A stretch of 64,000 nucleotides of DNA from Acidobacteriota bacterium. GTDB taxonomy: Bacteria; Acidobacteriota; Vicinamibacteria; Vicinamibacterales; UBA2999. The stretch covers positions 1 to 64,000 of the forward strand of contig CANKJK010000015.1 in the NCBI GenBank assembly GCA_947482665.1, given 5' to 3'. Position 1 is the stretch's first letter. Each line of letters starts with the position of its first letter. Under the pieces are notes generated by a model. The model was not told the DNA's origin. It was given only the letters and a program-made list of their open reading frames with translations, and made no database searches. Positions 1-64,000 of this stretch are shown here, piece after piece. The position numbers and the translations under genes were made by a program.

Positions 1-1434
1 CGGGGACCCGCAGGCTTTGGCGTTGACCCGGAAGATGCCGTCGAAGTCGCCGACACCTGGTCGTGGTGGAGTCCGCGACAGATCGTGCGGCTTGGCGGCA
101 GTGGGACGTGGGTGCGCACACGAAGCGTGGCGCAGCCCGACGGCTACGGAGCGTACTTCTTCGCCGGGGCGCCTGATGCGTATCCCTTGCCGTTCCAGTT
201 CACACAGGGACTGGCTCCCTCACCTGACGCCACCGAGGCGCACGCGCGGAGCGTCCTGGCCGCGGGATTCGTGCAGGACGACCTGCGCCTACGCGCAGGC
301 GTCACGCTGAATCTCGGCCTGCGCTACGACGTGGAGCGTGTCTCGGGCGTGCGCGGCGCCGCGGCCATCGCGGATCGCAACAACGCGCAACCGCGTCTGG
401 GGCTGGCGTGGGACGTCGGGCAGCAGGGGCGGACGGTGGTGCGGGCGGGGGCAGGTCTCTACACACAGCGGCACCTGCTGTTTCCCCTCAGCCAGGTGGC
501 GCTCCAGGGAACGGCGGGCGTTGTCACCGTGACCGTGCCGGCCGGATCTCCCCTCATGCTTCGCGTTCCGGACGTCCTCGCCGAGGTCCCGACCGCGCTC
601 CTCCCTCCGCGCGATCTGTTCCGGGTCACGCCGTCGCTGCGCAACCCGCAATCGGTGCAGGCCAGCGTCGGCGTGGAGCGCCTCGTGCTCGGTCACGCCG
701 TGGCTGTCGATGTCATGCGCCTCGACGGCCTGGGTCTGCTGAGCCTGCTGGATCTCAACGCCCCCGCCTCGGTGCAGAAGCCCGCGCAGCGGACGGTGGC
801 TCAGGCGGACCTCACACGCCCGCTTGTCCCGGCCACCGGCACCTTTCGACAGATGCTGACGCTCGGCAACGAAGGCCGCAGCTGGTATTCGGCGCTCCAG
901 GTGCGAGTCACACGAGCACGGGGCGCGTTCCAGACGTTCGGGTCCTACACCCTGGCTCGCGCGGACGACCAGTTGAACGGTGAATTGCCGGAAGACAGCC
1001 TCAACCCATCGGCGGACAGGGGACCAGCCGCCGCAGACGTCCGGCACAATGCAACCGGGGCCGTCACGTGGTCGCTGCCGGGTGCCAGGGCGTGGCTGCG
1101 TGCGTGGTCCGTGAGCGGCGTGCTGGCGGTGCGAAGCGGCCGTCCCTACACCGTGACCTGGGGTGATGACCGGAACGGCACCACGCAGGGCGATGCCAGA
1201 CCGGGCGGCCGCAATACCGCCCGCACCGGCACCTATCGCACGATCGATGCCTCGCTCGTGCGACGCTTCCACTCTGGCGGGCGTACGATCGACGCACGGG
1301 CCGACCTGTTCAACGTGCTGAACTCCACGAACTTCGACCAATACGTCGGCGCCTTGCTCTCGCCGCTGTACAGCCAGCCGGTGTCCGCGTTTCCGCAGCG
1401 CCGCCTGCAACTGGCACTCATCGCGAGGTTCTGA
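1..1434 (+). CDS. TonB-dependent receptor, Oar/carboxypeptidase-like type (C-terminal part)
   Basis: The reading frame is open from the first base, so the N-terminal part (signal peptide, regulatory-like domain, plug) lies outside the window. About 477 residues remain. They show alternating amphipathic strands and phrases common in Oar-like outer-membrane receptors of Acidobacteriota, such as LGLRYDVERV, QPRLGLAWDV and DARADLFNVLNSTNF, and end in LALIARF, a C-terminal Phe typical of barrels assembled by the BAM machinery. The family imports or binds polymers at the outer membrane using TonB energy; the substrate cannot be told. The stop codon overlaps the next start (TGATG), so the two genes are probably co-transcribed. 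Confidence 0.8.
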   Translation, partial: RGPAGFGVDPEDAVEVADTWSWWSPRQIVRLGGSGTWVRTRSVAQPDGYGAYFFAGAPDAYPLPFQFTQGLAPSPDATEAHARSVLAAGFVQDDLRLRAGVTLNLGLRYDVERVSGVRGAAAIADRNNAQPRLGLAWDVGQQGRTVVRAGAGLYTQRHLLFPLSQVALQGTAGVVTVTVPAGSPLMLRVPDVLAEVPTALLPPRDLFRVTPSLRNPQSVQASVGVERLVLGHAVAVDVMRLDGLGLLSLLDLNAPASVQKPAQRTVAQADLTRPLVPATGTFRQMLTLGNEGRSWYSALQVRVTRARGAFQTFGSYTLARADDQLNGELPEDSLNPSADRGPAAADVRHNATGAVTWSLPGARAWLRAWSVSGVLAVRSGRPYTVTWGDDRNGTTQGDARPGGRNTARTGTYRTIDASLVRRFHSGGRTIDARADLFNVLNSTNFDQYVGALLSPLYSQPVSAFPQRRLQLALIARF

Positions 1435-2348
1435 TGAGAGGGCGGCTGGGCCTGCTGCTCGTCGTCGCCATCATGGCCCTGCGGTGCGGAGGCCAGTCTC
1501 CGACGGCTCCGACCGCGACAACGCCGGCCACCGGGCGGCCTCCCGAGACATCGCCGCCGTCGCCGGTCGCGCCCACCTCCGGCACGCCGCAGATCTTCGT
1601 GGGCGCCGGTGACATTTCCATGTGTGACAGCAATGCCGAGTCGACGGCCCGCCTGCTGGACGGCATCGGGGGCACCGTCTTCACGCTGGGGGACCACGCC
1701 TACTTCCACGGCACGCGCGAGGAGTTCCGGACCTGCTACGACCCGACGTGGGGCCGGCACAAGGCGCGGACCCGCCCGGTGCCCGGCAACCACGACTATG
1801 AGTCGGCCGGGGCTGCGCCCTACTTTGAGTACTTCGGCCCCAATGCCGGCACGGCCGGCGCCGGCTACTACAGCTTCGACGTCGGGGCCTGGCACGTCGT
1901 GGCGCTCAACAGCAACATCTCGATCGATTCCCAGCTGGCCTGGCTGCAACGGGACCTGCTGGCCAACCGGGCCGAATGCACGCTGGCGTACTTCCATCAC
2001 CCGCTCTTCACGTCCGGACCGGACGGCAGCACCCCGGACGTCTACCCGCTCTGGCAGGTGCTCTACGACGCCGGAGCGGAGGTCGTGCTGAACGGGCACG
2101 AACACTTCTACGAACGATTCGCCCCACAGGACCCCGGCGGACGGGCTGACCCGGTCCGCGGCCTTCGGGAGTTCATCGTGGGCACGGGAGGTGCGGCGCT
2201 CTATCAGCCGGTGAGGTTGGCGCCCAACAGCGAGACACGGATCAGCAGCTTCGGCGTGCTGAAACTCACCTTGGCGGCTGGGCGGTATGACTGGGAGTTC
2301 GTGCCGGTCGGCGGCGCATCCGACCGCGGCACGGGCGCCTGCCACTGA
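1434..2348 (+). CDS. Secreted calcineurin-like metallophosphoesterase
   Basis: A 304-residue protein with a hydrophobic N-terminal signal and Cys18 in ALRCGG, a possible though non-ideal lipobox, then a Pro/Thr-rich linker to about residue 50. The metallophosphoesterase signatures follow in order: GAGDIS, TLGDHAY, PGNHDY and NGHEHFYERF, which supply the Asp, His and Asn ligands of a dinuclear metal centre. This arrangement resembles purple-acid-phosphatase-like proteins that hydrolyse phosphate mono- or diesters outside the cytoplasm. The start overlaps the TonB-receptor stop, suggesting a joint nutrient-scavenging role, which is inference. The exact substrate is unknown. Confidence 0.85.
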   Translation: MRGRLGLLLVVAIMALRCGGQSPTAPTATTPATGRPPETSPPSPVAPTSGTPQIFVGAGDISMCDSNAESTARLLDGIGGTVFTLGDHAYFHGTREEFRTCYDPTWGRHKARTRPVPGNHDYESAGAAPYFEYFGPNAGTAGAGYYSFDVGAWHVVALNSNISIDSQLAWLQRDLLANRAECTLAYFHHPLFTSGPDGSTPDVYPLWQVLYDAGAEVVLNGHEHFYERFAPQDPGGRADPVRGLREFIVGTGGAALYQPVRLAPNSETRISSFGVLKLTLAAGRYDWEFVPVGGASDRGTGACH

Positions 2349-2359
2349 ACGGCGCAGAG

Positions 2360-2390
2360 TGCCGCACAGCTGATTGCCGTGTGGGCGGCA
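2360..2390 (+). terminator. Hairpin after metallophosphoesterase gene
   Basis: TGCCG-CACA (2360-2368) can pair with TGTG-GG-CGGCA (2380-2390), leaving a two-base bulge and an 11-base loop. It lies 12 bases after the stop codon. There is no T-tract, so it is only a candidate terminator or 3'-end stabiliser. Confidence 0.35.
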
Positions 2391-2465
2391 TAGGAAGAGC
2401 TTCAGATCGTGGAGCGCACACTACTATGAAGTCGCAGCACGCACACTCACTGTCAGGAGACCCCC

Positions 2466-3380
2466 ATGGTGACATTCACGCACGTCCTCTGCCCGACAGA
2501 CCTCAGCGAAGCCTCGCTGCCCGCGTTCCGCTACGCGGTGACCGTCGCCAAGTGGTACGGGGCGACGCTCACGGTGCTCCATGTGGTCCCCAGTTTCGAG
2601 CCCTTGAGTGCGCCCTCGGAGTGGATTGGTGATCCGGCGCCGGTTGGGCGTGTGCTCTCAGCCGAGGAAGTGCGTGCCGAGATGGCCCGGTTGATGCCCG
2701 AGGACTCGGCGAGCGGGCTCGACGTGCGCTACGTCGCTCGCGCCGGCAGCCCGGTGGACACGATCATCGATCAGGCGCTGGACGGTTCAGCGGACCTGGT
2801 GGTGATGGGCACGCACGGGCGCGGCGGTTTCCACCGGCTGCTGATGGGGTCGGTGGCGGAGAAGGTCGTCAGACTCGCCCCGTGCCCCGTCCTCACGATT
2901 CCTCCGGGTGCGTCAGCCTCCGGGCAGCCCACGTTTTCGAGGATTCTCTGTCCGGTGGATTTCTCCGCGGCATCGGAACAGGCCACAGGCTTTGCGCTCG
3001 ATCTCGCCCGCCAGGCCGGCGGTGCCGTCACGATGCTCAGCGTCGTGGAGTGGCTGACCGAAGAGGAGCCGATCGATGAGCTGAAGCCGGATGTCAGCCG
3101 ACTGCGGGCGCACATGGCGACGGAGGCCGCCGCACGGCTCCGGGCCCTGCTCAGCGACGAGTCACGGACGTCGTGTGCCATCGAGGAGCGGGTCACCTAC
3201 GGTCGTGCGCACCGCGAGGTCATCCGCGTGGCCGATGAGCAGAAGGCCGACCTCATCGTCATGGGCTCACAGGGACGCGGCGGCGTGGGGTTGGCGCTCT
3301 TTGGTTCGACGACGCAGCAGGTCATCCGATCGGCGCGCTGCCCGGTGCTGATCGTGCGGGCCCCCGGCGCAGCCGCGTAA
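2466..3380 (+). CDS. Universal stress protein, tandem UspA domains
   Basis: 304 residues made of two UspA domains (about 1-148 and 155-300). Each begins with a beta strand carrying the nucleotide-site Asp (ILCPTDLSE; ILCPVDFSA) and ends with a G-x2-G-x9-G-S/T type ATP loop (GTHGRGGFHRLLMGS and GSQGRGGVGLALFGS), so both halves look able to bind ATP. Such proteins are cytoplasmic and linked to stress and energy limitation; no partner is visible here. The ATG at 2466 follows an AGGAG ribosome site at 2455-2459. The gene stands alone between the phosphoesterase gene and convergent asnS. Confidence 0.92.
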   Translation: MVTFTHVLCPTDLSEASLPAFRYAVTVAKWYGATLTVLHVVPSFEPLSAPSEWIGDPAPVGRVLSAEEVRAEMARLMPEDSASGLDVRYVARAGSPVDTIIDQALDGSADLVVMGTHGRGGFHRLLMGSVAEKVVRLAPCPVLTIPPGASASGQPTFSRILCPVDFSAASEQATGFALDLARQAGGAVTMLSVVEWLTEEEPIDELKPDVSRLRAHMATEAAARLRALLSDESRTSCAIEERVTYGRAHREVIRVADEQKADLIVMGSQGRGGVGLALFGSTTQQVIRSARCPVLIVRAPGAAA

Positions 3381-3390
3381 CACCGGACGG

Positions 3391-3409
3391 CCGGGCGTGT
3401 GCGGCCCGG
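3391..3409. terminator. Hairpin between convergent usp and asnS
   Basis: CCGGGC (3391-3396) pairs with GCCCGG (3404-3409) around a 7-base loop in the 38-base gap between two convergent stop codons. It has no T-tract on either strand; a bidirectional terminator role is plausible but weakly supported. Confidence 0.35.
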
Positions 3410-3418
3410 GACGTCTCG

Positions 3419-4834
<1,416 letters not shown>

Positions 4835-4859
4835 GACGTTGCCTGTATCCTAACTCTGC

Positions 4860-6272
4860 ATGAAGGTTGGATTGATCTCGCTCGGCTGCCCGAAGAATCT
4901 CGTGGACTCGGAGGTCATGCTGGGCCTCGCCCAGCAGGCGGGCCACGAGCTCACGCGGGATGCCGCCGAGGCGGACGTGCTTGTGGTCAACACCTGCGCC
5001 TTCATCGACAAGGCCAAGCAGGAGTCTATCGACACCATCCTGGAGATGGCCGAGCACAAGAAGACCGGTAAGTGCCGGACGCTGGTCGTCACCGGCTGCA
5101 TGGCCGAGCGTTACCGGGACGAACTGCGCGCCCAGATTCCCGAGATTGACGCCGTGCTGGGCACGGGCGAGGTGCCGGAGATTGTCGGCGCTATCGGCGG
5201 GCAGGCTCCGTCGACGATCCAGCTGCTGCGCGCCAATGGCGAGCCCATTCGGCTCCGCGACCGGGCCGACGCGACCGCGGCATCGCTCGAGTCACCGCTC
5301 GCCGCCCCGATTCGCCCGACCTACATCTACGACGCCGACACGCCGCGCCTGCTTGCCACGCCGCGCCACTACGCGTATCTGAAGATCGCCGAGGGCTGCG
5401 ACTACAAGTGCGCCTTCTGCATCATCCCGACGCTGCGCGGCGCCTACCGGAGCCGGACGGCCGACTCGATCGTCGCCGAAGCCGAGCGCCTCGCCGAGGG
5501 TGGCGTGAAGGAACTGCTGCTGATTTCGCAGGACACGACCTTCTACGGGATTGACCGGGGAGAGCGTGGCGCGCTGGCGAAACTGCTGCGCCGGCTGGAC
5601 CAGATCACCGGCCTCGAGTGGATTCGCCTCCTCTACCTCTACCCGACGACCATCACGGACGACGTCCTGGACGCCATCGGCGAAAGCCGGGCGGTCTGCC
5701 GCTACATCGACCTGCCGCTCCAGCACGCCGCGGACCCGGTGCTCCAGCGGATGAAGCGCCCCGGAACCCGGGCGTCCTACGAGCGCCTCCTGACCCGCAT
5801 CCGGACCCGGCTGCCCGAGGCCACCCTCCGGACCACGTTCATCGTCGGATTCCCGGGCGAGACGGCAGCCGACTTCGCGGAGTTGGCCAGTTTCGCGGAT
5901 GCTATGGCATTCGACCACATGGGGGTATTCACCTATTCCCATGAGGAGCAGACCTCGGCGTACGGCCTGAAGGACGACGTCCCCACCGTGACCAAGCGGA
6001 GCCGCCAGCGGAAGCTCATGGACGCCCAGCGAGCCCGGGTCACGGCCCGGCAGGCGGCACGGGTTGGGGAACGGCTGCGCCTGGTCGTGGACGGACCAAG
6101 CGCCGAGCACGAACTGGTGCTCCGGGCCCGCACGGCCGGCCAGGCCCCCGATATTGACCCTGTGGTCTATCTGACGGACTGCGACCCCTCCAGTTACTCG
6201 GCCGGCGACTTCATCGACGCCGAGATCACTGGCAGCCAGGAGTACGACCTCATGGCCCGCCCCCTCCTGTGA
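4860..6272 (+). CDS. rimO: Ribosomal protein S12 methylthiotransferase RimO
   Basis: 470 residues with the three methylthiotransferase parts: an N-terminal UPF0004 domain with cysteines in SLGCPKN, VNTCAFID and TGCMAER that hold the auxiliary iron-sulfur cluster; a radical-SAM domain with C180-x3-C184-x2-C187 (CDYKCAFC); and a C-terminal TRAM domain. The motif ISLGCPKNLVDSE is typical of RimO rather than MiaB. It modifies the conserved Asp of S12. The ATG at 4860 has no recognisable Shine-Dalgarno sequence and lies just 8 bases after a TATCCT box, so a leaderless transcript is possible. The gene is followed by the translation operon. Confidence 0.94.
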   Translation: MKVGLISLGCPKNLVDSEVMLGLAQQAGHELTRDAAEADVLVVNTCAFIDKAKQESIDTILEMAEHKKTGKCRTLVVTGCMAERYRDELRAQIPEIDAVLGTGEVPEIVGAIGGQAPSTIQLLRANGEPIRLRDRADATAASLESPLAAPIRPTYIYDADTPRLLATPRHYAYLKIAEGCDYKCAFCIIPTLRGAYRSRTADSIVAEAERLAEGGVKELLLISQDTTFYGIDRGERGALAKLLRRLDQITGLEWIRLLYLYPTTITDDVLDAIGESRAVCRYIDLPLQHAADPVLQRMKRPGTRASYERLLTRIRTRLPEATLRTTFIVGFPGETAADFAELASFADAMAFDHMGVFTYSHEEQTSAYGLKDDVPTVTKRSRQRKLMDAQRARVTARQAARVGERLRLVVDGPSAEHELVLRARTAGQAPDIDPVVYLTDCDPSSYSAGDFIDAEITGSQEYDLMARPLL

Positions 6273-6306
6273 TACCCTTCTAGACCTCCTGGGTGAGTGA
6301 ACTCCT

Positions 6307-6329
6307 AGTGGGCCGGTGCCCACTTTTTT
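6307..6329 (+). terminator. rimP leader hairpin, candidate transcription attenuator
   Basis: AGTGGGC (6307-6313) pairs perfectly with GCCCACT (6318-6324) around the loop CGGT, followed at once by a run of six T. It is a compact intrinsic terminator placed 51 bases before rimP. It may end rimO transcripts, attenuate the nusA-infB operon, or do both. Terminator-like leaders before the rimP-nusA operon are known in other bacteria; whether NusA feedback acts here is inference. Confidence 0.7.
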
Positions 6330-6380
6330 CGTTTCTGGGGCTGTTTTTCCGGGGTTCAGCCAGGGGGTGAGGCGAGCGTC

Positions 6381-6857
6381 GTGGAACCGGTGGAACGCAT
6401 TCGGGCCGTCGCTGAACGGGTCGCGCGCGACTATGGACTGGAGATTTGGGACATCCAGAGCCGTCGTGAGACCTACGGGCAGGTGGTTCGTGTGTTTGTT
6501 GACCGGCCGGGTCCGGCGGCGACGCCAGAGGAAAGTGTCGGCATTGAAGATTGCCAGCGGGTCAGCCAGGAAATGAGCACCATCCTGGACGTCGAGGATC
6601 CGCTGCCCTTCACCTACACGTTGGAAGTCTCGTCGCCGGGTCTCGATCGGCCCCTGCGGGGTCTCGAGGACTACCGGCGGTTTGACGGCCGGCGGGTGAA
6701 GGTTGTGGTGGCAGAGCCGGTTGACAACCAGACGGCCTTCGACGGCCGGCTGCGGGGTGTGGACGGCGAGGTGGTACTGCTCGAGGGCGCGAAGGGCCGG
6801 GTGCACCGGCTCCCCTTCGAACGGATTACCCGGGGACGGCTAGAAGTCGAGTTTTGA
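6381..6857 (+). CDS. rimP: Ribosome maturation factor RimP
   Basis: 158 residues, the usual size. The N-terminal alpha/beta domain has DYGLEIWDIQSRRE and the CxxVS-like segment EDCQRVSQEMS, the middle carries the family motif YTLEVSSPGLDRPL, and a C-terminal SH3-like domain ends with the RLPFERITRGRLEVEF segment. RimP assists 30S assembly. The GTG at 6381 is preceded by a GGGGGTGAG stretch that serves as ribosome site. It is the first gene of rimP-nusA-infB-rbfA, a widespread order, and its stop is 9 bases from the chosen nusA start. Confidence 0.93.
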   Translation: MEPVERIRAVAERVARDYGLEIWDIQSRRETYGQVVRVFVDRPGPAATPEESVGIEDCQRVSQEMSTILDVEDPLPFTYTLEVSSPGLDRPLRGLEDYRRFDGRRVKVVVAEPVDNQTAFDGRLRGVDGEVVLLEGAKGRVHRLPFERITRGRLEVEF

Positions 6858-6865
6858 GGCAGAGG

Positions 6866-8050
<1,185 letters not shown>

Positions 8051-8070
8051 GCGCGCGGAGCGACATACAT

Positions 8071-10941
<2,871 letters not shown>

Positions 10942-10974
10942 TCGGGCGCGCGGTCCGGAGCGGCAGAGCGTCAG

Positions 10975-11448
10975 ATGTCCACCAGCTTTCGGCCCGACCG
11001 TGTCGGCGATCAGATCCGCCAGGAGCTCAGCGAGCTCCTGGTGCGGGGCGAGGTCCACGACCCCGGCATCGGCTTCATCACGCTGACCCGCGTCTCCGTC
11101 ACGAGCGATCTGCAGATCGCCCGCATCTACTACACCCAGATCGGCGACGCCAATGCCCGCAAGGCGACGGCGCGGGCCCTCGACCGGGCCACGCCCTACC
11201 TGCGGCGCCGCATCGGCGGCGGGCTCAGGCTGCGCCGCGTCCCGGAGTTCGAGTTCCGGTGGGACGAATCGGTCGAGCACCAGGCCCGGATCGAGGAACT
11301 CATCCAGGAGTTGCACGCCCATCCGCTGGAACCGCTCCATCCTGAACTGGTGTCCGAGGCGGAGGTCCCCGTCGCGACCGCGCCTGACGCCGCCCCGGAT
11401 GACGGGGGAACCCCAGTCGCCACGCCGGACGGGCCGGAGCACGACTGA
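10975..11448 (+). CDS. rbfA: 30S ribosome-binding factor RbfA
   Basis: 157 residues. The KH-like RbfA core spans about 1-110, with DQIRQELSELL near the start, DPGIGFITLTRVSVTSDLQ in the middle and the RIGGGLRLRRVPEFEFRWD segment. A Pro/Asp-rich tail of about 45 residues is longer than in E. coli. RbfA acts late in 30S maturation and in cold adaptation. It lies 33 bases after infB and 2 bases before orn, inside the same operon. Confidence 0.93.
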   Translation: MSTSFRPDRVGDQIRQELSELLVRGEVHDPGIGFITLTRVSVTSDLQIARIYYTQIGDANARKATARALDRATPYLRRRIGGGLRLRRVPEFEFRWDESVEHQARIEELIQELHAHPLEPLHPELVSEAEVPVATAPDAAPDDGGTPVATPDGPEHD

Positions 11449-11450
11449 CG

Positions 11451-12071
11451 ATGGCGAAAGCCAAGGCAGTGGCTCGCGCCAAGGCCGCGGTCGCTCCGCG
11501 GAGCCGCGAGTACTGGGTGTGGATCGACTGCGAGATGACGGGCCTCGACCCCGAGCGCCACGTATTGCTCGAAATCGCCACGATCATCACGGACGAGCAC
11601 CTGCAGGTCGTCGCAACCGGTCCCGAGCTCGTCATTCGTCCCACGGCCGCCGAGTTGACGCGCATGGACCCGTGGCCGCGCCGGACCCACAAGAAGAGCG
11701 GCCTCCTCGACCGCGTGGCCGCCGAGGGCATCTCGCTTGCCGAAGCCGAGCGCCAGACGCTGCGGTTCATCCGCCGTCACAGCTACGCACGCACGGCACC
11801 GCTCTGTGGGAACTCGGTGTGGCAGGACCGCCGGTTTCTTGCGCGGTACATGCCGGCACTTGATCGCTTTCTCCACTACCGGATCGTGGACGTCAGCTCC
11901 ATCAAGGTCGCGCTGAAGGCCTGGTATCCGAGCCAGGTGAATCCGCCGAAGAAGGCGGGCACCCACCGGGCTCTCCTGGACATCCACGAGTCAATCGACG
12001 AACTGCGGTATTACCGGGACCACTTCCTGTCGCCGAAGACGCATCCCAGGACCGCGGCCCGCCGCGCGTGA
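11451..12071 (+). CDS. orn: Oligoribonuclease (nanoRNase), DEDDh family
   Basis: 206 residues. After a basic Ala/Lys N-terminal extension of about 20 residues come the DEDDh exonuclease signatures: D26 and E28 in WIDCEMTGLD, the second Asp in CGNSVWQDRRFL, and the His/Asp pair in THRALLDIHESIDELRYY. The motif set and length match Orn, which degrades 2-5-nt RNAs and pGpG to mononucleotides. It lies between rbfA and truB, where the unrelated DHH nanoRNase nrnA is found in many bacteria. The stop overlaps the truB GTG start (GTGA). Confidence 0.94.
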   Translation: MAKAKAVARAKAAVAPRSREYWVWIDCEMTGLDPERHVLLEIATIITDEHLQVVATGPELVIRPTAAELTRMDPWPRRTHKKSGLLDRVAAEGISLAEAERQTLRFIRRHSYARTAPLCGNSVWQDRRFLARYMPALDRFLHYRIVDVSSIKVALKAWYPSQVNPPKKAGTHRALLDIHESIDELRYYRDHFLSPKTHPRTAARRA

Positions 12072-13036
12072 CGCGGTCGCACGGCCAGGCGGACGCCGCA
12101 CGCCGACAGCGGGATGACGTACCGGGGCGCCCCGCCGAAGGCGTCCTGGTCGTGGACAAGCCGGAGGGCCTGACCTCGCACGATGTCGTGGCGGTCGTCC
12201 GGCGTCTCCTCCATGAAAAACGCATCGGCCACACCGGGACGCTCGACCCGATGGCCACCGGCGTCCTGGCCCTGGCCTGCGGCCGCGCCACGCGCCTGGT
12301 CTCGCTGTTGGCAGGCACCGAGAAGACCTACCGCGCCGAGATCCTCTTCGGCGTGACGACGGACTCGTACGACGTGACCGGTCTCGAAACCTCGCGCACC
12401 GGCCTCCACCCGACACGCGAGGCGGTCACCGCCGCCCTCGACCAACTCAGCGGGCACTACCTGCAGCCCCCGCCGCCGGTCTCCGCCAAGAAGATCCAGG
12501 GCCAGCGCGCCTACGCGCTCGCCCGCGCCGGCACCCCCGTGCAGCCGGAGCCGGTTCCCGTGACTGTGTCGGCCCTCTCGCTCGTGGACTACGACCATGG
12601 CGTCGCGACCGTGGAGGTAACCGGCTCGGCCGGGTTCTACGTCCGCGCCCTGGCGCACTCCGCCGGGGAGTTGACCGGAGCCGGTGCCTGCCTCCAGAGC
12701 CTGCGCCGGACCAGGACCGGGGCGTTCAGTCTCGCGGACGCCGTGACGCTCGACGCCCTCCAGGCCGAGCCGGATTCCGCGTGGGCCTATCTGGTGCCGA
12801 TGCAGGCTCTGCTGCCCGAACTGCCCGCCTTTACGGTCAATGAGGACGGCCTGACCAGACTCGGCCACGGGCGGGACCTGGGTCCAGCCCACGCCTCCGG
12901 TCCCTGGGCTGGACTCGACCCGGCCGCCGGGGCCGCCACCCGCGTCCGGATCCTGGGCCCTGACGGCGCCCTGCTGGCTCTGGCCACGCTCGCCTCGACC
13001 CCGGGTTTTTTGCATCCGTCCGTGGTCCTCATGTAG
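12068..13036 (+). CDS. truB: tRNA pseudouridine-55 synthase TruB
   Basis: 322 residues. The catalytic loop GHTGTLDPMATGVL carries Asp60; the family segments EGVLVVDKPEGLTSHDVV and the KKIQGQRAYALARAG region are also present, with a C-terminal PUA-like domain. TruB isomerises U55 of the tRNA T-loop and acts as a tRNA chaperone. The start is GTG at 12068, overlapping the orn stop. A variable N-terminal leader of about 23 residues precedes the conserved core, so a later start is possible. Confidence 0.93.
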   Translation: MTRSHGQADAARRQRDDVPGRPAEGVLVVDKPEGLTSHDVVAVVRRLLHEKRIGHTGTLDPMATGVLALACGRATRLVSLLAGTEKTYRAEILFGVTTDSYDVTGLETSRTGLHPTREAVTAALDQLSGHYLQPPPPVSAKKIQGQRAYALARAGTPVQPEPVPVTVSALSLVDYDHGVATVEVTGSAGFYVRALAHSAGELTGAGACLQSLRRTRTGAFSLADAVTLDALQAEPDSAWAYLVPMQALLPELPAFTVNEDGLTRLGHGRDLGPAHASGPWAGLDPAAGAATRVRILGPDGALLALATLASTPGFLHPSVVLM

Positions 13037-13146
13037 GATCTAAGTTCTTCAACCTGACGTAGTTAGCTCACTTACGACGACGGGCTGGTTCCGGCTCCTG
13101 CGAGACAGGGGAGCGGGCACACTGGGCCGGACGTGGAGGGGACATC
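13037..13146 (+). promoter_or_regulatory. rpsO leader region with hairpin
   Basis: 110 bases between truB and rpsO. GCTCC-TG (13094-13100) pairs with CA and GGAGC (13106-13114) with a two-base bulge and CGAGA loop; CC/GG can extend it past one mismatch. A GGAGGGG ribosome site stands just before the GTG. In several phyla S15 binds its own mRNA leader, so an autoregulatory role is possible but not shown by the sequence alone. Confidence 0.35.
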
Positions 13147-13416
13147 GTGGCACTGTCGAAAGACCGCAAGACCAATCTCATCGGGGACTACCGCACGCAC
13201 ACCACGGACACCGGTTCACCGGAAGTCCAGATCGCCATCCTCAGCAATCGCATCACGTATCTGACCGAGCACTTCAAGACCCACTCGAAGGACCACCATT
13301 CGCGTCGCGGTCTGCTGAAGCTCGTCGGACAGCGTCGGCGGCTGCTGGACTACGTGAAGAGCAAGGACACCGGGCGGTACTCCGCTCTGATTCAGCGCCT
13401 CGGCATCCGCAAGTAG
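13147..13416 (+). CDS. rpsO: 30S ribosomal protein S15
   Basis: 89 residues, the canonical length. The conserved text includes [40 protein letters not shown] and LLDYVKSKD, covering the four helices that bind the 16S rRNA central domain. The start is GTG at 13147 with a strong GGAGGGG ribosome site. The order truB-rpsO-pnp is conserved in many bacteria and allows coupled control of S15 and PNPase. Confidence 0.96.
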
Positions 13417-13430
13417 CGGCAGCACCCATC

Positions 13431-15563
<2,133 letters not shown>

Positions 15564-15567
15564 CACG

Positions 15568-15969
15568 ATGAAGACGGGTCACCCGGCGATCTCACGACGC
15601 CGGGTCCTCGTCCTCGTCGGAGCCGGCGCGACCGCCCTGGTCGCGCCGACCTTCGCTGCCAGACTCGGCCGTCAAGACCAGGCCGTCAGCCTCCGCGACT
15701 TCTCCCTCACCGCCAGAAACTACACCTTCACACCGAGCCGCATCGAAGTCAGTAAGGACGACCGCGTCCGCCTGACCATCGAAGGCGCGGACCAGGTCCA
15801 CAGTTTTGCCATCGACGAATACCGCATCGCCAGGCGCATCGCGCCAGGCGCCACGACCGTGATCGAGTTCCGGGCCGAGCGCGCGGGCAGCTTTACCTAC
15901 TACTGCAACATTGCCGCGGACCCTGGCTGCAAGGCCATGCGCGGCACGCTCGTCGTCAGCGGAAAGTAG
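15568..15969 (+). CDS. Tat-exported cupredoxin-like protein
   Basis: 133 residues from ATG 15568, 4 bases after the pnp stop. The N terminus has SRRRVLVLVGAGATALVA, a twin-arginine-like signal. The rest is a single cupredoxin fold (DFSLTARNYTFTPSRIEV, then VIEFRAERAGSFTYYC). Likely metal ligands are His78 (QVHSF), Cys113 (YYCNI) and Met124 (KAM). Relatives usually have His before the final Met in a GHxxM pattern; here that position is Cys121 (GCKAM). It may be a periplasmic electron carrier or copper-site protein; redox partner unknown. Confidence 0.75.
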   Translation: MKTGHPAISRRRVLVLVGAGATALVAPTFAARLGRQDQAVSLRDFSLTARNYTFTPSRIEVSKDDRVRLTIEGADQVHSFAIDEYRIARRIAPGATTVIEFRAERAGSFTYYCNIAADPGCKAMRGTLVVSGK

Positions 15970-15980
15970 GCAGGCGGCCG

Positions 15981-16469
15981 CTACACCGCCGCCCGCTGAC
16001 GGCGCCGGATGGCCATCAGCATGATCCCCACCACGGCGGCGTTGACCATGAAGATCCCCGCTCGAAGCCAGCTGGGCTGCGCGGCCCACTCGTACAGCTC
16101 AATCGGCATATAGACCGCGCCGCTCGCCGCCGCGAACACCTCTGCCCACGCCCGCTCGCGGAAGAGACCGTAGGCTTCAACCATTCTGATCATCGAATAG
16201 GCCGCAGCCCCGAAGGCCAGCAGCAGGAGCCGCGTGTCCTGCAGCCGTGATGCGGCGTCGATGAAGATGCGCGGATAGTGGGCGGCCGGGTTCAGGTGGG
16301 CGTGCTCGATGAGCGTCGCCGCGAGACCGGGCAGGTCCCGGTGGATGAACGCCGCGAGGCCACTCGCGGCCACGATGACCAGCACGCCCTTGAAGGCCTC
16401 GAAGTAGGCGACGGCGCGGATGGCGCGCTGTTCAGGGTACGGCATGCGGCGAGAGAGATAGTCTGGCAT
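15981..16469 (-). CDS. DUF2127 family membrane protein
   Basis: About 162 residues from the ATG that gives MPDYLSRRMPYPEQ; the frame is open further upstream, but that would overlap the preceding gene. Four hydrophobic segments are visible, with the family-typical stretch RMVEAYGLFRERAWAE and YMPIELYE between the last two. Function of the family is unknown. It is the last of a minus-strand run with an iron-permease-like gene and a DUF1275 gene, and is convergent with the cupredoxin gene. Confidence 0.75.
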   Translation of the reverse strand: MPDYLSRRMPYPEQRAIRAVAYFEAFKGVLVIVAASGLAAFIHRDLPGLAATLIEHAHLNPAAHYPRIFIDAASRLQDTRLLLLAFGAAAYSMIRMVEAYGLFRERAWAEVFAAASGAVYMPIELYEWAAQPSWLRAGIFMVNAAVVGIMLMAIRRRQRAAV

Positions 16470-16494
16470 GCATTCGCCGGGGTCCGTGCGTCGT

Positions 16495-16893
16495 CTACGC
16501 CTCAGGCGTGCCGGTGTCCTCGGCACTTTCCCGGGCCAACGCCGCCAGCGCCTGATATCGCCGGCGGAACGCATCGAGTTGCTCTTCCTCGAGTTCCTCG
16601 AGATCGAGCAGTGCGTTATGCGCCCCCTTGGTGGCGCGGATGATCTCGTCCAGCTTGATCTGGATGGCCTCCGTGTCGCGGTTCTGCGTGTTCTGAATCA
16701 GGAACACCATCAGGAAGGTGACGATGGTGGTGCCGGTGTTGATGACCAACTGCCACGTATCGCTGAAGCCGAACACCGGCCCGGTCAGGATCCAGGCCGC
16801 AATCACCCCCACGGCCAGCGCAAAGGTGCGCGGACGCCCGCAGAAGTGCGACGCCGACTTCGCAAAGCCCGAGTACCACGTCGTCGTGCGCAT
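16495..16893 (-). CDS. Low-affinity iron permease-like (Fet4 family) small membrane protein
   Basis: 132 residues with two transmembrane segments (about 24-42 and 47-65), then INTGTTIVTFLMVFLIQNTQ and the RDTEAIQIKLDEIIRA helix characteristic of the low-affinity iron permease family, ending in a Glu-rich coiled segment. The family name comes from yeast Fet4; transport activity of short bacterial members is not established. Its start lies 1 base from the stop of the upstream DUF1275 gene, so the two are co-transcribed. Confidence 0.75.
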   Translation of the reverse strand: MRTTTWYSGFAKSASHFCGRPRTFALAVGVIAAWILTGPVFGFSDTWQLVINTGTTIVTFLMVFLIQNTQNRDTEAIQIKLDEIIRATKGAHNALLDLEELEEEQLDAFRRRYQALAALARESAEDTGTPEA

Positions 16894-16894
16894 C

Positions 16895-17668
16895 TCACGC
16901 CTCCTTCTGATGATTCGTCCCGCGTCCGAGATAGCGCCGCACGTCGTCAGCCGCCGGCACGATGGCCAGGACGACCAGTATCAACGCCAGGGGGACGGTG
17001 GCGGCATAGCCGATGCGCTGGAAGCCAATCGCACCCATGACGCCACCGAGGAAGAACGCCCCGACCAGCAGCGACAGCACGCGGAGACGTGCGACGTCCG
17101 CGACCACGTGGAGCGACCGGTCTTCCTGGAGCCGGTTCCAGTAGAGCAACTTCCCGACCTCGATCCCGATGTCCGTGACGAGGCCCGTGACGTGCGTCGT
17201 CCGGATCTCCGACCGTGAAATCTTGGTGATCACGGCATTCTGCAGACCCATGGCGAAACACAGCAGCATCACCGTGACCGGGACGAACAGGCCGTGCATG
17301 GATGCGAGGCGCGCGCCGATCAGGCCGAATACCAGGAGGAGCACCGCTTCCAGAAGGAGCGGCAGCGCAAACTGGCTGTGGAGCTGTCGGCGGCGTGCGT
17401 AGTTGACGAGCACCGCCGTGGTCGCGGCGCCGGAGAGGAACGACAGCACGGCGCCGAACGCGCCGGCCGCAGGACGCCACTCCCCCACGGCGAGGTCGTC
17501 GGCCATCGACGAGACCATGCCCGTCATGTGCGACGTGTACTGGCGCACGGCAAGGAAGGCCCCGGCATTCGTCGCACCGGCGATGAATGCGAGCGCACCG
17601 CCAAGCTGTCGATTGGCGCCGGTGGTGCGCGCGGTTCCGGTCAATCGCCGGGCAAACTCAACAGGCAT
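16895..17668 (-). CDS. YoaK/DUF1275 family membrane protein
   Basis: 257 residues with six to seven hydrophobic segments. The N-terminal pattern GGALAFIAGATNAGAFLAV and YTSHMTGMVSSMADDLAVG matches DUF1275, as does the middle segment FAMGLQNAVITKIS. The family is a membrane protein group of unknown function. Organised as the first gene of DUF1275, Fet4-like and DUF2127, 20 bases after the M48 protease gene on the same strand. Confidence 0.8.
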   Translation of the reverse strand: MPVEFARRLTGTARTTGANRQLGGALAFIAGATNAGAFLAVRQYTSHMTGMVSSMADDLAVGEWRPAAGAFGAVLSFLSGAATTAVLVNYARRRQLHSQFALPLLLEAVLLLVFGLIGARLASMHGLFVPVTVMLLCFAMGLQNAVITKISRSEIRTTHVTGLVTDIGIEVGKLLYWNRLQEDRSLHVVADVARLRVLSLLVGAFFLGGVMGAIGFQRIGYAATVPLALILVVLAIVPAADDVRRYLGRGTNHQKEA

Positions 17669-17688
17669 CGACTCTCACCTGTTCCACC

Positions 17689-18792
17689 TTACCTTGCCGC
17701 GCCGCCCCCGTCTGTTGAATCCACAGGTCCGCACCCGGACATCCGCTCCGCTGCCGCCGGGTGCGAATGAAACCACCACACGGTGAGACCCGACGGGGCG
17801 GGCTCGACGAGGTTGTTCGCGGCCAATCGCCGCAGCACGGACGTCAGCGCCGGCCCATTGCCCGTCAGCGTCAGGGCATAGCGATCGGCCCGGCGCTCCT
17901 GGAGACGCGACAGCGCCAGGGAGAGCGGGCGCAACAACAGAAACAGCGCGCCCGTGGTCAGGAGCGCCAGCGGAAGCCTGGCCGCCGCCATCACTCCGTG
18001 GATGGGCCCGGCCCACCGGACTGCGACCTCGGCGCCCAGCAAACTCGCCGCCACATGGACGGCCAGTGCGGCTTGCGCGATCACGACGTCGTGATGGGCC
18101 ACATGCGCCAGTTCGTGGGCGACGACCACCTCCACCTCCTCGTCGGTGTGATCCGCGAGGAGCGTGTCGGAGATGGCGACATACCGCGCCCTGCCCGCGT
18201 TCACGATGGCGGCACTGGCGACGCGGGTCCGCTCACCGACATGCACCTGAAACAGGCCGAGCCCAGGGAACCCTGCCTTCCCGAGGAGGCGCGTCAGTCG
18301 CTCACAGAGCGCCTCTCTGGCGAGCGGTGTGCCCCGGCTCTCCACGCGCAGCAGACGCCCCGCAGCAAAGGGCGCCGCGGCAACAGCCATGCCCCCAATC
18401 GCCCACCACGCGTCTTCCATCAGCCAGCGCAGGACCGCGCAGGCGGCCACGGCCACCGTGCCCGCCACAACGTTCACGCCAGCATGCCTCGACCAGTCGA
18501 CGATCCACGCCAGAGGCCGCTCGCGCAGCAGGCCATAGCGCCGTGTGAGCACGGCGTCGCGGAAGAAGGTGGCAGGGAAGGTGGCGACGGCGCAGAGGAG
18601 CAGGAGACCGAGCGCGCCAACGGTCAGGGAGCCGAGTTGCGCGAGTGAACCCGCTGACGCGGAGACACTGGCCCACCCCGGGGGCCCGGCCATCCACGCC
18701 AGACCGAGCACGAGGCCACACGAGCCGACAGCGGCGACGGTGGCCCGTCTCCGCAGACGCTGGAAGCGAGTCGCCTTGTCCTCGTTGGCCAC
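17689..18792 (-). CDS. M48 family zinc metalloprotease
   Basis: 367 residues. Transmembrane segments near 20-40, 55-75, 105-145 and 245-295 frame the catalytic HELAH (His226, Glu227, His230) and a downstream ERRADRYAL segment whose Glu299 is the likely third zinc ligand. The late HSHPAAAERM motif is typical of Ste24/HtpX-like M48 proteases. The active site probably faces the cytoplasm or membrane interior, with a role in membrane-protein quality control (inference). Follows smc on the minus strand after a strong hairpin. Confidence 0.87.
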   Translation of the reverse strand: MANEDKATRFQRLRRRATVAAVGSCGLVLGLAWMAGPPGWASVSASAGSLAQLGSLTVGALGLLLLCAVATFPATFFRDAVLTRRYGLLRERPLAWIVDWSRHAGVNVVAGTVAVAACAVLRWLMEDAWWAIGGMAVAAAPFAAGRLLRVESRGTPLAREALCERLTRLLGKAGFPGLGLFQVHVGERTRVASAAIVNAGRARYVAISDTLLADHTDEEVEVVVAHELAHVAHHDVVIAQAALAVHVAASLLGAEVAVRWAGPIHGVMAAARLPLALLTTGALFLLLRPLSLALSRLQERRADRYALTLTGNGPALTSVLRRLAANNLVEPAPSGLTVWWFHSHPAAAERMSGCGPVDSTDGGGAAR

Positions 18793-18804
18793 GTCTGGTC
18801 GATG

Positions 18805-18827
18805 CGGGGCGCCACCTGGGCGCCCCG
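18805..18827 (-). terminator. Hairpin between smc and M48 gene
   Basis: CGGGGCGCC (18805-18813) and GGCGCCCCG (18819-18827) form a perfect 9-bp stem with a 5-base loop, 7 bases after the smc stop. There is no T-tract, so it may reduce read-through or protect the smc 3' end rather than terminate fully. Confidence 0.5.
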
Positions 18828-18834
18828 TCCGGTG

Positions 18835-21800
18835 TTAGTGCAGCTGCACGGAAATCAGCTTCGAGACGCCGGGCTCCTCCATGGTGACGCCGTAGAGCCG
18901 GTTGGCGATCTCCATGGTGCGGCGGTTGTGCGTGATGAGGATGAACTGCGTATGACCCAGCATGCTGCGCAGCATCTCGACGAAACGGCTTACGTTGGCG
19001 TCGTCGAGCGGCGCGTCGATCTCGTCCAGCAGACAGAACGGGCTGGGCTTGTACTTGAAGATCGCGAACATCAGCGCGATGGCGGTCAGCGCCTTCTCTC
19101 CGCCCGACAGCAGCATCACGTTCTGGAGACGCTTCCCTGGAGGCGACGCGACGATGTCGATGCCGCTTTCGAGCGGATCGTTCTCGTCAAGCAGGCTCAG
19201 CCCGGCGTGCCCGCCGCCGAAGAGCGTGCTGAAGGTGACCTGGAAGTTCTGCTGGATGGCAGTGAACGCCTCGCGGAAGCGGGCCTTCGTCGTCTCATCG
19301 ATGCGCTTGATCGCCTCGGCGGTCTGCGCGATGGAGTCGGTCAGATCCTGCCGCTGCGTCGTCAGGAAGGCGTGCCGGGTCTCCAGCTCATCGAACTGCT
19401 CGATGGCCATCATGTTGACGGGGCCAAGCCGGTCGATCTTGCCCTTGAGCGCGGTGATCGCCTCCTCGGCACTCATGGACGTCGGCTGCGCCGCGGTCGA
19501 GACCGGTGCAGCGTCGGCGGACACAGCGCCGTCCTCGGCGTCCGGATCCACGTCCTCGGCGTTGATGGCAGCGGCGTCCGGAACGGCCTGACCGGACATC
19601 TCCATCTCGGTCACATCCGCAAGCACCTCGTCGATGCTGGCCTGCACGCTCTCGAAGCACGACTGCGCCACATGCGTCAGGTCCGCCTCGGCCGCCACGC
19701 GGGCCACCTCGAGCGCGTTCGCCTGCTGCCGCACGGCATCGAGCGCATGGCGCGCCTGACGGATCACGCCGTCCTGGCCATCCACCTGCTGCCGGAGGGC
19801 CTGGGCGCCTTCGTCCGCAATCCGGACGCGTTCCCGCAGTGCGTCGAGGCCGCGGACGCCTTCGTCGAGGAGGCGCTCGGATTCGGTGACTTCGTCGAGC
19901 AGACCCGTCCGTCGGGCGCGAAGCTGCTCCACCTCCTGCTTGCGGGTCGCGATGCGCTCCTCAAGCTCGCGTGCGCTCTCTTCGAGCCGGCGCACTTCCG
20001 AATCGAGCGCGGTCACACGCTCGACCAGACCGGCATGCGCGGCGCCGGCATCCGCCGCGCGGCGGCTGAGGTCGTCGATTTCAGAACGGGCGTCAAACAG
20101 GCGCTGCTGCGCCTCGTTCATCCGTGCGTCGGTCTGCTGCTGCTCGGCTTCCAGCTGCGACAGCGTGGACCGGGCTTCCGCCACCCGGGCGTCGAGCGCT
20201 CCCAGTTCGTCGGTCGCCTGATGCCGCTCCAGCTCGATGGACTCCCCCTTGCGCAGGAGCCGTACGCGCGTCTCTTCGGCGCGGGCCACCTGCGCCTCGA
20301 AGCCAACAGCGGCGACCTCCTGCCGGTGCTGCTCGGTCTGCAGCGCGGCGATGGTGCTGGTGGTCTCGGTCACCGTGAGCTGCAGCGTGTCCACTTCCTC
20401 GACGATACGGGCGAGCGCCTGCCGATCCAGCTCCACGCGCTCACGCAGTTCCTTGATTTCGCGCTTGGTCTGGAGGATGCCGCGGGCTTCGGTCGCCGTA
20501 CCGCCGGTCACCAGGTGCGGCCCGCGGAACACATCACCGGTGATGGTGGCCACCGGCGCCGACGTCTGACGCGAGACCGTGACGGCATTCTCGAAGGAGT
20601 CGGCCACGTAGGCCTCGGGCATCACCTTCTGGATGGTAAAGGCGTGCGGCCCGTTGATCTTGATGAGCTGGGAGACGGGCACGATGCCCGGCATGCTGAG
20701 TGGCGCCGAGGGGTGGTAGCCGTTGGAACCCGGATCGATGACCACGAAGCCGCACCGGCCGGCCTCGTGCTCCCGCACCAGGGAGAGCCCGGCCGCGGCC
20801 TGGTCGTGCCGCTCCACAATGACGTGCTGAAGGAGTTCGCCGAGACAGGCTTCAACCGCCCGCTCGTAGCGGCTGTCCACTTCCAGGTAGTCGGCCACGG
20901 CGCCCTGCTGGCCGACGTGCCCGTTGGCCTGCACGAGCACCATCCGGGCGGCGTCGCCGAAACCGGCGCGACCCGCAGACAACTCTTCGAGGGAGGCGAG
21001 CCGGGCTTCGACGCCGGCCAGTTCCTGCTCGCGGACCCGCACGGCCTTCGACCGGGCATCGAGGGCCTCGCGAGCCATCGTCAGCTCGGACTCGCGGACG
21101 GAGCGTGTGATCGCGATGTCCTCGAGGGTCTGCTTCGCACGGGCCAGCGCCTCGCGGGCGGCGTCGCGCTCGGCGTCCGAGGACTCCTGCTCACGGCGCA
21201 GGTCCTCATTCTCGAGATCGAGACGGTCCAGCCGCGCGGTGACCTGCTCACGCTGGGCGTCGGCATGGCTCATCACCGTCCGCACCGTGGTGGTGCTGTT
21301 CAGCACCCGGAACCCGGCCTGGCGGGCCTCATCGAGGGCCGACTCCAACTGTTCCAGATGCTGTTGCGCGCCACGCAGCGCGTCGCTCGCCTCGGCCAGT
21401 ACGCCCGCGGCCTCATCCCGTGCGCGGACAGCCTCACACCCGGCCTCGCGCCGGGATTCGATCGCGATCCGCGCGGGCTCACGCCGCGCATCGAGATCGG
21501 CAACTTCGTTTTCGACCTCGGACGCCCGATGCGCGAGGTTCTGCGCATGCTGGCGGTTGAATTCCATCTGCTGCTGCCGGCGGTTCAGGTCGATCTCGGC
21601 CGCGTGAGCTTCCTCGCGGACAGCGGTGGCCCGGCCGTCCGCTTCGGCCTGTTCGATGCGCAGGCGTCCGAGGGCGGATTCCACCTCGGCGACGTGCGCC
21701 GCAGACGAGGCTTCCTCCTCGCGGACGACCGTCAGCCGTTCGCGGGCCTCCTGGATGCTCTGCTCCAGTTCCCGGTAACGCCGCGCGAAGAGCACCTTCT

Positions 21801-22575
21801 CCCAGCGCCGCAGTTCCTCACGCAGCTTCTTGTAGCGGCGCGCCCGAGCGGCCTGGCGCTTCAGAGCCCCACGCTGCTTTTCGACTTCGAAGACGATGTC
21901 GTCGATGCGCAGGAGGTTCTGCTGGGCGGCGTCGAGCTTGAGCTCGGCCGCGCGCCGGCGCGACTTGTACTTCGTCACGCCCGCGGCTTCCTCGATCAGC
22001 TGCCGGCGGTCGGTCGGCCGCGAGCTGAGGATCATGCCGATCTTGCCCTGCTCGATGATCGAGTAGGCCTTGGCGCCGAGACCGGTGTCCATCAGCAGTT
22101 CGTGGACGTCGCGGAGGCGGCAGGTCTCGCCGTCGATCAGGTATTCGCTCTCGCCCGAGCGGTAGAGGCGGCGCGTCACTTCGACGTCGCGGGTGAACTC
22201 CTCCACCATCTGGCGCACGACGGCCTGTTCGCCGGGTGCCAGGGTCGTAGGCTCGACGCCTTCCCCCTCCAGGACGCCCAGTCCGGCCTCGTCCTCAAGC
22301 TGGCGCGCCTTGGCCAACCCAGAGAGCTTCAGGCTGACTTCGGCGGTGCCGCCAGCCTTCCGGGCATCGCTGCCGCTGAAGATGACGTCCTCCATCTTGT
22401 CGCCACGTAGGCTCTTGGCGCTTTGTTCGCCAAGTACCCAGGTGATGGCGTCCGCCACATTGCTCTTGCCGCAGCCATTCGGCCCGACGATGGCCGTGAC
22501 GCCCTTGTCGAAGGCAAGCTCCGACCGATCCGAAAAGGACTTGAAACCCGAAATTTCGAGGCGCTCGAGACGCAT
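18835..22575 (-). CDS. smc: Chromosome segregation protein SMC
   Basis: 1246 residues, full length. The N-terminal head has Walker A GPNGCGKSN (31-39), followed by a long coiled coil, a hinge region (from about GFGDAARMVLVQANGHVG through CGFVVIDPG), a second coiled coil, and the C-terminal head with signature LSGGEKALTAIALMF and Walker B FCLLDEIDAPLDD. A Ser/Ala/Asp-rich insert interrupts the coil shortly before the KIDRLGPVNMMAI element. SMC compacts and segregates DNA together with ScpA/ScpB, which are not in the window. The ATG has GGAAGGGGG upstream. A good sigma-70 promoter is at 22695-22723. Confidence 0.96.
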   Translation of the reverse strand: MRLERLEISGFKSFSDRSELAFDKGVTAIVGPNGCGKSNVADAITWVLGEQSAKSLRGDKMEDVIFSGSDARKAGGTAEVSLKLSGLAKARQLEDEAGLGVLEGEGVEPTTLAPGEQAVVRQMVEEFTRDVEVTRRLYRSGESEYLIDGETCRLRDVHELLMDTGLGAKAYSIIEQGKIGMILSSRPTDRRQLIEEAAGVTKYKSRRRAAELKLDAAQQNLLRIDDIVFEVEKQRGALKRQAARARRYKKLREELRRWEKVLFARRYRELEQSIQEARERLTVVREEEASSAAHVAEVESALGRLRIEQAEADGRATAVREEAHAAEIDLNRRQQQMEFNRQHAQNLAHRASEVENEVADLDARREPARIAIESRREAGCEAVRARDEAAGVLAEASDALRGAQQHLEQLESALDEARQAGFRVLNSTTTVRTVMSHADAQREQVTARLDRLDLENEDLRREQESSDAERDAAREALARAKQTLEDIAITRSVRESELTMAREALDARSKAVRVREQELAGVEARLASLEELSAGRAGFGDAARMVLVQANGHVGQQGAVADYLEVDSRYERAVEACLGELLQHVIVERHDQAAAGLSLVREHEAGRCGFVVIDPGSNGYHPSAPLSMPGIVPVSQLIKINGPHAFTIQKVMPEAYVADSFENAVTVSRQTSAPVATITGDVFRGPHLVTGGTATEARGILQTKREIKELRERVELDRQALARIVEEVDTLQLTVTETTSTIAALQTEQHRQEVAAVGFEAQVARAEETRVRLLRKGESIELERHQATDELGALDARVAEARSTLSQLEAEQQQTDARMNEAQQRLFDARSEIDDLSRRAADAGAAHAGLVERVTALDSEVRRLEESARELEERIATRKQEVEQLRARRTGLLDEVTESERLLDEGVRGLDALRERVRIADEGAQALRQQVDGQDGVIRQARHALDAVRQQANALEVARVAAEADLTHVAQSCFESVQASIDEVLADVTEMEMSGQAVPDAAAINAEDVDPDAEDGAVSADAAPVSTAAQPTSMSAEEAITALKGKIDRLGPVNMMAIEQFDELETRHAFLTTQRQDLTDSIAQTAEAIKRIDETTKARFREAFTAIQQNFQVTFSTLFGGGHAGLSLLDENDPLESGIDIVASPPGKRLQNVMLLSGGEKALTAIALMFAIFKYKPSPFCLLDEIDAPLDDANVSRFVEMLRSMLGHTQFILITHNRRTMEIANRLYGVTMEEPGVSKLISVQLH

Positions 22576-22673
22576 GCCTTGCCCCCTTCCGAGGGGAAAA
22601 AATAGTGCCGGGGCTACCTCGACACCGGCGGCTGGGAAGGCCGGATTCGGGTGTTCGGTGGCCCGCTGGCGGG

Positions 22674-22699
22674 AGACTGACGAAAGCGGTGGTCAGTCT
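22674..22699 (-). promoter_or_regulatory. Inverted repeat at the smc promoter
   Basis: AGACTGAC (22674-22681) and GTCAGTCT (22692-22699) are perfect inverted repeats 10 bases apart. On the minus strand the first arm overlaps the -10 box of the smc promoter and the second lies in the early transcript. It could be an operator or a 5'-UTR hairpin; sequence alone does not decide. Confidence 0.5.
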
Positions 22700-22723
22700 A
22701 GCAAGGCCTAGCCATAGTGGCAA
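22695..22723 (-). promoter_or_regulatory. Sigma-70-type promoter for smc
   Basis: On the minus strand TTGCCA (22723-22718) and TAGACT (22700-22695) are separated by exactly 17 bases. Each box matches its consensus at four of six positions. Transcription would begin about 110 bases before the smc ATG, after the end of the ctp gene. Confidence 0.6.
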
Positions 22724-22736
22724 GGTGATAACGACA

Positions 22737-22752
22737 CCCCAATATTTTGGGG
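22737..22752 (-). terminator. Hairpin after ctp
   Basis: CCCCAA (22737-22742) and TTGGGG (22747-22752) form a perfect 6-bp stem with a 4-base A/T loop, about 26 bases beyond the protease stop on the minus strand. No T-run follows, so it is a candidate terminator only. It also separates the ctp transcript from the smc promoter. Confidence 0.45.
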
Positions 22753-22777
22753 CTGCGACCAATCAGAGGATCGGCGG

Positions 22778-24403
22778 CTAACGCTGCGCTTTTCCGGTCG
22801 TCACCTTCCCGAGCTGGCTCAATTTCTCAGCTTCCGGGAAGAGGGTCAGGGCCAGTTGGACCTGCGGATCGGCCTCCGACAGGCGGCGGCGGGCCTCGGC
22901 CCCGCCAAAGAGGTCAAAGTCGATCTCGTAGCGAATCATCGCCTTGATGAAGACCTCATCCTTCTGCCAGCCGGCTTCGTCGACGGTGACCTTCATCTTG
23001 GCCAGCATGTCTCGGAATTCCTGGACCATGGCGGCATCCACCGCAAAGCCCTGGGAGACCTCCCGACGGTCCTTGCCGGGCGCAGACGGCACCCGTGGAT
23101 CGCCCTTCCTGGAGAACCGCTGGGCGAAGACGTCAAACAACTGGCGGTTATAGAGCAGCTTGGCGAAGCGGCCAGGGCTGAAGCCGTCCACGGGGCCGTC
23201 CAGGCGCCGGTCCGGTTCCACGCCGCCCCCGCTGTAGACCTTACGTCCCCCGTCCGTGAGCTTCATGTCGTCCGGGTTATGGGCCTTGTTCGGGTCCTGA
23301 TCCTTCTGCGAGTACATCAGGTACTCATCGAAGGTCCCATCCCAGGGGCGCTGAATCAGGCGGCCGCTGGGCGTGTAGTAGCGCGCGGTGGTCACCGCGA
23401 GGCCGGCGCCCTGATTGATGCGATAGACGGACTGCACCAGCGCCTTGCCGAAGGTGGTCTCACCGACGATGAGCGCGCGGTCGTGGTCCTGCAACGCACC
23501 CGAGACGATCTCCGAGGCGCTCGCGCTGTTCCGGTTGGCCAGCACGACCAGCGGAACATGCGTGTAGTCGCTCTGCTCGGTGGCGCGGTAGTCCTGGTCG
23601 GAATTCGACACGCGGCCACGCGTATAGACGATGAGGTCGCCCTTCGGGAGGAAGCGGTTGGCGATCTTGATGGCCTGGTCGAGCTGGCCGCCGGGATTGC
23701 CGCGCAGGTCGAACACGAGCCGCTTCATGCCCTTCGTGCTGAGGTCCGCGAGGGCCTTGCCCAGCTCCTGGTTGCTGTTCTCGGCGAACTCCGACAGCTG
23801 GATGTAGCCCGTTGAACCGTCCACCATGAACGCCGCACGCACGGTGACGATGTGGATCTCGTCGCGCATCACGGACAGCGGGATCAACGCCTCAAACCCG
23901 CCACGCCGGAGGTCAATCGCAACAGTGGTGCCCTTCGGCCCCTTCAGCTTCTTGACCGCCTGCTCGGTCGTCCAGCCCTTGGTACTCTCGCCCTCGATCT
24001 TCGCGATCACATCGCCGCGACGGAGCCCCTTCTGATGCGCGGGTGAGCCCTCGAAGAGCTGCACCACCGTGATATCCCCGTCGGCCACCGCAATCGAGAC
24101 GCCGAGGCCGTAGTAGCGGCCCTCCTGGCGCTCCCGCATCTGCGCATAGCTCTTTGGGTCCATGAAGTTCGAGTGGGGGTCCAGCGTCTGGAGCATCCCG
24201 GTGATGCCGCTGTAGACCAGGCGGTCGGACTCGACCTGCCCCACGTAGTTGGCCTCAATGGCACTGAGCGCGGCCGTGAACAGCTTGTACTGCTCCGACA
24301 CACGGTCTTCAGTGGCCAGGGCGCTCCGGCCAAAAACGCCACCAATCAGAGCCGAAATCGCGATGGCGGCAACGGCCGCGGAAGCCGGGCGGAACCTGCG
24401 CAT
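22778..24403 (-). CDS. S41 family C-terminal processing peptidase (CtpA/Prc-like)
   Basis: 541 residues from the ATG at 24403, which gives a clean signal anchor MRRFRPASAAVAAIAISAL; a GTG ten codons earlier is possible. A PDZ domain (about 95-175, with YYGLGVSI and GLRRGDVIAKIEG) precedes the S41 domain with DLRGNPGGQLDQAI, the catalytic Ser in NRNSASASEIVSGAL (about residue 295) and the Lys in GETTFGKALVQ. Such proteases trim or degrade periplasmic proteins at the C terminus. The gene diverges from tatA. Confidence 0.92.
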   Translation of the reverse strand: MRRFRPASAAVAAIAISALIGGVFGRSALATEDRVSEQYKLFTAALSAIEANYVGQVESDRLVYSGITGMLQTLDPHSNFMDPKSYAQMRERQEGRYYGLGVSIAVADGDITVVQLFEGSPAHQKGLRRGDVIAKIEGESTKGWTTEQAVKKLKGPKGTTVAIDLRRGGFEALIPLSVMRDEIHIVTVRAAFMVDGSTGYIQLSEFAENSNQELGKALADLSTKGMKRLVFDLRGNPGGQLDQAIKIANRFLPKGDLIVYTRGRVSNSDQDYRATEQSDYTHVPLVVLANRNSASASEIVSGALQDHDRALIVGETTFGKALVQSVYRINQGAGLAVTTARYYTPSGRLIQRPWDGTFDEYLMYSQKDQDPNKAHNPDDMKLTDGGRKVYSGGGVEPDRRLDGPVDGFSPGRFAKLLYNRQLFDVFAQRFSRKGDPRVPSAPGKDRREVSQGFAVDAAMVQEFRDMLAKMKVTVDEAGWQKDEVFIKAMIRYEIDFDLFGGAEARRRLSEADPQVQLALTLFPEAEKLSQLGKVTTGKAQR

Positions 24404-24437
24404 GATCGGAACTCTAGCAGAAAGGGGAACCACCTTC

Positions 24438-24443
24438 TATAAT
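24438..24443 (+). promoter_or_regulatory. Perfect -10 box upstream of tatA
   Basis: TATAAT at 24438-24443 matches the sigma-70 -10 consensus in full, 69 bases before the tatA ATG. The -35 region (TAGCAG with 17-base spacing, or CTAGCA with 18) is poor. It stands out in such GC-rich DNA and lies in the ctp-tatA divergent gap. Confidence 0.5.
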
Positions 24444-24511
24444 GGGCAGAAGCACTTGCGGCGATTTCTCGGGGTTGTGTCACGCCGCGGCCCTCAATTG
24501 GAGTACATGCC

Positions 24512-24796
24512 ATGTTTGGTTCACTGGGAATGTCGGAGCTGATCATCATCCTGGTGATCGCGTTGATCATCTTCGGACCCCGCAAGCTCCCGGAGCTCGG
24601 CCGGTCCCTCGGCAAGAGCATCGGCGAGTTCAAGCGCGCCTCCAACGAACTGCGCAGCACGATCGAAGAAGAAATCCGGGTCGAGGAAACAAAGCCCGTC
24701 GTGTCGGCTGCACCGCCGGCGCCCGTGGCCACGACGCCTGCCCCGCCCGCTGACGCCACCGTCAGCCGCACGGCCAGCACCGGTACGGGCGCGTAG
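24512..24796 (+). CDS. tatA: Sec-independent translocase subunit TatA
   Basis: 94 residues. A short transmembrane helix (ELIIILVIALIIF) is followed by the FGPRKLPELGRSLGKSIGEF amphipathic helix typical of TatA/TatE, then an Ala/Pro/Thr-rich tail. With tatC 5 bases downstream and no separate tatB, it may serve both TatA and TatB roles, as in minimal systems. GGAG lies 9 bases before the ATG. The complex exports folded proteins with twin-arginine signals, such as perhaps the cupredoxin at 15568. Confidence 0.93.
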   Translation: MFGSLGMSELIIILVIALIIFGPRKLPELGRSLGKSIGEFKRASNELRSTIEEEIRVEETKPVVSAAPPAPVATTPAPPADATVSRTASTGTGA

Positions 24797-24801
24797 CTCC
24801 G

Positions 24802-25629
24802 ATGGCACTCGTCCCCTTCCCGAACCAGGCGCAGGTACCGGCGCCCGGGGAGGAGAACAACGAACCCGAGTGGTCCGACGATCACACGGGCGGCAAGATG
24901 TCGTTTCTGGAGCATCTCGACGAGCTCCGGAAACGCATCATCTGGTCCCTCCTCGCGCTCTTCATCGGCTTCGGGGTCGCGTTCGGATTCCACGACCAGA
25001 TCTTCGACTTCGTGATGCGGCCCATGCAGCAACTGCTGCCCAAGGGCGGCACGCTCATCTACACGGATCCATCCGAGGCGTTCATGCTGCATGTGCAGCT
25101 GGCGCTGATTGCTGGCTTAGTCCTCGCGATACCAGTGGTCGCCACGCAGCTGTGGCTCTTCATCGCGCCGGGCTTGTACTCGAAAGAGAAGAAGCTTGCG
25201 ATTCCGTTCGTCGTGATGTCGACCGTGCTGTTTGTCGTCGGGATCGCCTTCAACCACTACGTGGTATTTCCGATCACGTGGCGGTTCTTCGTTGGCTTCA
25301 CCAACGACATCCTGACGTTCATGCCGCGCGTGGATCCAGCCTTCTCGATGTACATGCGGCTGGCCCTCGCTCTCGGCATCACGTTCCAGCTGCCGACCGT
25401 CGTTCTGTTCCTGGCGCGGATGGGCATGATCACGCCGATGTTCATGATCCGGCACTTCAAGTACGCCGTGCTGCTCATCATCATCGCGGCGGCCGTGCTC
25501 TCGCCTGACGGCGGCGGTGTCGGCATGCTTGCCATGGGCGGCCCCGTCATCCTGCTCTACATTCTGAGCATCGGGCTCGCGTGGATCTTCGGGAAGAAGA
25601 AGGTCGCGGCAGAAGAACCGGAAGACTAA
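24802..25629 (+). CDS. tatC: Sec-independent translocase subunit TatC
   Basis: 275 residues with six transmembrane helices. The conserved MSFLEHLDELRKRIIWS begins the core after a 32-residue hydrophilic N-terminal extension; further family elements are EAFMLHVQLALIAG, PGLYSKEKK and FQLPTVVLFLARMG. TatC recognises the twin-arginine signal. The annotated ATG lies 5 bases after tatA; translation might alternatively start at the internal ATG of MSFLEHL. Confidence 0.94.
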   Translation: MALVPFPNQAQVPAPGEENNEPEWSDDHTGGKMSFLEHLDELRKRIIWSLLALFIGFGVAFGFHDQIFDFVMRPMQQLLPKGGTLIYTDPSEAFMLHVQLALIAGLVLAIPVVATQLWLFIAPGLYSKEKKLAIPFVVMSTVLFVVGIAFNHYVVFPITWRFFVGFTNDILTFMPRVDPAFSMYMRLALALGITFQLPTVVLFLARMGMITPMFMIRHFKYAVLLIIIAAAVLSPDGGGVGMLAMGGPVILLYILSIGLAWIFGKKKVAAEEPED

Positions 25630-25651
25630 GCCGGGCGCGGAACGCCAGGCC

Positions 25652-26443
25652 TCACCACGAAGGCTGGACGACCAGTGCCGTCCAGCCGCCTCGCTCACTC
25701 GCACCTACCGGCACCATCCCCGTCCGTACGTAGGCGGCCTCCACCTCTCCGGCGACCGCGCGCGGAATCCCTGACAGCAGCAACCGTCCCCGACTGGCCG
25801 TCCGGCGCGCGAGCCACGGCGCCAGTTCGATGAGTTCCGCTGCCCGGATATTGGCCACTACCAGGGGCCACACACCGTCGACCACCTCAGGCCCGCCCTT
25901 CAGCAGCGTCAGCCGGTCCGCTACGCCGTTGAGGCGCGCGTTCTCCCCCGCAACGCGCAAGGCTGGCTCGTCAATCTCCACCCCTGTGACGTGCGGCACC
26001 CCGAAGAGCAGGGCCGCGAGCGCGAGGATGCCTGAGCCTGTGCCCACGTCGAGCATCGACGGGAGCGGCGCATCGCCGATGAGCGACTCGATCCACTCGA
26101 GGCAGAGCGCGGTGGTCGGATGGAGCCCCGTGCCAAACGCTGTCCCGTCCACCAGGCGGATGGCGCCCTCGGTCTGCGGCGCTGTGACAGGAAGGATGGT
26201 GAGCCCGCCGACGTGGACCGCTCGGGGGGTGAGCGTCCACACGGATCCGTCATCGCGCCCGCGTGCGGGCGTCATGCGCACCCGGGCAACGCCCAGGGCC
26301 GTGGCCACCTCGGCGGCGGCGACGGCGTCCGGCATCAGTGCGGACAGACCGCCCGGGCCGAGTTCGACGTCCAGCGCACCGAGTTCAATCAGGGTGTCCG
26401 CCGCGTCGAGCGGCGGACGGGAGAGGTCCACCCGATAGGGCAT
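25652..26443 (-). CDS. prmA: Ribosomal protein L11 methyltransferase
   Basis: 263 residues. A short N-terminal substrate domain is followed by a class I SAM methyltransferase fold: GTAFGTGLHPTTALCLEW, the SAM loop LDVGTGSGILALAA, the acidic GVEIDEPAL strand end and VANI in place of the NPPY motif, all as in PrmA. It trimethylates L11. It is convergent with tatC and sits 12 bases after proS on the same strand. Confidence 0.92.
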   Translation of the reverse strand: MPYRVDLSRPPLDAADTLIELGALDVELGPGGLSALMPDAVAAAEVATALGVARVRMTPARGRDDGSVWTLTPRAVHVGGLTILPVTAPQTEGAIRLVDGTAFGTGLHPTTALCLEWIESLIGDAPLPSMLDVGTGSGILALAALLFGVPHVTGVEIDEPALRVAGENARLNGVADRLTLLKGGPEVVDGVWPLVVANIRAAELIELAPWLARRTASRGRLLLSGIPRAVAGEVEAAYVRTGMVPVGASERGGWTALVVQPSW

Positions 26444-26455
26444 CGGGGTGGTGTC

Positions 26456-27913
26456 CTAGTAGGACTTCGCGAACCAGGCGCTGGCCACGGCCGGCGCGGC
26501 GCACTTCAGGCAGGAGGCGCCCTGCGGCGGCTCCTGACCGAAGGGGATATTGCGGATCGTGGCCTGCGTCTCGGTCTTGATCTCCGCCTCGCAGGTCTCC
26601 GACCCGCACCACGGCGCAATCACGAACCCGGGACGACCGTCCATCGTGGCCTTGAACTCGTCGTAGTTGGCCGTCGACGTCGTGTGCTCCGCCCGGAACG
26701 CTACCGCGCGGTCGAAGAGCGCCTGCTGAATCGTCGTGAGCAGTTGCTGCACGTGATCCACGAGGCCCTCCATCGGCACGAAGGACTTCTCACGCGTGTC
26801 GCGGCGCGCAAGCACGACGGTCGACTTCTCCAGATCCTTCGGGCCGATCTCGAGGCGCAACGGCACACCCCGCATCTCCCATTCGTTGAACTTCCAGCCC
26901 GGTGTCTGCGAATCGCGGTCGTCCAGCATCACGCGGACGCCGGCCGCCACGAGCGCATCGCGGATCTCCTGCGCCTTCGGGAGCACGGTCTCCTTCCAGT
27001 TACCGCGGGGGATCGGAATCATCACCACCTGGTAGGGCGCGATGCGTGGCGGCAGGATGAGGCCGCCCTCGTCGCCGTGCGTCATGATCACGCCGCCGAT
27101 GAGGCGCGTGGACACCCCCCAGGACGTCGTCCACGCATACTGCACGGACTTGTCGCGTGCCTGGAACTTGATGTCGTAGCCCTTGGCGAAGTTCTGGCCG
27201 AGGTTGTGCGAGGTGCCGGCCTGGAGCGCGCGGCCGTCGCGCATGAGCGCCTCGATCGAGTAGGTCTTGTCGGCGCCCGCGAACTTTTCGCTGTCGGTCT
27301 TGAGGCCGTCCATGACGGGCATGGCGAGCTCGGTCTCGGCGAAGTTCTTGTAGACGGCGAGCATCCGCCGCGTCTCTTCCTCGGCTTCCTCGGCGGTCTC
27401 GTGGGCGGTGTGCCCTTCCTGCCAGAGGAACTCGGTGGTGCGCAGGAACAGGCGGGTCACCTTCTCCCAACGGACGACGTTCGCCCACTGGTTAATGAGA
27501 ATCGGCAGGTCGCGCCAGCTCTGAATCCACTTGGCGTACATGGTGCCGATGATCGTTTCCGACGTCGGACGGACGACGAGCCGCTCTTCCAGCTCCTCCT
27601 TGCCGCCATGGGTGACCCAGGCCACCTCGGGCGCGAAGCCCTCAACGTGCTCGGCCTCCTTCATGAAGAGGCTCTCGGGAATGAACATCGGGAAGTACGC
27701 GTTCACGTGACCCGTCGCCTTGAAGCGCTTGTCGAGCCCCTGCTGCATCAGCTCCCAGATCGCATAGCCATACGGCCGGATGACCATGCAGCCCTTCACA
27801 GGCGAGTAATCGGCCAGCTCGGCGCGCCGGACAACATCGATGTACCAGCGTCCGAAGTCCTGCGACTGGGGGGTGATGGCGGTGGGAAGGTCGGGTATCT
27901 CGTGATCGGCCAT
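26456..27913 (-). CDS. proS: Prolyl-tRNA synthetase, archaeal/eukaryotic-like form
   Basis: 485 residues from the ATG giving MADHEIPDLPTAITPQSQDF; the frame is open further upstream but that would overlap nadB. Class II core elements are RPTSETIIGTMYAKWIQSW and FLWQEGHTAHETAEEA. An anticodon-binding domain and a C-terminal zinc-binding-like domain follow, with two Cys pairs (WCGSETC, SCLKC) and the family's terminal Tyr (FAKSY). The editing insert of the long bacterial ProRS is absent, as expected for this type. It charges tRNA-Pro. 20 bases after nadB. Confidence 0.94.
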   Translation of the reverse strand: MADHEIPDLPTAITPQSQDFGRWYIDVVRRAELADYSPVKGCMVIRPYGYAIWELMQQGLDKRFKATGHVNAYFPMFIPESLFMKEAEHVEGFAPEVAWVTHGGKEELEERLVVRPTSETIIGTMYAKWIQSWRDLPILINQWANVVRWEKVTRLFLRTTEFLWQEGHTAHETAEEAEEETRRMLAVYKNFAETELAMPVMDGLKTDSEKFAGADKTYSIEALMRDGRALQAGTSHNLGQNFAKGYDIKFQARDKSVQYAWTTSWGVSTRLIGGVIMTHGDEGGLILPPRIAPYQVVMIPIPRGNWKETVLPKAQEIRDALVAAGVRVMLDDRDSQTPGWKFNEWEMRGVPLRLEIGPKDLEKSTVVLARRDTREKSFVPMEGLVDHVQQLLTTIQQALFDRAVAFRAEHTTSTANYDEFKATMDGRPGFVIAPWCGSETCEAEIKTETQATIRNIPFGQEPPQGASCLKCAAPAVASAWFAKSY

Positions 27914-27933
27914 GGGATTCGAAGTCTCGTCTG

Positions 27934-29478
27934 CTAGTCGGCGCGCACGTCTGCAACGTGTCTGCGCCAGTGTATGTCGTCCCGCTCGGGCCTGTCCGTG
28001 CGGAAGTGCGCCCCGCGCGATTCCTCGCGCCTCAGCGCGGCCCGGGCAATCAGCCAGCCGACGATCGCCAGGCTTGCGGCCTCGCGGTCGCCGGTGGGCA
28101 CGGGCAGCCCGCCGTCGGGCCGGAGTGACACTGCCACCCATGCCTGCAACTGCTGCACGGCCCCGGCAAGGCCCACCCGGTCGCGCACGAGTCCGGCCTG
28201 CCGCCACATCAGGTCGCGCACAGCGGCACTGCTCGGCGCGGGGCCCTCAGGTGGGGCGATGGGCACCACCTCGGCGGTCTCGGCCCAGACAGCAGTCTGC
28301 GCCGGTCTGGTCATCGCATGCGCCGCCCGGACACCGAACACGAGCCCCTCGAGCAGCGAGTTGCTGGCCAGCCGGTTGGCCCCGTGGACGCCCGTGCAGG
28401 CCACCTCACCCGCGGCGAAGAGGCCGCGCACGGAGGTGCGGCCATCGAGGTCCGTCGCCACGCCACCCATCATGTAGTGCGCGGCCGGGCTCACGGGAAT
28501 CGGGTCGGCGGCGAGGTCCAGCCCGGCTTCCCCGCACACCTGCGCAATGGTCGGAAATCGGCTCCGGACGAAGGCCGCATCCAGGTGCGCCAGCGAGAGG
28601 TACACAGGCGAGCCCGTCCGCTCCGCCTCCCGCACCATGGCGCGCGCCACCCGATCCCGCGATGCCAGATCGCCCGCGGTCTCGTAGCGGGCCATGAACG
28701 CCTCGTGGTCGCGGTTGATCAGCCGCGCGCCTTCACCGCGCAAGGCTTCGGTCAACAAGAAGCGCGGAGCACCCTCGACGCTGAGCACCGTCGGGTGGAA
28801 TTGGACGAACTCGAGATCGGCCACGCGCGCACCGGCGAGGAAGGCCATCGCCACGCCGTCACCGGTGGCCACCGCGGGATTGGTGGTCTCGCGGTACACC
28901 TGTCCGGCACCGCCCGTGGCCAGAAGCGTGGCTCCTGCCTCGATTTCGCGGATGACACCGGCGCGGTCCACGTAGGCCGCGCCTCGGCAGGCGCCGCGCT
29001 CCACCAGCAGCGACGACGCGCGCGCGTCGTCGAGCACGCGGATGCGGCGATCCCGCACCACACGCTCCCAGAGTACGCGCCCGATCTCGCGGCCCGTCGC
29101 ATCGTGCGCATGCAGCACGCGGCGGACGGAGTGCGCGCCCTCGCGCGCCAGCGACGGACGCCCATCGGCCTCGCGGGCAAACGCCGCACCCCACTCCAGC
29201 AATTCCCGCACGCCGCGGACGCCGTCCTCGACAAGCACGCGCACCGCGTCTGGGTCACACAGGCCGTCGCCCGCCGCGACCGTGTCCTGCAGATGAAGGT
29301 CCGTGGAGTCGTCGGGGCCCAGCGCAGCGGCAATGCCGCCCTGCGCGTAGCCCGTATTGCTCTCGGTGGGCTCAGCCTTCGTGAGGATGGTGACGGTGCC
29401 GGCGTCAGCCAGCGCCAGCGCCGCGCGCAGCCCGGCAACACCGCTGCCGATGATGAGGAAATCCCCGTGCGCGTTCAC
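27934..29478 (-). CDS. nadB: L-aspartate oxidase
   Basis: 514 residues. The N-terminal FAD-binding motif IIGSGVAGLRAALALADAG, the SNTGYAQGGIAAALG segment and the substrate-site region VQFHPTVL and LLTEALRGEGA are typical of NadB; ALRGEGARLINRD and GGVATDLDGRTSV also match. It oxidises aspartate to iminoaspartate for NAD synthesis, with NadA as partner (not in the window). The start is GTG at 29478, 52 bp from the divergent aroB. Confidence 0.93.
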   Translation of the reverse strand: MNAHGDFLIIGSGVAGLRAALALADAGTVTILTKAEPTESNTGYAQGGIAAALGPDDSTDLHLQDTVAAGDGLCDPDAVRVLVEDGVRGVRELLEWGAAFAREADGRPSLAREGAHSVRRVLHAHDATGREIGRVLWERVVRDRRIRVLDDARASSLLVERGACRGAAYVDRAGVIREIEAGATLLATGGAGQVYRETTNPAVATGDGVAMAFLAGARVADLEFVQFHPTVLSVEGAPRFLLTEALRGEGARLINRDHEAFMARYETAGDLASRDRVARAMVREAERTGSPVYLSLAHLDAAFVRSRFPTIAQVCGEAGLDLAADPIPVSPAAHYMMGGVATDLDGRTSVRGLFAAGEVACTGVHGANRLASNSLLEGLVFGVRAAHAMTRPAQTAVWAETAEVVPIAPPEGPAPSSAAVRDLMWRQAGLVRDRVGLAGAVQQLQAWVAVSLRPDGGLPVPTGDREAASLAIVGWLIARAALRREESRGAHFRTDRPERDDIHWRRHVADVRAD

Positions 29479-29530
29479 CGTTTGCTATCGTAGCGTAGTC
29501 ACACGGCCCCCTACGCTCCCGAGACGCATC

Positions 29531-30628
29531 GTGCCCACACCGACCGCACCCGAACGCATCGAGGTCCGCGCCAGCTCGCGGCACTCCACCATCATCGTCG
29601 GCGAGGGCACCCTCGACGGGCTCGCCACGTGGCTCGACGAGGCCGGCGCCGGCCGGCGGCGCTTCATCGTCTCCAACCCGAAGGTCTGGGGGCTGCACGG
29701 CGCCCAGATTCAGCGGGCGCTCGGTGACGCGCCGGTCATCCTCGTGCCGGACGGCGAGCGCTACAAGACCGTCCGCACCACGGAGAAGATCTACGACGCG
29801 CTGATCCGGGGCGGCGCCGATCGCGGCAGCGCTCTGGTGGCCGTGGGCGGCGGCGTCGTCGGTGACATGGCGGGCTTCGCGGCCGCCTCCTTCCTGCGCG
29901 GCATCACGCTCGCGCACGTGCCGACCACGCTTCTCGCGCAGGTGGACAGCTCCATCGGCGGCAAGGTCGGCGTGAACCACGCCCTCGGGAAGAACCTCAT
30001 CGGCGCATTCCACCAGCCCGCGGTCGTCGTCATCGACCCGTTGGTGCTCGGCACGCTCCCGCGCCGTGAGTTCCGATCGGGTCTCTTCGAGGTCGTTAAG
30101 TACGGGATGATTTCGAGCCGTCCGCTCTTTGACCGGCTCGTCTCGCACACCCGCGCCCTCTTCCGGCGCGACCCTGCCGTGCTGCTGCCAGCGATCGCGG
30201 AATCCGCCCGTATCAAAGCCGAGGTCGTGAGCGCCGACGAGCGCGAGTCCGGCCTCCGCCGCATCCTGAACTTCGGACACACCGTCGGCCATGCCTTTGA
30301 GTCTGTGACGCACTATCGCCGGTTCCGGCATGGCGAAGCGATTGGCTACGGAATGCTGCTGGCAGCGGACCTCGGCGTGGTGCGCGGCGTGCTCCCGGAA
30401 GCGGACCGCGCGGCGCTCGCCAGGCTCATCGCGAAGCTCGGCACGCTGCCCCCGGTGGCAGACCTGTCGATCACGGAGATCATCGAGGCCGTGCGGCGAG
30501 ACAAGAAGGTGGTCAACAGCCGCCTGCACTTCGTGCTGTGCACCTCGATCGGCACGACCGCCGTCGTGGACGACGTGACGGAGGACGAGCTGAAGGCCGC
30601 GCTGGTCAGGCTCGGGCTGCGCAGCTAG
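29531..30628 (+). CDS. aroB: 3-dehydroquinate synthase
   Basis: 365 residues from GTG 29531. The NAD-binding region VAVGGGVVGDMAGFAAASFLRG, the segment HVPTTLLAQVDSSIGGKVGVN, the FHQPAVVVIDP stretch and the metal-ligand histidines in LNFGHTVGHAFE are all present. It converts DAHP to 3-dehydroquinate in the shikimate pathway. The frame is open upstream, but no plausible start lies between nadB and this GTG. It ends with a 4-base overlap of the convergent gene. Confidence 0.93.
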   Translation: MPTPTAPERIEVRASSRHSTIIVGEGTLDGLATWLDEAGAGRRRFIVSNPKVWGLHGAQIQRALGDAPVILVPDGERYKTVRTTEKIYDALIRGGADRGSALVAVGGGVVGDMAGFAAASFLRGITLAHVPTTLLAQVDSSIGGKVGVNHALGKNLIGAFHQPAVVVIDPLVLGTLPRREFRSGLFEVVKYGMISSRPLFDRLVSHTRALFRRDPAVLLPAIAESARIKAEVVSADERESGLRRILNFGHTVGHAFESVTHYRRFRHGEAIGYGMLLAADLGVVRGVLPEADRAALARLIAKLGTLPPVADLSITEIIEAVRRDKKVVNSRLHFVLCTSIGTTAVVDDVTEDELKAALVRLGLRS

Positions 30629-31227
30629 CGCACCCAGCCGGCCGGGACGCCCTGCTTCCGCGCCTGCTCGTCGATATCCTTCACGGCCAGTTCGGCGGCC
30701 TTCAGATCCTTCCGGACGCGGTCGAGTTCGGCGAGCGCCTTGCCCCGGTCGGTCTCAATGACTGCACGCTGTGCGGGGTCATCACGGTTCACGAAGTCTG
30801 TCCGAAGGGCGTTGATGCGCGACTGGAGCGCGTCCGCAAGAATCTGCTGACGCACGACGGCGCCGCGCAGTTCGGCCGCCTTGGCCCGCCACCCCGCCTC
30901 TCCGGCAGGGAGAGCCGGCTTGGCCTCGGCCGCAGCAACAGCAGAGCCTCCTGAACCCGCGTCCGTGGCTACCGGAGCGACTGCTGCGAGTGACGCAGGT
31001 GCCGCGGTTGCCGCAAGGGCCGCGCTCGCCGGAGCGGCCGGCGGTGAGGGCGGCGGTGAGGGCGGCAGTTCCGCCTTCAGGTTCTCGTTGGTGTAGACCT
31101 TCGATGCCTTGCCGGCGGCCTTCCGCCGCTCCTGCTCGGCACGCGCCACGTCGGCGAGTCCTTGCGCCGCCGCGGTGGTTGCCGCACACAGCACCAGCAC
31201 ACCTGCCAGCAGCCGGGTGTTCCTCAT
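30625..31227 (-). CDS. Secreted coiled-coil protein of unknown function
   Basis: 200 residues. A signal peptide (MRNTRLLAGVLVLCAATTAAAQ) is followed by a charged helix (LADVARAEQERRKAAGKASKVYTNENL), an Ala/Pro-rich linker of about 75 residues, and a C-terminal helical region with heptad-like Leu/Ala spacing (about 120-195). No enzyme motif is seen. The AEQERRKAAGKASKVYTNEN phrase recurs in uncharacterised acidobacterial periplasmic proteins as far as I recall. It lies 16 bases after the pilus-type gene at 31244 on the same strand but need not share its role. Confidence 0.65.
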   Translation of the reverse strand: MRNTRLLAGVLVLCAATTAAAQGLADVARAEQERRKAAGKASKVYTNENLKAELPPSPPPSPPAAPASAALAATAAPASLAAVAPVATDAGSGGSAVAAAEAKPALPAGEAGWRAKAAELRGAVVRQQILADALQSRINALRTDFVNRDDPAQRAVIETDRGKALAELDRVRKDLKAAELAVKDIDEQARKQGVPAGWVR

Positions 31228-31243
31228 GGATGCATCCTACCTC

Positions 31244-32581
31244 TCACCACGCCTGATTGCGCCGCCACGCCAGGACCTGCCACGTGACGAATCCCAGGGC
31301 AGCCAGCCCCCCGTCCGACGCGATGACCGCGCCACCCGAGAGGACGTTCTCCGTCACGAGTCTGCTCGCGTGCGCGCGTCCGGCCGACACCACCGCGCCA
31401 CGCAGCCGGGTGGGACCCAGAATGGCGACCTGCTCGCCGGCAGCCACCAGCCCCTCCGCGGCATCCGCCACGAGCGTTCCCTCAATGCGCACGTCGTCCC
31501 CGGCCACGAGGAGCAGACCGTCGCGGGCAGGCAGCAGCGCCAGCACGCCGCGCACCAGCACGGACCCGGTCGCGAGCACCGACAGCCGGATCGGGGTGAG
31601 CAGCCCAGACTCCGGCGCGAGCGTCGCATCACCTTCCACGAACACCGTCGCGGGAACGCCGGGGACGGCGATCAGCCTCCACGTCCCCGCATCGAATCGC
31701 CAGGCGACAGCGCCGGCCGGACACGCCGCGTCGGGCGGGCGGCAGAATCCCGCGTCGCTCGCGCCGCCAATCGCCAGGCTGCCGCTGGGGCCAGCCAGAC
31801 CGTCGGCGCGCAGCAGGATGTCCGCCGACCCGCGAAAGTCCTCCGGCCTCAGCTCCGGCGGGAGCAAGGCCCTGGCGTGCCCGGCCACGCGTGACGGCGT
31901 CGAGGGGCGCAACGCGGCCTGCAGGTGCCCGGTCGCCGTGACGGCACCTGAGGCGGCCACGGGCGCCCCGAGGTCGAGGTCCCCCATGACCATCAGGTGA
32001 CCCTCCCGCCCGGTGAGCGTCAGTGCGTCCACGCGGGTCCGGCCTCGCAGCAGCGCCGCTGGCAGTGGTGCCATGCCCACCGTGGCCTCGACCGTCGCGG
32101 CGGCGCCCTGCGGCGCATGCGCGATGGCCCGCACGACGAGGCGGCCATTGGCATCGTGGGCCGTCTGCCCATCCTCCCCTATCCGAACGATGTCCGCGGC
32201 GTCGAGTCCTCGCCCAGGGGCGTCATCGTCCAGGATGTCGACGACCGTGGTCACGCCGGCTGCGCCTGACGCCGGCCCAGGGCCCACCGGTAGTCCCCCT
32301 GCGACGAGCGCCCTCCACATCCGGCCACGGGTGAGGACATCCGTCAGGGCGTCGGTGGGCACGGCCAGTCCTTCAGCCCGCCACTGCCGCAAGCCCGGAA
32401 GCACCACCGCCACCGCCTGCTCCGCACCGGCATCGGCGGCGGCGCGCACGAGCAGGGCGTCTCTGTGATTGCGGGTCACGGTTGCGACCGTCGACGCCCC
32501 AAGCGCGAGGCCCGCCGCGAGGGCCGCCACCAGGCCCATCAGGGCAGCCACGACGATCACTGCAGACCCACGCTCGTTCAT
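31244..32581 (-). CDS. PilX-like pilus assembly protein, second cassette
   Basis: 445 residues. The N terminus ERGSAVIVVAALMGLVAALA is a prepilin-like segment without the usual Glu5, as in PilX-type minor pilins. The rest is Gly/Val/Ala-rich with short repeating strands (GDLDLGAPVAASGAVTATG; VLVRGVLALLPARDGLLLV), suggesting a beta-solenoid-like domain. Its start overlaps the PilW-like stop by 4 bases, so it closes a three-gene cassette V-W-X. Function as a pilus-tip or priming subunit is inferred from context. Confidence 0.6.
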   Translation of the reverse strand: MNERGSAVIVVAALMGLVAALAAGLALGASTVATVTRNHRDALLVRAAADAGAEQAVAVVLPGLRQWRAEGLAVPTDALTDVLTRGRMWRALVAGGLPVGPGPASGAAGVTTVVDILDDDAPGRGLDAADIVRIGEDGQTAHDANGRLVVRAIAHAPQGAAATVEATVGMAPLPAALLRGRTRVDALTLTGREGHLMVMGDLDLGAPVAASGAVTATGHLQAALRPSTPSRVAGHARALLPPELRPEDFRGSADILLRADGLAGPSGSLAIGGASDAGFCRPPDAACPAGAVAWRFDAGTWRLIAVPGVPATVFVEGDATLAPESGLLTPIRLSVLATGSVLVRGVLALLPARDGLLLVAGDDVRIEGTLVADAAEGLVAAGEQVAILGPTRLRGAVVSAGRAHASRLVTENVLSGGAVIASDGGLAALGFVTWQVLAWRRNQAW

Positions 32582-33213
32582 CGCTCGCGCAGCCTGACCG
32601 TGGCGCGCATCACCCGAGGGCGGGGGTCCTGTGCGCCAACAGCCGTGATGGTCAGTTCCACATCCACCGACATCACATCCGGCGCCAGCACCGTCTCGAC
32701 TCCGGTGGCGTCCCGATAGGTAAACCGAAGTCCGAGGACCCGAGCCTCGGACATCGCGACCGGTCCTCCCTCAGAGGCCGCATCGCGCCGCGTGATGGCG
32801 CCAGTCCGGCGGTCCAGCGCCATGAGCACGTCTTCTCCGCTTTCATCACACCGGCCATCCACCCCGCCCAGCAGTCCGTTCGGCGGGTTGACGTCCATGC
32901 GTACGCGTACGGCATCACGGCGACCGTCACCGTTGGGGTCGAGCACCAGCGGCGCCACCTCGTGCCCGCCGCCGCACACAGACGCGGGCGGTCCATACGG
33001 GAAACTCCCTGCCTGCTCAAGGGTGCGCACGATGGTCGCGAGCACGAAGCTGGCATCCATCCGGGCGGCCTGCTCACCATCGACGGACACAGCGACGCGC
33101 TGCACGCCCATCGCCAGCGCACCCGCCGCCGTCGTGACGACGAGGACGACGACCGTCGCCACGAGCAACTCGGGCAGCCCAAACCCCGCCTCTGGGGTCC
33201 TCGCCCGCCTCAT
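32578..33213 (-). CDS. PilW-like minor type IV prepilin, second cassette
   Basis: 211 residues from the ATG that overlaps the upstream stop (ATGA). The prepilin site is EAGFGLPELLVATVVVLVVT: Gly before Phe+1 and Glu at +5, followed by a hydrophobic helix. The globular part contains two to three cysteines and ends with a Val/Arg-rich strand region. Position between PilV-like and PilX-like genes supports a PilW-type minor pilin. Confidence 0.7.
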   Translation of the reverse strand: MRRARTPEAGFGLPELLVATVVVLVVTTAAGALAMGVQRVAVSVDGEQAARMDASFVLATIVRTLEQAGSFPYGPPASVCGGGHEVAPLVLDPNGDGRRDAVRVRMDVNPPNGLLGGVDGRCDESGEDVLMALDRRTGAITRRDAASEGGPVAMSEARVLGLRFTYRDATGVETVLAPDVMSVDVELTITAVGAQDPRPRVMRATVRLRER

Positions 33214-33605
33214 GGCTCCACCGGGACCACCGCGGACACGTCCACGGTGCGCACGCCCCTGCGCACACGCGCATTGACCACGCGGAGCGTCACCCGACGC
33301 GTCGCGGCCACCGGTCCGACCTCGACACGCCACCGGCGGACCACGCCGGCGTCTGGGCTATCCGCAAAGCCTGACGCATCTGTCTCCAGGTCGCCGCCGG
33401 GCACCAGATCGACCCGCTGCAGCGCACGCTCGGTGAGACCCGCCTCCGCCCACGCGATGCTGCGGAAGCGTTCGCCGGCATCGGCGTAGAGGCCGACCGC
33501 GAGCACCGAGAGCTGCACCACACCCACGGCCGCCGCTGCAAAGACACCCGCGGCGACGATGGCCTCAACAAGGCCGCTCCCCTGCTCAGTCTCACGACGT
33601 AGCAT
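33210..33605 (-). CDS. PilV-like minor type IV prepilin, second cassette
   Basis: 131 residues. The N terminus MLRRETEQGSGLVEAIVAAG carries a prepilin peptidase site (G before S+1) with Glu at +5 and a following hydrophobic helix. The remainder is short and strand-rich. It is the first gene of the second cassette; no Shine-Dalgarno sequence precedes the ATG, and a sigma-54-like element ends 12 bases upstream. Confidence 0.7.
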   Translation of the reverse strand: MLRRETEQGSGLVEAIVAAGVFAAAAVGVVQLSVLAVGLYADAGERFRSIAWAEAGLTERALQRVDLVPGGDLETDASGFADSPDAGVVRRWRVEVGPVAATRRVTLRVVNARVRRGVRTVDVSAVVPVEP

Positions 33606-33616
33606 GCCGCTGGCAG

Positions 33617-33632
33617 TGCAACACCGGTACCC
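33617..33632 (-). promoter_or_regulatory. Possible sigma-54 promoter, second minor-pilin cassette
   Basis: On the minus strand GGGTAC-N5-TTGCA has the GG/GC spacing of sigma-54 promoters, with four of six -24 matches and a full TTGCA. The expected +1 would fall about at the base before the ATG at 33605. GC-rich DNA makes chance matches likely. Confidence 0.35.
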
Positions 33633-33644
33633 GCCCGGTCATGA

Positions 33645-33658
33645 TGCGGCATGCCGCA
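33645..33658. repeat. 14-bp perfect palindrome between pilin cassettes
   Basis: TGCGGCATGCCGCA is fully self-complementary, in the 113-bp gap between the two minor-pilin cassettes. It could be an operator or part of a transcript hairpin; no T-tract follows. Confidence 0.4.
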
Positions 33659-33718
33659 CGCACGCGGCCGGCGGTCGTCAGGCGGCGCAGATTCCGCGCA
33701 GTCCAGCTGCCTGGCTGA

Positions 33719-35137
33719 TCAGGATTTCTTCCAGGTGAAGGCCGTCAACATATGGTTGCCGGCCGTCATGAACTTGTTCTGGAGGCTCGTGTCGTAGTGC
33801 AGCTTCGCACCGCCGAGGTCCGTCACCGTCTTGCCGATCACGGACCCGTAGAAGTCGCTGCTACCAGAGAACGTGATGGCGGCGTCTGGTGCATACACCA
33901 CCGCCGCGGTGTTGGCGCCGCCGTTCAGCTTCACGTTGCCGGTCCCGCCATAGACAACCTGGAAGGTCGATGGGTCGAAGCCTGGATTGCTGACGGAGCC
34001 GCCGGTGAAATCCACTGCCGTCACGGCACTCTGGCCCGCCACCTTGAGAATGACCGGCCCGGAGTCAATCGCCAGAATGGAGTTGCCGGCCAGAGTCAGG
34101 GTATTGAACACATACGTCCCGGCCGAGAGATGCAGCGTTGCACCGGCCAGCATCTTGACGTTGTCGTAGGGGCCACCGGCCGGGGTCAGTGTCGTATTGA
34201 CGTTGTAGTTGGTGTTGGTGGTCGGCGGCAGCGGGCTGGGAGCCGTCGGAATCGGAAGCGACACCGCCTGCGGCAAATGGATCGCGCCACCAGTCACCGT
34301 CGCGCCGCCGTTGGAGGTCAGCGCGGTGACGTTGCCCGCGCTGCAATTGCCCACGCCCACACGGGGAGTCGACAGGGATCCGTTGATCGTGGCGCCGCCG
34401 CTCTCCGTCAAATTACCGTTAGTGCCGACGTCCCCTCCGGAACCCAGCACCGGCGCCCCGGCCACCAGCGAGGCCGAGCTGTAGGCGTTCGTCACCGCGC
34501 CGCCCGCGAACTTGAGCGCACCGCACCCGGCGTTGGTGGCGAAGGCGGCGTAGGTCTGGGCCGGAACGGTCTGCCGCTCCAGAATCGACTCCACGTCCAC
34601 CTCGGCTGTCCGTCCGGCTGAGACGATGGTACCCGTCGCCGTGATCCGCCACACCTGCAGTGTGAGGACCGCGCCGCCGTACGTGCTCACCTGCTTCATC
34701 GAGATGAGCGTCGCCGATGGCGCATAGGTGACCGTGGCGCGGCCCGCCGTGAGCGTGCCCTGTGCGGCGGCAGCAAAAGCCGTCTGCACCGCCGCGGCCG
34801 GATAGTTCGAGCTGACCGCCGCGTTGGCCGAGAGGATCACCGGCTGCCCGTTGTAGGTCACCGGTGACACCGTCATGTTGTAGTTCGCGAGCGATTCGGC
34901 AACGCCGTCCGGGGCCGTGTAGCTGTTGATCAGATAGTTGGCCGCGCGCTGGATACCGGACTCTGCGCCGTATCGTGCCTGCGACATCAGCTCGTAGTTG
35001 AGGCTTGCGTAGGTCTCCGTCTGCGCCAACATCGTGAGCGATGCGGCCATCACCGAACCGACCAGCACGAGGAAGAGCGCCAGAATGAGCGCGACTCCGG
35101 CTTCCGGATTCCGGGAGGGACAGGCTCTGGGCGTCAT
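33719..35137 (-). CDS. PilX-like pilus assembly protein, first cassette
   Basis: 472 residues from the ATG overlapping the upstream PilW stop (ATGA). The N terminus EAGVALILALFLVLVGSVMAA is PilX-like (no Glu5), followed by the AESGIQRAANYLINS helix. From about residue 190 the protein is Gly/Asn/Thr-rich with repeated short strands (GGDVGTNGNLTESGGATING; VTALTSNGGATVTGGAIHL), suggesting a solenoid or polymer-like surface domain. It ends the first cassette FimT-PilV-PilW-PilX. Confidence 0.65.
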   Translation of the reverse strand: MTPRACPSRNPEAGVALILALFLVLVGSVMAASLTMLAQTETYASLNYELMSQARYGAESGIQRAANYLINSYTAPDGVAESLANYNMTVSPVTYNGQPVILSANAAVSSNYPAAAVQTAFAAAAQGTLTAGRATVTYAPSATLISMKQVSTYGGAVLTLQVWRITATGTIVSAGRTAEVDVESILERQTVPAQTYAAFATNAGCGALKFAGGAVTNAYSSASLVAGAPVLGSGGDVGTNGNLTESGGATINGSLSTPRVGVGNCSAGNVTALTSNGGATVTGGAIHLPQAVSLPIPTAPSPLPPTTNTNYNVNTTLTPAGGPYDNVKMLAGATLHLSAGTYVFNTLTLAGNSILAIDSGPVILKVAGQSAVTAVDFTGGSVSNPGFDPSTFQVVYGGTGNVKLNGGANTAAVVYAPDAAITFSGSSDFYGSVIGKTVTDLGGAKLHYDTSLQNKFMTAGNHMLTAFTWKKS

Positions 35138-36054
35138 GGCAGGAGCAGCCCCACGGAGGCCGGTGTGGGCTGAATGCGGTTCGTAATACCAGCGCTCGCC
35201 AACTGCCAGACGTTGAAGATGTTTCGGGGCGCGACATTGAGCAGCGCCTTGGTCTGCAGTTCGTACTGGCGCGTCAGCGGGTCCTGCTTGAGCGTCTGGA
35301 CCGTCAGCGTGATGGCCACGTCCGTCACGTAGGTATTCGCGCCCACGATCTGTTCCTGATAGGTGAAGCACGGCGTGTTGTTCGGATTGGCGCGGAGGTT
35401 GTCGAGCAGCACCAGCGCCGGTCCCACGGCCGGTTTGCTGCCGGCGTCAAAGGCCATACTGTTCCGGTAGAGATTTCCGTTGGCGGCATCGCAGGTGTAC
35501 TCGACGTACACCATGGAGTCATCGCCGTTGACGTCGCCGAAGAGTTTGAGGACGCTGCCGGTCGACCCGTTGGTGGCCGTCGTCGGCACGACACCACTGG
35601 CAAAGCCGCCACGCACGGCCACGGGTTCGCCGCTGCCGTGAGCCCAGATGAAGGTGGCGGTGATCTGGTGGCCTGCGGTGTCCACCGCCGTCGCCGTCAC
35701 GGTTTCCTCGGTACTGCCGGCGCCGACGGTGAGCTGCTCTCCCACGAACATCCCCGCGACGCTCGTCACAGACACCGTCGCGGCACCCGGGGTCACATTC
35801 CCCGTCAGCGTGACGGTGGCGGGCAGGGCCACGCGGCCGGCCTGCCCCACCTCCTGCTGCAGGAGTTCGGTGGCGCTGCGCACGCCGCTGTGCATCTGCG
35901 TGCGGTTCCAGAGTGTCAGCTCGGCGTTGGTCATCTGGAGCAGGGCCGCCGTCACCGTGCCTGACACGACGAGCATCACGAGCATCGACACGAGCAGCTC
36001 GATGATCGTGAAACCGTCCTGATCCGTGACGCGCCTGAGGGATGCGGCCGCCAT
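35134..36054 (-). CDS. PilW-like minor type IV prepilin, first cassette
   Basis: 306 residues from the ATG at 36054, 2 bases after the PilV stop. The site QDGFTIIELLVSMLVMLVVS has Gly before Phe+1 and Glu5. The globular domain is Thr/Val-rich with a VTVTSVAG-type strand region and two cysteines (EYTCDAAN, NTPCFTY) that could pair. Typical of PilW-like subunits that initiate pilus assembly. Confidence 0.75.
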   Translation of the reverse strand: MAAASLRRVTDQDGFTIIELLVSMLVMLVVSGTVTAALLQMTNAELTLWNRTQMHSGVRSATELLQQEVGQAGRVALPATVTLTGNVTPGAATVSVTSVAGMFVGEQLTVGAGSTEETVTATAVDTAGHQITATFIWAHGSGEPVAVRGGFASGVVPTTATNGSTGSVLKLFGDVNGDDSMVYVEYTCDAANGNLYRNSMAFDAGSKPAVGPALVLLDNLRANPNNTPCFTYQEQIVGANTYVTDVAITLTVQTLKQDPLTRQYELQTKALLNVAPRNIFNVWQLASAGITNRIQPTPASVGLLLP

Positions 36055-36056
36055 GA

Positions 36057-36560
36057 CTAAAAGGGGGACGACTTGAGCGCCACCACGGTCGACCGTGGCA
36101 GGAGACCTTTGCCGAAGGCACTGGCGGTCTCCACGGTCACCGCCACTTCCTTGAGCGTGGAAGACACGCTGCTCACGCCCCAGACCCGCCGGTAGAACCA
36201 GCCGTCTGGCGCGGTGGTGCCCACACACGGACACAGCAGGTTCCCACTCTGGTCGAGATAGTCGATGTAGCCCGCAGCTGGTGCGGCAGGATTGGAACTC
36301 CCGCCGACGGCGAGGCCCGTGCCACCGCTGTTGGAAGAGGGAAACTGCGTGGTGTTGCTCTGCTCGTCGCCGAAGGCGAGCGACAGCAACTGCTCCATCT
36401 TGTCCTGGGCGTATTCGGTGGTGCGTGTCGAGAGGTGTCCCCGGTTCTCGGTTGTGGCCAGCGCGAACGTCCCGACCGAGAGGAGGCCTGCGAGCATCAC
36501 CACCATCAGGAGTGACGCCACCATCGTCTCGATCAGGCCGAAGCCAGCCTCGCGCCTCAT
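36057..36560 (-). CDS. PilV-like minor type IV prepilin, first cassette
   Basis: 167 residues. MRREAGFGLIETMVASLLM gives a short leader, Gly before Phe+1 and Glu5. A Cys pair (LLCPCVG) lies in the globular part. The start overlaps the FimT-like stop (ATGA), so translation is coupled. Confidence 0.75.
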   Translation of the reverse strand: MRREAGFGLIETMVASLLMVVMLAGLLSVGTFALATTENRGHLSTRTTEYAQDKMEQLLSLAFGDEQSNTTQFPSSNSGGTGLAVGGSSNPAAPAAGYIDYLDQSGNLLCPCVGTTAPDGWFYRRVWGVSSVSSTLKEVAVTVETASAFGKGLLPRSTVVALKSSPF

Positions 36561-37150
36561 TGCCGCACCCAGACGGGCGTGTCGGCGGACTGCGCGCGCC
36601 AGACGCGTGTCAGCCCTGATGCAGCGACCGTGACGCCATAGATGGCGGCGCCGTCCGTGACATACAGCCCGCCGGCGCCGGTTGGTGCACCCGCACTGTC
36701 GATGGGGATACCGCGCGAGTTGAAGAGGATGCACGCCGTGTCAGCAATGACATCCCCGGCGTCGTCCAGACACGCCGAGGCCTGCCCGATGTCGGACTGC
36801 GTGTTTGGGGGTGGCGCGGAGAGTCCGGCAAACCCGAAGGTGCTGCCGGTGGAGAGGTTGCCGTAGTTCCCCTCGGCCACCCATCCGGGCGTTCCCGTCT
36901 TGCGCCAGGTCTCCACGTGGTAGTTCCCGGTCGACAGGTCCACGTAGAGCCGGCCCTTTGTAAACGCGGAGGCCGCACGGGTCTTGGCCACGGCGACCAC
37001 ATTCGAGACGCTCCGCGCATCGCCGCTGAGGCGGTAGTGGTGGAGCATCACGCTCATCGCGGGGAGCGACATCGCCGTCAGCAATCCCATCAACGAGAGC
37101 ACCACCATCATCTCGATGGCCGTATAGCCCGCCTGGGAATGGGTCCTCAC
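36557..37150 (-). CDS. FimT/GspH-like minor type IV prepilin
   Basis: 197 residues from GTG 37150, giving leader VRTHSQAG before YTAIEMMVVLSLMG; Gly before Tyr+1 and Glu5 mark the prepilin site. The FimT/GspH-like part contains VAVAKTRAASAFTKGRLYVD. The start is uncertain: GTG is the only nearby candidate that leaves a short leader, and no ribosome site stands at a normal distance. First gene of the first minor-pilin cassette. Confidence 0.7.
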   Translation of the reverse strand: MRTHSQAGYTAIEMMVVLSLMGLLTAMSLPAMSVMLHHYRLSGDARSVSNVVAVAKTRAASAFTKGRLYVDLSTGNYHVETWRKTGTPGWVAEGNYGNLSTGSTFGFAGLSAPPPNTQSDIGQASACLDDAGDVIADTACILFNSRGIPIDSAGAPTGAGGLYVTDGAAIYGVTVAASGLTRVWRAQSADTPVWVRQ

Positions 37151-37163
37151 ACCCCCGGTGGTC

Positions 37164-37178
37164 GCAAGGCCCGGGCCA
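37164..37178 (-). promoter_or_regulatory. Possible sigma-54 promoter, first minor-pilin cassette
   Basis: TGGCCC-N5-TTGC on the minus strand differs from the sigma-54 -24 consensus at one of six positions and has exact spacing. The predicted +1 near 37152 almost coincides with the GTG start at 37150, implying a leaderless mRNA if real. Confidence 0.4.
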
Positions 37179-37340
37179 CCAGGGCGACGAGGCGAGGCCC
37201 CGCCCGATCCCGCTGCGAGGGAAGGGGTTACAGGGGATGCTTCTGCGCCGGCTGCCTGCGGAGCCCCAGGACCAGGCCGGGACGGGCCTCCGAAGCGTAA
37301 GCGCCGGTACGGATCCGTAAGGCCCGCACGGGTCGGCCGC

Positions 37341-38102
37341 TCAGCGGTAGAGGCCCACATACCAGGCGACCACCTGATCTCCCACCACCGCGGACACGAG
37401 CGCGCCAATGGCCAGAAAGGTGCCGAACGGCAGGGCCGACTGCAGGCCTCCCTTGCGCGACGCCAGCAGCCACACGCCCACCACGGACCCTGCCAGCGAC
37501 GCCAGGAAGAGGGTCAGCAATGTCAGTTGCCAGCCAAGAAACGCGCCGATCATCGCGAGCATCTTCACGTCGCCGAAGCCCAGCCCCTCTCTCCCCCTCA
37601 GGCGCAGATAGCCCTCGCTGATCGCCCAGAGGAGCCCCCCGCCAAGGAGGATGCCCGCCAGCGCGCTTGCCGGCCCCGGCGGCAGCACCGCGCTGGCACC
37701 AAGGCCGATGACGATACCGGGCAACGTGATCCGGTCCGGCAGGATGCGGTGCCGGAGGTCGATGACAAATAACACCACCACCATGCACGCGAAGGTGAGC
37801 CGCACGAGGAGCAGCGGGTGGAAGCCGTAGACCAGATACCCCCCGGCGAAGATGAGTCCGGTGACTCCCTCGACGACTGGGTACGTGGCGCTGATCCGCG
37901 CATGGCACGTCCGGCAGCGGGCTCCGAGCACCAGCCAACTCACGACGGGCACATTCTCGAACCACTGGAGACTGCGACCACACGCGCCGCACCGCGACCC
38001 TGGCCACACGACGGACTCCTTGCGCGGCAACCGGTAGATGCACACATTGAGGAAGCTGCCGACCAGAAGGCCACACACAAGGGCCACGAACACCGGCAGC
38101 AT
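37341..38102 (-). CDS. pilD: Type IV prepilin leader peptidase/N-methylase
   Basis: 253 residues with about seven hydrophobic segments. The A24 aspartic-protease residues are Asp115 in FVIDLRHRILPD and Asp178 in GLGFGDVKML. Two CxxC pairs (Cys38/41 and Cys63/66) in the first cytoplasmic loop match the zinc-binding, methylase-linked region of full-length PilD. It processes all prepilins of this locus. The ATG start shares a base with the preceding TPR gene's stop codon. Confidence 0.94.
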   Translation of the reverse strand: MLPVFVALVCGLLVGSFLNVCIYRLPRKESVVWPGSRCGACGRSLQWFENVPVVSWLVLGARCRTCHARISATYPVVEGVTGLIFAGGYLVYGFHPLLLVRLTFACMVVVLFVIDLRHRILPDRITLPGIVIGLGASAVLPPGPASALAGILLGGGLLWAISEGYLRLRGREGLGFGDVKMLAMIGAFLGWQLTLLTLFLASLAGSVVGVWLLASRKGGLQSALPFGTFLAIGALVSAVVGDQVVAWYVGLYR

Positions 38103-38986
38103 CAGCGGCGCCCTCCGAGTGTCGGCAGCGGATTGAGCGTCGAGTCTCGGCGCAGGCCCACGTGGCCGTCAGGCCGGACCACAAACGGCACGCCGGTCGG
38201 GTCAAGCGGCACGCCCCGCAGGACGCCGGCGGCCACCACATCACGCCAGTCACCAGGCGACCGCCCCAGTCTGAGCGAGGCTTGTCCGAGCGCGGCCTCA
38301 AGGCGATCCATCTGGTCCATCGCATCCAGCTGCGCGAGCCGATGCTCGGCGGATTTCACCAGCCAGTCGGCGTCCGCGGACTCCCGGACCTGCCGCCACA
38401 GCTGCCTCGACGAGCGGCGGTCGCCCCCCTGCGCGAGCGTCACCGCCGCGAGCGGTCCCAGCCAACTCGGCCCGCCCGGTAGACCCGCAGCCTCCTGAAA
38501 GCGCCGGGCCGCGACCTGGAAGTTGCCGCGCCACCAGTACTCCACGAAGCCGATGTCGTACACGTACTCCCACTTGCCCGGCTGTTCCCGAAGGCCCTTC
38601 TCGAGGAGCGCGATGGCCTGGTCGGGCCTGCCGGGTCCGTCCGGAAACGGCTCGGAAAGGAAGATGGCGCCGAATCGGTAGGCCGCGTTGAACCGGGGGT
38701 CCAGCGACGTCGTGAGGTCGAGGAACGGTTCCAGCAGGTTGTACTGCTTGTGCGGGTCCTTCGAGAGCTTCGTCCGTCCATAGTGCTGAAGCGTGCGCAG
38801 CCAGTAGACATCGGCCACCAGCGGGCGGTACGACAATGCCGCTCGACCGATGAGCGCAGCCGACCGGATCACGGCCGTCTGGGCAGGCGCCGCCGGGACC
38901 CGCCCGAACTCTGCCCGTGCCGCCTGGAGTGTCACGACGGAGACGGCACTGGCGATGAGGAGCCCCGCGAGCGCGGTCCTCGTCAC
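38102..38986 (-). CDS. TPR-like protein linked to ABC transporter
   Basis: 294 residues. An N-terminal signal or anchor (ALAGLLIASAVSVVTLQAA) precedes helical repeats: YWLRTLQHYGRTKL, LDPRFNAAYRFGAIFLSE, AIALLEKGLREQPGKWEYVYDIGFVEYWW and so on, consistent with degenerate TPRs. The C-terminal PTGVPFVVRPDGHV stretch is distinct. Start overlaps the ABC permease stop (ATGA), so it is translationally coupled to the transporter. Specific function unknown. Confidence 0.65.
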   Translation of the reverse strand: MTRTALAGLLIASAVSVVTLQAARAEFGRVPAAPAQTAVIRSAALIGRAALSYRPLVADVYWLRTLQHYGRTKLSKDPHKQYNLLEPFLDLTTSLDPRFNAAYRFGAIFLSEPFPDGPGRPDQAIALLEKGLREQPGKWEYVYDIGFVEYWWRGNFQVAARRFQEAAGLPGGPSWLGPLAAVTLAQGGDRRSSRQLWRQVRESADADWLVKSAEHRLAQLDAMDQMDRLEAALGQASLRLGRSPGDWRDVVAAGVLRGVPLDPTGVPFVVRPDGHVGLRRDSTLNPLPTLGGRR

Positions 38987-39801
38987 TGCAGGTCCTTCCG
39001 CTGAAAGATGAGCATCGCGGCGACAAGCAGGAAGGCGATGTAGACGGCCCCGTACCCCACCGCCAGCGCCACGGCCGCGGCAGGCACGGGTAGACCGTGC
39101 ACGACCTGCGACTTGACGTCGAACGCGGAGAGGTCGGGCAGCAGGTAGTAGAGCGCCCGCGCGACCCAGACTGCTGGACGCGAATCGACCACGGCATCGA
39201 AGTGCTTGAGGTCGTCATTGAAATGCCCGACGACCCAGAGCGCCAGCGTCAACACCGCTGACAGAAACGGCGAGGAAAACGTCGAGAAGAACAGCGCCAC
39301 GGCAGTGACCACCAGCAGCTCAACGCCAATCAACCCGATGGCGATCATCAGGGCCGGGTCCAGCGCCGGCGCCGGCCAGGACCGGCGCATGATGTCGTCC
39401 GCGTTCCAGTTCATGTAGGCGAGCACGAGGTAGAACGCCGCCGTCATCGCGGCCACGTTGACGGCCAGCGTCAGCACCAGTCCGGCGTACTTACCGAGGA
39501 TGAACTGCTCCCGAGTCACGGGCTTGGAGAGCAGGTTGTAGATGCTGCGGCGCTCCACCTCGCGCCAGACGAGACCGATCCCGACAAAGACGGCCATGAA
39601 GAGACCCAGCGTCGAGATAGACGCCAGCCCAAGGTCCTTGATGATTTTGATGTCCTGCCCGGCAGTCAGCTGCCCGAGCAGATAGGTCGCGGCCATCAGC
39701 ACGGCGGCGAAGATCACGAGTCCATAGAGCACGCGATCGCGCACGGACTCCTTGAAGACACCCACGGCAAGCCGACCCACCAGACGCACGGCGACCCTCA
39801 C
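38983..39801 (-). CDS. ABC-2 type transporter permease
   Basis: 272 residues with six hydrophobic segments; the segment VWREVERRSIYNLLSKPVTR followed by FILGKYAGL is characteristic of ABC-2 permeases whose ATPase resembles CcmA/NatA. Overlaps the ATPase gene upstream and the TPR gene downstream by 4 bases each, forming a three-gene unit. Substrate unknown; its placement inside the pilus locus does not by itself show a pilus role. Confidence 0.82.
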   Translation of the reverse strand: MRVAVRLVGRLAVGVFKESVRDRVLYGLVIFAAVLMAATYLLGQLTAGQDIKIIKDLGLASISTLGLFMAVFVGIGLVWREVERRSIYNLLSKPVTREQFILGKYAGLVLTLAVNVAAMTAAFYLVLAYMNWNADDIMRRSWPAPALDPALMIAIGLIGVELLVVTAVALFFSTFSSPFLSAVLTLALWVVGHFNDDLKHFDAVVDSRPAVWVARALYYLLPDLSAFDVKSQVVHGLPVPAAAVALAVGYGAVYIAFLLVAAMLIFQRKDLQ

Positions 39802-40742
39802 GCCTCTGGCCGAGCAGGCGGTGCGGCCACCGACTCGACGAAGAAGTCCTCGAGCGTGTCGCGCATGGGATTCAATGACACCAGCGAGGCACCCTGAGCG
39901 ACGAAATCCTGAAGCAGGCGCTCAGGCGCCACCGCGAGAGGCACATCGATGGCGAAGCGGTCGGGCCCGATCGGCGTGATGCGCGCGCCGACCGCAAGCT
40001 GATCGACGACCTCGCGAGAGACGCGGGAGACGACCAGTTCCCAGCCATGGACGCGGAAGGCCAACAGGTCCGACACCCGACCCTCAGCCACGAGGCGCCC
40101 CTTGGCGAGCACCGCGACCCGGTTACACAGCGCCTCGGCGTCGGCCAGCACATGGGAACTGAAGAACACCGTACAGCCGCGATCGCGCAGACGCATGATG
40201 AGCGCGCGGACGTCGCGTCGGCCAATCGGGTCGAGCCCGGACATCGGCTCGTCGAGAAACACGAGCTCTGGGTCGTTGATGAGTGCCTGCGCAATGCCGA
40301 CGCGCTGGACCATGCCCTTCGAGTACTTGCGGATAGGCATGCGGCGCTCTGCACCCAGTCCGACTTCGTCGAGACGAGCGGCGGCCCGGCGGCGCGCCTC
40401 GGCTCCCGTGCAGCCGAACAGACCAGCAAAGTAAATCAGCAGTTCCTCGGCCGACAGGTGGTCGTAGAACGAGGGATTCTCCGGGAGATAGCCCACCCGA
40501 CGCCGGACCTCGACGGACCCCGCCGGCAAACCCAGGATCTCGGCCTGTCCCGAGGTGGGCCGGACCAGCGCCATGAGGAGTTTGAGCGTGGTGGTCTTGC
40601 CGGCGCCGTTCGGCCCGAGGCAACCGAAGACCTCACCGGATTCGACGGTCAGACTGAGGCGGTCCAGCGCCGTATACGGCCGGGGACGCCAGAATCCCTC
40701 CGTGTAGCGCTTGGTCAGCTCCTCAAGCCGGATCGCGGACAT
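39798..40742 (-). CDS. ABC transporter ATP-binding protein
   Basis: 314 residues. Walker A GPNGAGKTT (43-51), Q-loop region GYLPENPSFYDHLSAEE, signature YSKGMVQRVGIAQAL and Walker B LVFLDEPMSGLDP are intact. The C-terminal extension of about 90 residues is typical of NatA/CcmA-like ATPases paired with ABC-2 permeases. First gene of the ATPase-permease-TPR unit, 3 bases after the VKOR-DsbA gene on the same strand. Confidence 0.9.
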   Translation of the reverse strand: MSAIRLEELTKRYTEGFWRPRPYTALDRLSLTVESGEVFGCLGPNGAGKTTTLKLLMALVRPTSGQAEILGLPAGSVEVRRRVGYLPENPSFYDHLSAEELLIYFAGLFGCTGAEARRRAAARLDEVGLGAERRMPIRKYSKGMVQRVGIAQALINDPELVFLDEPMSGLDPIGRRDVRALIMRLRDRGCTVFFSSHVLADAEALCNRVAVLAKGRLVAEGRVSDLLAFRVHGWELVVSRVSREVVDQLAVGARITPIGPDRFAIDVPLAVAPERLLQDFVAQGASLVSLNPMRDTLEDFFVESVAAPPARPEA

Positions 40743-40745
40743 CGG

Positions 40746-42044
40746 TCACGGTTTGGCGTGGGCGAGTTCGTACTCGATGGCGGCTTCGAAAAATTCCGGG
40801 TCGAGGCCACCCTCGAGCTTGCGGCCGTTGATGAAGAAGGTCGGCGTGCGGTTCACACCGAGCGACTGTCCATAGCGGATGTCGCCCTTCACCTGCTCGA
40901 GCACAGACGCATAGCGCTCATTGAAGTCCATCACGCCGGCGACGGACCGTACACCCTGGCGGACCAGGTCGGGATTCATCGCAGGCTGGTTGTCAAAGAG
41001 CCAGTCTTCCATCGCCTCGGCGCGCCCCTTCAGGCGGGCCATGCGAACGGCGGCCGCAGCCTCGCAGGCAGCCTGGTGCGGCCCACCCGTGTTGCATTCG
41101 GGGTCGAGCGGGAAGTCACGCGTGATGAACTTCACCTGTCCGGGCTTTTCCGTCGCAAACTTCTGGAACACCTTCTTGTAGGTCATGAACGTCTGGCGGC
41201 AGGGCGGGCACTGGTAGTCGTTGAACTTCATGATGACGACCTTCGCCCCGTCCGTGGCCGCGACAATCGGGGTGACCGGCTGGGCCGCGTACCAGCGCTC
41301 GAAGTCCGCCTTCTGGGCAGGCGTGAGCACCTTGGCCTGGCCCGGCGCAGCAGGGGTGGCCGGGGCAGCCTGACTGGCCTCAGCAGGAGCAGGCGTCGCC
41401 TCAGGCGCCGTCGGCACCGCCGGTGCCACCGCCGCCTCTTCTGCCGCGGCCTCCCGCGGGAAGAACGTGACGAGGGAGGCCGAGCCGCCGAGCCAGAGCA
41501 GCGCCAGCACCAGTGACACGGGCGCGGCGACAAGGGAACGGAGGTCGCGCAGCAGGCGGCCGAGCAGTGAGGCAAAGGGCATTGATGTCACTCCAGCAGA
41601 AACAAAGAACACCCCGAACACACCGACGTAGGTCGCGGTGCAGAGGAGGCAGACCTTGTGCAGAACGAAGTATGAGGTGTAGCCGTAGTAGAGCACGACG
41701 GCCAGCCCGATGATCCCGAGCAGGAAGATGTACTCGCCGACCTGCTTGGCCTCCTCCGACGCCGGCTTGCGCATGCCCCAGGCGGCCAGCAGCACGACCA
41801 GCGCCGACCAGATGACACCGCCGGCCGCCACCGGTACGCCTCGCACCGTGCCATAGGCGCTCTGATAGACCGCCTCGCAGCTGACGGTCTCGCTGACATC
41901 GCAGAAGCTCGTGTAGCCGGACTTATGGAGCATCTGGTAGTGCACGTTCAGGGAGAGAAGCGACGCGATCAGGGCGACGCCGGCGCAAAGCAGCAGCAGG
42001 ATTCGGGTTTTCGTCATGGCGATATAAAAGGTCTGAGAAGACAT
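40746..42044 (-). CDS. VKOR-DsbA fusion, disulfide-forming membrane protein
   Basis: About 432 residues from ATG 42044; an ATG nine codons later is equally possible. The N-terminal vitamin K epoxide reductase domain has a loop Cys pair (FCDVSETVSC) and the CLLC active site between membrane helices. After an Ala/Pro-rich linker comes a thioredoxin/DsbA-like domain with CPPC and cis-Pro segment NRTPTFFINGRKLEGG. The VKOR part would reoxidise the fused oxidase via quinone, forming disulfides in exported proteins. Lies immediately downstream of pilA, whose product has exactly two cysteines. Confidence 0.88.
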   Translation of the reverse strand: MSSQTFYIAMTKTRILLLLCAGVALIASLLSLNVHYQMLHKSGYTSFCDVSETVSCEAVYQSAYGTVRGVPVAAGGVIWSALVVLLAAWGMRKPASEEAKQVGEYIFLLGIIGLAVVLYYGYTSYFVLHKVCLLCTATYVGVFGVFFVSAGVTSMPFASLLGRLLRDLRSLVAAPVSLVLALLWLGGSASLVTFFPREAAAEEAAVAPAVPTAPEATPAPAEASQAAPATPAAPGQAKVLTPAQKADFERWYAAQPVTPIVAATDGAKVVIMKFNDYQCPPCRQTFMTYKKVFQKFATEKPGQVKFITRDFPLDPECNTGGPHQAACEAAAAVRMARLKGRAEAMEDWLFDNQPAMNPDLVRQGVRSVAGVMDFNERYASVLEQVKGDIRYGQSLGVNRTPTFFINGRKLEGGLDPEFFEAAIEYELAHAKP

Positions 42045-42142
42045 CAATCTACGTCCGAGACCCTGCGGATTGCCACTCGAAAACGACACGCCGGGTCCGG
42101 CGCGCCCACTTGGCGGCACCGAACCCGGCTTCACACACACTG

Positions 42143-42159
42143 GCGCTGCGGGGCAGCGC
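42143..42159 (-). terminator. Hairpin at the end of pilA
   Basis: GCGCTGC (42143-42149) and GCAGCGC (42153-42159) form a perfect 7-bp stem with a 3-base loop, starting in the pilA stop codon on the minus strand. No T-tract follows. It may protect pilA mRNA or reduce read-through into the VKOR-DsbA gene. Confidence 0.45.
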
Positions 42160-42680
42160 TACTGCAGGTTGGTGGCGGCGTCGAAGTTGGCCACCGTGAG
42201 GGCCGCCATGCTCTGCTTGATGAGACCGGTCTGATTGGTCGCGAAGTACCGAACGCCGGTCGTGCCAGGCGTCGTCGGGGCCCCGTCCGCGAAGAACTCG
42301 GTGAAGGAGTTGGCGGCGTTGTTACAGGTGGCGGCCTGCGCCATCACCTGGGCAGAGGCGGCGTTGGACACCGTGAACGTATAGCCGGCCTTGCTACCAC
42401 CAGCCAGGTCAGCCGGAATGAACGGCACGCTCCCGGCAGGAGCCGTTCCAAGGGCCGTCAGGTCGGTGGCGTAACCGCCGCCGCCGCAGCTGGCCGCAAA
42501 CGCTGCCTGAGCCGATGCCAGCGTCCGCACTGAGCCAATTGCCGACGCTTCATTGCCCGAGAGACGGGCACGGAGCAGACCGGGCACCGCGATGGCCGCG
42601 ATGATGCCGATGATGGCGACCACGATCAGCAGTTCGATAAGAGTGAACCCGTCATTGCGCTGCATCTTCTTCACGTTCAT
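42159..42680 (-). CDS. pilA: Type IV major pilin
   Basis: 173 residues. Leader MNVKKMQRNDG is cut before Phe; mature FTLIELLIVVAIIGIIAAIA has Glu5 and the classical hydrophobic helix. The globular part is small and Ala/Gly/Thr-rich, with exactly two cysteines (AASCGGG and AATCNNA) likely forming the pilin disulfide. AGGGGGTT stands just before the ATG. A strong sigma-54 promoter at 42770-42784 and two palindromes behind it indicate PilSR control. A GspG-like pseudopilin is possible, but the pilBTC/SR context favours PilA. Confidence 0.88.
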   Translation of the reverse strand: MNVKKMQRNDGFTLIELLIVVAIIGIIAAIAVPGLLRARLSGNEASAIGSVRTLASAQAAFAASCGGGGYATDLTALGTAPAGSVPFIPADLAGGSKAGYTFTVSNAASAQVMAQAATCNNAANSFTEFFADGAPTTPGTTGVRYFATNQTGLIKQSMAALTVANFDAATNLQ

Positions 42681-42769
42681 AACCCCCTGGAGTCTCGACC
42701 GGGTGGTGCCCGGCTGCTCCGTTACCTGGTAGCCGTTGACCGCATCAGAGCGGCGATGCCTTCTCTATC

Positions 42770-42784
42770 GCAACCCGGGTGCCA
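42770..42784 (-). promoter_or_regulatory. Sigma-54 promoter of pilA
   Basis: Minus strand TGGCAC (42784-42779), five bases, then TTGC (42773-42770): a complete match to the -24/-12 consensus with correct GG-GC spacing. Transcription should begin near 42758, giving a leader of about 78 nt before pilA. Confidence 0.88.
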
Positions 42785-42891
42785 GATCAGGCCGGACGCC
42801 CATGGAGACGCCTAACTCGTTGATGGGCCTGGAGTTCAACCCGATCCAGAGAGATCAGCGACCTGGCCGGACAGGCCGCAGGAGGCCGTTT

Positions 42892-42908
42892 GTGACAATT
42901 AACGTCAC
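42892..42908. promoter_or_regulatory. Palindrome GTGAC-N7-GTCAC, candidate PilR enhancer site 1
   Basis: GTGACAATTAACGTCAC, a 17-bp inverted repeat centred about 142 bp upstream of the predicted pilA +1, within the usual range of sigma-54 enhancers. Its GTCAC arm contains part of the TGTC-type core described for Pseudomonas PilR sites. Confidence 0.6.
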
Positions 42909-42915
42909 CGCGCGT

Positions 42916-42932
42916 GTGACAGAGACTGTCAC
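42916..42932. promoter_or_regulatory. Palindrome GTGAC-N7-GTCAC, candidate PilR enhancer site 2
   Basis: GTGACAGAGACTGTCAC; the arms extend to 7 bp (GTGACAG/CTGTCAC). Its centre is 24 bp from site 1, and it overlaps the pilR stop codon. Confidence 0.6.
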
Positions 42933-44320
42933 CGGAGGTTGAACTTCTTCGCGTAGTAACGGAACGAGCGGAACGTCATGCCGAGGAGTTCAGCCGCACG
43001 CACCTGGACACCGCCGGCCTTCGCGAGTGCCTCGGTGATGTGGTCCCGATAGATCTGGTCCACGTGTGCCTCCAGGTCAAACGCCCCTTCCGGGAGCTTC
43101 GCGACCTGCACGGGGCTTCGGTCTCCCCCGGCACGCACGTGTGGCGGGAGCGACTCGGGCAGCACCGTTTCGGTCCGCTCCAGGGCGACGGCACGCTCGA
43201 TGGCGTTCTCCAACTCCCGGACATTGCCCGGCCAGGCGTAGGCCTCGATGAGCGCCATGGCTTCCTGGGAAATGCCGCGCACGCGCTTGCCCAGCCGCTC
43301 GGCGAAGCGATCGAGAAACCGGGCGGCGATGAGCGGGATGTCCTCCCGGCGATCACGCAGCGGGGGCAAATGAATCTGGATGACGTTGATGCGATAGAAG
43401 AGATCCTCGCGGAAGCGCCCCTCTGCCACGGCCTTCGTGAGGTCCTGATTGGTGGCCGCAATCACGCGGATATCCGCGTGCACCTCGTCGGTCCCGCCGA
43501 GTCGCCGAAAGCGGCGTTCCTGGAGTACTCGCAGGAGCTTGACCTGCATCGTCGCGTTCATCTCCCCGATCTCGTCGAGGAACACCGTGCCGCGCTCGGC
43601 AGCTTCGATCAGGCCCTTCTTGTTCGCGTCCGCGCCGGTGAAGGCACCGCGCATGTGCCCGAACAGTTCAGACTCCAGGAGCGTTTCCGGCACGGCGCCG
43701 CAGTTGAGTGCGACGAATGGGTGGTCCTTGCGGAGGGAATGCGCGTGGATCGCGCGGGCAATCAGGTCCTTGCCCGTACCCGACTCGCCAGTGACGAGCA
43801 CCGTGCTCGGCGTCGCCGCGATGGTCTCGACCATCGAGAAGATCTCAAGCATCGCAGGGCTCCGCCCCACGATGTTCTCGAAGGAGTGCGAGGTTTCCAG
43901 CACCCGCTTCAGGAGGACATTTTCGACACGAAGGCGTCGGGCCTCCAGATGGCTCCGGACTTTCAGGCGGAGCTCATCCATGTTGAACGGCTTGATGAAG
44001 TAGTCTGCGGCTCCCAGGCGCATCGCCTCGACGGCGGTCTCCGTCGACGCGTAGGCCGTCATCATGAGCGCCACCGTGTCTCGATGGCGCACCTTCGCTT
44101 CCCGGAGCACCTGCACGCCGTCGATATCCGGCAGGCGTATATCGGTCAGCAGCAGGTCGAAGAATCCGTGCTCCATCGCCGCAAGGGCCTCCCGGCCGTT
44201 GGAGGCCACGGTGACGTCATAGCCATCACGGCGAAGCACGATGCGCAGCATGTCGCGCATCGACGGCTCGTCATCGACCACGAGCAGCTTGGGCGTGGGG
44301 GCGGCCACATCAGGACTCAC
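42929..44320 (-). CDS. pilR: Sigma-54-dependent response regulator PilR
   Basis: 463 residues. Receiver domain (about 11-125) with acidic pocket DD (16-17), phosphoacceptor Asp60 in LLTDIRLP and the KPF motif; AAA+ domain with Walker A GESGTGKD, GAFTGA loop and Walker B GTVFLDEIGEMN; C-terminal Fis helix-turn-helix (VQVRAAELLGMTFRSFRYYA). It should activate the sigma-54 promoter of pilA just downstream. Start overlaps the pilS stop (ATGA). Confidence 0.93.
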   Translation of the reverse strand: MSPDVAAPTPKLLVVDDEPSMRDMLRIVLRRDGYDVTVASNGREALAAMEHGFFDLLLTDIRLPDIDGVQVLREAKVRHRDTVALMMTAYASTETAVEAMRLGAADYFIKPFNMDELRLKVRSHLEARRLRVENVLLKRVLETSHSFENIVGRSPAMLEIFSMVETIAATPSTVLVTGESGTGKDLIARAIHAHSLRKDHPFVALNCGAVPETLLESELFGHMRGAFTGADANKKGLIEAAERGTVFLDEIGEMNATMQVKLLRVLQERRFRRLGGTDEVHADIRVIAATNQDLTKAVAEGRFREDLFYRINVIQIHLPPLRDRREDIPLIAARFLDRFAERLGKRVRGISQEAMALIEAYAWPGNVRELENAIERAVALERTETVLPESLPPHVRAGGDRSPVQVAKLPEGAFDLEAHVDQIYRDHITEALAKAGGVQVRAAELLGMTFRSFRYYAKKFNLR

Positions 44321-45975
44321 GCGGCACCGCCACCGGCAGAGGCAGGTTCGGCCGGGCGCCCCGCCGGCAGCCGCACCGCCATGGTCGTGCCCGCCCCGGG
44401 TGACGACTCCACGTCGATGCGCCCACCGTAGTCCGTGACGATCCGATGCACGATGGCGAGACCGAGACCCGTGCCCCGGTCAAAGGAACTCCTGAACGGC
44501 TGGAACAGACCCTCGCGTTCTTCGGCCGTCATCCCCCGCCCGGTGTCTGCCACTGCCAGCGTGACAAGACCCTCAGGACTGGGTCCCGTCACGCGCAGCG
44601 TCAGCCGGCCGCCCTGGGGCATGGCCCGCAGACCGTTGGTCGCGAGGTTCCACACAATCTGCCGGAGCTGATTCTCATCGGCCTCGCACCACACGGCATC
44701 CTCTGGTACATCCACCGCCACAGTATGGCCGGCGCTCACCTCCGCGCTATTACGCAACAGTACAGCGGCGTCCTGCGCCACGCGCCGCACGTCCTGGCGA
44801 GTCACGGAAAACCGCTGAGGGCGCGCGTACTGCAGGAATGATCGGATCGTGTCGTTGAGCCGCGCGGACTCCCGCAGAACGATGTCCATCAATTCGGTCT
44901 GCTCGGCGTTGAGCGTGAGTTCCGACCGCAGCACCTGAATGGAGCCGGACATCGACGCGAGCGGGTTACGAATCTCGTGAGCGATGCCCGCTGCCATCTC
45001 CCCGACCGCCGCCAGGCGCTGCCGCAAGCGCGCGTCACGCTCCAGCCGGCGGACATCCGTCACATCCTGGAAGGTGAAGAGCCACCCGCGGCCCTCATCA
45101 GGGAACACGAGCGGCGTGACACTGAGGCCGAGGTCGATCACGCCGCGGTTTGGTGTTCGATAGGTGGTATCAAGTCGGACGCTCTGCCCAGGCTTCAGCG
45201 CCGTGATCTCGGCGCTGAAGGTCTCTGGCAGATTGAGCACCGACGAGACGTCGCGCCCGAGCGCGGTGGCCGGTTCGCATCCGGTGATCAGGCCAGCAGC
45301 GCGATTGAAGGTCAGCACCCGCCCGACGGCATCAGTGGTGAGGAGGCCGCTGAGCAGGCTGTCAATCACGTGGGCATTGAACGCCCGGAGATCCGCCATC
45401 TGCGACGACGCCCGCATGAAGCGCGCGTCCGCTGTCCTGGCGCTCTCGGCGAGGGTACCGCTGACCAGCGCGGCCGCAACGAAGCCGAAGACGTTGATGG
45501 CGACCGTGTACTGGGCCTGACGAACAGATGGCAGCTGACCGCCCCCACCAACCAGGGCAAACCACTCGGAGCCGGCGTACTGCCACAGCACAATGCCGCC
45601 GAGCAGGAGGGTATTGAGCGCGGCCAGTTGCAACGCCCCTCTGCGGCCCCGGATGGTGCTCGCCGCGATCACTGGAAGCAGATAGAGCGAGGAGAATACG
45701 CTCGTCACGCCGCCGGTCACCGTCACGAAGGCCGCAATCAGCAAGGCGTCGCCGGCCAGCTGAGCGTCGGCAACCCAGGGAGACTCCTCGGCGAAGCGGA
45801 GTCCCAGCAGATTCAGCACGCTCAGCGCGTAGGCTGCGGCGATCAGGTAGAAGTAGGGCGCCGCCGGGAGTGCCTCGGGCCGGCTCAGCTGCACGAGCAC
45901 GCCAGACCCGAGCAGGAGGGTGCTGACGACGACGCGCACCGCGATCAGTGTGGCGAGGCGCGCACGAATATCCAT
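44317..45975 (-). CDS. pilS: Sensor histidine kinase PilS
   Basis: 552 residues. Six transmembrane helices occupy about 1-185; a PAS domain follows (about 200-310), then HisKA with GIAHEIRNPLASM (phospho-His near 331) and HATPase with ENQLRQIVWNLATNGLRAM, DTGRGM and GTGLGLAIVHRI. The layout is that of Pseudomonas PilS, which senses pilin in the membrane. Ten bases after pilC and overlapping pilR. Confidence 0.92.
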   Translation of the reverse strand: MDIRARLATLIAVRVVVSTLLLGSGVLVQLSRPEALPAAPYFYLIAAAYALSVLNLLGLRFAEESPWVADAQLAGDALLIAAFVTVTGGVTSVFSSLYLLPVIAASTIRGRRGALQLAALNTLLLGGIVLWQYAGSEWFALVGGGGQLPSVRQAQYTVAINVFGFVAAALVSGTLAESARTADARFMRASSQMADLRAFNAHVIDSLLSGLLTTDAVGRVLTFNRAAGLITGCEPATALGRDVSSVLNLPETFSAEITALKPGQSVRLDTTYRTPNRGVIDLGLSVTPLVFPDEGRGWLFTFQDVTDVRRLERDARLRQRLAAVGEMAAGIAHEIRNPLASMSGSIQVLRSELTLNAEQTELMDIVLRESARLNDTIRSFLQYARPQRFSVTRQDVRRVAQDAAVLLRNSAEVSAGHTVAVDVPEDAVWCEADENQLRQIVWNLATNGLRAMPQGGRLTLRVTGPSPEGLVTLAVADTGRGMTAEEREGLFQPFRSSFDRGTGLGLAIVHRIVTDYGGRIDVESSPGAGTTMAVRLPAGRPAEPASAGGGAA

Positions 45976-45985
45976 CGGGAGGAGT

Positions 45986-47203
45986 CTAATTCGACAGCTT
46001 CGAGATGAGGCTGAAGATGGGCATATACATCGAGATGACGATCGCGCCGACCACCCCGCCCAGCAGCGCGATCATCGCCGGCTCCAGCAGGGAGAGCAGC
46101 CCTGCCACGGCCACGTCGACCTCCTCTTCGTAGAAATCGGCAATCTTGCCCAGCATGTTGTCCAGTTCGCCTGTCGCTTCCCCGACTCCGATCATCTGCA
46201 CGACCATAGGCGGAAACACGGCGGTCGCCCGGAGCGGCTGCGCGATGGTCTCGCCGCGCTCGATGCTGCGACGGGTCTTCGTCACCGCGTCCTCGACGAT
46301 CGCATTGCCGGCCGTCCGGCCGGTGATGTCCAGCGCCTCCAGAATCGACACTCCCGAGGCGAGCAGCGTCGAGAGCGTCCGGCAGAAGCGGGCCACGGCG
46401 ATCTTCCTGAGCAAGACGCCCAGGATCGGTAAACGGAGGAGCGCCCCGTCGACCACGCGGCGTCCGCGCTCGGTTGCGTAGTAGCGCTGGAAACCGAACA
46501 CCAGCGCCACGAGTCCGACCACGATGAACGGCATGAGCCTGACCAGCGCGTTGCTCAGGGCGATGACAAGGCGTGTCGGCAGCGGCAGGTCCGCCCCGAG
46601 ACCGGCGAATAGCGTGGCAAACGTCGGGATGACCTTCCACAGGATGACGGTCACGACGACAGCCGCGATCGAGATCACGGCCGCCGGATAGACCATCGCG
46701 GATTTCACCTGGCTCCGCAGCTTCACGTTCTTCTCGATATAGGTCGCGAGGCGCTTGAGAATGGTGTCCAGGATGCCGCCCGCCTCACCCGCCGCGATCA
46801 TGTTCGTGAAGAGCGGGTCGAAGGTCCGCGGGTGGCGCTTCATCGCCTCGGCCAGCGACAAGCCACGCTCGACATCCGCACGGGTGGCCAGAATGGTGGC
46901 GGCGAAGTGCCGGTCATCTTCCTGGCCGCCAAGAATCTCCAGACACTGCACCAGCGGCAGGCCGGCGTCGATCATCACGGAGAACTGCCGCGTGAACACC
47001 GCGAGGCTCTTCGGCGTCACCGAGTGAGGACGGAGCGCCCGCAGGCGCTGACCGACCGAGGCCTGGGCCGCTGGCGCAATACGGGTCACGATCACCTGAT
47101 CCCGCCGCAACCCGGCCACGGCCGCGTCCAGCGACTCGGCCACTCGCTCCCCCTGCACCGCTTCTCCGGCGCGGGTCTTCCCCGCATAGGCAAAAGTGGG
47201 CAC
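45986..47203 (-). CDS. pilC: Type IV pilus inner-membrane platform protein PilC
   Basis: 405 residues, normal length. Two tandem T2SSF domains, each with a hydrophobic helix pair, and the conserved IEAGEAGGILD-like AAGEAGGILDTILKRLA and later VGEATGELDNMLGKIADFYE. PilC couples the motors PilB and PilT to the pilus base. GTG start at 47203 directly follows the pilT stop; AGGAGG lies 8 bases upstream. Confidence 0.94.
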   Translation of the reverse strand: MPTFAYAGKTRAGEAVQGERVAESLDAAVAGLRRDQVIVTRIAPAAQASVGQRLRALRPHSVTPKSLAVFTRQFSVMIDAGLPLVQCLEILGGQEDDRHFAATILATRADVERGLSLAEAMKRHPRTFDPLFTNMIAAGEAGGILDTILKRLATYIEKNVKLRSQVKSAMVYPAAVISIAAVVVTVILWKVIPTFATLFAGLGADLPLPTRLVIALSNALVRLMPFIVVGLVALVFGFQRYYATERGRRVVDGALLRLPILGVLLRKIAVARFCRTLSTLLASGVSILEALDITGRTAGNAIVEDAVTKTRRSIERGETIAQPLRATAVFPPMVVQMIGVGEATGELDNMLGKIADFYEEEVDVAVAGLLSLLEPAMIALLGGVVGAIVISMYMPIFSLISKLSN

Positions 47204-48331
47204 TTAGGCGCCTCCTGGCCGTGCGGGCAGCGGCCCACCGGGCCGGCGCAGGCCGGCGCCTGCGACCACACCGACGCCGCGTTCAATCATCGCCTGCAGT
47301 TCTTCGCGGTTGGAGCTGGCCGACATCGCCGTTTCAAGCGTGATGAGCTTGCGGTGGCACAGCGTGGCGAGCGACTGATTCATGGTCTGCATGCCCATGC
47401 GCTCCTGGCCCGTCTGCATGGCGGAGTAGATCTGATGCAGCTTGTCTTCCCGGATCAGATTCCGGATGGCCGGCGTCGGCACAAGGATCTCGAGCGCCAC
47501 CACGCGCCCGCCACCGACCCGGGGGAGCAGCGTCTGACAGACGATGCCTTCAAGCACGAGGGAGAGCTGGGTCCGCACCTGCGACTGTTGATGCGCGGGG
47601 AACACATCGATGATGCGCGTGACGGTCTGCACGGCCGAGTTCGTATGGAGCGTGGCGAACGTGAGGTGGCCTGTTTCCGCAACGCGGAGAGCCGACTCCA
47701 CCGTCTCCAGGTCACGCATCTCGCCGATGAGGACCACATCCGGGTCCTCTCGCAGTGCCGCGCGCAGCGCGGTGCTGAAGCTCCCGGTGTCGCTGAGCAC
47801 CTCGCGCTGGTTGACCAGGCAGTTCTTGTGGGCGTGCACGAACTCGATCGGATCCTCGATGGTGAGGATGTGTCCGCGCCGGCTGGTGTTGATCGTGTCG
47901 AGCAGCGCCGCCAGCGTCGTCGACTTGCCGCTGCCCGTCGGGCCGGTGACGAGCACCAGGCCGCGAGGCCGATCGGCCAGCGTGGCCACGACGGGTGGCA
48001 GATCCAGTTCGCCGAATCCGCGGATACGCTCGGGGATCAGCCGGAAGACGGCCCCTACAGCGCCCCGCTGATGAAACAGGTTGCCACGGAATCTGGCCAG
48101 CCCGCGGATACCGAACGAGAAGTCGAGCTCCTGTGTGTCCTCGAAGCGCTTCTTCTGCGCATCGGTCAGCACGCTGTAGGCGAGGGCCTGCGTGTCGGCG
48201 GGTGTCAGCGGCGCGCCGGCAAGACGCTGCAACGCGCCGTGCACGCGCACCTGCGGTGGGGTGTCGGTGGCCAAGTGCAAATCCGACCCATCCATGTCGA
48301 CCGTAATGCGCAGCAGTTCCGTCAGTGTCAT
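47204..48331 (-). CDS. pilT: Pilus retraction ATPase PilT
   Basis: 375 residues. Walker A GPTGSGKST, Asp box EDPIEFVH, Walker B-like VVLIGEMRDLET, His box GHLTFATLHTNSAVQT, and the retraction-specific C-terminal AIRNLIREDKLHQIYSAMQTG. It depolymerises pili for twitching. The motif VEALRNLI-type near the C terminus separates it from PilB. Adjacent to pilC without a gap and 4 bases after pilB. Confidence 0.95.
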   Translation of the reverse strand: MTLTELLRITVDMDGSDLHLATDTPPQVRVHGALQRLAGAPLTPADTQALAYSVLTDAQKKRFEDTQELDFSFGIRGLARFRGNLFHQRGAVGAVFRLIPERIRGFGELDLPPVVATLADRPRGLVLVTGPTGSGKSTTLAALLDTINTSRRGHILTIEDPIEFVHAHKNCLVNQREVLSDTGSFSTALRAALREDPDVVLIGEMRDLETVESALRVAETGHLTFATLHTNSAVQTVTRIIDVFPAHQQSQVRTQLSLVLEGIVCQTLLPRVGGGRVVALEILVPTPAIRNLIREDKLHQIYSAMQTGQERMGMQTMNQSLATLCHRKLITLETAMSASSNREELQAMIERGVGVVAGAGLRRPGGPLPARPGGA

Positions 48332-48335
48332 AGCG

Positions 48336-50078
48336 TTACTTGACCGTCTCGCGGAGGACCTCGTCCACCGTCGTGATGCCGTCCCTGATCTTCCGGAGGC
48401 CGCTCGACCTCAGCGAAATCATCCCACCGTCCATGGCTTTCCGGCGCAACTCCTGACCGGAGGCGCCTACCAGTACCAGTTCCCGCAGGTCGTCGGTGAT
48501 GTCCATCACTTCGTAGAGCCCGATTCGGCCGCGGTAGCCGGTCAGGTTACAGGCCTCACAGCCCCGCCCCTTCTGAGGTACGACCGCGCGGGCCTCCTCG
48601 ACCGTGAAGCCGGCCTGAATCAGGGCCTGCACAGGCATGGGCGACGGTTCGACGCAGTTCGGACACACGCGGCGCACAAGCCGCTGCGCGCAGACCAGAT
48701 TCAGGGAGCTCGCCACCAGGAACGGCTCGATGCCCATGTTCATCAGCCGGTTGACCGTGCTCGGGGCGTCATTGGTGTGCAGCGTAGAGAGCACGAGGTG
48801 GCCCGTGAGGGCGGCCTTGACGGCGATCTCCGCCGTCTCGAAGTCGCGCACCTCGCCGACCAGGATGATGTTCGGGTCCTGACGCAGAAAGCTCCGGAGA
48901 GCGGCCGCGAAGGTAAGCCCGATCTGCTCGCGCACCTGCACCTGGTTGACGCCCTGGATGTTGAACTCGACCGGATCCTCGGCCGTCATGATGTTGGTCT
49001 CGGTGGAGTTCAGCTTCGAGATCGAGGAATACAGGGTGTTGGTCTTGCCGCTGCCGGTCGGGCCGGTCACCAGCACCATGCCCCAGGGGCGACTGATGGC
49101 AGCCTCGTAGCGCGCCAGCGATTCCGGCTCGAAGCCGAGGCGCGTCATGTCGAGCATGAGCTTGTCGCGGTCAAGCAGACGCATCACGACTTTCTCACCA
49201 AACAGGGTCGGGAGGATGGACACGCGGAAGTCGATGTCCTTGCCCTGGCCGTGCTCCTGGTAACGGATCTTGATGCGACCGTCCTGCGGAAGGCGCTTTT
49301 CGGCGATGTCGAGCTTCGCCATGATCTTGATGCGGGAAATGATCGCGTCCCGGAACTTCATCGGCGGCTGCATGACCGCGTAGAGGATGCCGTCGACCCG
49401 GTAGCGGATACGGACATCGCGCTCGTACGGCTCGATGTGGATGTCGCTGGCCCCCTTCTGAATCGCCGAGAGCAGCAGCATGTTGACGAGCTTGATGACG
49501 GGCGCTTCCTCGCCCTGGCGCGCCAGCGCCTCGACACTGATCTCCTCGTAGTCCTCGATGACTTCGACGTCATCGTCCGAACCCGGTGCGGGCAGGTCCT
49601 CCAGGGTCTTCGACGCCACGTCGAGCGCCGTCGAGCCATGGGTCGCCGGCCGCCCTGCCGCGTAGTACCGCTCGAGCGCCGCCAGCACGGACGATTCGGA
49701 GGCCACGACCGGCTCGACGTGATAGCCGGTCATGAACTTGATGTCGTCCAGCGCGAAGACGTTGGTGGGGTCCGTCATCGCGATGGTGAGCGTCGTCCCG
49801 GCCCGGGCGAGCGGCACGACCTGGTATTTCTGGGCCGTGTCGGCCGAGAGGAGCTTCAGGACGGCCGGGTCGATCTCAAACTGCGACAGCGCGATCGAGG
49901 GCACGCCGTACTGGCGGCTGAGGAGCGACGTGATCTCATCCTCGGTGACATACCCGAGTCTGATGAGGTTGAGTCCCAGCTTGCCGCCATCACGCCGTTG
50001 GCAGACCAGGGCTTCCTGGAGCTGATCAGCGGTGATGCGTTGTTCCTTGAGAAGGAGTTCCCCGATGCGAACGGCCAT
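48336..50078 (-). CDS. pilB: Pilus extension ATPase PilB
   Basis: 580 residues. An N-terminal GSPII_E domain (about 1-150), then the motor core with Walker A TGPTGSGKTNTLYSS, EDPVEFNIQGVNQV, ILVGEVRDFETAEIA and LSTLHTNDAPSTVNRL; a zinc site with CPNC and CEAC and the C-terminal YRGRIGLYEV region confirm PilB. It powers pilus extension. First motor gene of pilB-T-C-S-R; no Shine-Dalgarno sequence before the ATG. Confidence 0.95.
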   Translation of the reverse strand: MAVRIGELLLKEQRITADQLQEALVCQRRDGGKLGLNLIRLGYVTEDEITSLLSRQYGVPSIALSQFEIDPAVLKLLSADTAQKYQVVPLARAGTTLTIAMTDPTNVFALDDIKFMTGYHVEPVVASESSVLAALERYYAAGRPATHGSTALDVASKTLEDLPAPGSDDDVEVIEDYEEISVEALARQGEEAPVIKLVNMLLLSAIQKGASDIHIEPYERDVRIRYRVDGILYAVMQPPMKFRDAIISRIKIMAKLDIAEKRLPQDGRIKIRYQEHGQGKDIDFRVSILPTLFGEKVVMRLLDRDKLMLDMTRLGFEPESLARYEAAISRPWGMVLVTGPTGSGKTNTLYSSISKLNSTETNIMTAEDPVEFNIQGVNQVQVREQIGLTFAAALRSFLRQDPNIILVGEVRDFETAEIAVKAALTGHLVLSTLHTNDAPSTVNRLMNMGIEPFLVASSLNLVCAQRLVRRVCPNCVEPSPMPVQALIQAGFTVEEARAVVPQKGRGCEACNLTGYRGRIGLYEVMDITDDLRELVLVGASGQELRRKAMDGGMISLRSSGLRKIRDGITTVDEVLRETVK

Positions 50079-50096
50079 GAGCAGTTGAGGACCACT

Positions 50097-50111
50097 GCAA
50101 GGGCCCTGCCC
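50097..50111 (-). promoter_or_regulatory. Possible sigma-54 promoter of pilB
   Basis: GGGCAG-N5-TTGC on the minus strand with GG-N10-GC spacing; four of six -24 matches. Expected +1 near 50085, only about 7 bases before the pilB ATG. Suggestive only. Confidence 0.35.
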
Positions 50112-50139
50112 ATTCCAGGGCGGGACCGCTCACCTCCGC

Positions 50140-51111
50140 CTAGAACGCCACCCGAGCCGAGGCGCCCCAGCTGGCCCGGCCGCCCCGAGCGCCCGAGGCA
50201 CCAGAAATCTCGAGAAACATTCCGGATTTCACGAGGACGCTTGCGCCCAGCGCCCCGACCGGACGGGCCTCACCTTCGGTGCTGGCCCGAAATCCGCCCC
50301 TCACGCCTATCCGTCCCTCCCGAATCCACCGCTCCACGCCTACGGCCACATCGCGCCGGCTGCCGTCTGGTCCAGATGTCGACGTGAGGTCGGCATCGGC
50401 AGACACCACCACCGCGGGCCCCTTTGAGGCGGCAGCGTCGTAGGCCAACCCGACTCTGGCCTGCCGGCCAAGCCTGATCGACGTGCCTCCGGCATCAAAG
50501 GTGGGAGCCCCCAACTGCCGGGCCACGAGCCCCACGCGCCACGCCCGATGCACGGCCACGACGCCGAGGTCGGCATCCCACGCCCCATGGCCAGTCTCCA
50601 GGTCCAGCGCTCGGGCCCTGTTCACGGCTCCGAAAGCCGAGCCAATCCGCAGTTCGGCGGATGAGGTGGCATGCAGATACTTCAGCGTCCCACCGATGTG
50701 AAGGCCGGACACCACCGATTGCACCAGCGTGACCCCAGCCTGGGTGACCGAGGCCCGGGCCGCGCCGATGTGTCCCCGGGCTGGCGCAGCGCCCGCGACG
50801 TCGTACCGAGCCAGGTGCAACCCCGCCATGGGCAGCGCAAAGGCAAGCGTCGTGGCCCGCGCCGAGGCCTCAGAGCCCTCACCGGTATCGCTGGCGGTCA
50901 TGTGCCCGATAGAGGCATCGACAAAGGACCCGGCGGGCAGCGCCCCGGGGTTCCACCAGATAGCACTGCTGTCGGAGGCCACGGCCACGAAGGCGCCGGC
51001 CATCCCGGCGGCGCGTACCCCGACGGATTCGAGGGACTGGGCGCCCGCACAGGTCGCGGCGAAAGACAGGACTGAGGCGGCGACCACTGCGACGTTACGA
51101 TTTGTGCCCAT
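50140..51111 (-). CDS. Outer-membrane beta-barrel protein, PorV/FadL-like
   Basis: 323 residues. Signal peptide cut after about residue 24 (ATCAGA-QS). The mature N terminus GVRAAGMAGAFVAVASDSSAIWWNPGAL resembles the GMGGAFVAVADDASAVYWNPAGL signature of PorV- and FadL-like barrels. Alternating strands follow to a C-terminal Phe (ASARVAF). No transport substrate is evident. It lies 61 bases upstream of pilB on the same strand and could share its transcript. Confidence 0.7.
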   Translation of the reverse strand: MGTNRNVAVVAASVLSFAATCAGAQSLESVGVRAAGMAGAFVAVASDSSAIWWNPGALPAGSFVDASIGHMTASDTGEGSEASARATTLAFALPMAGLHLARYDVAGAAPARGHIGAARASVTQAGVTLVQSVVSGLHIGGTLKYLHATSSAELRIGSAFGAVNRARALDLETGHGAWDADLGVVAVHRAWRVGLVARQLGAPTFDAGGTSIRLGRQARVGLAYDAAASKGPAVVVSADADLTSTSGPDGSRRDVAVGVERWIREGRIGVRGGFRASTEGEARPVGALGASVLVKSGMFLEISGASGARGGRASWGASARVAF

Positions 51112-51112
51112 A

Positions 51113-51129
51113 CGTTACAATTCCTGTCA
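51113..51129. promoter_or_regulatory. Near-palindrome like the pilA enhancer sites
   Basis: GTTACAATTCCTGTCAC (plus strand) matches GTGAC-N7-GTCAC at nine of ten arm positions and shares AATT with site 1. It overlaps the ribosome site of the outer-membrane protein gene and lies 64 bp before the Yip1 start. Confidence 0.35.
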
Positions 51130-51192
51130 CGTCCTCACCGCAGCGACGCTGGCTGCAACACCCGCAGAATTTTGATCGTATCAGGGAGTCGA

Positions 51193-51867
51193 TTGTCGTC
51201 CCTCTGGCAACTTCTCTTCTCGCCTCGGCAAACCGTCCGGCGCCTGGCATCAGCTCCTCAACCGGCGCTCTGGCTCGGTTCAACTGCCTTCCTCATTGTG
51301 GTTGCCCGGGCCGGCCTCCTGGCGACGACGGCCGGCCAGCAGGCCCTGGCGGACCAATGGGTCCAACGGGCGGAGGCATTCGGCCTGTCCGTCGACGACG
51401 CCCTGTTTGCACGCATCGAGGCCCTCGGCAGCCACGGAGCGCTCTATGGCGTGGCGCTCGGCCTTGTGCTGGGGCTCCTGCTGCCACTCGTCGTGGCGCT
51501 GGTCATCAAGACTCTCAGCTCCGGCCGTGGATCGTGGGCGGCCGCGGTGACACTCGCCGGCTATGCCAGCGTGCCCCTGGTCCTGCGGGAACTGGTCGCG
51601 CTGCCCATTGGTCTCGTGCGTGAATCATTGGCGAGCCCGCTGACGCTGGGCACGCTCTTTCCGATGCTGGACGAGGCCTCTCCCGTGGCGCGCTTCCTCT
51701 GGTCCATCGACGTCTTCGTCTGCTGGTGGCTGCTGCTGGCCGCGCTGGGCGCCGCCGCCCTGTCTGGCCGCAAAGCGACCCCCATCGCTACGGCCTTTGC
51801 CACCGTCTACGCCGCCGGAGCACTGTTGCTTTCGGCTGCCATCTACCTCGCCAGCCGCACCGCCTGA
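51193..51867 (+). CDS. Yip1-family membrane protein
   Basis: 224 residues from TTG 51193, chosen because AGGGAG lies 4 bases upstream and the family-typical LFSPRQTVRRLASAPQPALW then begins the protein; TTG 51172 would add seven residues. Five hydrophobic segments, with AAVTLAGYASVPLVLRELV matching the Yip1 domain core. Bacterial function unknown. 15 bases before the MacA-like gene, probably co-transcribed. Confidence 0.7.
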   Translation: MSSLWQLLFSPRQTVRRLASAPQPALWLGSTAFLIVVARAGLLATTAGQQALADQWVQRAEAFGLSVDDALFARIEALGSHGALYGVALGLVLGLLLPLVVALVIKTLSSGRGSWAAAVTLAGYASVPLVLRELVALPIGLVRESLASPLTLGTLFPMLDEASPVARFLWSIDVFVCWWLLLAALGAAALSGRKATPIATAFATVYAAGALLLSAAIYLASRTA

Positions 51868-51882
51868 TTACCCGGAGACAGG

Positions 51883-53214
51883 ATGAAGAAACTCATCATC
51901 GCGATTCTTGTGCTCGGAGTCCTGATCGGGGGCGGAATCGTCGGCTTCCGGCGCTATCGGGCCCGCCAGAAGGAAATCATCGTTACCACGGAAACCGTGG
52001 CGGCCCGAGACCTGGCGGCGATCGTCTCGGCCTCCGGGAAGATTCAGCCCAATCGCCTCGTCAACATCAGCGCGGACACACCCGGACGCGTCGTCAATCT
52101 GAACGTGCAGGAAGGCCAGCGCGTCACCAGGGGACAATTCCTCCTGCAGATTGACCCCAAGTCCCTGCGCACCCGCGTGGAAGGCGGCGCGGCATCCCTC
52201 AAGGCCGCGGAAGGCTCACTGGGCCAGATGCGGCAGGCCATCGAAACGGCCCGCGTGCAGCTCGAGCAGAACCAGAAGAGTCTGGCCCGGCAGCGCGACC
52301 TCTGGAAGGAAGGGCTCACCACGCGCGAGAGCCTCGACCGCGCAGAGTCGGACGCGAAGGCGGCGGAGTCGGCGCTGCGTGAGCGGGAGCGTCTGGTGGA
52401 TTCCCAGTCCGCGCGTATTTCGCAGGAGCGCGCGTCGCTGCAGAGCGCCGAGTACGACTTGAGCAAAGTCCGGATTGAGTCGCCCATCGACGGCATCGTG
52501 ACGCGGCGCAACATCCAGGAAGGCGAGACGGCCGTCGTCGGCACCATGAACAACGCCGGGACGGTCCTGCTGACACTGGCGGACATGTCGAAGATCCAGG
52601 CGGAGGTCGAAGTCGACGAGACGAATATTCCGCAGGTCGCACTCGGGCAGGTCGCGACGGTGACCATCGACGCCATCCCGGACCGCACATTCCGCGGGCA
52701 TGTCACAGAGATCGGAAACAGCCCCATCCAGACCACCGGCGGGACAACCACCGGCACGCAGGCCACGAACTTCAAGGTCGTCATCGCGCTCGACGAGGCG
52801 GTGCCCGACGTCCGCCCCGGCTTCACCTGCACGGCCGACATCACCACAGCCACTCGCACCAAGGTGCCCGCAGTGCCCATTCCGGCAGTCGCGGTCCGCG
52901 AACTGGTCGTGGATGTGGACGGCACGGTGCTCCCGCAGAAGCGGCCCGCCACGCAGGCGAAACCGGGAACGCCGGCACCAGCGGTCGTGCCCGTCGAACT
53001 GAAACCCGGCCAGACCCGCAAGGAGACCGAAGGCGTCTTTGTGCTGCGGGGCGGCAAGGCCGCCTATGTCACCATCAAGGTGGGCATCGGCGGCGAGCGG
53101 TACTTCGAGGTGCTGTCGGGGCTCTCGGTCGGCGACCAGGTCATCACGGGCCCCTACAGCGTCGTGCGAGGCCTGTACGACGGCGACATCGTCACGATCG
53201 ATACGGCGAAGTGA
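51883..53214 (+). CDS. MacA-like periplasmic adaptor (HlyD family)
   Basis: 443 residues. One N-terminal membrane anchor (LIIAILVLGVLIGGGIVGF), a first barrel/lipoyl half (VSASGKIQPNRLVNISAD), a long coiled-coil hairpin (about 105-195), the second lipoyl half (VRIESPIDGIVTRRNIQEGE) and beta-barrel and membrane-proximal domains, as in MacA-type adaptors. A Pro/Ala-rich insert near residue 350 is unusual. The stop overlaps the permease GTG start. Confidence 0.9.
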   Translation: MKKLIIAILVLGVLIGGGIVGFRRYRARQKEIIVTTETVAARDLAAIVSASGKIQPNRLVNISADTPGRVVNLNVQEGQRVTRGQFLLQIDPKSLRTRVEGGAASLKAAEGSLGQMRQAIETARVQLEQNQKSLARQRDLWKEGLTTRESLDRAESDAKAAESALRERERLVDSQSARISQERASLQSAEYDLSKVRIESPIDGIVTRRNIQEGETAVVGTMNNAGTVLLTLADMSKIQAEVEVDETNIPQVALGQVATVTIDAIPDRTFRGHVTEIGNSPIQTTGGTTTGTQATNFKVVIALDEAVPDVRPGFTCTADITTATRTKVPAVPIPAVAVRELVVDVDGTVLPQKRPATQAKPGTPAPAVVPVELKPGQTRKETEGVFVLRGGKAAYVTIKVGIGGERYFEVLSGLSVGDQVITGPYSVVRGLYDGDIVTIDTAK

Positions 53215-54437
53215 ACCAGGTCCTCGAGTCCGCGCGCATCGCCCTCGGCTCGATCTGGAGCGCCAAGTTGCGCTCCTTCATGACGGTGCTCGGCAACATC
53301 GTCGCCGTCACCTCGATTGTGGTCGTGGTCGCGCTCATCCGCGGGCTCAATGAATCCGTGACGGCCGCCATCCTCAGTCAGGCCGGCGCCGACTCCTTCA
53401 GCGTGCAGCAGTACCCGGTCGCGCGGGGCGACGCAGACTTCGAGAAGATCCGCAACAACCCCTACGTCTCCCTGCGGGATGCCTCGGCCATTCGGCGATA
53501 TGCCGTCACGGCCACCGCCGTCATGGCGGACGTGTCCGGAACGGCGCGGGTCGGCTACCGCGAGAAGTCGATCGACAGCACCAAGGTCCGCGGCGTCACC
53601 GCGGACTACGTCCACTTCTCCAGTTTCGACGCGGAACGCGGCCGCCTCATGAGCACGACGGAGGTCGACTCGGCCAGACCGGTGGCGGTCATCGGGTGGC
53701 AAACGGCCGATCGCCTCTTCGGCACCGACGTCGACCCCCTGGAGAAATCCATCCAGGTGAACGGGCGGCACTTTCGTGTGGTCGGTGTCAGCGCGAAGAA
53801 GGGATCGCTCCTCGGGCAATCGCAGGACGAATTCGTCATCATCCCCATCGACCAGTTTCTGTCGATGTTCGGGTCGCGGCGCTCCCTCTCCCTCACCGTC
53901 AAGCCGCGCGACATGAGCCGGATCCGTCAGGCCATGGACGAGGCCATCGTGGCGCTGCGATCGTCGCGCCGTCTCCGGCCAGCCCAAGCGGAGAATTTTG
54001 GCGTCTTCACGTCGGACACGTTCCTCGACATCTACAACCAGGCCACGTCGGGCATCTTCGCCGTGTTGGTCGGCGTCGTCGCGCTCTCGCTCGTGGTGGG
54101 CGGTATCGTCATCATGAACATCATGCTCATGGCCGTCAGCGAGCGCACGCGGGAGATCGGCCTGCGGAAGGCGCTCGGTGCCAAGAGCCGCGACATCCTC
54201 ACACAGATCCTGACTGAATCCGTGGTGCTCTCCGTCTTCGGCGGCATCATGGGGACCATCTTCGGTTCGCTGATCGCGCTGGCCATCGCGAGCATCACGC
54301 CGGTGCCGGCCGCCGTGGAACTGTGGTCGGTGACGCTCGGGATTGGCATCACGGCCGTCGTGGGCCTCTTCTTCGGCTTGTACCCGGCCATGCGGGCGTC
54401 ACGCCTGGATCCCATCGAGGCCCTGAGACGCGAATGA
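53211..54437 (+). CDS. MacB-like ABC permease (first copy)
   Basis: 408 residues, GTG start overlapping the adaptor stop. One membrane helix near the N terminus (LRSFMTVLGNIVAVTSIVVVV), a large periplasmic MacB_PCD domain, then the FtsX domain with three helices, GGIVIMNIMLMAVSERTREIG, RKALGAKSRDI and YPAMRASRLDPIEALRRE. No nucleotide-binding domain is attached. Ends overlapping the second permease. Confidence 0.9.
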   Translation: MNQVLESARIALGSIWSAKLRSFMTVLGNIVAVTSIVVVVALIRGLNESVTAAILSQAGADSFSVQQYPVARGDADFEKIRNNPYVSLRDASAIRRYAVTATAVMADVSGTARVGYREKSIDSTKVRGVTADYVHFSSFDAERGRLMSTTEVDSARPVAVIGWQTADRLFGTDVDPLEKSIQVNGRHFRVVGVSAKKGSLLGQSQDEFVIIPIDQFLSMFGSRRSLSLTVKPRDMSRIRQAMDEAIVALRSSRRLRPAQAENFGVFTSDTFLDIYNQATSGIFAVLVGVVALSLVVGGIVIMNIMLMAVSERTREIGLRKALGAKSRDILTQILTESVVLSVFGGIMGTIFGSLIALAIASITPVPAAVELWSVTLGIGITAVVGLFFGLYPAMRASRLDPIEALRRE

Positions 54438-55744
54438 GATTGACACTGGTCGGCGAGGTCATCCGGATGGCGCTGTCGACGGTCCGCGCGAATCGGCTGC
54501 GGTCCGCGTTGACCGTGCTCGGGGTCGTGATCGGCGTGTCCTCCATCGTCGGCATGACGTCGCTCATCCGTGGCTTCGACGAGTCCCTGCGAGGCATGAT
54601 CGCCGCCGTCGGCCCCGACACGATCTTCGTTCAGCGTTTCGGCTTTGCCAGCTTCTCCGGTCCAGGGGAGATGGTGAAGCTGATGAAGCGGCCCAATCTC
54701 ACGGTCGCCGACGCGGAGGCCATCGAGCGCGAAGCCTCCGGCACCGTACATCTCGTCGATATCGAACTCGGGGTCGGTGGGCCGCCGATGATGCGCCGCA
54801 TCAGCTTCGGGGACAAGGGTACGCGCCCGGCGGTGGTGATGGGAACCTCCGAACACTTCGCGGAAGGGACCCGTCTGCCCGTCACGATGGGCCGCTTCTT
54901 CAACGCGACCGAGCTCCAGTACCGCCGGAACGTGGCCGTCCTGGGCTACGGCCCCTGGGAAGTGCTCTTCGGCGAGACGGGCGTGGATCCGATCGGCAAG
55001 TTCATCCGCGTCGGGAACAACCGCTTCGAAGTCATCGGTGTGTTTGACAAGCGGCCGTCCGCCGGCGGTTTCAGCTTCAATCAGGACGACTTCGTCGTGA
55101 TTCCCCACACCGCGTACTCCCGAACCTTCGGTCTGAAGGCCGACGGGTTCCGGGGACCGGGTCCCGGCGGCGCCATGTTCAGCATCCTGCCGATTCAAAT
55201 CGCGCTGGTGCCCCGAGCTGGTGTGCCTCCGAAAGATGCCATCGCGGAGGTCGAGCGCATCATGCGAATCCGCCACGGTCTTCGGCTCGACGACGCGAAC
55301 GACTTCGACATCTCGACGCAGGACTCCATCCTCGGATTGTGGGACACGATCAGCGCCGGTACGTTTCTGGCGCTCGTGGTGATCTCATCGATTGCGCTCA
55401 TGGTGGGCGGCATCGGGGTCATGGCGATCATGATGATTTCCGTGACGGACCGGACGCGGGAGATCGGGGTCCGCAAGGCGCTCGGCGCCAGGCGCAGCGA
55501 GATCCTCTTTCAGTTCCTGACCGAGGCCGCCACCGTCACATCCCTGGGCGGCATCATCGGCGTCGTCCTCGGCAGCGCCATCGGCGTCGGCGTGCACCTC
55601 GCCTCGGGCTTCCCCATCTCACTGCCGTGGTGGTCCTTCGCGATCGGCCTCGGGTTCTCGGCCGCCGTCGGTATCTTCTTCGGGATGTATCCGGCCATCA
55701 AGGCCTCGCGCCTCGACCCCATCGAAGCACTGCGCTACGAATAG
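54434..55744 (+). CDS. MacB-like ABC permease (second copy)
   Basis: 436 residues from ATG 54434 (ATGA overlap). Same architecture: N-terminal helix with ALTVLGVVIGVSSIVGMTSL, periplasmic domain, FtsX domain with GGIGVMAIMMISVTDRTREIG and RKALGARRSEI, ending LDPIEALRYE. Clearly homologous to the first copy, so a diverged duplication; the pair may form a heterodimer. No ATPase gene follows; a 222-bp gap without a gene separates it from the convergent regulator. Confidence 0.9.
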   Translation: MRLTLVGEVIRMALSTVRANRLRSALTVLGVVIGVSSIVGMTSLIRGFDESLRGMIAAVGPDTIFVQRFGFASFSGPGEMVKLMKRPNLTVADAEAIEREASGTVHLVDIELGVGGPPMMRRISFGDKGTRPAVVMGTSEHFAEGTRLPVTMGRFFNATELQYRRNVAVLGYGPWEVLFGETGVDPIGKFIRVGNNRFEVIGVFDKRPSAGGFSFNQDDFVVIPHTAYSRTFGLKADGFRGPGPGGAMFSILPIQIALVPRAGVPPKDAIAEVERIMRIRHGLRLDDANDFDISTQDSILGLWDTISAGTFLALVVISSIALMVGGIGVMAIMMISVTDRTREIGVRKALGARRSEILFQFLTEAATVTSLGGIIGVVLGSAIGVGVHLASGFPISLPWWSFAIGLGFSAAVGIFFGMYPAIKASRLDPIEALRYE

Positions 55745-55966
55745 GCGTGCTGCCACGCCGCGCAAGGCTCGCGACGAGGCCGCTGGGCAGGATGTGGTTT
55801 CAGCGCGACTGACGTGAACGAGCTCAGGTACATGTCTCGTGCGCCCGCGGAGCGGAGAAAGCACATCCGGCCCCGCGACATCGTCCGGCTCACGGCTATA
55901 GGCCTGCCGTCCCGAGCCACTGACTGGCGCCAATCCGCCTCGCCGGCGCGGCCACCGAAGGTCCTG

Positions 55967-57466
55967 CTACGACTTGAAGCGCGAGACGTCGATACCGTAT
56001 TGCTGCACCTTGTACCGGATGATGCGCTCGGTGGACTGCAACAGCTGCGCCGCCTTGGCGCGGTTGCCGCGCGTGGTCTTCAGCGCATCCTGAATCAAAT
56101 CCTTCTCGAAGGCTCCAACGGTCTCGGCGAGGGGCAGGTTCGGCACCGTCCCGGTGGACTCCGCGGTCTGGAGGGTCGGCGGCAGATGGTGGCCGTGAAT
56201 CACGTTGCCATCACACACGAGCACCGCGCGCTCGATGGTGTTTTCCAGTTCCCGGACATTGCCCGGCCAGTGGTAACTCATCATCATGTCGATGGCGGGC
56301 GTGGAGATACGACGGATCTGCTTGCCGTGCTCGTTGGCGTACTTCTCAAGGAAGTGCTCGGCAATGAGCGTGATGTCCGTCTTCCGCTCGCGCAGCGGCG
56401 GCACGAAGATGGTGAACACATTCAGGCGGTAGTGCAGGTCAGCCCGGAATGTGCCAGCCGCGATCGCGTCCTCGAGGGGCTTGTTCGTGGCCGCGATGAG
56501 GCGGACGTTGGACTTGATCGGCTCATTGCCGCCCAGGCGCTCGTACTCCCGCTCCTGCAGCACGCGCAGGAGCTTGACCTGAGTGGCCAGGTTGATCTCC
56601 CCGATTTCATCCAGGAAGAGCGTTCCGCCTTCGGCCAGCTCGAAGCGGCCTTTCTTACGCTGGTCGGCTCCTGTAAACGCGCCCTTCTCATAGCCGAAGA
56701 GTTCCGACTCGATGAGCGTCTCCGGCAGGGCGCCGCAGCTGACCTTCACGAACGGCTTCCGGGCCCGCTGTGAGTTGTAGTGAATCGCGTGTGCGATGAG
56801 TTCCTTGCCTGTGCCGGACTCGCCGCGAATCAGCACGGTGGTATTCGCCCGCGCCACCTGCGAAATCTGCTCGAAGACCTGGCGCATCGGGCCGCCGCTC
56901 CCAATGATGTGGGAGAAGTCGTATTTCTCCTTCAACTCCTCCCGCAGGTGCAGGTTCTCGTCGCGAAGGCGCTGGCGCTCGGAGTCGACCAGACGCTCGA
57001 CCTTGAGCGCCTGCGCGATCATCGACGCGACGACGCGATACCGCTCCACCACGACGTCGTATTCGCGGTCTTTCTGGGGAGGCAGCTCCATCTCGACCGC
57101 ACCCAGACTCTTGCGGCCGATCAGGATCGGCACGCAGAAGAAGCTGCGATCAGGACCAGACCGCCCCGGCTTGCCGAAGAGCGGTTCCTGGGAGGTGTGA
57201 GGCACGACCATCGGGCGGCCGCTCTCCACGACGCTGTGCACCATGGCCATCGTGCCGCCGGGCTGGCCGCACGACACCTCCGTGCGGAGCTGGCCCGTGG
57301 TGGCGTCCGATACGATGATGGACCCGCGCACGACGTTGTCGGCCCGCTGAATCAGCTCGAGAGTCCGCTCGAGTGAGGGGCGCAACTTGCCGCTCGTCGT
57401 CAGGGCCTGGTTGATGTCCACCAGGACGCCGAAGGACTTTGTGGGCGGGGACACGCGATCAGACAT
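55967..57466 (-). CDS. GAF-domain sigma-54-dependent transcriptional activator
   Basis: 499 residues. An N-terminal GAF domain (about 25-165) is followed by an AAA+ domain with Walker A GESGTGKE, intact GAFTGA and GTLFLDEIGEIN, and a Fis-type helix-turn-helix (GNRAKAAQLLQSTERIIRYKV). The NifA-like layout responds to a small molecule or redox signal rather than phosphorylation. No nif genes or cognate target are in view; targets could include sigma-54 sites of the pilus locus (inference). Confidence 0.88.
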   Translation of the reverse strand: MSDRVSPPTKSFGVLVDINQALTTSGKLRPSLERTLELIQRADNVVRGSIIVSDATTGQLRTEVSCGQPGGTMAMVHSVVESGRPMVVPHTSQEPLFGKPGRSGPDRSFFCVPILIGRKSLGAVEMELPPQKDREYDVVVERYRVVASMIAQALKVERLVDSERQRLRDENLHLREELKEKYDFSHIIGSGGPMRQVFEQISQVARANTTVLIRGESGTGKELIAHAIHYNSQRARKPFVKVSCGALPETLIESELFGYEKGAFTGADQRKKGRFELAEGGTLFLDEIGEINLATQVKLLRVLQEREYERLGGNEPIKSNVRLIAATNKPLEDAIAAGTFRADLHYRLNVFTIFVPPLRERKTDITLIAEHFLEKYANEHGKQIRRISTPAIDMMMSYHWPGNVRELENTIERAVLVCDGNVIHGHHLPPTLQTAESTGTVPNLPLAETVGAFEKDLIQDALKTTRGNRAKAAQLLQSTERIIRYKVQQYGIDVSRFKS

Positions 57467-57505
57467 GTAGATGTAGTGATGATACCTAACTCATCCGCGC
57501 GCGCC

Positions 57506-57534
57506 TTGCCCCAGCGGTCAGCCCCGACTATCAT
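57506..57534 (+). promoter_or_regulatory. Sigma-70-type promoter for the EF-G-like gene
   Basis: TTGCCC (57506-57511), 17 bases, TATCAT (57529-57534): four and five consensus matches with ideal spacing, 49 bases before the ATG. Confidence 0.6.
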
Positions 57535-57583
57535 CCCCGCGATCAGGAAACCCTGCGATTCCCCGTCAGAGGAGGGACATCCC

Positions 57584-59683
57584 ATGAAGGTGTACGAGGC
57601 TGCCGATATTCGAAACGTGGCTGTCGTCGGCCATGGAGGGTGCGGCAAGACGCAACTGATCTCGGCGTTGCTCTTTGCTGCTGGCGCCGTCACCAGGCTG
57701 GGCCGGGTGGACGATGGCACGACCGTGACGGACTTCGACGACGAAGCCATCGCCAGGCGCCACACGCTGACAGCCAGCCTCGCCTGGGCCGAGTGGCGGG
57801 GCTGCAAGATCAACCTCATCGATACACCGGGATTCGCCAACTTCCTCACCGATGCCCGCACCGCCCTTCGGGTTGTGGAGGCCGCGCTGGTTGCCGTCGA
57901 TGGCGTGGCCGGCGTGGAGGTCCAGACCGAGAAGTTCTGGGCTGAGGCCGCCGTCCTTGGTCTTCCTCGGGTCGTTACGGTGAACCGGCTTGACCGCGAC
58001 CGCGCGAGCCTGCCGCGGACGCTGGAGGCGCTCCAGACGCACCTGGACCGGGCCATCGTGCCGGTGCAGCTGCCGATTGGCGAAGAGAAGGGTTTCTCCG
58101 GTGTGGTGGATCTGCTCTCCATGCGGGCCTTCACGGTCGACCCCGATGCGACCGGCGCGATTCACGAGAGCGAGATCCCCTCTGAGATGAGCGGTGAGGC
58201 GGCCGAAGCGCGCGAGCGACTGATCGAGATGGTGGCCGAGGCGGATGAGACGCTGATGGAGCGATTCTTCGCCGAAGGCACTCTGACTCAGGACGAGCTG
58301 ATCGCCGGCTTCCGAAGGGGCGTGGCCACGGCGAAGATCTTCCCGCTGGTGTGCACCTCCGCGACTGCTGCGGTTGGCCTTCAGCCCCTACTGGACCTCC
58401 TGACCACCATCGTCCCGTCTCCGGCCGAGCGGCCGATGACTGCCCAGGATGCTGCCGGCGGAGCCATCGCGGTCACGGCGGCTGACGCCGCTGCCTATTC
58501 TGCCTTTGTCTGGAAGACCATTGCGGACCCGTTTGCCGGTCGCATCACGATGCTCAGGGTGGGCTCCGGTGTCCTCCATTCCGACTCGGCCGTGCACAAC
58601 GCGACGCGCGACAGCTCCGAGCGGTTCGGGCACCTGCTCGTCCTGCAAGGCAAGACGCAGACGCACGTGGCTGAACTCCATGCGGGCGACCTCGGCGCTG
58701 TCGCGAAGCTGAGGGATACCGCCACCGGCGACACTCTGGCCGAGAAGACGACGTCGATTCGTTTTGCGCCCCTCCTGTTCCCCGAGCCGGTTCTCGCCTA
58801 CGCGATCGAGCCGAAGACGCACGGGGACGAGGACAAGATCAGCTCGGCCATGCACCGCCTGCAGGAGGAAGACCCGACGGTCAGCTACAGCCGGGACCCT
58901 CAGACCCACGAACTCCTGCTGGCTGGACAGGGCCAGTTGCACATCGAGGTCACGGTCGCGAAGTTGCGCAGGCGCTTCGGGGTCGAGGTCCTGCTCAAGC
59001 CGCCACGGATTCCCTACCGGGAGACAATCACGGCCGCGGCCGAGGCGCATGGCCGGCACAAGAAGCAGACCGGTGGCCACGGCCAGTTCGGCGATTGTCA
59101 GATCAGGGTCGAGCCACTCCCTCGTGGGACGGACTTCGAGTTCGTCGACGATATCTTCGGCGGTGCTATTCCCAGACAGTTTGTGCCCGCCGTGGAAAAG
59201 GGCATCCGAGAAGCGCGCACCCGCGGATGGCTCGCCGGCTATCCGATGGTCGACTTCCGGGCCACGGTGTTCGACGGGTCGTACCACGATGTCGACTCGA
59301 ACGAACTCTCCTTCAAGATGGCCGGTTCTCTCGCCTTCAAGGACGCCATGACGCGTGCCAAGGTGACGCTCCTGGAGCCCGTGATGCAGGTTGAGGTCTA
59401 TGCGCCGAGCGACTTCGCTGGCGATCTGATGGGCGACCTCAATGGGCGGCGTGGTCACATCGATGGGATGGAGACCCGCGGCTCAACCACCGTGATCAAG
59501 GCCCGTGTGCCCATGGCCGAGATGCTGACCTACGAACAGCAGCTCACGTCAGCCACGGGCGGGCGCGGCAGCTATCACATGGAGTATTCGCATTACGCCG
59601 AGGTGCCGCACGCCCTGCAGGCGAAGATCGTCGCGCACGCGAAGGCCGAGCGCGGGCACGGGCAGGTCGAGGACGAGGCGTAG
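57584..59683 (+). CDS. Elongation factor G-like protein
   Basis: 699 residues from ATG 57584, with AGGAGG at 57569-57575; the frame is open upstream without a ribosome site. GTPase domain with G1 GHGGCGKT (16-23) instead of the canonical AHIDAGKT, G2 region RRHTLT instead of RGITI, G3 DTPGF and G4 NRLD; domains II-V follow with QGQLHIEV and KKQTGGHGQFGD as in EF-G. These departures mark the EF-G paralogue group rather than housekeeping EF-G. The exact role is unknown. Confidence 0.85.
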   Translation: MKVYEAADIRNVAVVGHGGCGKTQLISALLFAAGAVTRLGRVDDGTTVTDFDDEAIARRHTLTASLAWAEWRGCKINLIDTPGFANFLTDARTALRVVEAALVAVDGVAGVEVQTEKFWAEAAVLGLPRVVTVNRLDRDRASLPRTLEALQTHLDRAIVPVQLPIGEEKGFSGVVDLLSMRAFTVDPDATGAIHESEIPSEMSGEAAEARERLIEMVAEADETLMERFFAEGTLTQDELIAGFRRGVATAKIFPLVCTSATAAVGLQPLLDLLTTIVPSPAERPMTAQDAAGGAIAVTAADAAAYSAFVWKTIADPFAGRITMLRVGSGVLHSDSAVHNATRDSSERFGHLLVLQGKTQTHVAELHAGDLGAVAKLRDTATGDTLAEKTTSIRFAPLLFPEPVLAYAIEPKTHGDEDKISSAMHRLQEEDPTVSYSRDPQTHELLLAGQGQLHIEVTVAKLRRRFGVEVLLKPPRIPYRETITAAAEAHGRHKKQTGGHGQFGDCQIRVEPLPRGTDFEFVDDIFGGAIPRQFVPAVEKGIREARTRGWLAGYPMVDFRATVFDGSYHDVDSNELSFKMAGSLAFKDAMTRAKVTLLEPVMQVEVYAPSDFAGDLMGDLNGRRGHIDGMETRGSTTVIKARVPMAEMLTYEQQLTSATGGRGSYHMEYSHYAEVPHALQAKIVAHAKAERGHGQVEDEA

Positions 59684-59709
59684 GCGGGGACGGTCAGTCT
59701 GCAAAACAA

Positions 59710-59739
59710 AAGGCCCCAGGCGCAAACGCCTGGGGCCTT
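59710..59739 (-). terminator. Strong intrinsic terminator of the ribosomal operon
   Basis: AAGGCCCCAGGCG (59710-59722) pairs perfectly with 59727-59739 (13 bp, loop CAAA). On the minus strand the stem is followed by TTGTTTTG after the paired TT, a good U-tract; on the plus strand only TTC follows. It mainly ends the rplQ transcript and may also stop the convergent EF-G-like gene. Confidence 0.9.
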
Positions 59740-59785
59740 CAACATCATGCAGCGTGGCGCCTTGCGCCGTGGACGCCGCCTTTCT

Positions 59786-60379
59786 CTAGGCGCCGCCAGC
59801 CTTGCGCGGCGTGGTGACCTTGCGGGCGCCACGCGACTGGCCACCGGCCTTGGCCTTACCGGGCACGCTGGCCTGATTGCCGCGGACGCGACCAGCGGTC
59901 GCGCGCAGGCGCTCGCCGACGCTCTTCTTCGGCTTTGACGCCTCACCCTCGGCGGCTTCGGCCTCGGCTTCGGCCTTGGCGGCCTTCGGATCGAACTCGC
60001 TGCCCACCAGTTCCACGAGCGCGGTGTCCGCACCGTCGCCACGGCGGAAGCCGGTCTTGAGGATTCGGGTGTAGCCACCGGGACGTTCCGCGAAACGCGG
60101 CGCCAGAGAATCGAACAGCTTCGAGACGACCTCCCGATCCTGGAGGTCCTTCAGCACCAGACGTCTGGCGTTCAGGACCTTGCTGTCGGCGGCCCCAGCG
60201 GCCACGCCGCGCTTGGCCACGGTGATCAGCCGCTCCACAAAGGGCCGCAGTTCCTTGGCCTTGGGAAGCGTGGTTTCAATGTGCTCATGACGCAACAGAG
60301 CGGTGGCCAGATTGCGCAGCAGCGCCAGGCGGTGCTCCGTCACGCGTCCGAGCTTGCGGTGTGCGACGTTGTGTCTCAT
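59786..60379 (-). CDS. rplQ: 50S ribosomal protein L17
   Basis: 197 residues. The L17 core (about 1-127) starts [20 protein letters not shown] and has [16 protein letters not shown] and [17 protein letters not shown] further 70 residues, Ala/Glu-rich then Lys/Arg/Gly-rich ([37 protein letters not shown]), are absent from E. coli L17. Last gene of the alpha operon, 41 bases after rpoA. Confidence 0.95.
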
Positions 60380-60420
60380 AGCAGTCTTCCGTTCCTACCG
60401 GGTTCGTCAGGCCAGCCGGC

Positions 60421-61380
60421 TTAGTCCAGCCGCATCCCCAGGCTCAGGCCCATGCCCTGCAGGATGTCCTTGATTTCGTTGAGCGACTTTCTGCCGAAGT
60501 TCTTCGTCTTCAGCATCTCGGCTTCGCTCTTCTGCACCAACTCGCGGATCGTGCGGATATTGGCGTTCTTCAGGCAATTGTAGGAGCGCACCGAGAGCTC
60601 CAACTCCTCGACACTCTTGTCGAGGTTTTCGTTACCGGTGCCCACGCGCGGCTGCTCGACCTGTGCGTCGGCAATCTGCTCGGCTTCGTCCAGGTTCACG
60701 AAGATGTTCATGTGGTCGCGGAGCAGTCGCGCGGCGAGCGACACGGCGTCAGTCGGCGTGACAGATCCATTGGTCCACACATCCAGCGTCAGCTTGTCGT
60801 AGTCGGTGGTCTGGCCGAGGCGGGCAGCCTCCACCAGGTAGTTCACCTTCTTGACGGGGGTGTGCACCGAGTCAATCGGGATCCAGCCAATCCCAAGGTC
60901 CTCGTCAAAGTTCTTGTCGGCGGAGATATACCCGCGGCCGCGCTTCATCCGCAGTTCCATGTGGAGCTTGCCGCCAGCGGACACCGTCGCAATGTGTGCC
61001 TCGGGCTCGAGCACTTCGACCTCGTGGTCGAGCTGGATGTCCTTGGCGCGCACGATGCCAGGCTTATCCACCCGCACGACCAGCGTCTTGGTCGCGTCCG
61101 AGTGAATCTTCAGCGGAATCTGCTTCAGATTCAGGATGATGTCCGTCGCATCCTCGACGACACCCGGAATCGGCGAGAACTCATGCAGCACGCCGTCGAT
61201 CTTCACGGCCGTGATGGCCGCGCCCTCGATCGATGAGAGCAGCACGCGGCGGAGCGAGTTCCCGATCGTCGTGCCGAAACCTCGCTCAAACGGCTGGGCA
61301 TAGAAGCGGCCGAACCGATCGGTGAGAGTCTCGCGCTCGACTTCGAGGCGCTTGGGACGCTGAAAACCTTTCCAGAGCAT
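60421..61380 (-). CDS. rpoA: RNA polymerase alpha subunit
   Basis: 319 residues. N-terminal dimerisation domain with [40 protein letters not shown], flexible linker, and C-terminal domain [18 protein letters not shown] and [13 protein letters not shown]. Start ATG with AAAGGA upstream. The 117-nt spacer before it carries the interleaved inverted repeats described separately. Confidence 0.97.
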
Positions 61381-61401
61381 TGCTGATTCCTTTCGCGAAC
61401 G

Positions 61402-61481
61402 GGCCGACAGCTTCGGCCTCCAGACCTGCTAGTTGAACCGCCGGCCTCCCACCGCAGGTCTGTAAGGCTGCGGGCCGGCGG
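61402..61481 (-). ncRNA. Candidate pseudoknot mRNA element between rpsD and rpoA
   Basis: Read on the minus strand: stem 1 CCGCCGGCC (61481-61473) with GGCCGGCGG (61446-61438); stem 2 CAGACCTGC (61462-61454) with GCAGGTCTG (61429-61421). The two perfect 9-bp repeats interleave, giving loops of 10, 7 and 8 nt, as in an H-type pseudoknot; they could also be alternative folds. A separate hairpin GGCCGA/TCGGCC (61418-61402) follows, then AAAGGA and the rpoA ATG. Regulatory role is inference. Confidence 0.55.
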
Positions 61482-61497
61482 GTGCGAGTAAACGCGC

Positions 61498-62124
61498 TTA
61501 CTTCGAATACAACTCGACGATGAGCTGCTCCTGCACGGGCAGATTGATCTGCTCACGTGTCGGCAGCGAATTCACCTTGGCCGCGACGTCTCCCTCGACA
61601 CGCAGCCACTCCGGCACGCCTCGACCCTTGATCTCCTCGCGGGCGTGGAGAATGGCCGGGTGCTGGGCGCTGGTCTGACGGATCGCGAGCACGTCTCCCA
61701 CCTTCATCGAGAAGGACGGGATGTCGACCTTGCGGCCGTTAACGGTGAAGTGGCCATGCCGCACGAGCTGACGCGCCTGCGCTCGCGACGTGGCGAAGCC
61801 TGCACGGTAGGTCACGTTATCCAGGCGCCGCTCCAGGAGCTGCAGCAGCGTCTCACCCGTGATGCCACGGGTGCGCTCGGCCGCCTCGAAGTACCGGCGG
61901 AACTGATCCTCCAGCACGCCGTAGATGCGCTTGACCTTCTGCTTCTCGCGCAGCTGCACGCCGTAGCCCACCAGCTTCTGCTTCCGGGCCTTGCCGTGCT
62001 GTCCTGGGACGAAGTTCCGCTTCTCGATGCCGCACTTCTCGGTATAGCAGCGCTCGCCCTTCAGGAAGAGCTTCATGCCCTCCCGGCGGCAGAGCCGGCA
62101 CACGGGTCCGATATATCTAGCCAT
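61498..62124 (-). CDS. rpsD: 30S ribosomal protein S4
   Basis: 208 residues. [23 protein letters not shown] with CxxC and a further Cys in YTEKCGIE gives a zinc-ribbon-type S4 N terminus; the S4 domain has [20 protein letters not shown] and [18 protein letters not shown]. Primary 16S-binding protein; in E. coli it represses the alpha operon through an mRNA pseudoknot. It lies directly upstream of the candidate pseudoknot. Confidence 0.96.
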
Positions 62125-62144
62125 TCAGATGGTCCTTCTCGAAA

Positions 62145-62582
62145 TTAGACGCGGCGCCGCTTCGTCGGCCGGCATCCGTTGTGCGGGATCGGAGTGATGT
62201 CGCGGATCGACTTCACTTCGACGCCCACCGTCTGCAGCGCACGGATCGCGGACTCACGGCCGGACCCAGGACCCTTCACGCGCACATCCACGGAACGGAG
62301 TCCGTATGTCTTCGCGGTATTGGCGGCGCTGATGGCAGCCTGCGTGGCCGCGAAGGGCGTGCCCTTGCGCGAACCCTTGAAGCCGATGCCACCGGCGCTC
62401 GACCACGAGATGACGTGGCCTTCCACGTCCGTGATCGTAATGTGCGTATTGTTGAAGGAAGCGTGGACATGCGCGAGGCCGTGGTGCACCACGCGCTTCT
62501 CGCCACGCTTCTTGAAGGTCTTGCGCTTCTTCGCGCCTTCCTTCTTGTCGGGTCCTGCGCCCGCTGATTCGGTCTTGGCCAT
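62145..62582 (-). CDS. rpsK: 30S ribosomal protein S11
   Basis: 145 residues. After a Lys-rich N-terminal extension of about 25 residues comes the conserved core: [39 protein letters not shown]-like [17 protein letters not shown], and C-terminal [12 protein letters not shown]. Located between rpsM and rpsD in standard order. Confidence 0.96.
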
Positions 62583-62603
62583 GTGTCTCTCGGTTCGTCC
62601 TTA

Positions 62604-62978
62604 CTACACCGTCTTCTTCTTGGCGATGGCTCCCTTACGGGGGCCCTTGCGAGTCCGCGCATTCGTGCGGGTGCGCTGACCGTGCATCGGCAGGTTGCGG
62701 CGATGCCGCAGCCCACGGTAGCAGCCGATTTCCATCAGCCGCTTGATGTTCATGGAGATCTCCTTGCGGAGGTCACCCTCGACACCGCCCACCTCTTCGA
62801 GCACCCGGCTGATCTTCCGGACGTCGTCCTCGGTGAGGTCCTTCACCCGCAGATCCGGGCTCACGCCCGCCTGGGTCAGGACATCCGTCGAACGCTTCCG
62901 GCCGATGCCGTAGATGTACGTGAGCCCGATCTCGATCCGCTTCGTGCGCGGAAGATCGATGCCAGCAATGCGTGCCAT
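62604..62978 (-). CDS. rpsM: 30S ribosomal protein S13
   Basis: 124 residues, canonical length. [50 protein letters not shown] and [11 protein letters not shown] are all conserved. Three bases after rpmJ, so no room for the E. coli-type leader pseudoknot at this point. Confidence 0.97.
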
Positions 62979-62981
62979 CGC

Positions 62982-63095
62982 TTACCCCTGCCTCTGCTTG
63001 TGCTTTGCATTGGTGCAGATCACCCGCACGACCCCACGCCGGCGGACCACCTTGCACTTGGCGCAAATACGCTTCACCGATGCTCGTACCTTCAT
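62982..63095 (-). CDS. rpmJ: 50S ribosomal protein L36
   Basis: A 37-residue gene. [20 protein letters not shown] is followed by [13 protein letters not shown]: the CxxC, later Cys and His of the zinc-binding L36 form are intact, which confirms it despite its size. It ends TAA 3 bases before rpsM and starts 11 bases after infA. Confidence 0.96.
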
Positions 63096-63106
63096 AAGCC
63101 CGTCCC

Positions 63107-63325
63107 TTACAGTTTCCTCACAATCCGACCACGTGTCAGATCGTGTCTGGCGAGCGCCACTTCCACTCGGTCGCCCACGAGGATTCGCACGAAATTCCTG
63201 CCGTCCCCTGCCGCGAGATGCGCCGTGACGCGCCGTTCGCCGTTCAGGTTCACCACGTACAGCGCGCTCGGGAGCTGTTCCTCGACCACGCCTTCCACCA
63301 CCACGGCCGCAGCCGGCTCGCTCAT
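63107..63325 (-). CDS. infA: Translation initiation factor IF-1
   Basis: 72 residues from the ATG overlapping the map stop (ATGA), which matches IF-1 length. OB-fold with [40 protein letters not shown] and end GRIVRKL. More divergent than usual in the middle ([11 protein letters not shown] instead of HISGKMRKNYI), but position between map and rpmJ is diagnostic. Confidence 0.92.
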
Positions 63326-64000
63326 CCCCGAATCGTGCCGAGGAGCTGCTCTACCCGACTCCGGTCCTGGTCGACCAATGTCAGGATTTCGCATCCATCC
63401 TTGGTCACCACGACCGTGTGCTCAAAGTGCGCCGAGAGGCTGCCGTCCTTGGTGACCGCAGTCCACCCGTCCGACAGCACCCTGACCGCTGCCTTCCCCG
63501 CGTTGACCATCGGCTCGATGGCCAGCACCATACCTTCCGCCAGTCTCGGCCCCCGTCCACCGGGCCCGTAGTTGGCGATCTGCGGTTCCTCGTGGAGTTC
63601 AGTGCCGATGCCATGGCCCACAAACTCCCGAACCACCGAAAACCCCTGCGCTTCCACGTGTCCCTGGACCGCCGCGCCGATATCCGAAACCCGCGCGCCA
63701 GGCCGAACCACGCTGATGGCCCGGAACAGGGACTCTTCGGTGGCACGAAGCAGGCCCTTGGCTTGCTCCGTGACCTTCCCGACCGGGACCGTCACGGCAC
63801 TGTCGCCGAAGAAACCGTTGAGCTTCGCGCCCATATCAATCGACACCACGTCGCCATCGCACAGTGCGCGATCCGACGGGATGCCGTGAACCACCTGCTC
63901 GTTCACCGAGGAGCAGATCGTCGCAGGGAACCCATGGTACCCCTTGAAGGCCGGCTCTGCCCCGGCTTCACGAACCCGCCGCTCAGCCAGCCGGTCCAGG
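63322..64000 (-). CDS. map: Methionine aminopeptidase, type I (5' end outside window)
   Basis: About 225 residues visible; the frame runs off the right edge and the N terminus is missing. [39 protein letters not shown] (metal Asp residues), [17 protein letters not shown] (metal His), [12 protein letters not shown] and [11 protein letters not shown] match MetAP type I, with all five metal ligands apparent. Removes initiator Met. Overlaps infA by 4 bases in the usual secY-adk-map-infA order (first two not visible). Confidence 0.95.

Follow-up and report, generated by a model that had tools for sequence, protein, structure and literature searches.

In the window, by which the whole analysed stretch of 64,000 nucleotides is meant, the spacer between rpsD and rpoA contains a structured element which, on comparative sequence evidence, probably forms an RNA pseudoknot in the rpoA leader and acts in cis to control the initiation of rpoA translation. 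The aligned relatives show a predicted fold of two interleaved helices (P1 and P2), usually accompanied by a hairpin (P3) and a weak closing helix (P0), at a fixed site before the rpoA start codon and with conserved putative loops L1 and L2. The predicted RNA family is real, confined to one order among the genomes sampled, and has no match in Rfam.

According to the list of open reading frames of the 64-kb window, the genes on the minus strand follow each other in the order infA, rpmJ, rpsM, rpsK, rpsD, rpoA, and rplQ. The identities of infA, rpmJ, rpsM, and rpsK are presumed from sequence and gene order, and we take the last gene to be rplQ from its operon position and sequence. The upstream gene rpsD, encoding uS4, occupies 61498..62124 on the minus strand (TIGR01017 match, E 5.6e-68). 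The presumed controlled gene rpoA, encoding the RNA polymerase alpha subunit, occupies the open reading frame 60421..61380 on the same strand (PF01193 match, E 3.3e-26), and rplQ (bL17), a possible second target, is the open reading frame at 59786..60379, likewise on the minus strand, after a gap of 41 nt. From infA to rplQ the intergenic gaps measure 11, 3, 21, 20, 117, and 41 nt in order, so that the rpsD-rpoA spacer (61381-61497, 117 nt) is the sole long gap because the other five range from 3 to 41 nt. The first-pass annotation was right in calling it the only long spacer of the operon, and also in giving the gap before rpsM, which separates it from rpmJ, as 3 bases. Neither a sigma-70-like promoter nor an intrinsic terminator consisting of a GC-rich stem and a T run was found in 61300-61800. 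In relatives with loci of sufficient length an open reading frame homologous to rplQ comes after rpoA.

The whole element, comprising P0, P1, P2, P3, and the rpoA Shine-Dalgarno sequence, lies at 61388..61487 on the minus strand as judged from the model match and a coordinate check. The covariance model R1 matches the window at 61388-61488 with 114.9 bits, the window copy being among the 33 sequences from which R1 was built. All features are on the minus strand and are given here in the direction of transcription. The 5' strand of P0 (TCGC, 61484..61487) shows partial pairing in relatives, above the null expectation, and is followed by the 5' strand of P1, pseudoknot helix 1 (CCGCCGGCC, 61473..61481), which is supported by covariation in 85 distinct sequences. 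Next come the unpaired L1 (CGCAGCCTTA, 61463..61472), with its first six nucleotides strongly conserved and the remainder variable, and the 5' strand of P2, pseudoknot helix 2 (CAGACCTGC, 61454..61462), assigned from pairing and compensatory branch events. The conserved L2 (GGTGGGA, 61447..61453) lies between the helices and leads to the 3' strand of P1 (GGCCGGCGG, 61438..61446), and the variable loop L3 (TTCAACTA, 61430..61437) leads to the 3' strand of P2 (GCAGGTCTG, 61421..61429), both strands resting on covariation and a sequence check. P1 and P2 are thus perfect 9-bp helices which interleave, and the 6-bp hairpin P3 (GGCCGA...TCGGCC, 61402..61418), supported by covariation, comes next. 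The 3' strand of P0 (GCGA, 61393..61396; covariation and sequence check) stands immediately before the Shine-Dalgarno sequence AAGGA (61388..61392, from sequence), and the rpoA start codon follows 7 nt after the latter. The two interleaved perfect 9-bp inverted repeats and the 6-bp hairpin which had been claimed in the first-pass annotation are present in the register it had given. Absent from it were the 4-bp P0, which can close the whole fold and abuts the Shine-Dalgarno sequence, as well as the conserved unpaired start of L1 (CGCAGC) and L2 (GCGGGA-like).

Such an arrangement is rare in random sequence. Interleaved perfect inverted repeats of at least 9 bp within a span of at most 100 occur as a single pair in the 64-kb window, namely P1 and P2, and among 20,000 dinucleotide shuffles of the spacer 680 contained any such inverted repeat and 1 contained an interleaved pair.

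For the comparison with relatives the element was collected by a simple spacer pattern, which took 35 of 51 rpsD-rpoA spacers and missed one locus containing Ns (L011). From these 35, two sequences with long insertions (L005 and L021) were omitted, and the resulting 33 were used to build R1, in which P0, P1, and P3 are paired and P2 is left unpaired. The same number of sequences, aligned by MAFFT without structure, makes up alignment A2. Alignment A4 contains 86 of the 91 places matched by the model, aligned to R1; left out were L011, L127, L130, L131, and L120, the latter as the other half of a locus in G001. A first alignment of 113 matches was set aside because of antisense matches in it. 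In A2, 15 of 28 pairs were changed on both sides, as compared to 5.4 in shuffled alignments and 5-8 when the partners were slid. In A4, with 85 distinct sequences, P1 was paired in 98.4% with both sides changed in 8 of 9 pairs, P3 in 96.9% with 6 of 6, and P0 in 74.6% of cells with 4 of 4, counts which lean towards the structure because A4 was fitted to these helices. P2 lay outside the model and hence was not fitted, and it was paired in 99.9% with 5 of 9 pairs changed on both sides. Over the whole structure A4 holds 250 double-changed cells versus 54.5 in shuffled and 17-56 in slid controls, and G-U pairs are among the compensatory changes.

Null sets which take the tree into account were also applied (200 and 500 sets); these are approximate and custom-made, and their tree was calculated from the element's own sequences. 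With 200 sets, four column pairs reached E<0.05; three belong to P1 and one to P3, so that all of them lie inside the structure. Within P2 no single pair reached E<0.05, the best having an E of 5.7 over all column pairs, since P2 hardly varies. Taken as a helix, P2 was paired in 763 of 764 cells versus a maximum of 753 in 500 null sets. The two partners changed on the same branch in 11 events, and one change broke the pairing. The pairing of P1, P3, and P0 was above that of all 500 null sets. The check for covariation in both stems which had been proposed at the outset therefore yielded compensatory changes in P1 as well as in P2, with single-pair significance in P1 and not in P2. From this covariation and the excess over the null sets both interleaved helices appear to be selected as RNA, and the element appears to be an H-type pseudoknot with each of its two helices kept by compensatory change.

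The loops differ strongly in their conservation. L1 starts with CGCAGC in 80 of 85 sequences, and L2 mostly reads GGCGGGA, AGCGGGA, AGCGAGC, or GGTGGGA. On the tree the changes per column amount to 0-2 in the first six positions of L1, 8-15 in its next four, 0-7 in L2, and 10-22 substitutions in L3. Conservation of L1 and L2 next to a variable L3 is compatible with ligand binding or with tertiary contacts. Five members (L005, L008, L013, L019, and L030) have a variant core, where L1 is CAGCAGC and L2 is AGCGAGC or AGCGGGC, and this joint change of the two loops hints at an additional contact between L1 and L2. In the window the GCAG of L1 is able to pair with CUGC of P2. An apical hairpin CCGCAG/CTGCGG was therefore tried as a counterpart of P2 and rejected: 428 of 500 null sets paired equally well or better, and there were 0 compensatory branch events. 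As in addition two members (L126 and L129) have P2 changed on both sides and L1 unchanged, a conserved switch between P2 and the apical hairpin is not supported.

Within the window's family and order rpoA was found in 54 of 59 genomes, the window's own included; in 51 of these 54 loci rpsD followed by rpoA was found, and the remaining three hold rpoA only. Of 193 genomes of the class, 86 had a match to R1, and in a sample of 396 genomes from across the phylum there were 28 with a match, all of them from the window's order; both searches used stricter filters, by which some weak matches were lost. Absence of the repeats from close relatives, which had been named beforehand as an argument against the pseudoknot, was not encountered: in the window's family (f1, the window included) rpoA was found in 31 of 36 genomes, and the element was present in all 31. 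In the wider list of this family 38 of 43 genomes match R1, and the five without a match (G002, G023, G030, G031, and G035) are the same five in which no rpoA was found. Scanning genome_contigs, described as covering 84,980 species, with the exact pattern returned 39 stretches, all at the rpoA locus, 37 of them with rpoA at most 250 nt downstream; in L149 and L153 rpsD lies upstream and the sequence ends 13 and 27 nt after the match. No element was seen in the loci read from families f3, f4, f6, f8, and f11-f14 of the same order, among them two genomes of f3 assembled as a single contig (G037 and G049), and rpoA can therefore do without it. Its absence from these two may account for its having gone unreported in previous surveys of named genomes. 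Inspection by eye of four loci from other families of the class (f16 and f17) and of two from outside the class likewise showed no element in the spacer.

Nearly all genomes have the element in one place, and five second places came up in the class search. One of these, in G154 (L112), has its own rpsD, element, and rpoA, and may come from a second organism, the draft being 6% contaminated. In G147 (contig C11, about 1509-1681, minus strand; L127) a broken second copy consists of an rpsD tail and the 5' half of the element, and it sits in a reading frame which by eye starts like the end of a transposase. Two further matches (L130 on G107:C98 and L131 on G148:C27) lie in 3.1 kb of sequence containing no gene of the alpha operon; they look like chance matches and were discarded. 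In G001 one match follows rpsD at a contig end and the other precedes rpoA at the end of a second contig, and the pair looks like one locus split by the assembly. Both of these contigs (G001:C24 and G001:C31; L120 and L012) end just past the element, and the stretch may thus hinder assembly.

The history of the element was traced on a tree of RpoA and RpsD from 77 hand-chosen loci, 52 of them with the element; some of its nodes have low support (0.24-0.59), and f1 does not form one clade. Presence and absence require at least four changes on this tree, and a single gain in the ancestor of the carriers requires five, one gain and four losses. We would prefer one gain in the common ancestor of the carriers because the core sequence is common to them. 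Family f10, placed by this tree as the sister group of all other families of the order, carries the element.

Several variants outline how much of the element can be dispensed with. Insertions occur in L3 (L021) and in the region of P3 (L005). Inspection by eye found no P3 in L118, L123, and L129, which reduces the minimal element to the pseudoknot close to the ribosome site; in L118 the 3' strand of P2 leads directly to GAAGGA before the start codon. Long inverted repeats which differ from one member to the other lie between rpsD and the element in L031, L006, L025, L030, L129, and others, and in L031 they take up almost all of the 90 bases that precede the element; the window is without one. 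The upstream half of the rpsD-rpoA spacer looks as if it accepts insertions. Six members from f5 (L095, L098, L100, L101, L103, and L106) have an extra GC-rich stretch between P0 and the Shine-Dalgarno sequence, which in several of them is a hairpin. Two order members without the pseudoknot have simple GC-rich hairpins in the rpsD-rpoA spacer, namely L016 (G047) and L203 (G097), the latter with two of them.

The gene which the element serves can be read from its position. The rpoA start follows the element in 85 of 86 members, the remaining one being cut by a contig end, and among the 85 the median distance from the model end to the start codon is 8 nt. Thirteen of them fall outside 0-20 nt: three which have lost P3 are at -14 to -15, and ten are at 27-110. 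Nine of these ten (L095, L098, L100, L101, L103, L106, L012, L021, and L122), in which the model ends 34-110 nt before the start codon, carry additional sequence, in many cases a hairpin, which either separates P0 from the Shine-Dalgarno sequence or takes the place of this region. As the fold does not touch the Shine-Dalgarno sequence in these nine, a simple blocking model is weakened. On the other side, rpsD precedes the element in 82 of 86 members; two of the exceptions are contig ends, and two are real. The latter belong to genus g33 (L113 of G138 and L132 of G044), where the order is rpsK, element, rpoA, and the operon contains no rpsD. Both genomes have a single S4 match above the cut-off of the family, located outside the operon (L137 in G044 and L138 in G138) and devoid of cysteines, sharing 42% (G044) and 39% (G138) identity with the window S4, which has four cysteines; this protein is apparently a replacement of the in-operon rpsD product. 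L1 and P2 are intact in both g33 members, and L2 is intact in L132 and changed by one base in L113. As rpoA retains the element even in operons without rpsD, the element belongs to rpoA and not to rpsD, and its location 3' of rpsD rules out control of rpsD in the manner usual for leaders. An effect on rplQ, 41 nt after rpoA, may exist as a secondary one. The g33 genomes, with rpsD out of the operon and the element kept, constitute a natural experiment.

The preferred mechanism is one in which formation of the fold, or its stabilisation by a ligand, would let the structure near the Shine-Dalgarno sequence block or entrap the 30S subunit, and in which rpoA would be translated once the fold opens. 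A protein might read L1, L2, and P2, and once bound would shift the balance of hindrance or trapping of the 30S subunit. Two ribosomal proteins are tentative candidates for this ligand, bL17, which is encoded downstream, and to a similar degree uS4; the alpha subunit itself is an unlikely one, and the ligand may also be another molecule or none at all. The gene context points to no metabolite of the kind that a small-molecule riboswitch would bind. In S13, S11, S4, alpha, and L17, no residue conserved among carriers was changed in at least two of four element-less clades, a comparison of low power. Resemblance to rRNA, which some known leaders show without its being a requirement, was examined with a typed consensus of the element and rRNA pieces of G020, and the local score obtained was reached by 32 of 100 (16S) and 9 of 100 (23S) mononucleotide shuffles, the 16S piece having only 890 nt and the 23S locus including flanking DNA, where the best match appears to fall. 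CCAGCAGC of the 16S piece occurs in the element, by eye, only within the variant L1 of a few members. A search for 16S gave no match in the window's own genome nor in 10 of 12 relatives searched, and this test for mimicry is weak because 16S was mostly not found in these genomes.

The S4 leader of the Escherichia coli alpha operon is contained in Rfam as RF00140, Alpha_RBS. At the gathering threshold the whole 64-kb window gave 0 Rfam matches. With E<=10 the region 61000-62000 yielded two miRNA families only (E 4.8 and 7.8), both outside the element, and the region before rpsM (62400-64000) yielded none. Identity of the element with Alpha_RBS was consequently dismissed, as no match to it was obtained in any of these searches, and the element is situated in the rpsD-rpoA spacer and not at the ribosome-binding site of rpsM.

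The first-pass annotation had interpreted the element as an S4-binding site, relocated from rpsM or newly evolved, by which excess uS4 represses rpoA and rplQ. What stands of this is that the pseudoknot is genuine and conserved and that its position would allow it to act on rpoA and perhaps on rplQ; the link to S4 is unsupported. Similarly, its statement that there is no S4 site before rpsM agrees with the lack of Rfam matches there, and a relocation is unsupported, given that the element itself has no Alpha_RBS match. The S4 reading draws on the presence of rpsD directly upstream in most members and on S4 being the known ligand of the E. coli alpha-operon pseudoknot (PMC10931766) and the predicted ligand of several such operon leaders elsewhere (PMC10931766 and PMC7247131). 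Like the present element, the E. coli leader is a pseudoknot at a ribosome-binding site of alpha-operon mRNA; unlike it, that leader includes the ribosome-binding site of rpsM, and S4 leaves the alpha cistron, said to be regulated independently of S4, unaffected (PMC10931766), whereas here the structure is located before rpoA in the middle of the operon. Predicted S4 leaders from Clostridia, Fusobacteriales, Bacteroidia, and Flavobacteria are similarly restricted to lineages and to operons with rpsD, rpoA, and rplQ, but the genes they regulate begin with rpsD or with rpsM, rpsK, rpsD, and the present element follows rpsD (PMC7247131; the word pseudoknot does not occur in its main text). The position downstream of rpsD means that the loop would not close on S4, and the g33 operon is without rpsD and its divergent S4 is encoded elsewhere, yet L1 and P2 are unchanged. 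Furthermore, the GUAA reported for S4 leaders of Firmicutes and Fusobacteria is not conserved, GTAA being found in 12 of 86 rows. Regulation by S4 is therefore possible though doubtful, and the evidence gives it no preference over the competing explanations.

For a fixed brake or insulator without any ligand, the position and structure would be sufficient by themselves, uncoupling the translation of rpoA from that of rpsD and holding alpha below the levels of the ribosomal proteins. RNA polymerase is needed in fewer copies than ribosomes, which counts for this explanation, but a mere brake would have no need of a strongly conserved unpaired L1 and of L2, and it is considered rather unlikely. 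Feedback specific for rpoA, with the pseudoknot as the receptor to which alpha, alone or in the polymerase, or another non-ribosomal protein binds on rpoA mRNA, is still less probable, and if true it would set the supply of RNA polymerase independently of the co-transcribed ribosomal genes. A stable GC-rich structure between cistrons could also serve mRNA processing or stability, by stopping exonucleases at the 3' terminus of the message upstream or by acting as an RNase site, but loss of rpsD from the operon does not remove the element from rpoA, and in L118 it stands beside the Shine-Dalgarno sequence even without P3, which makes such a function improbable. Chance repeats, or a palindrome acting at the level of DNA as a protein-binding site or mobile repeat, might be thought of in view of the unrelated inverted repeats in the upstream half of the spacer in many relatives. 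The single interleaved pair among the shuffles, the covariation with its compensatory changes and G-U pairs, and the occurrence at nearly always one place per genome, the five second places aside, speak against this explanation and leave it a negligible probability.

Compared with other known elements, the preferred rpoA leader has partial counterparts. L17 is a predicted leader ligand in Actino- and Proteobacteria according to PMC7247131. Both this L17 leader and the L17 downstream element of PMC2864571 are mRNA structures linked to rplQ, with L17 as a possible ligand as here; the former is listed with rplQ alone and the latter lies 3' of the L17 gene, and the two were compared with the present element by Rfam search only. 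The mycobacterial uS15-rpsO pseudoknot resembles it in lying upstream of the initiation site and in being suggested to prevent ribosome binding, and differs in gene and ligand; a UG/CG recognition motif belongs to the mycobacterial structure (PMC10931766). The Acidobacteria RNAs Acido-1 and Acido-Lenti-1, which have Rfam numbers according to PMC2864571, gave no match in the window. The terms rpoA and rpsD do not appear in that paper, and rpoA, rpsD, and Acidobacter do not appear in the main text of PMC11109978. Among the titles and abstract beginnings found in searches of open-licence literature, none deals with a pseudoknot at rpoA or with a leader of the acidobacterial alpha operon.

The element is thus a conserved RNA structure before a gene of a ribosomal protein operon, as in the leaders of ribosomal proteins, with the difference that the next gene, rpoA, does not encode a ribosomal protein. 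It is a strongly supported candidate for a cis-regulatory RNA and very probably a new genetic control switch. If dedicated to rpoA, it would be this lineage's way of separating the supply of RNA polymerase from the supply of ribosomes.
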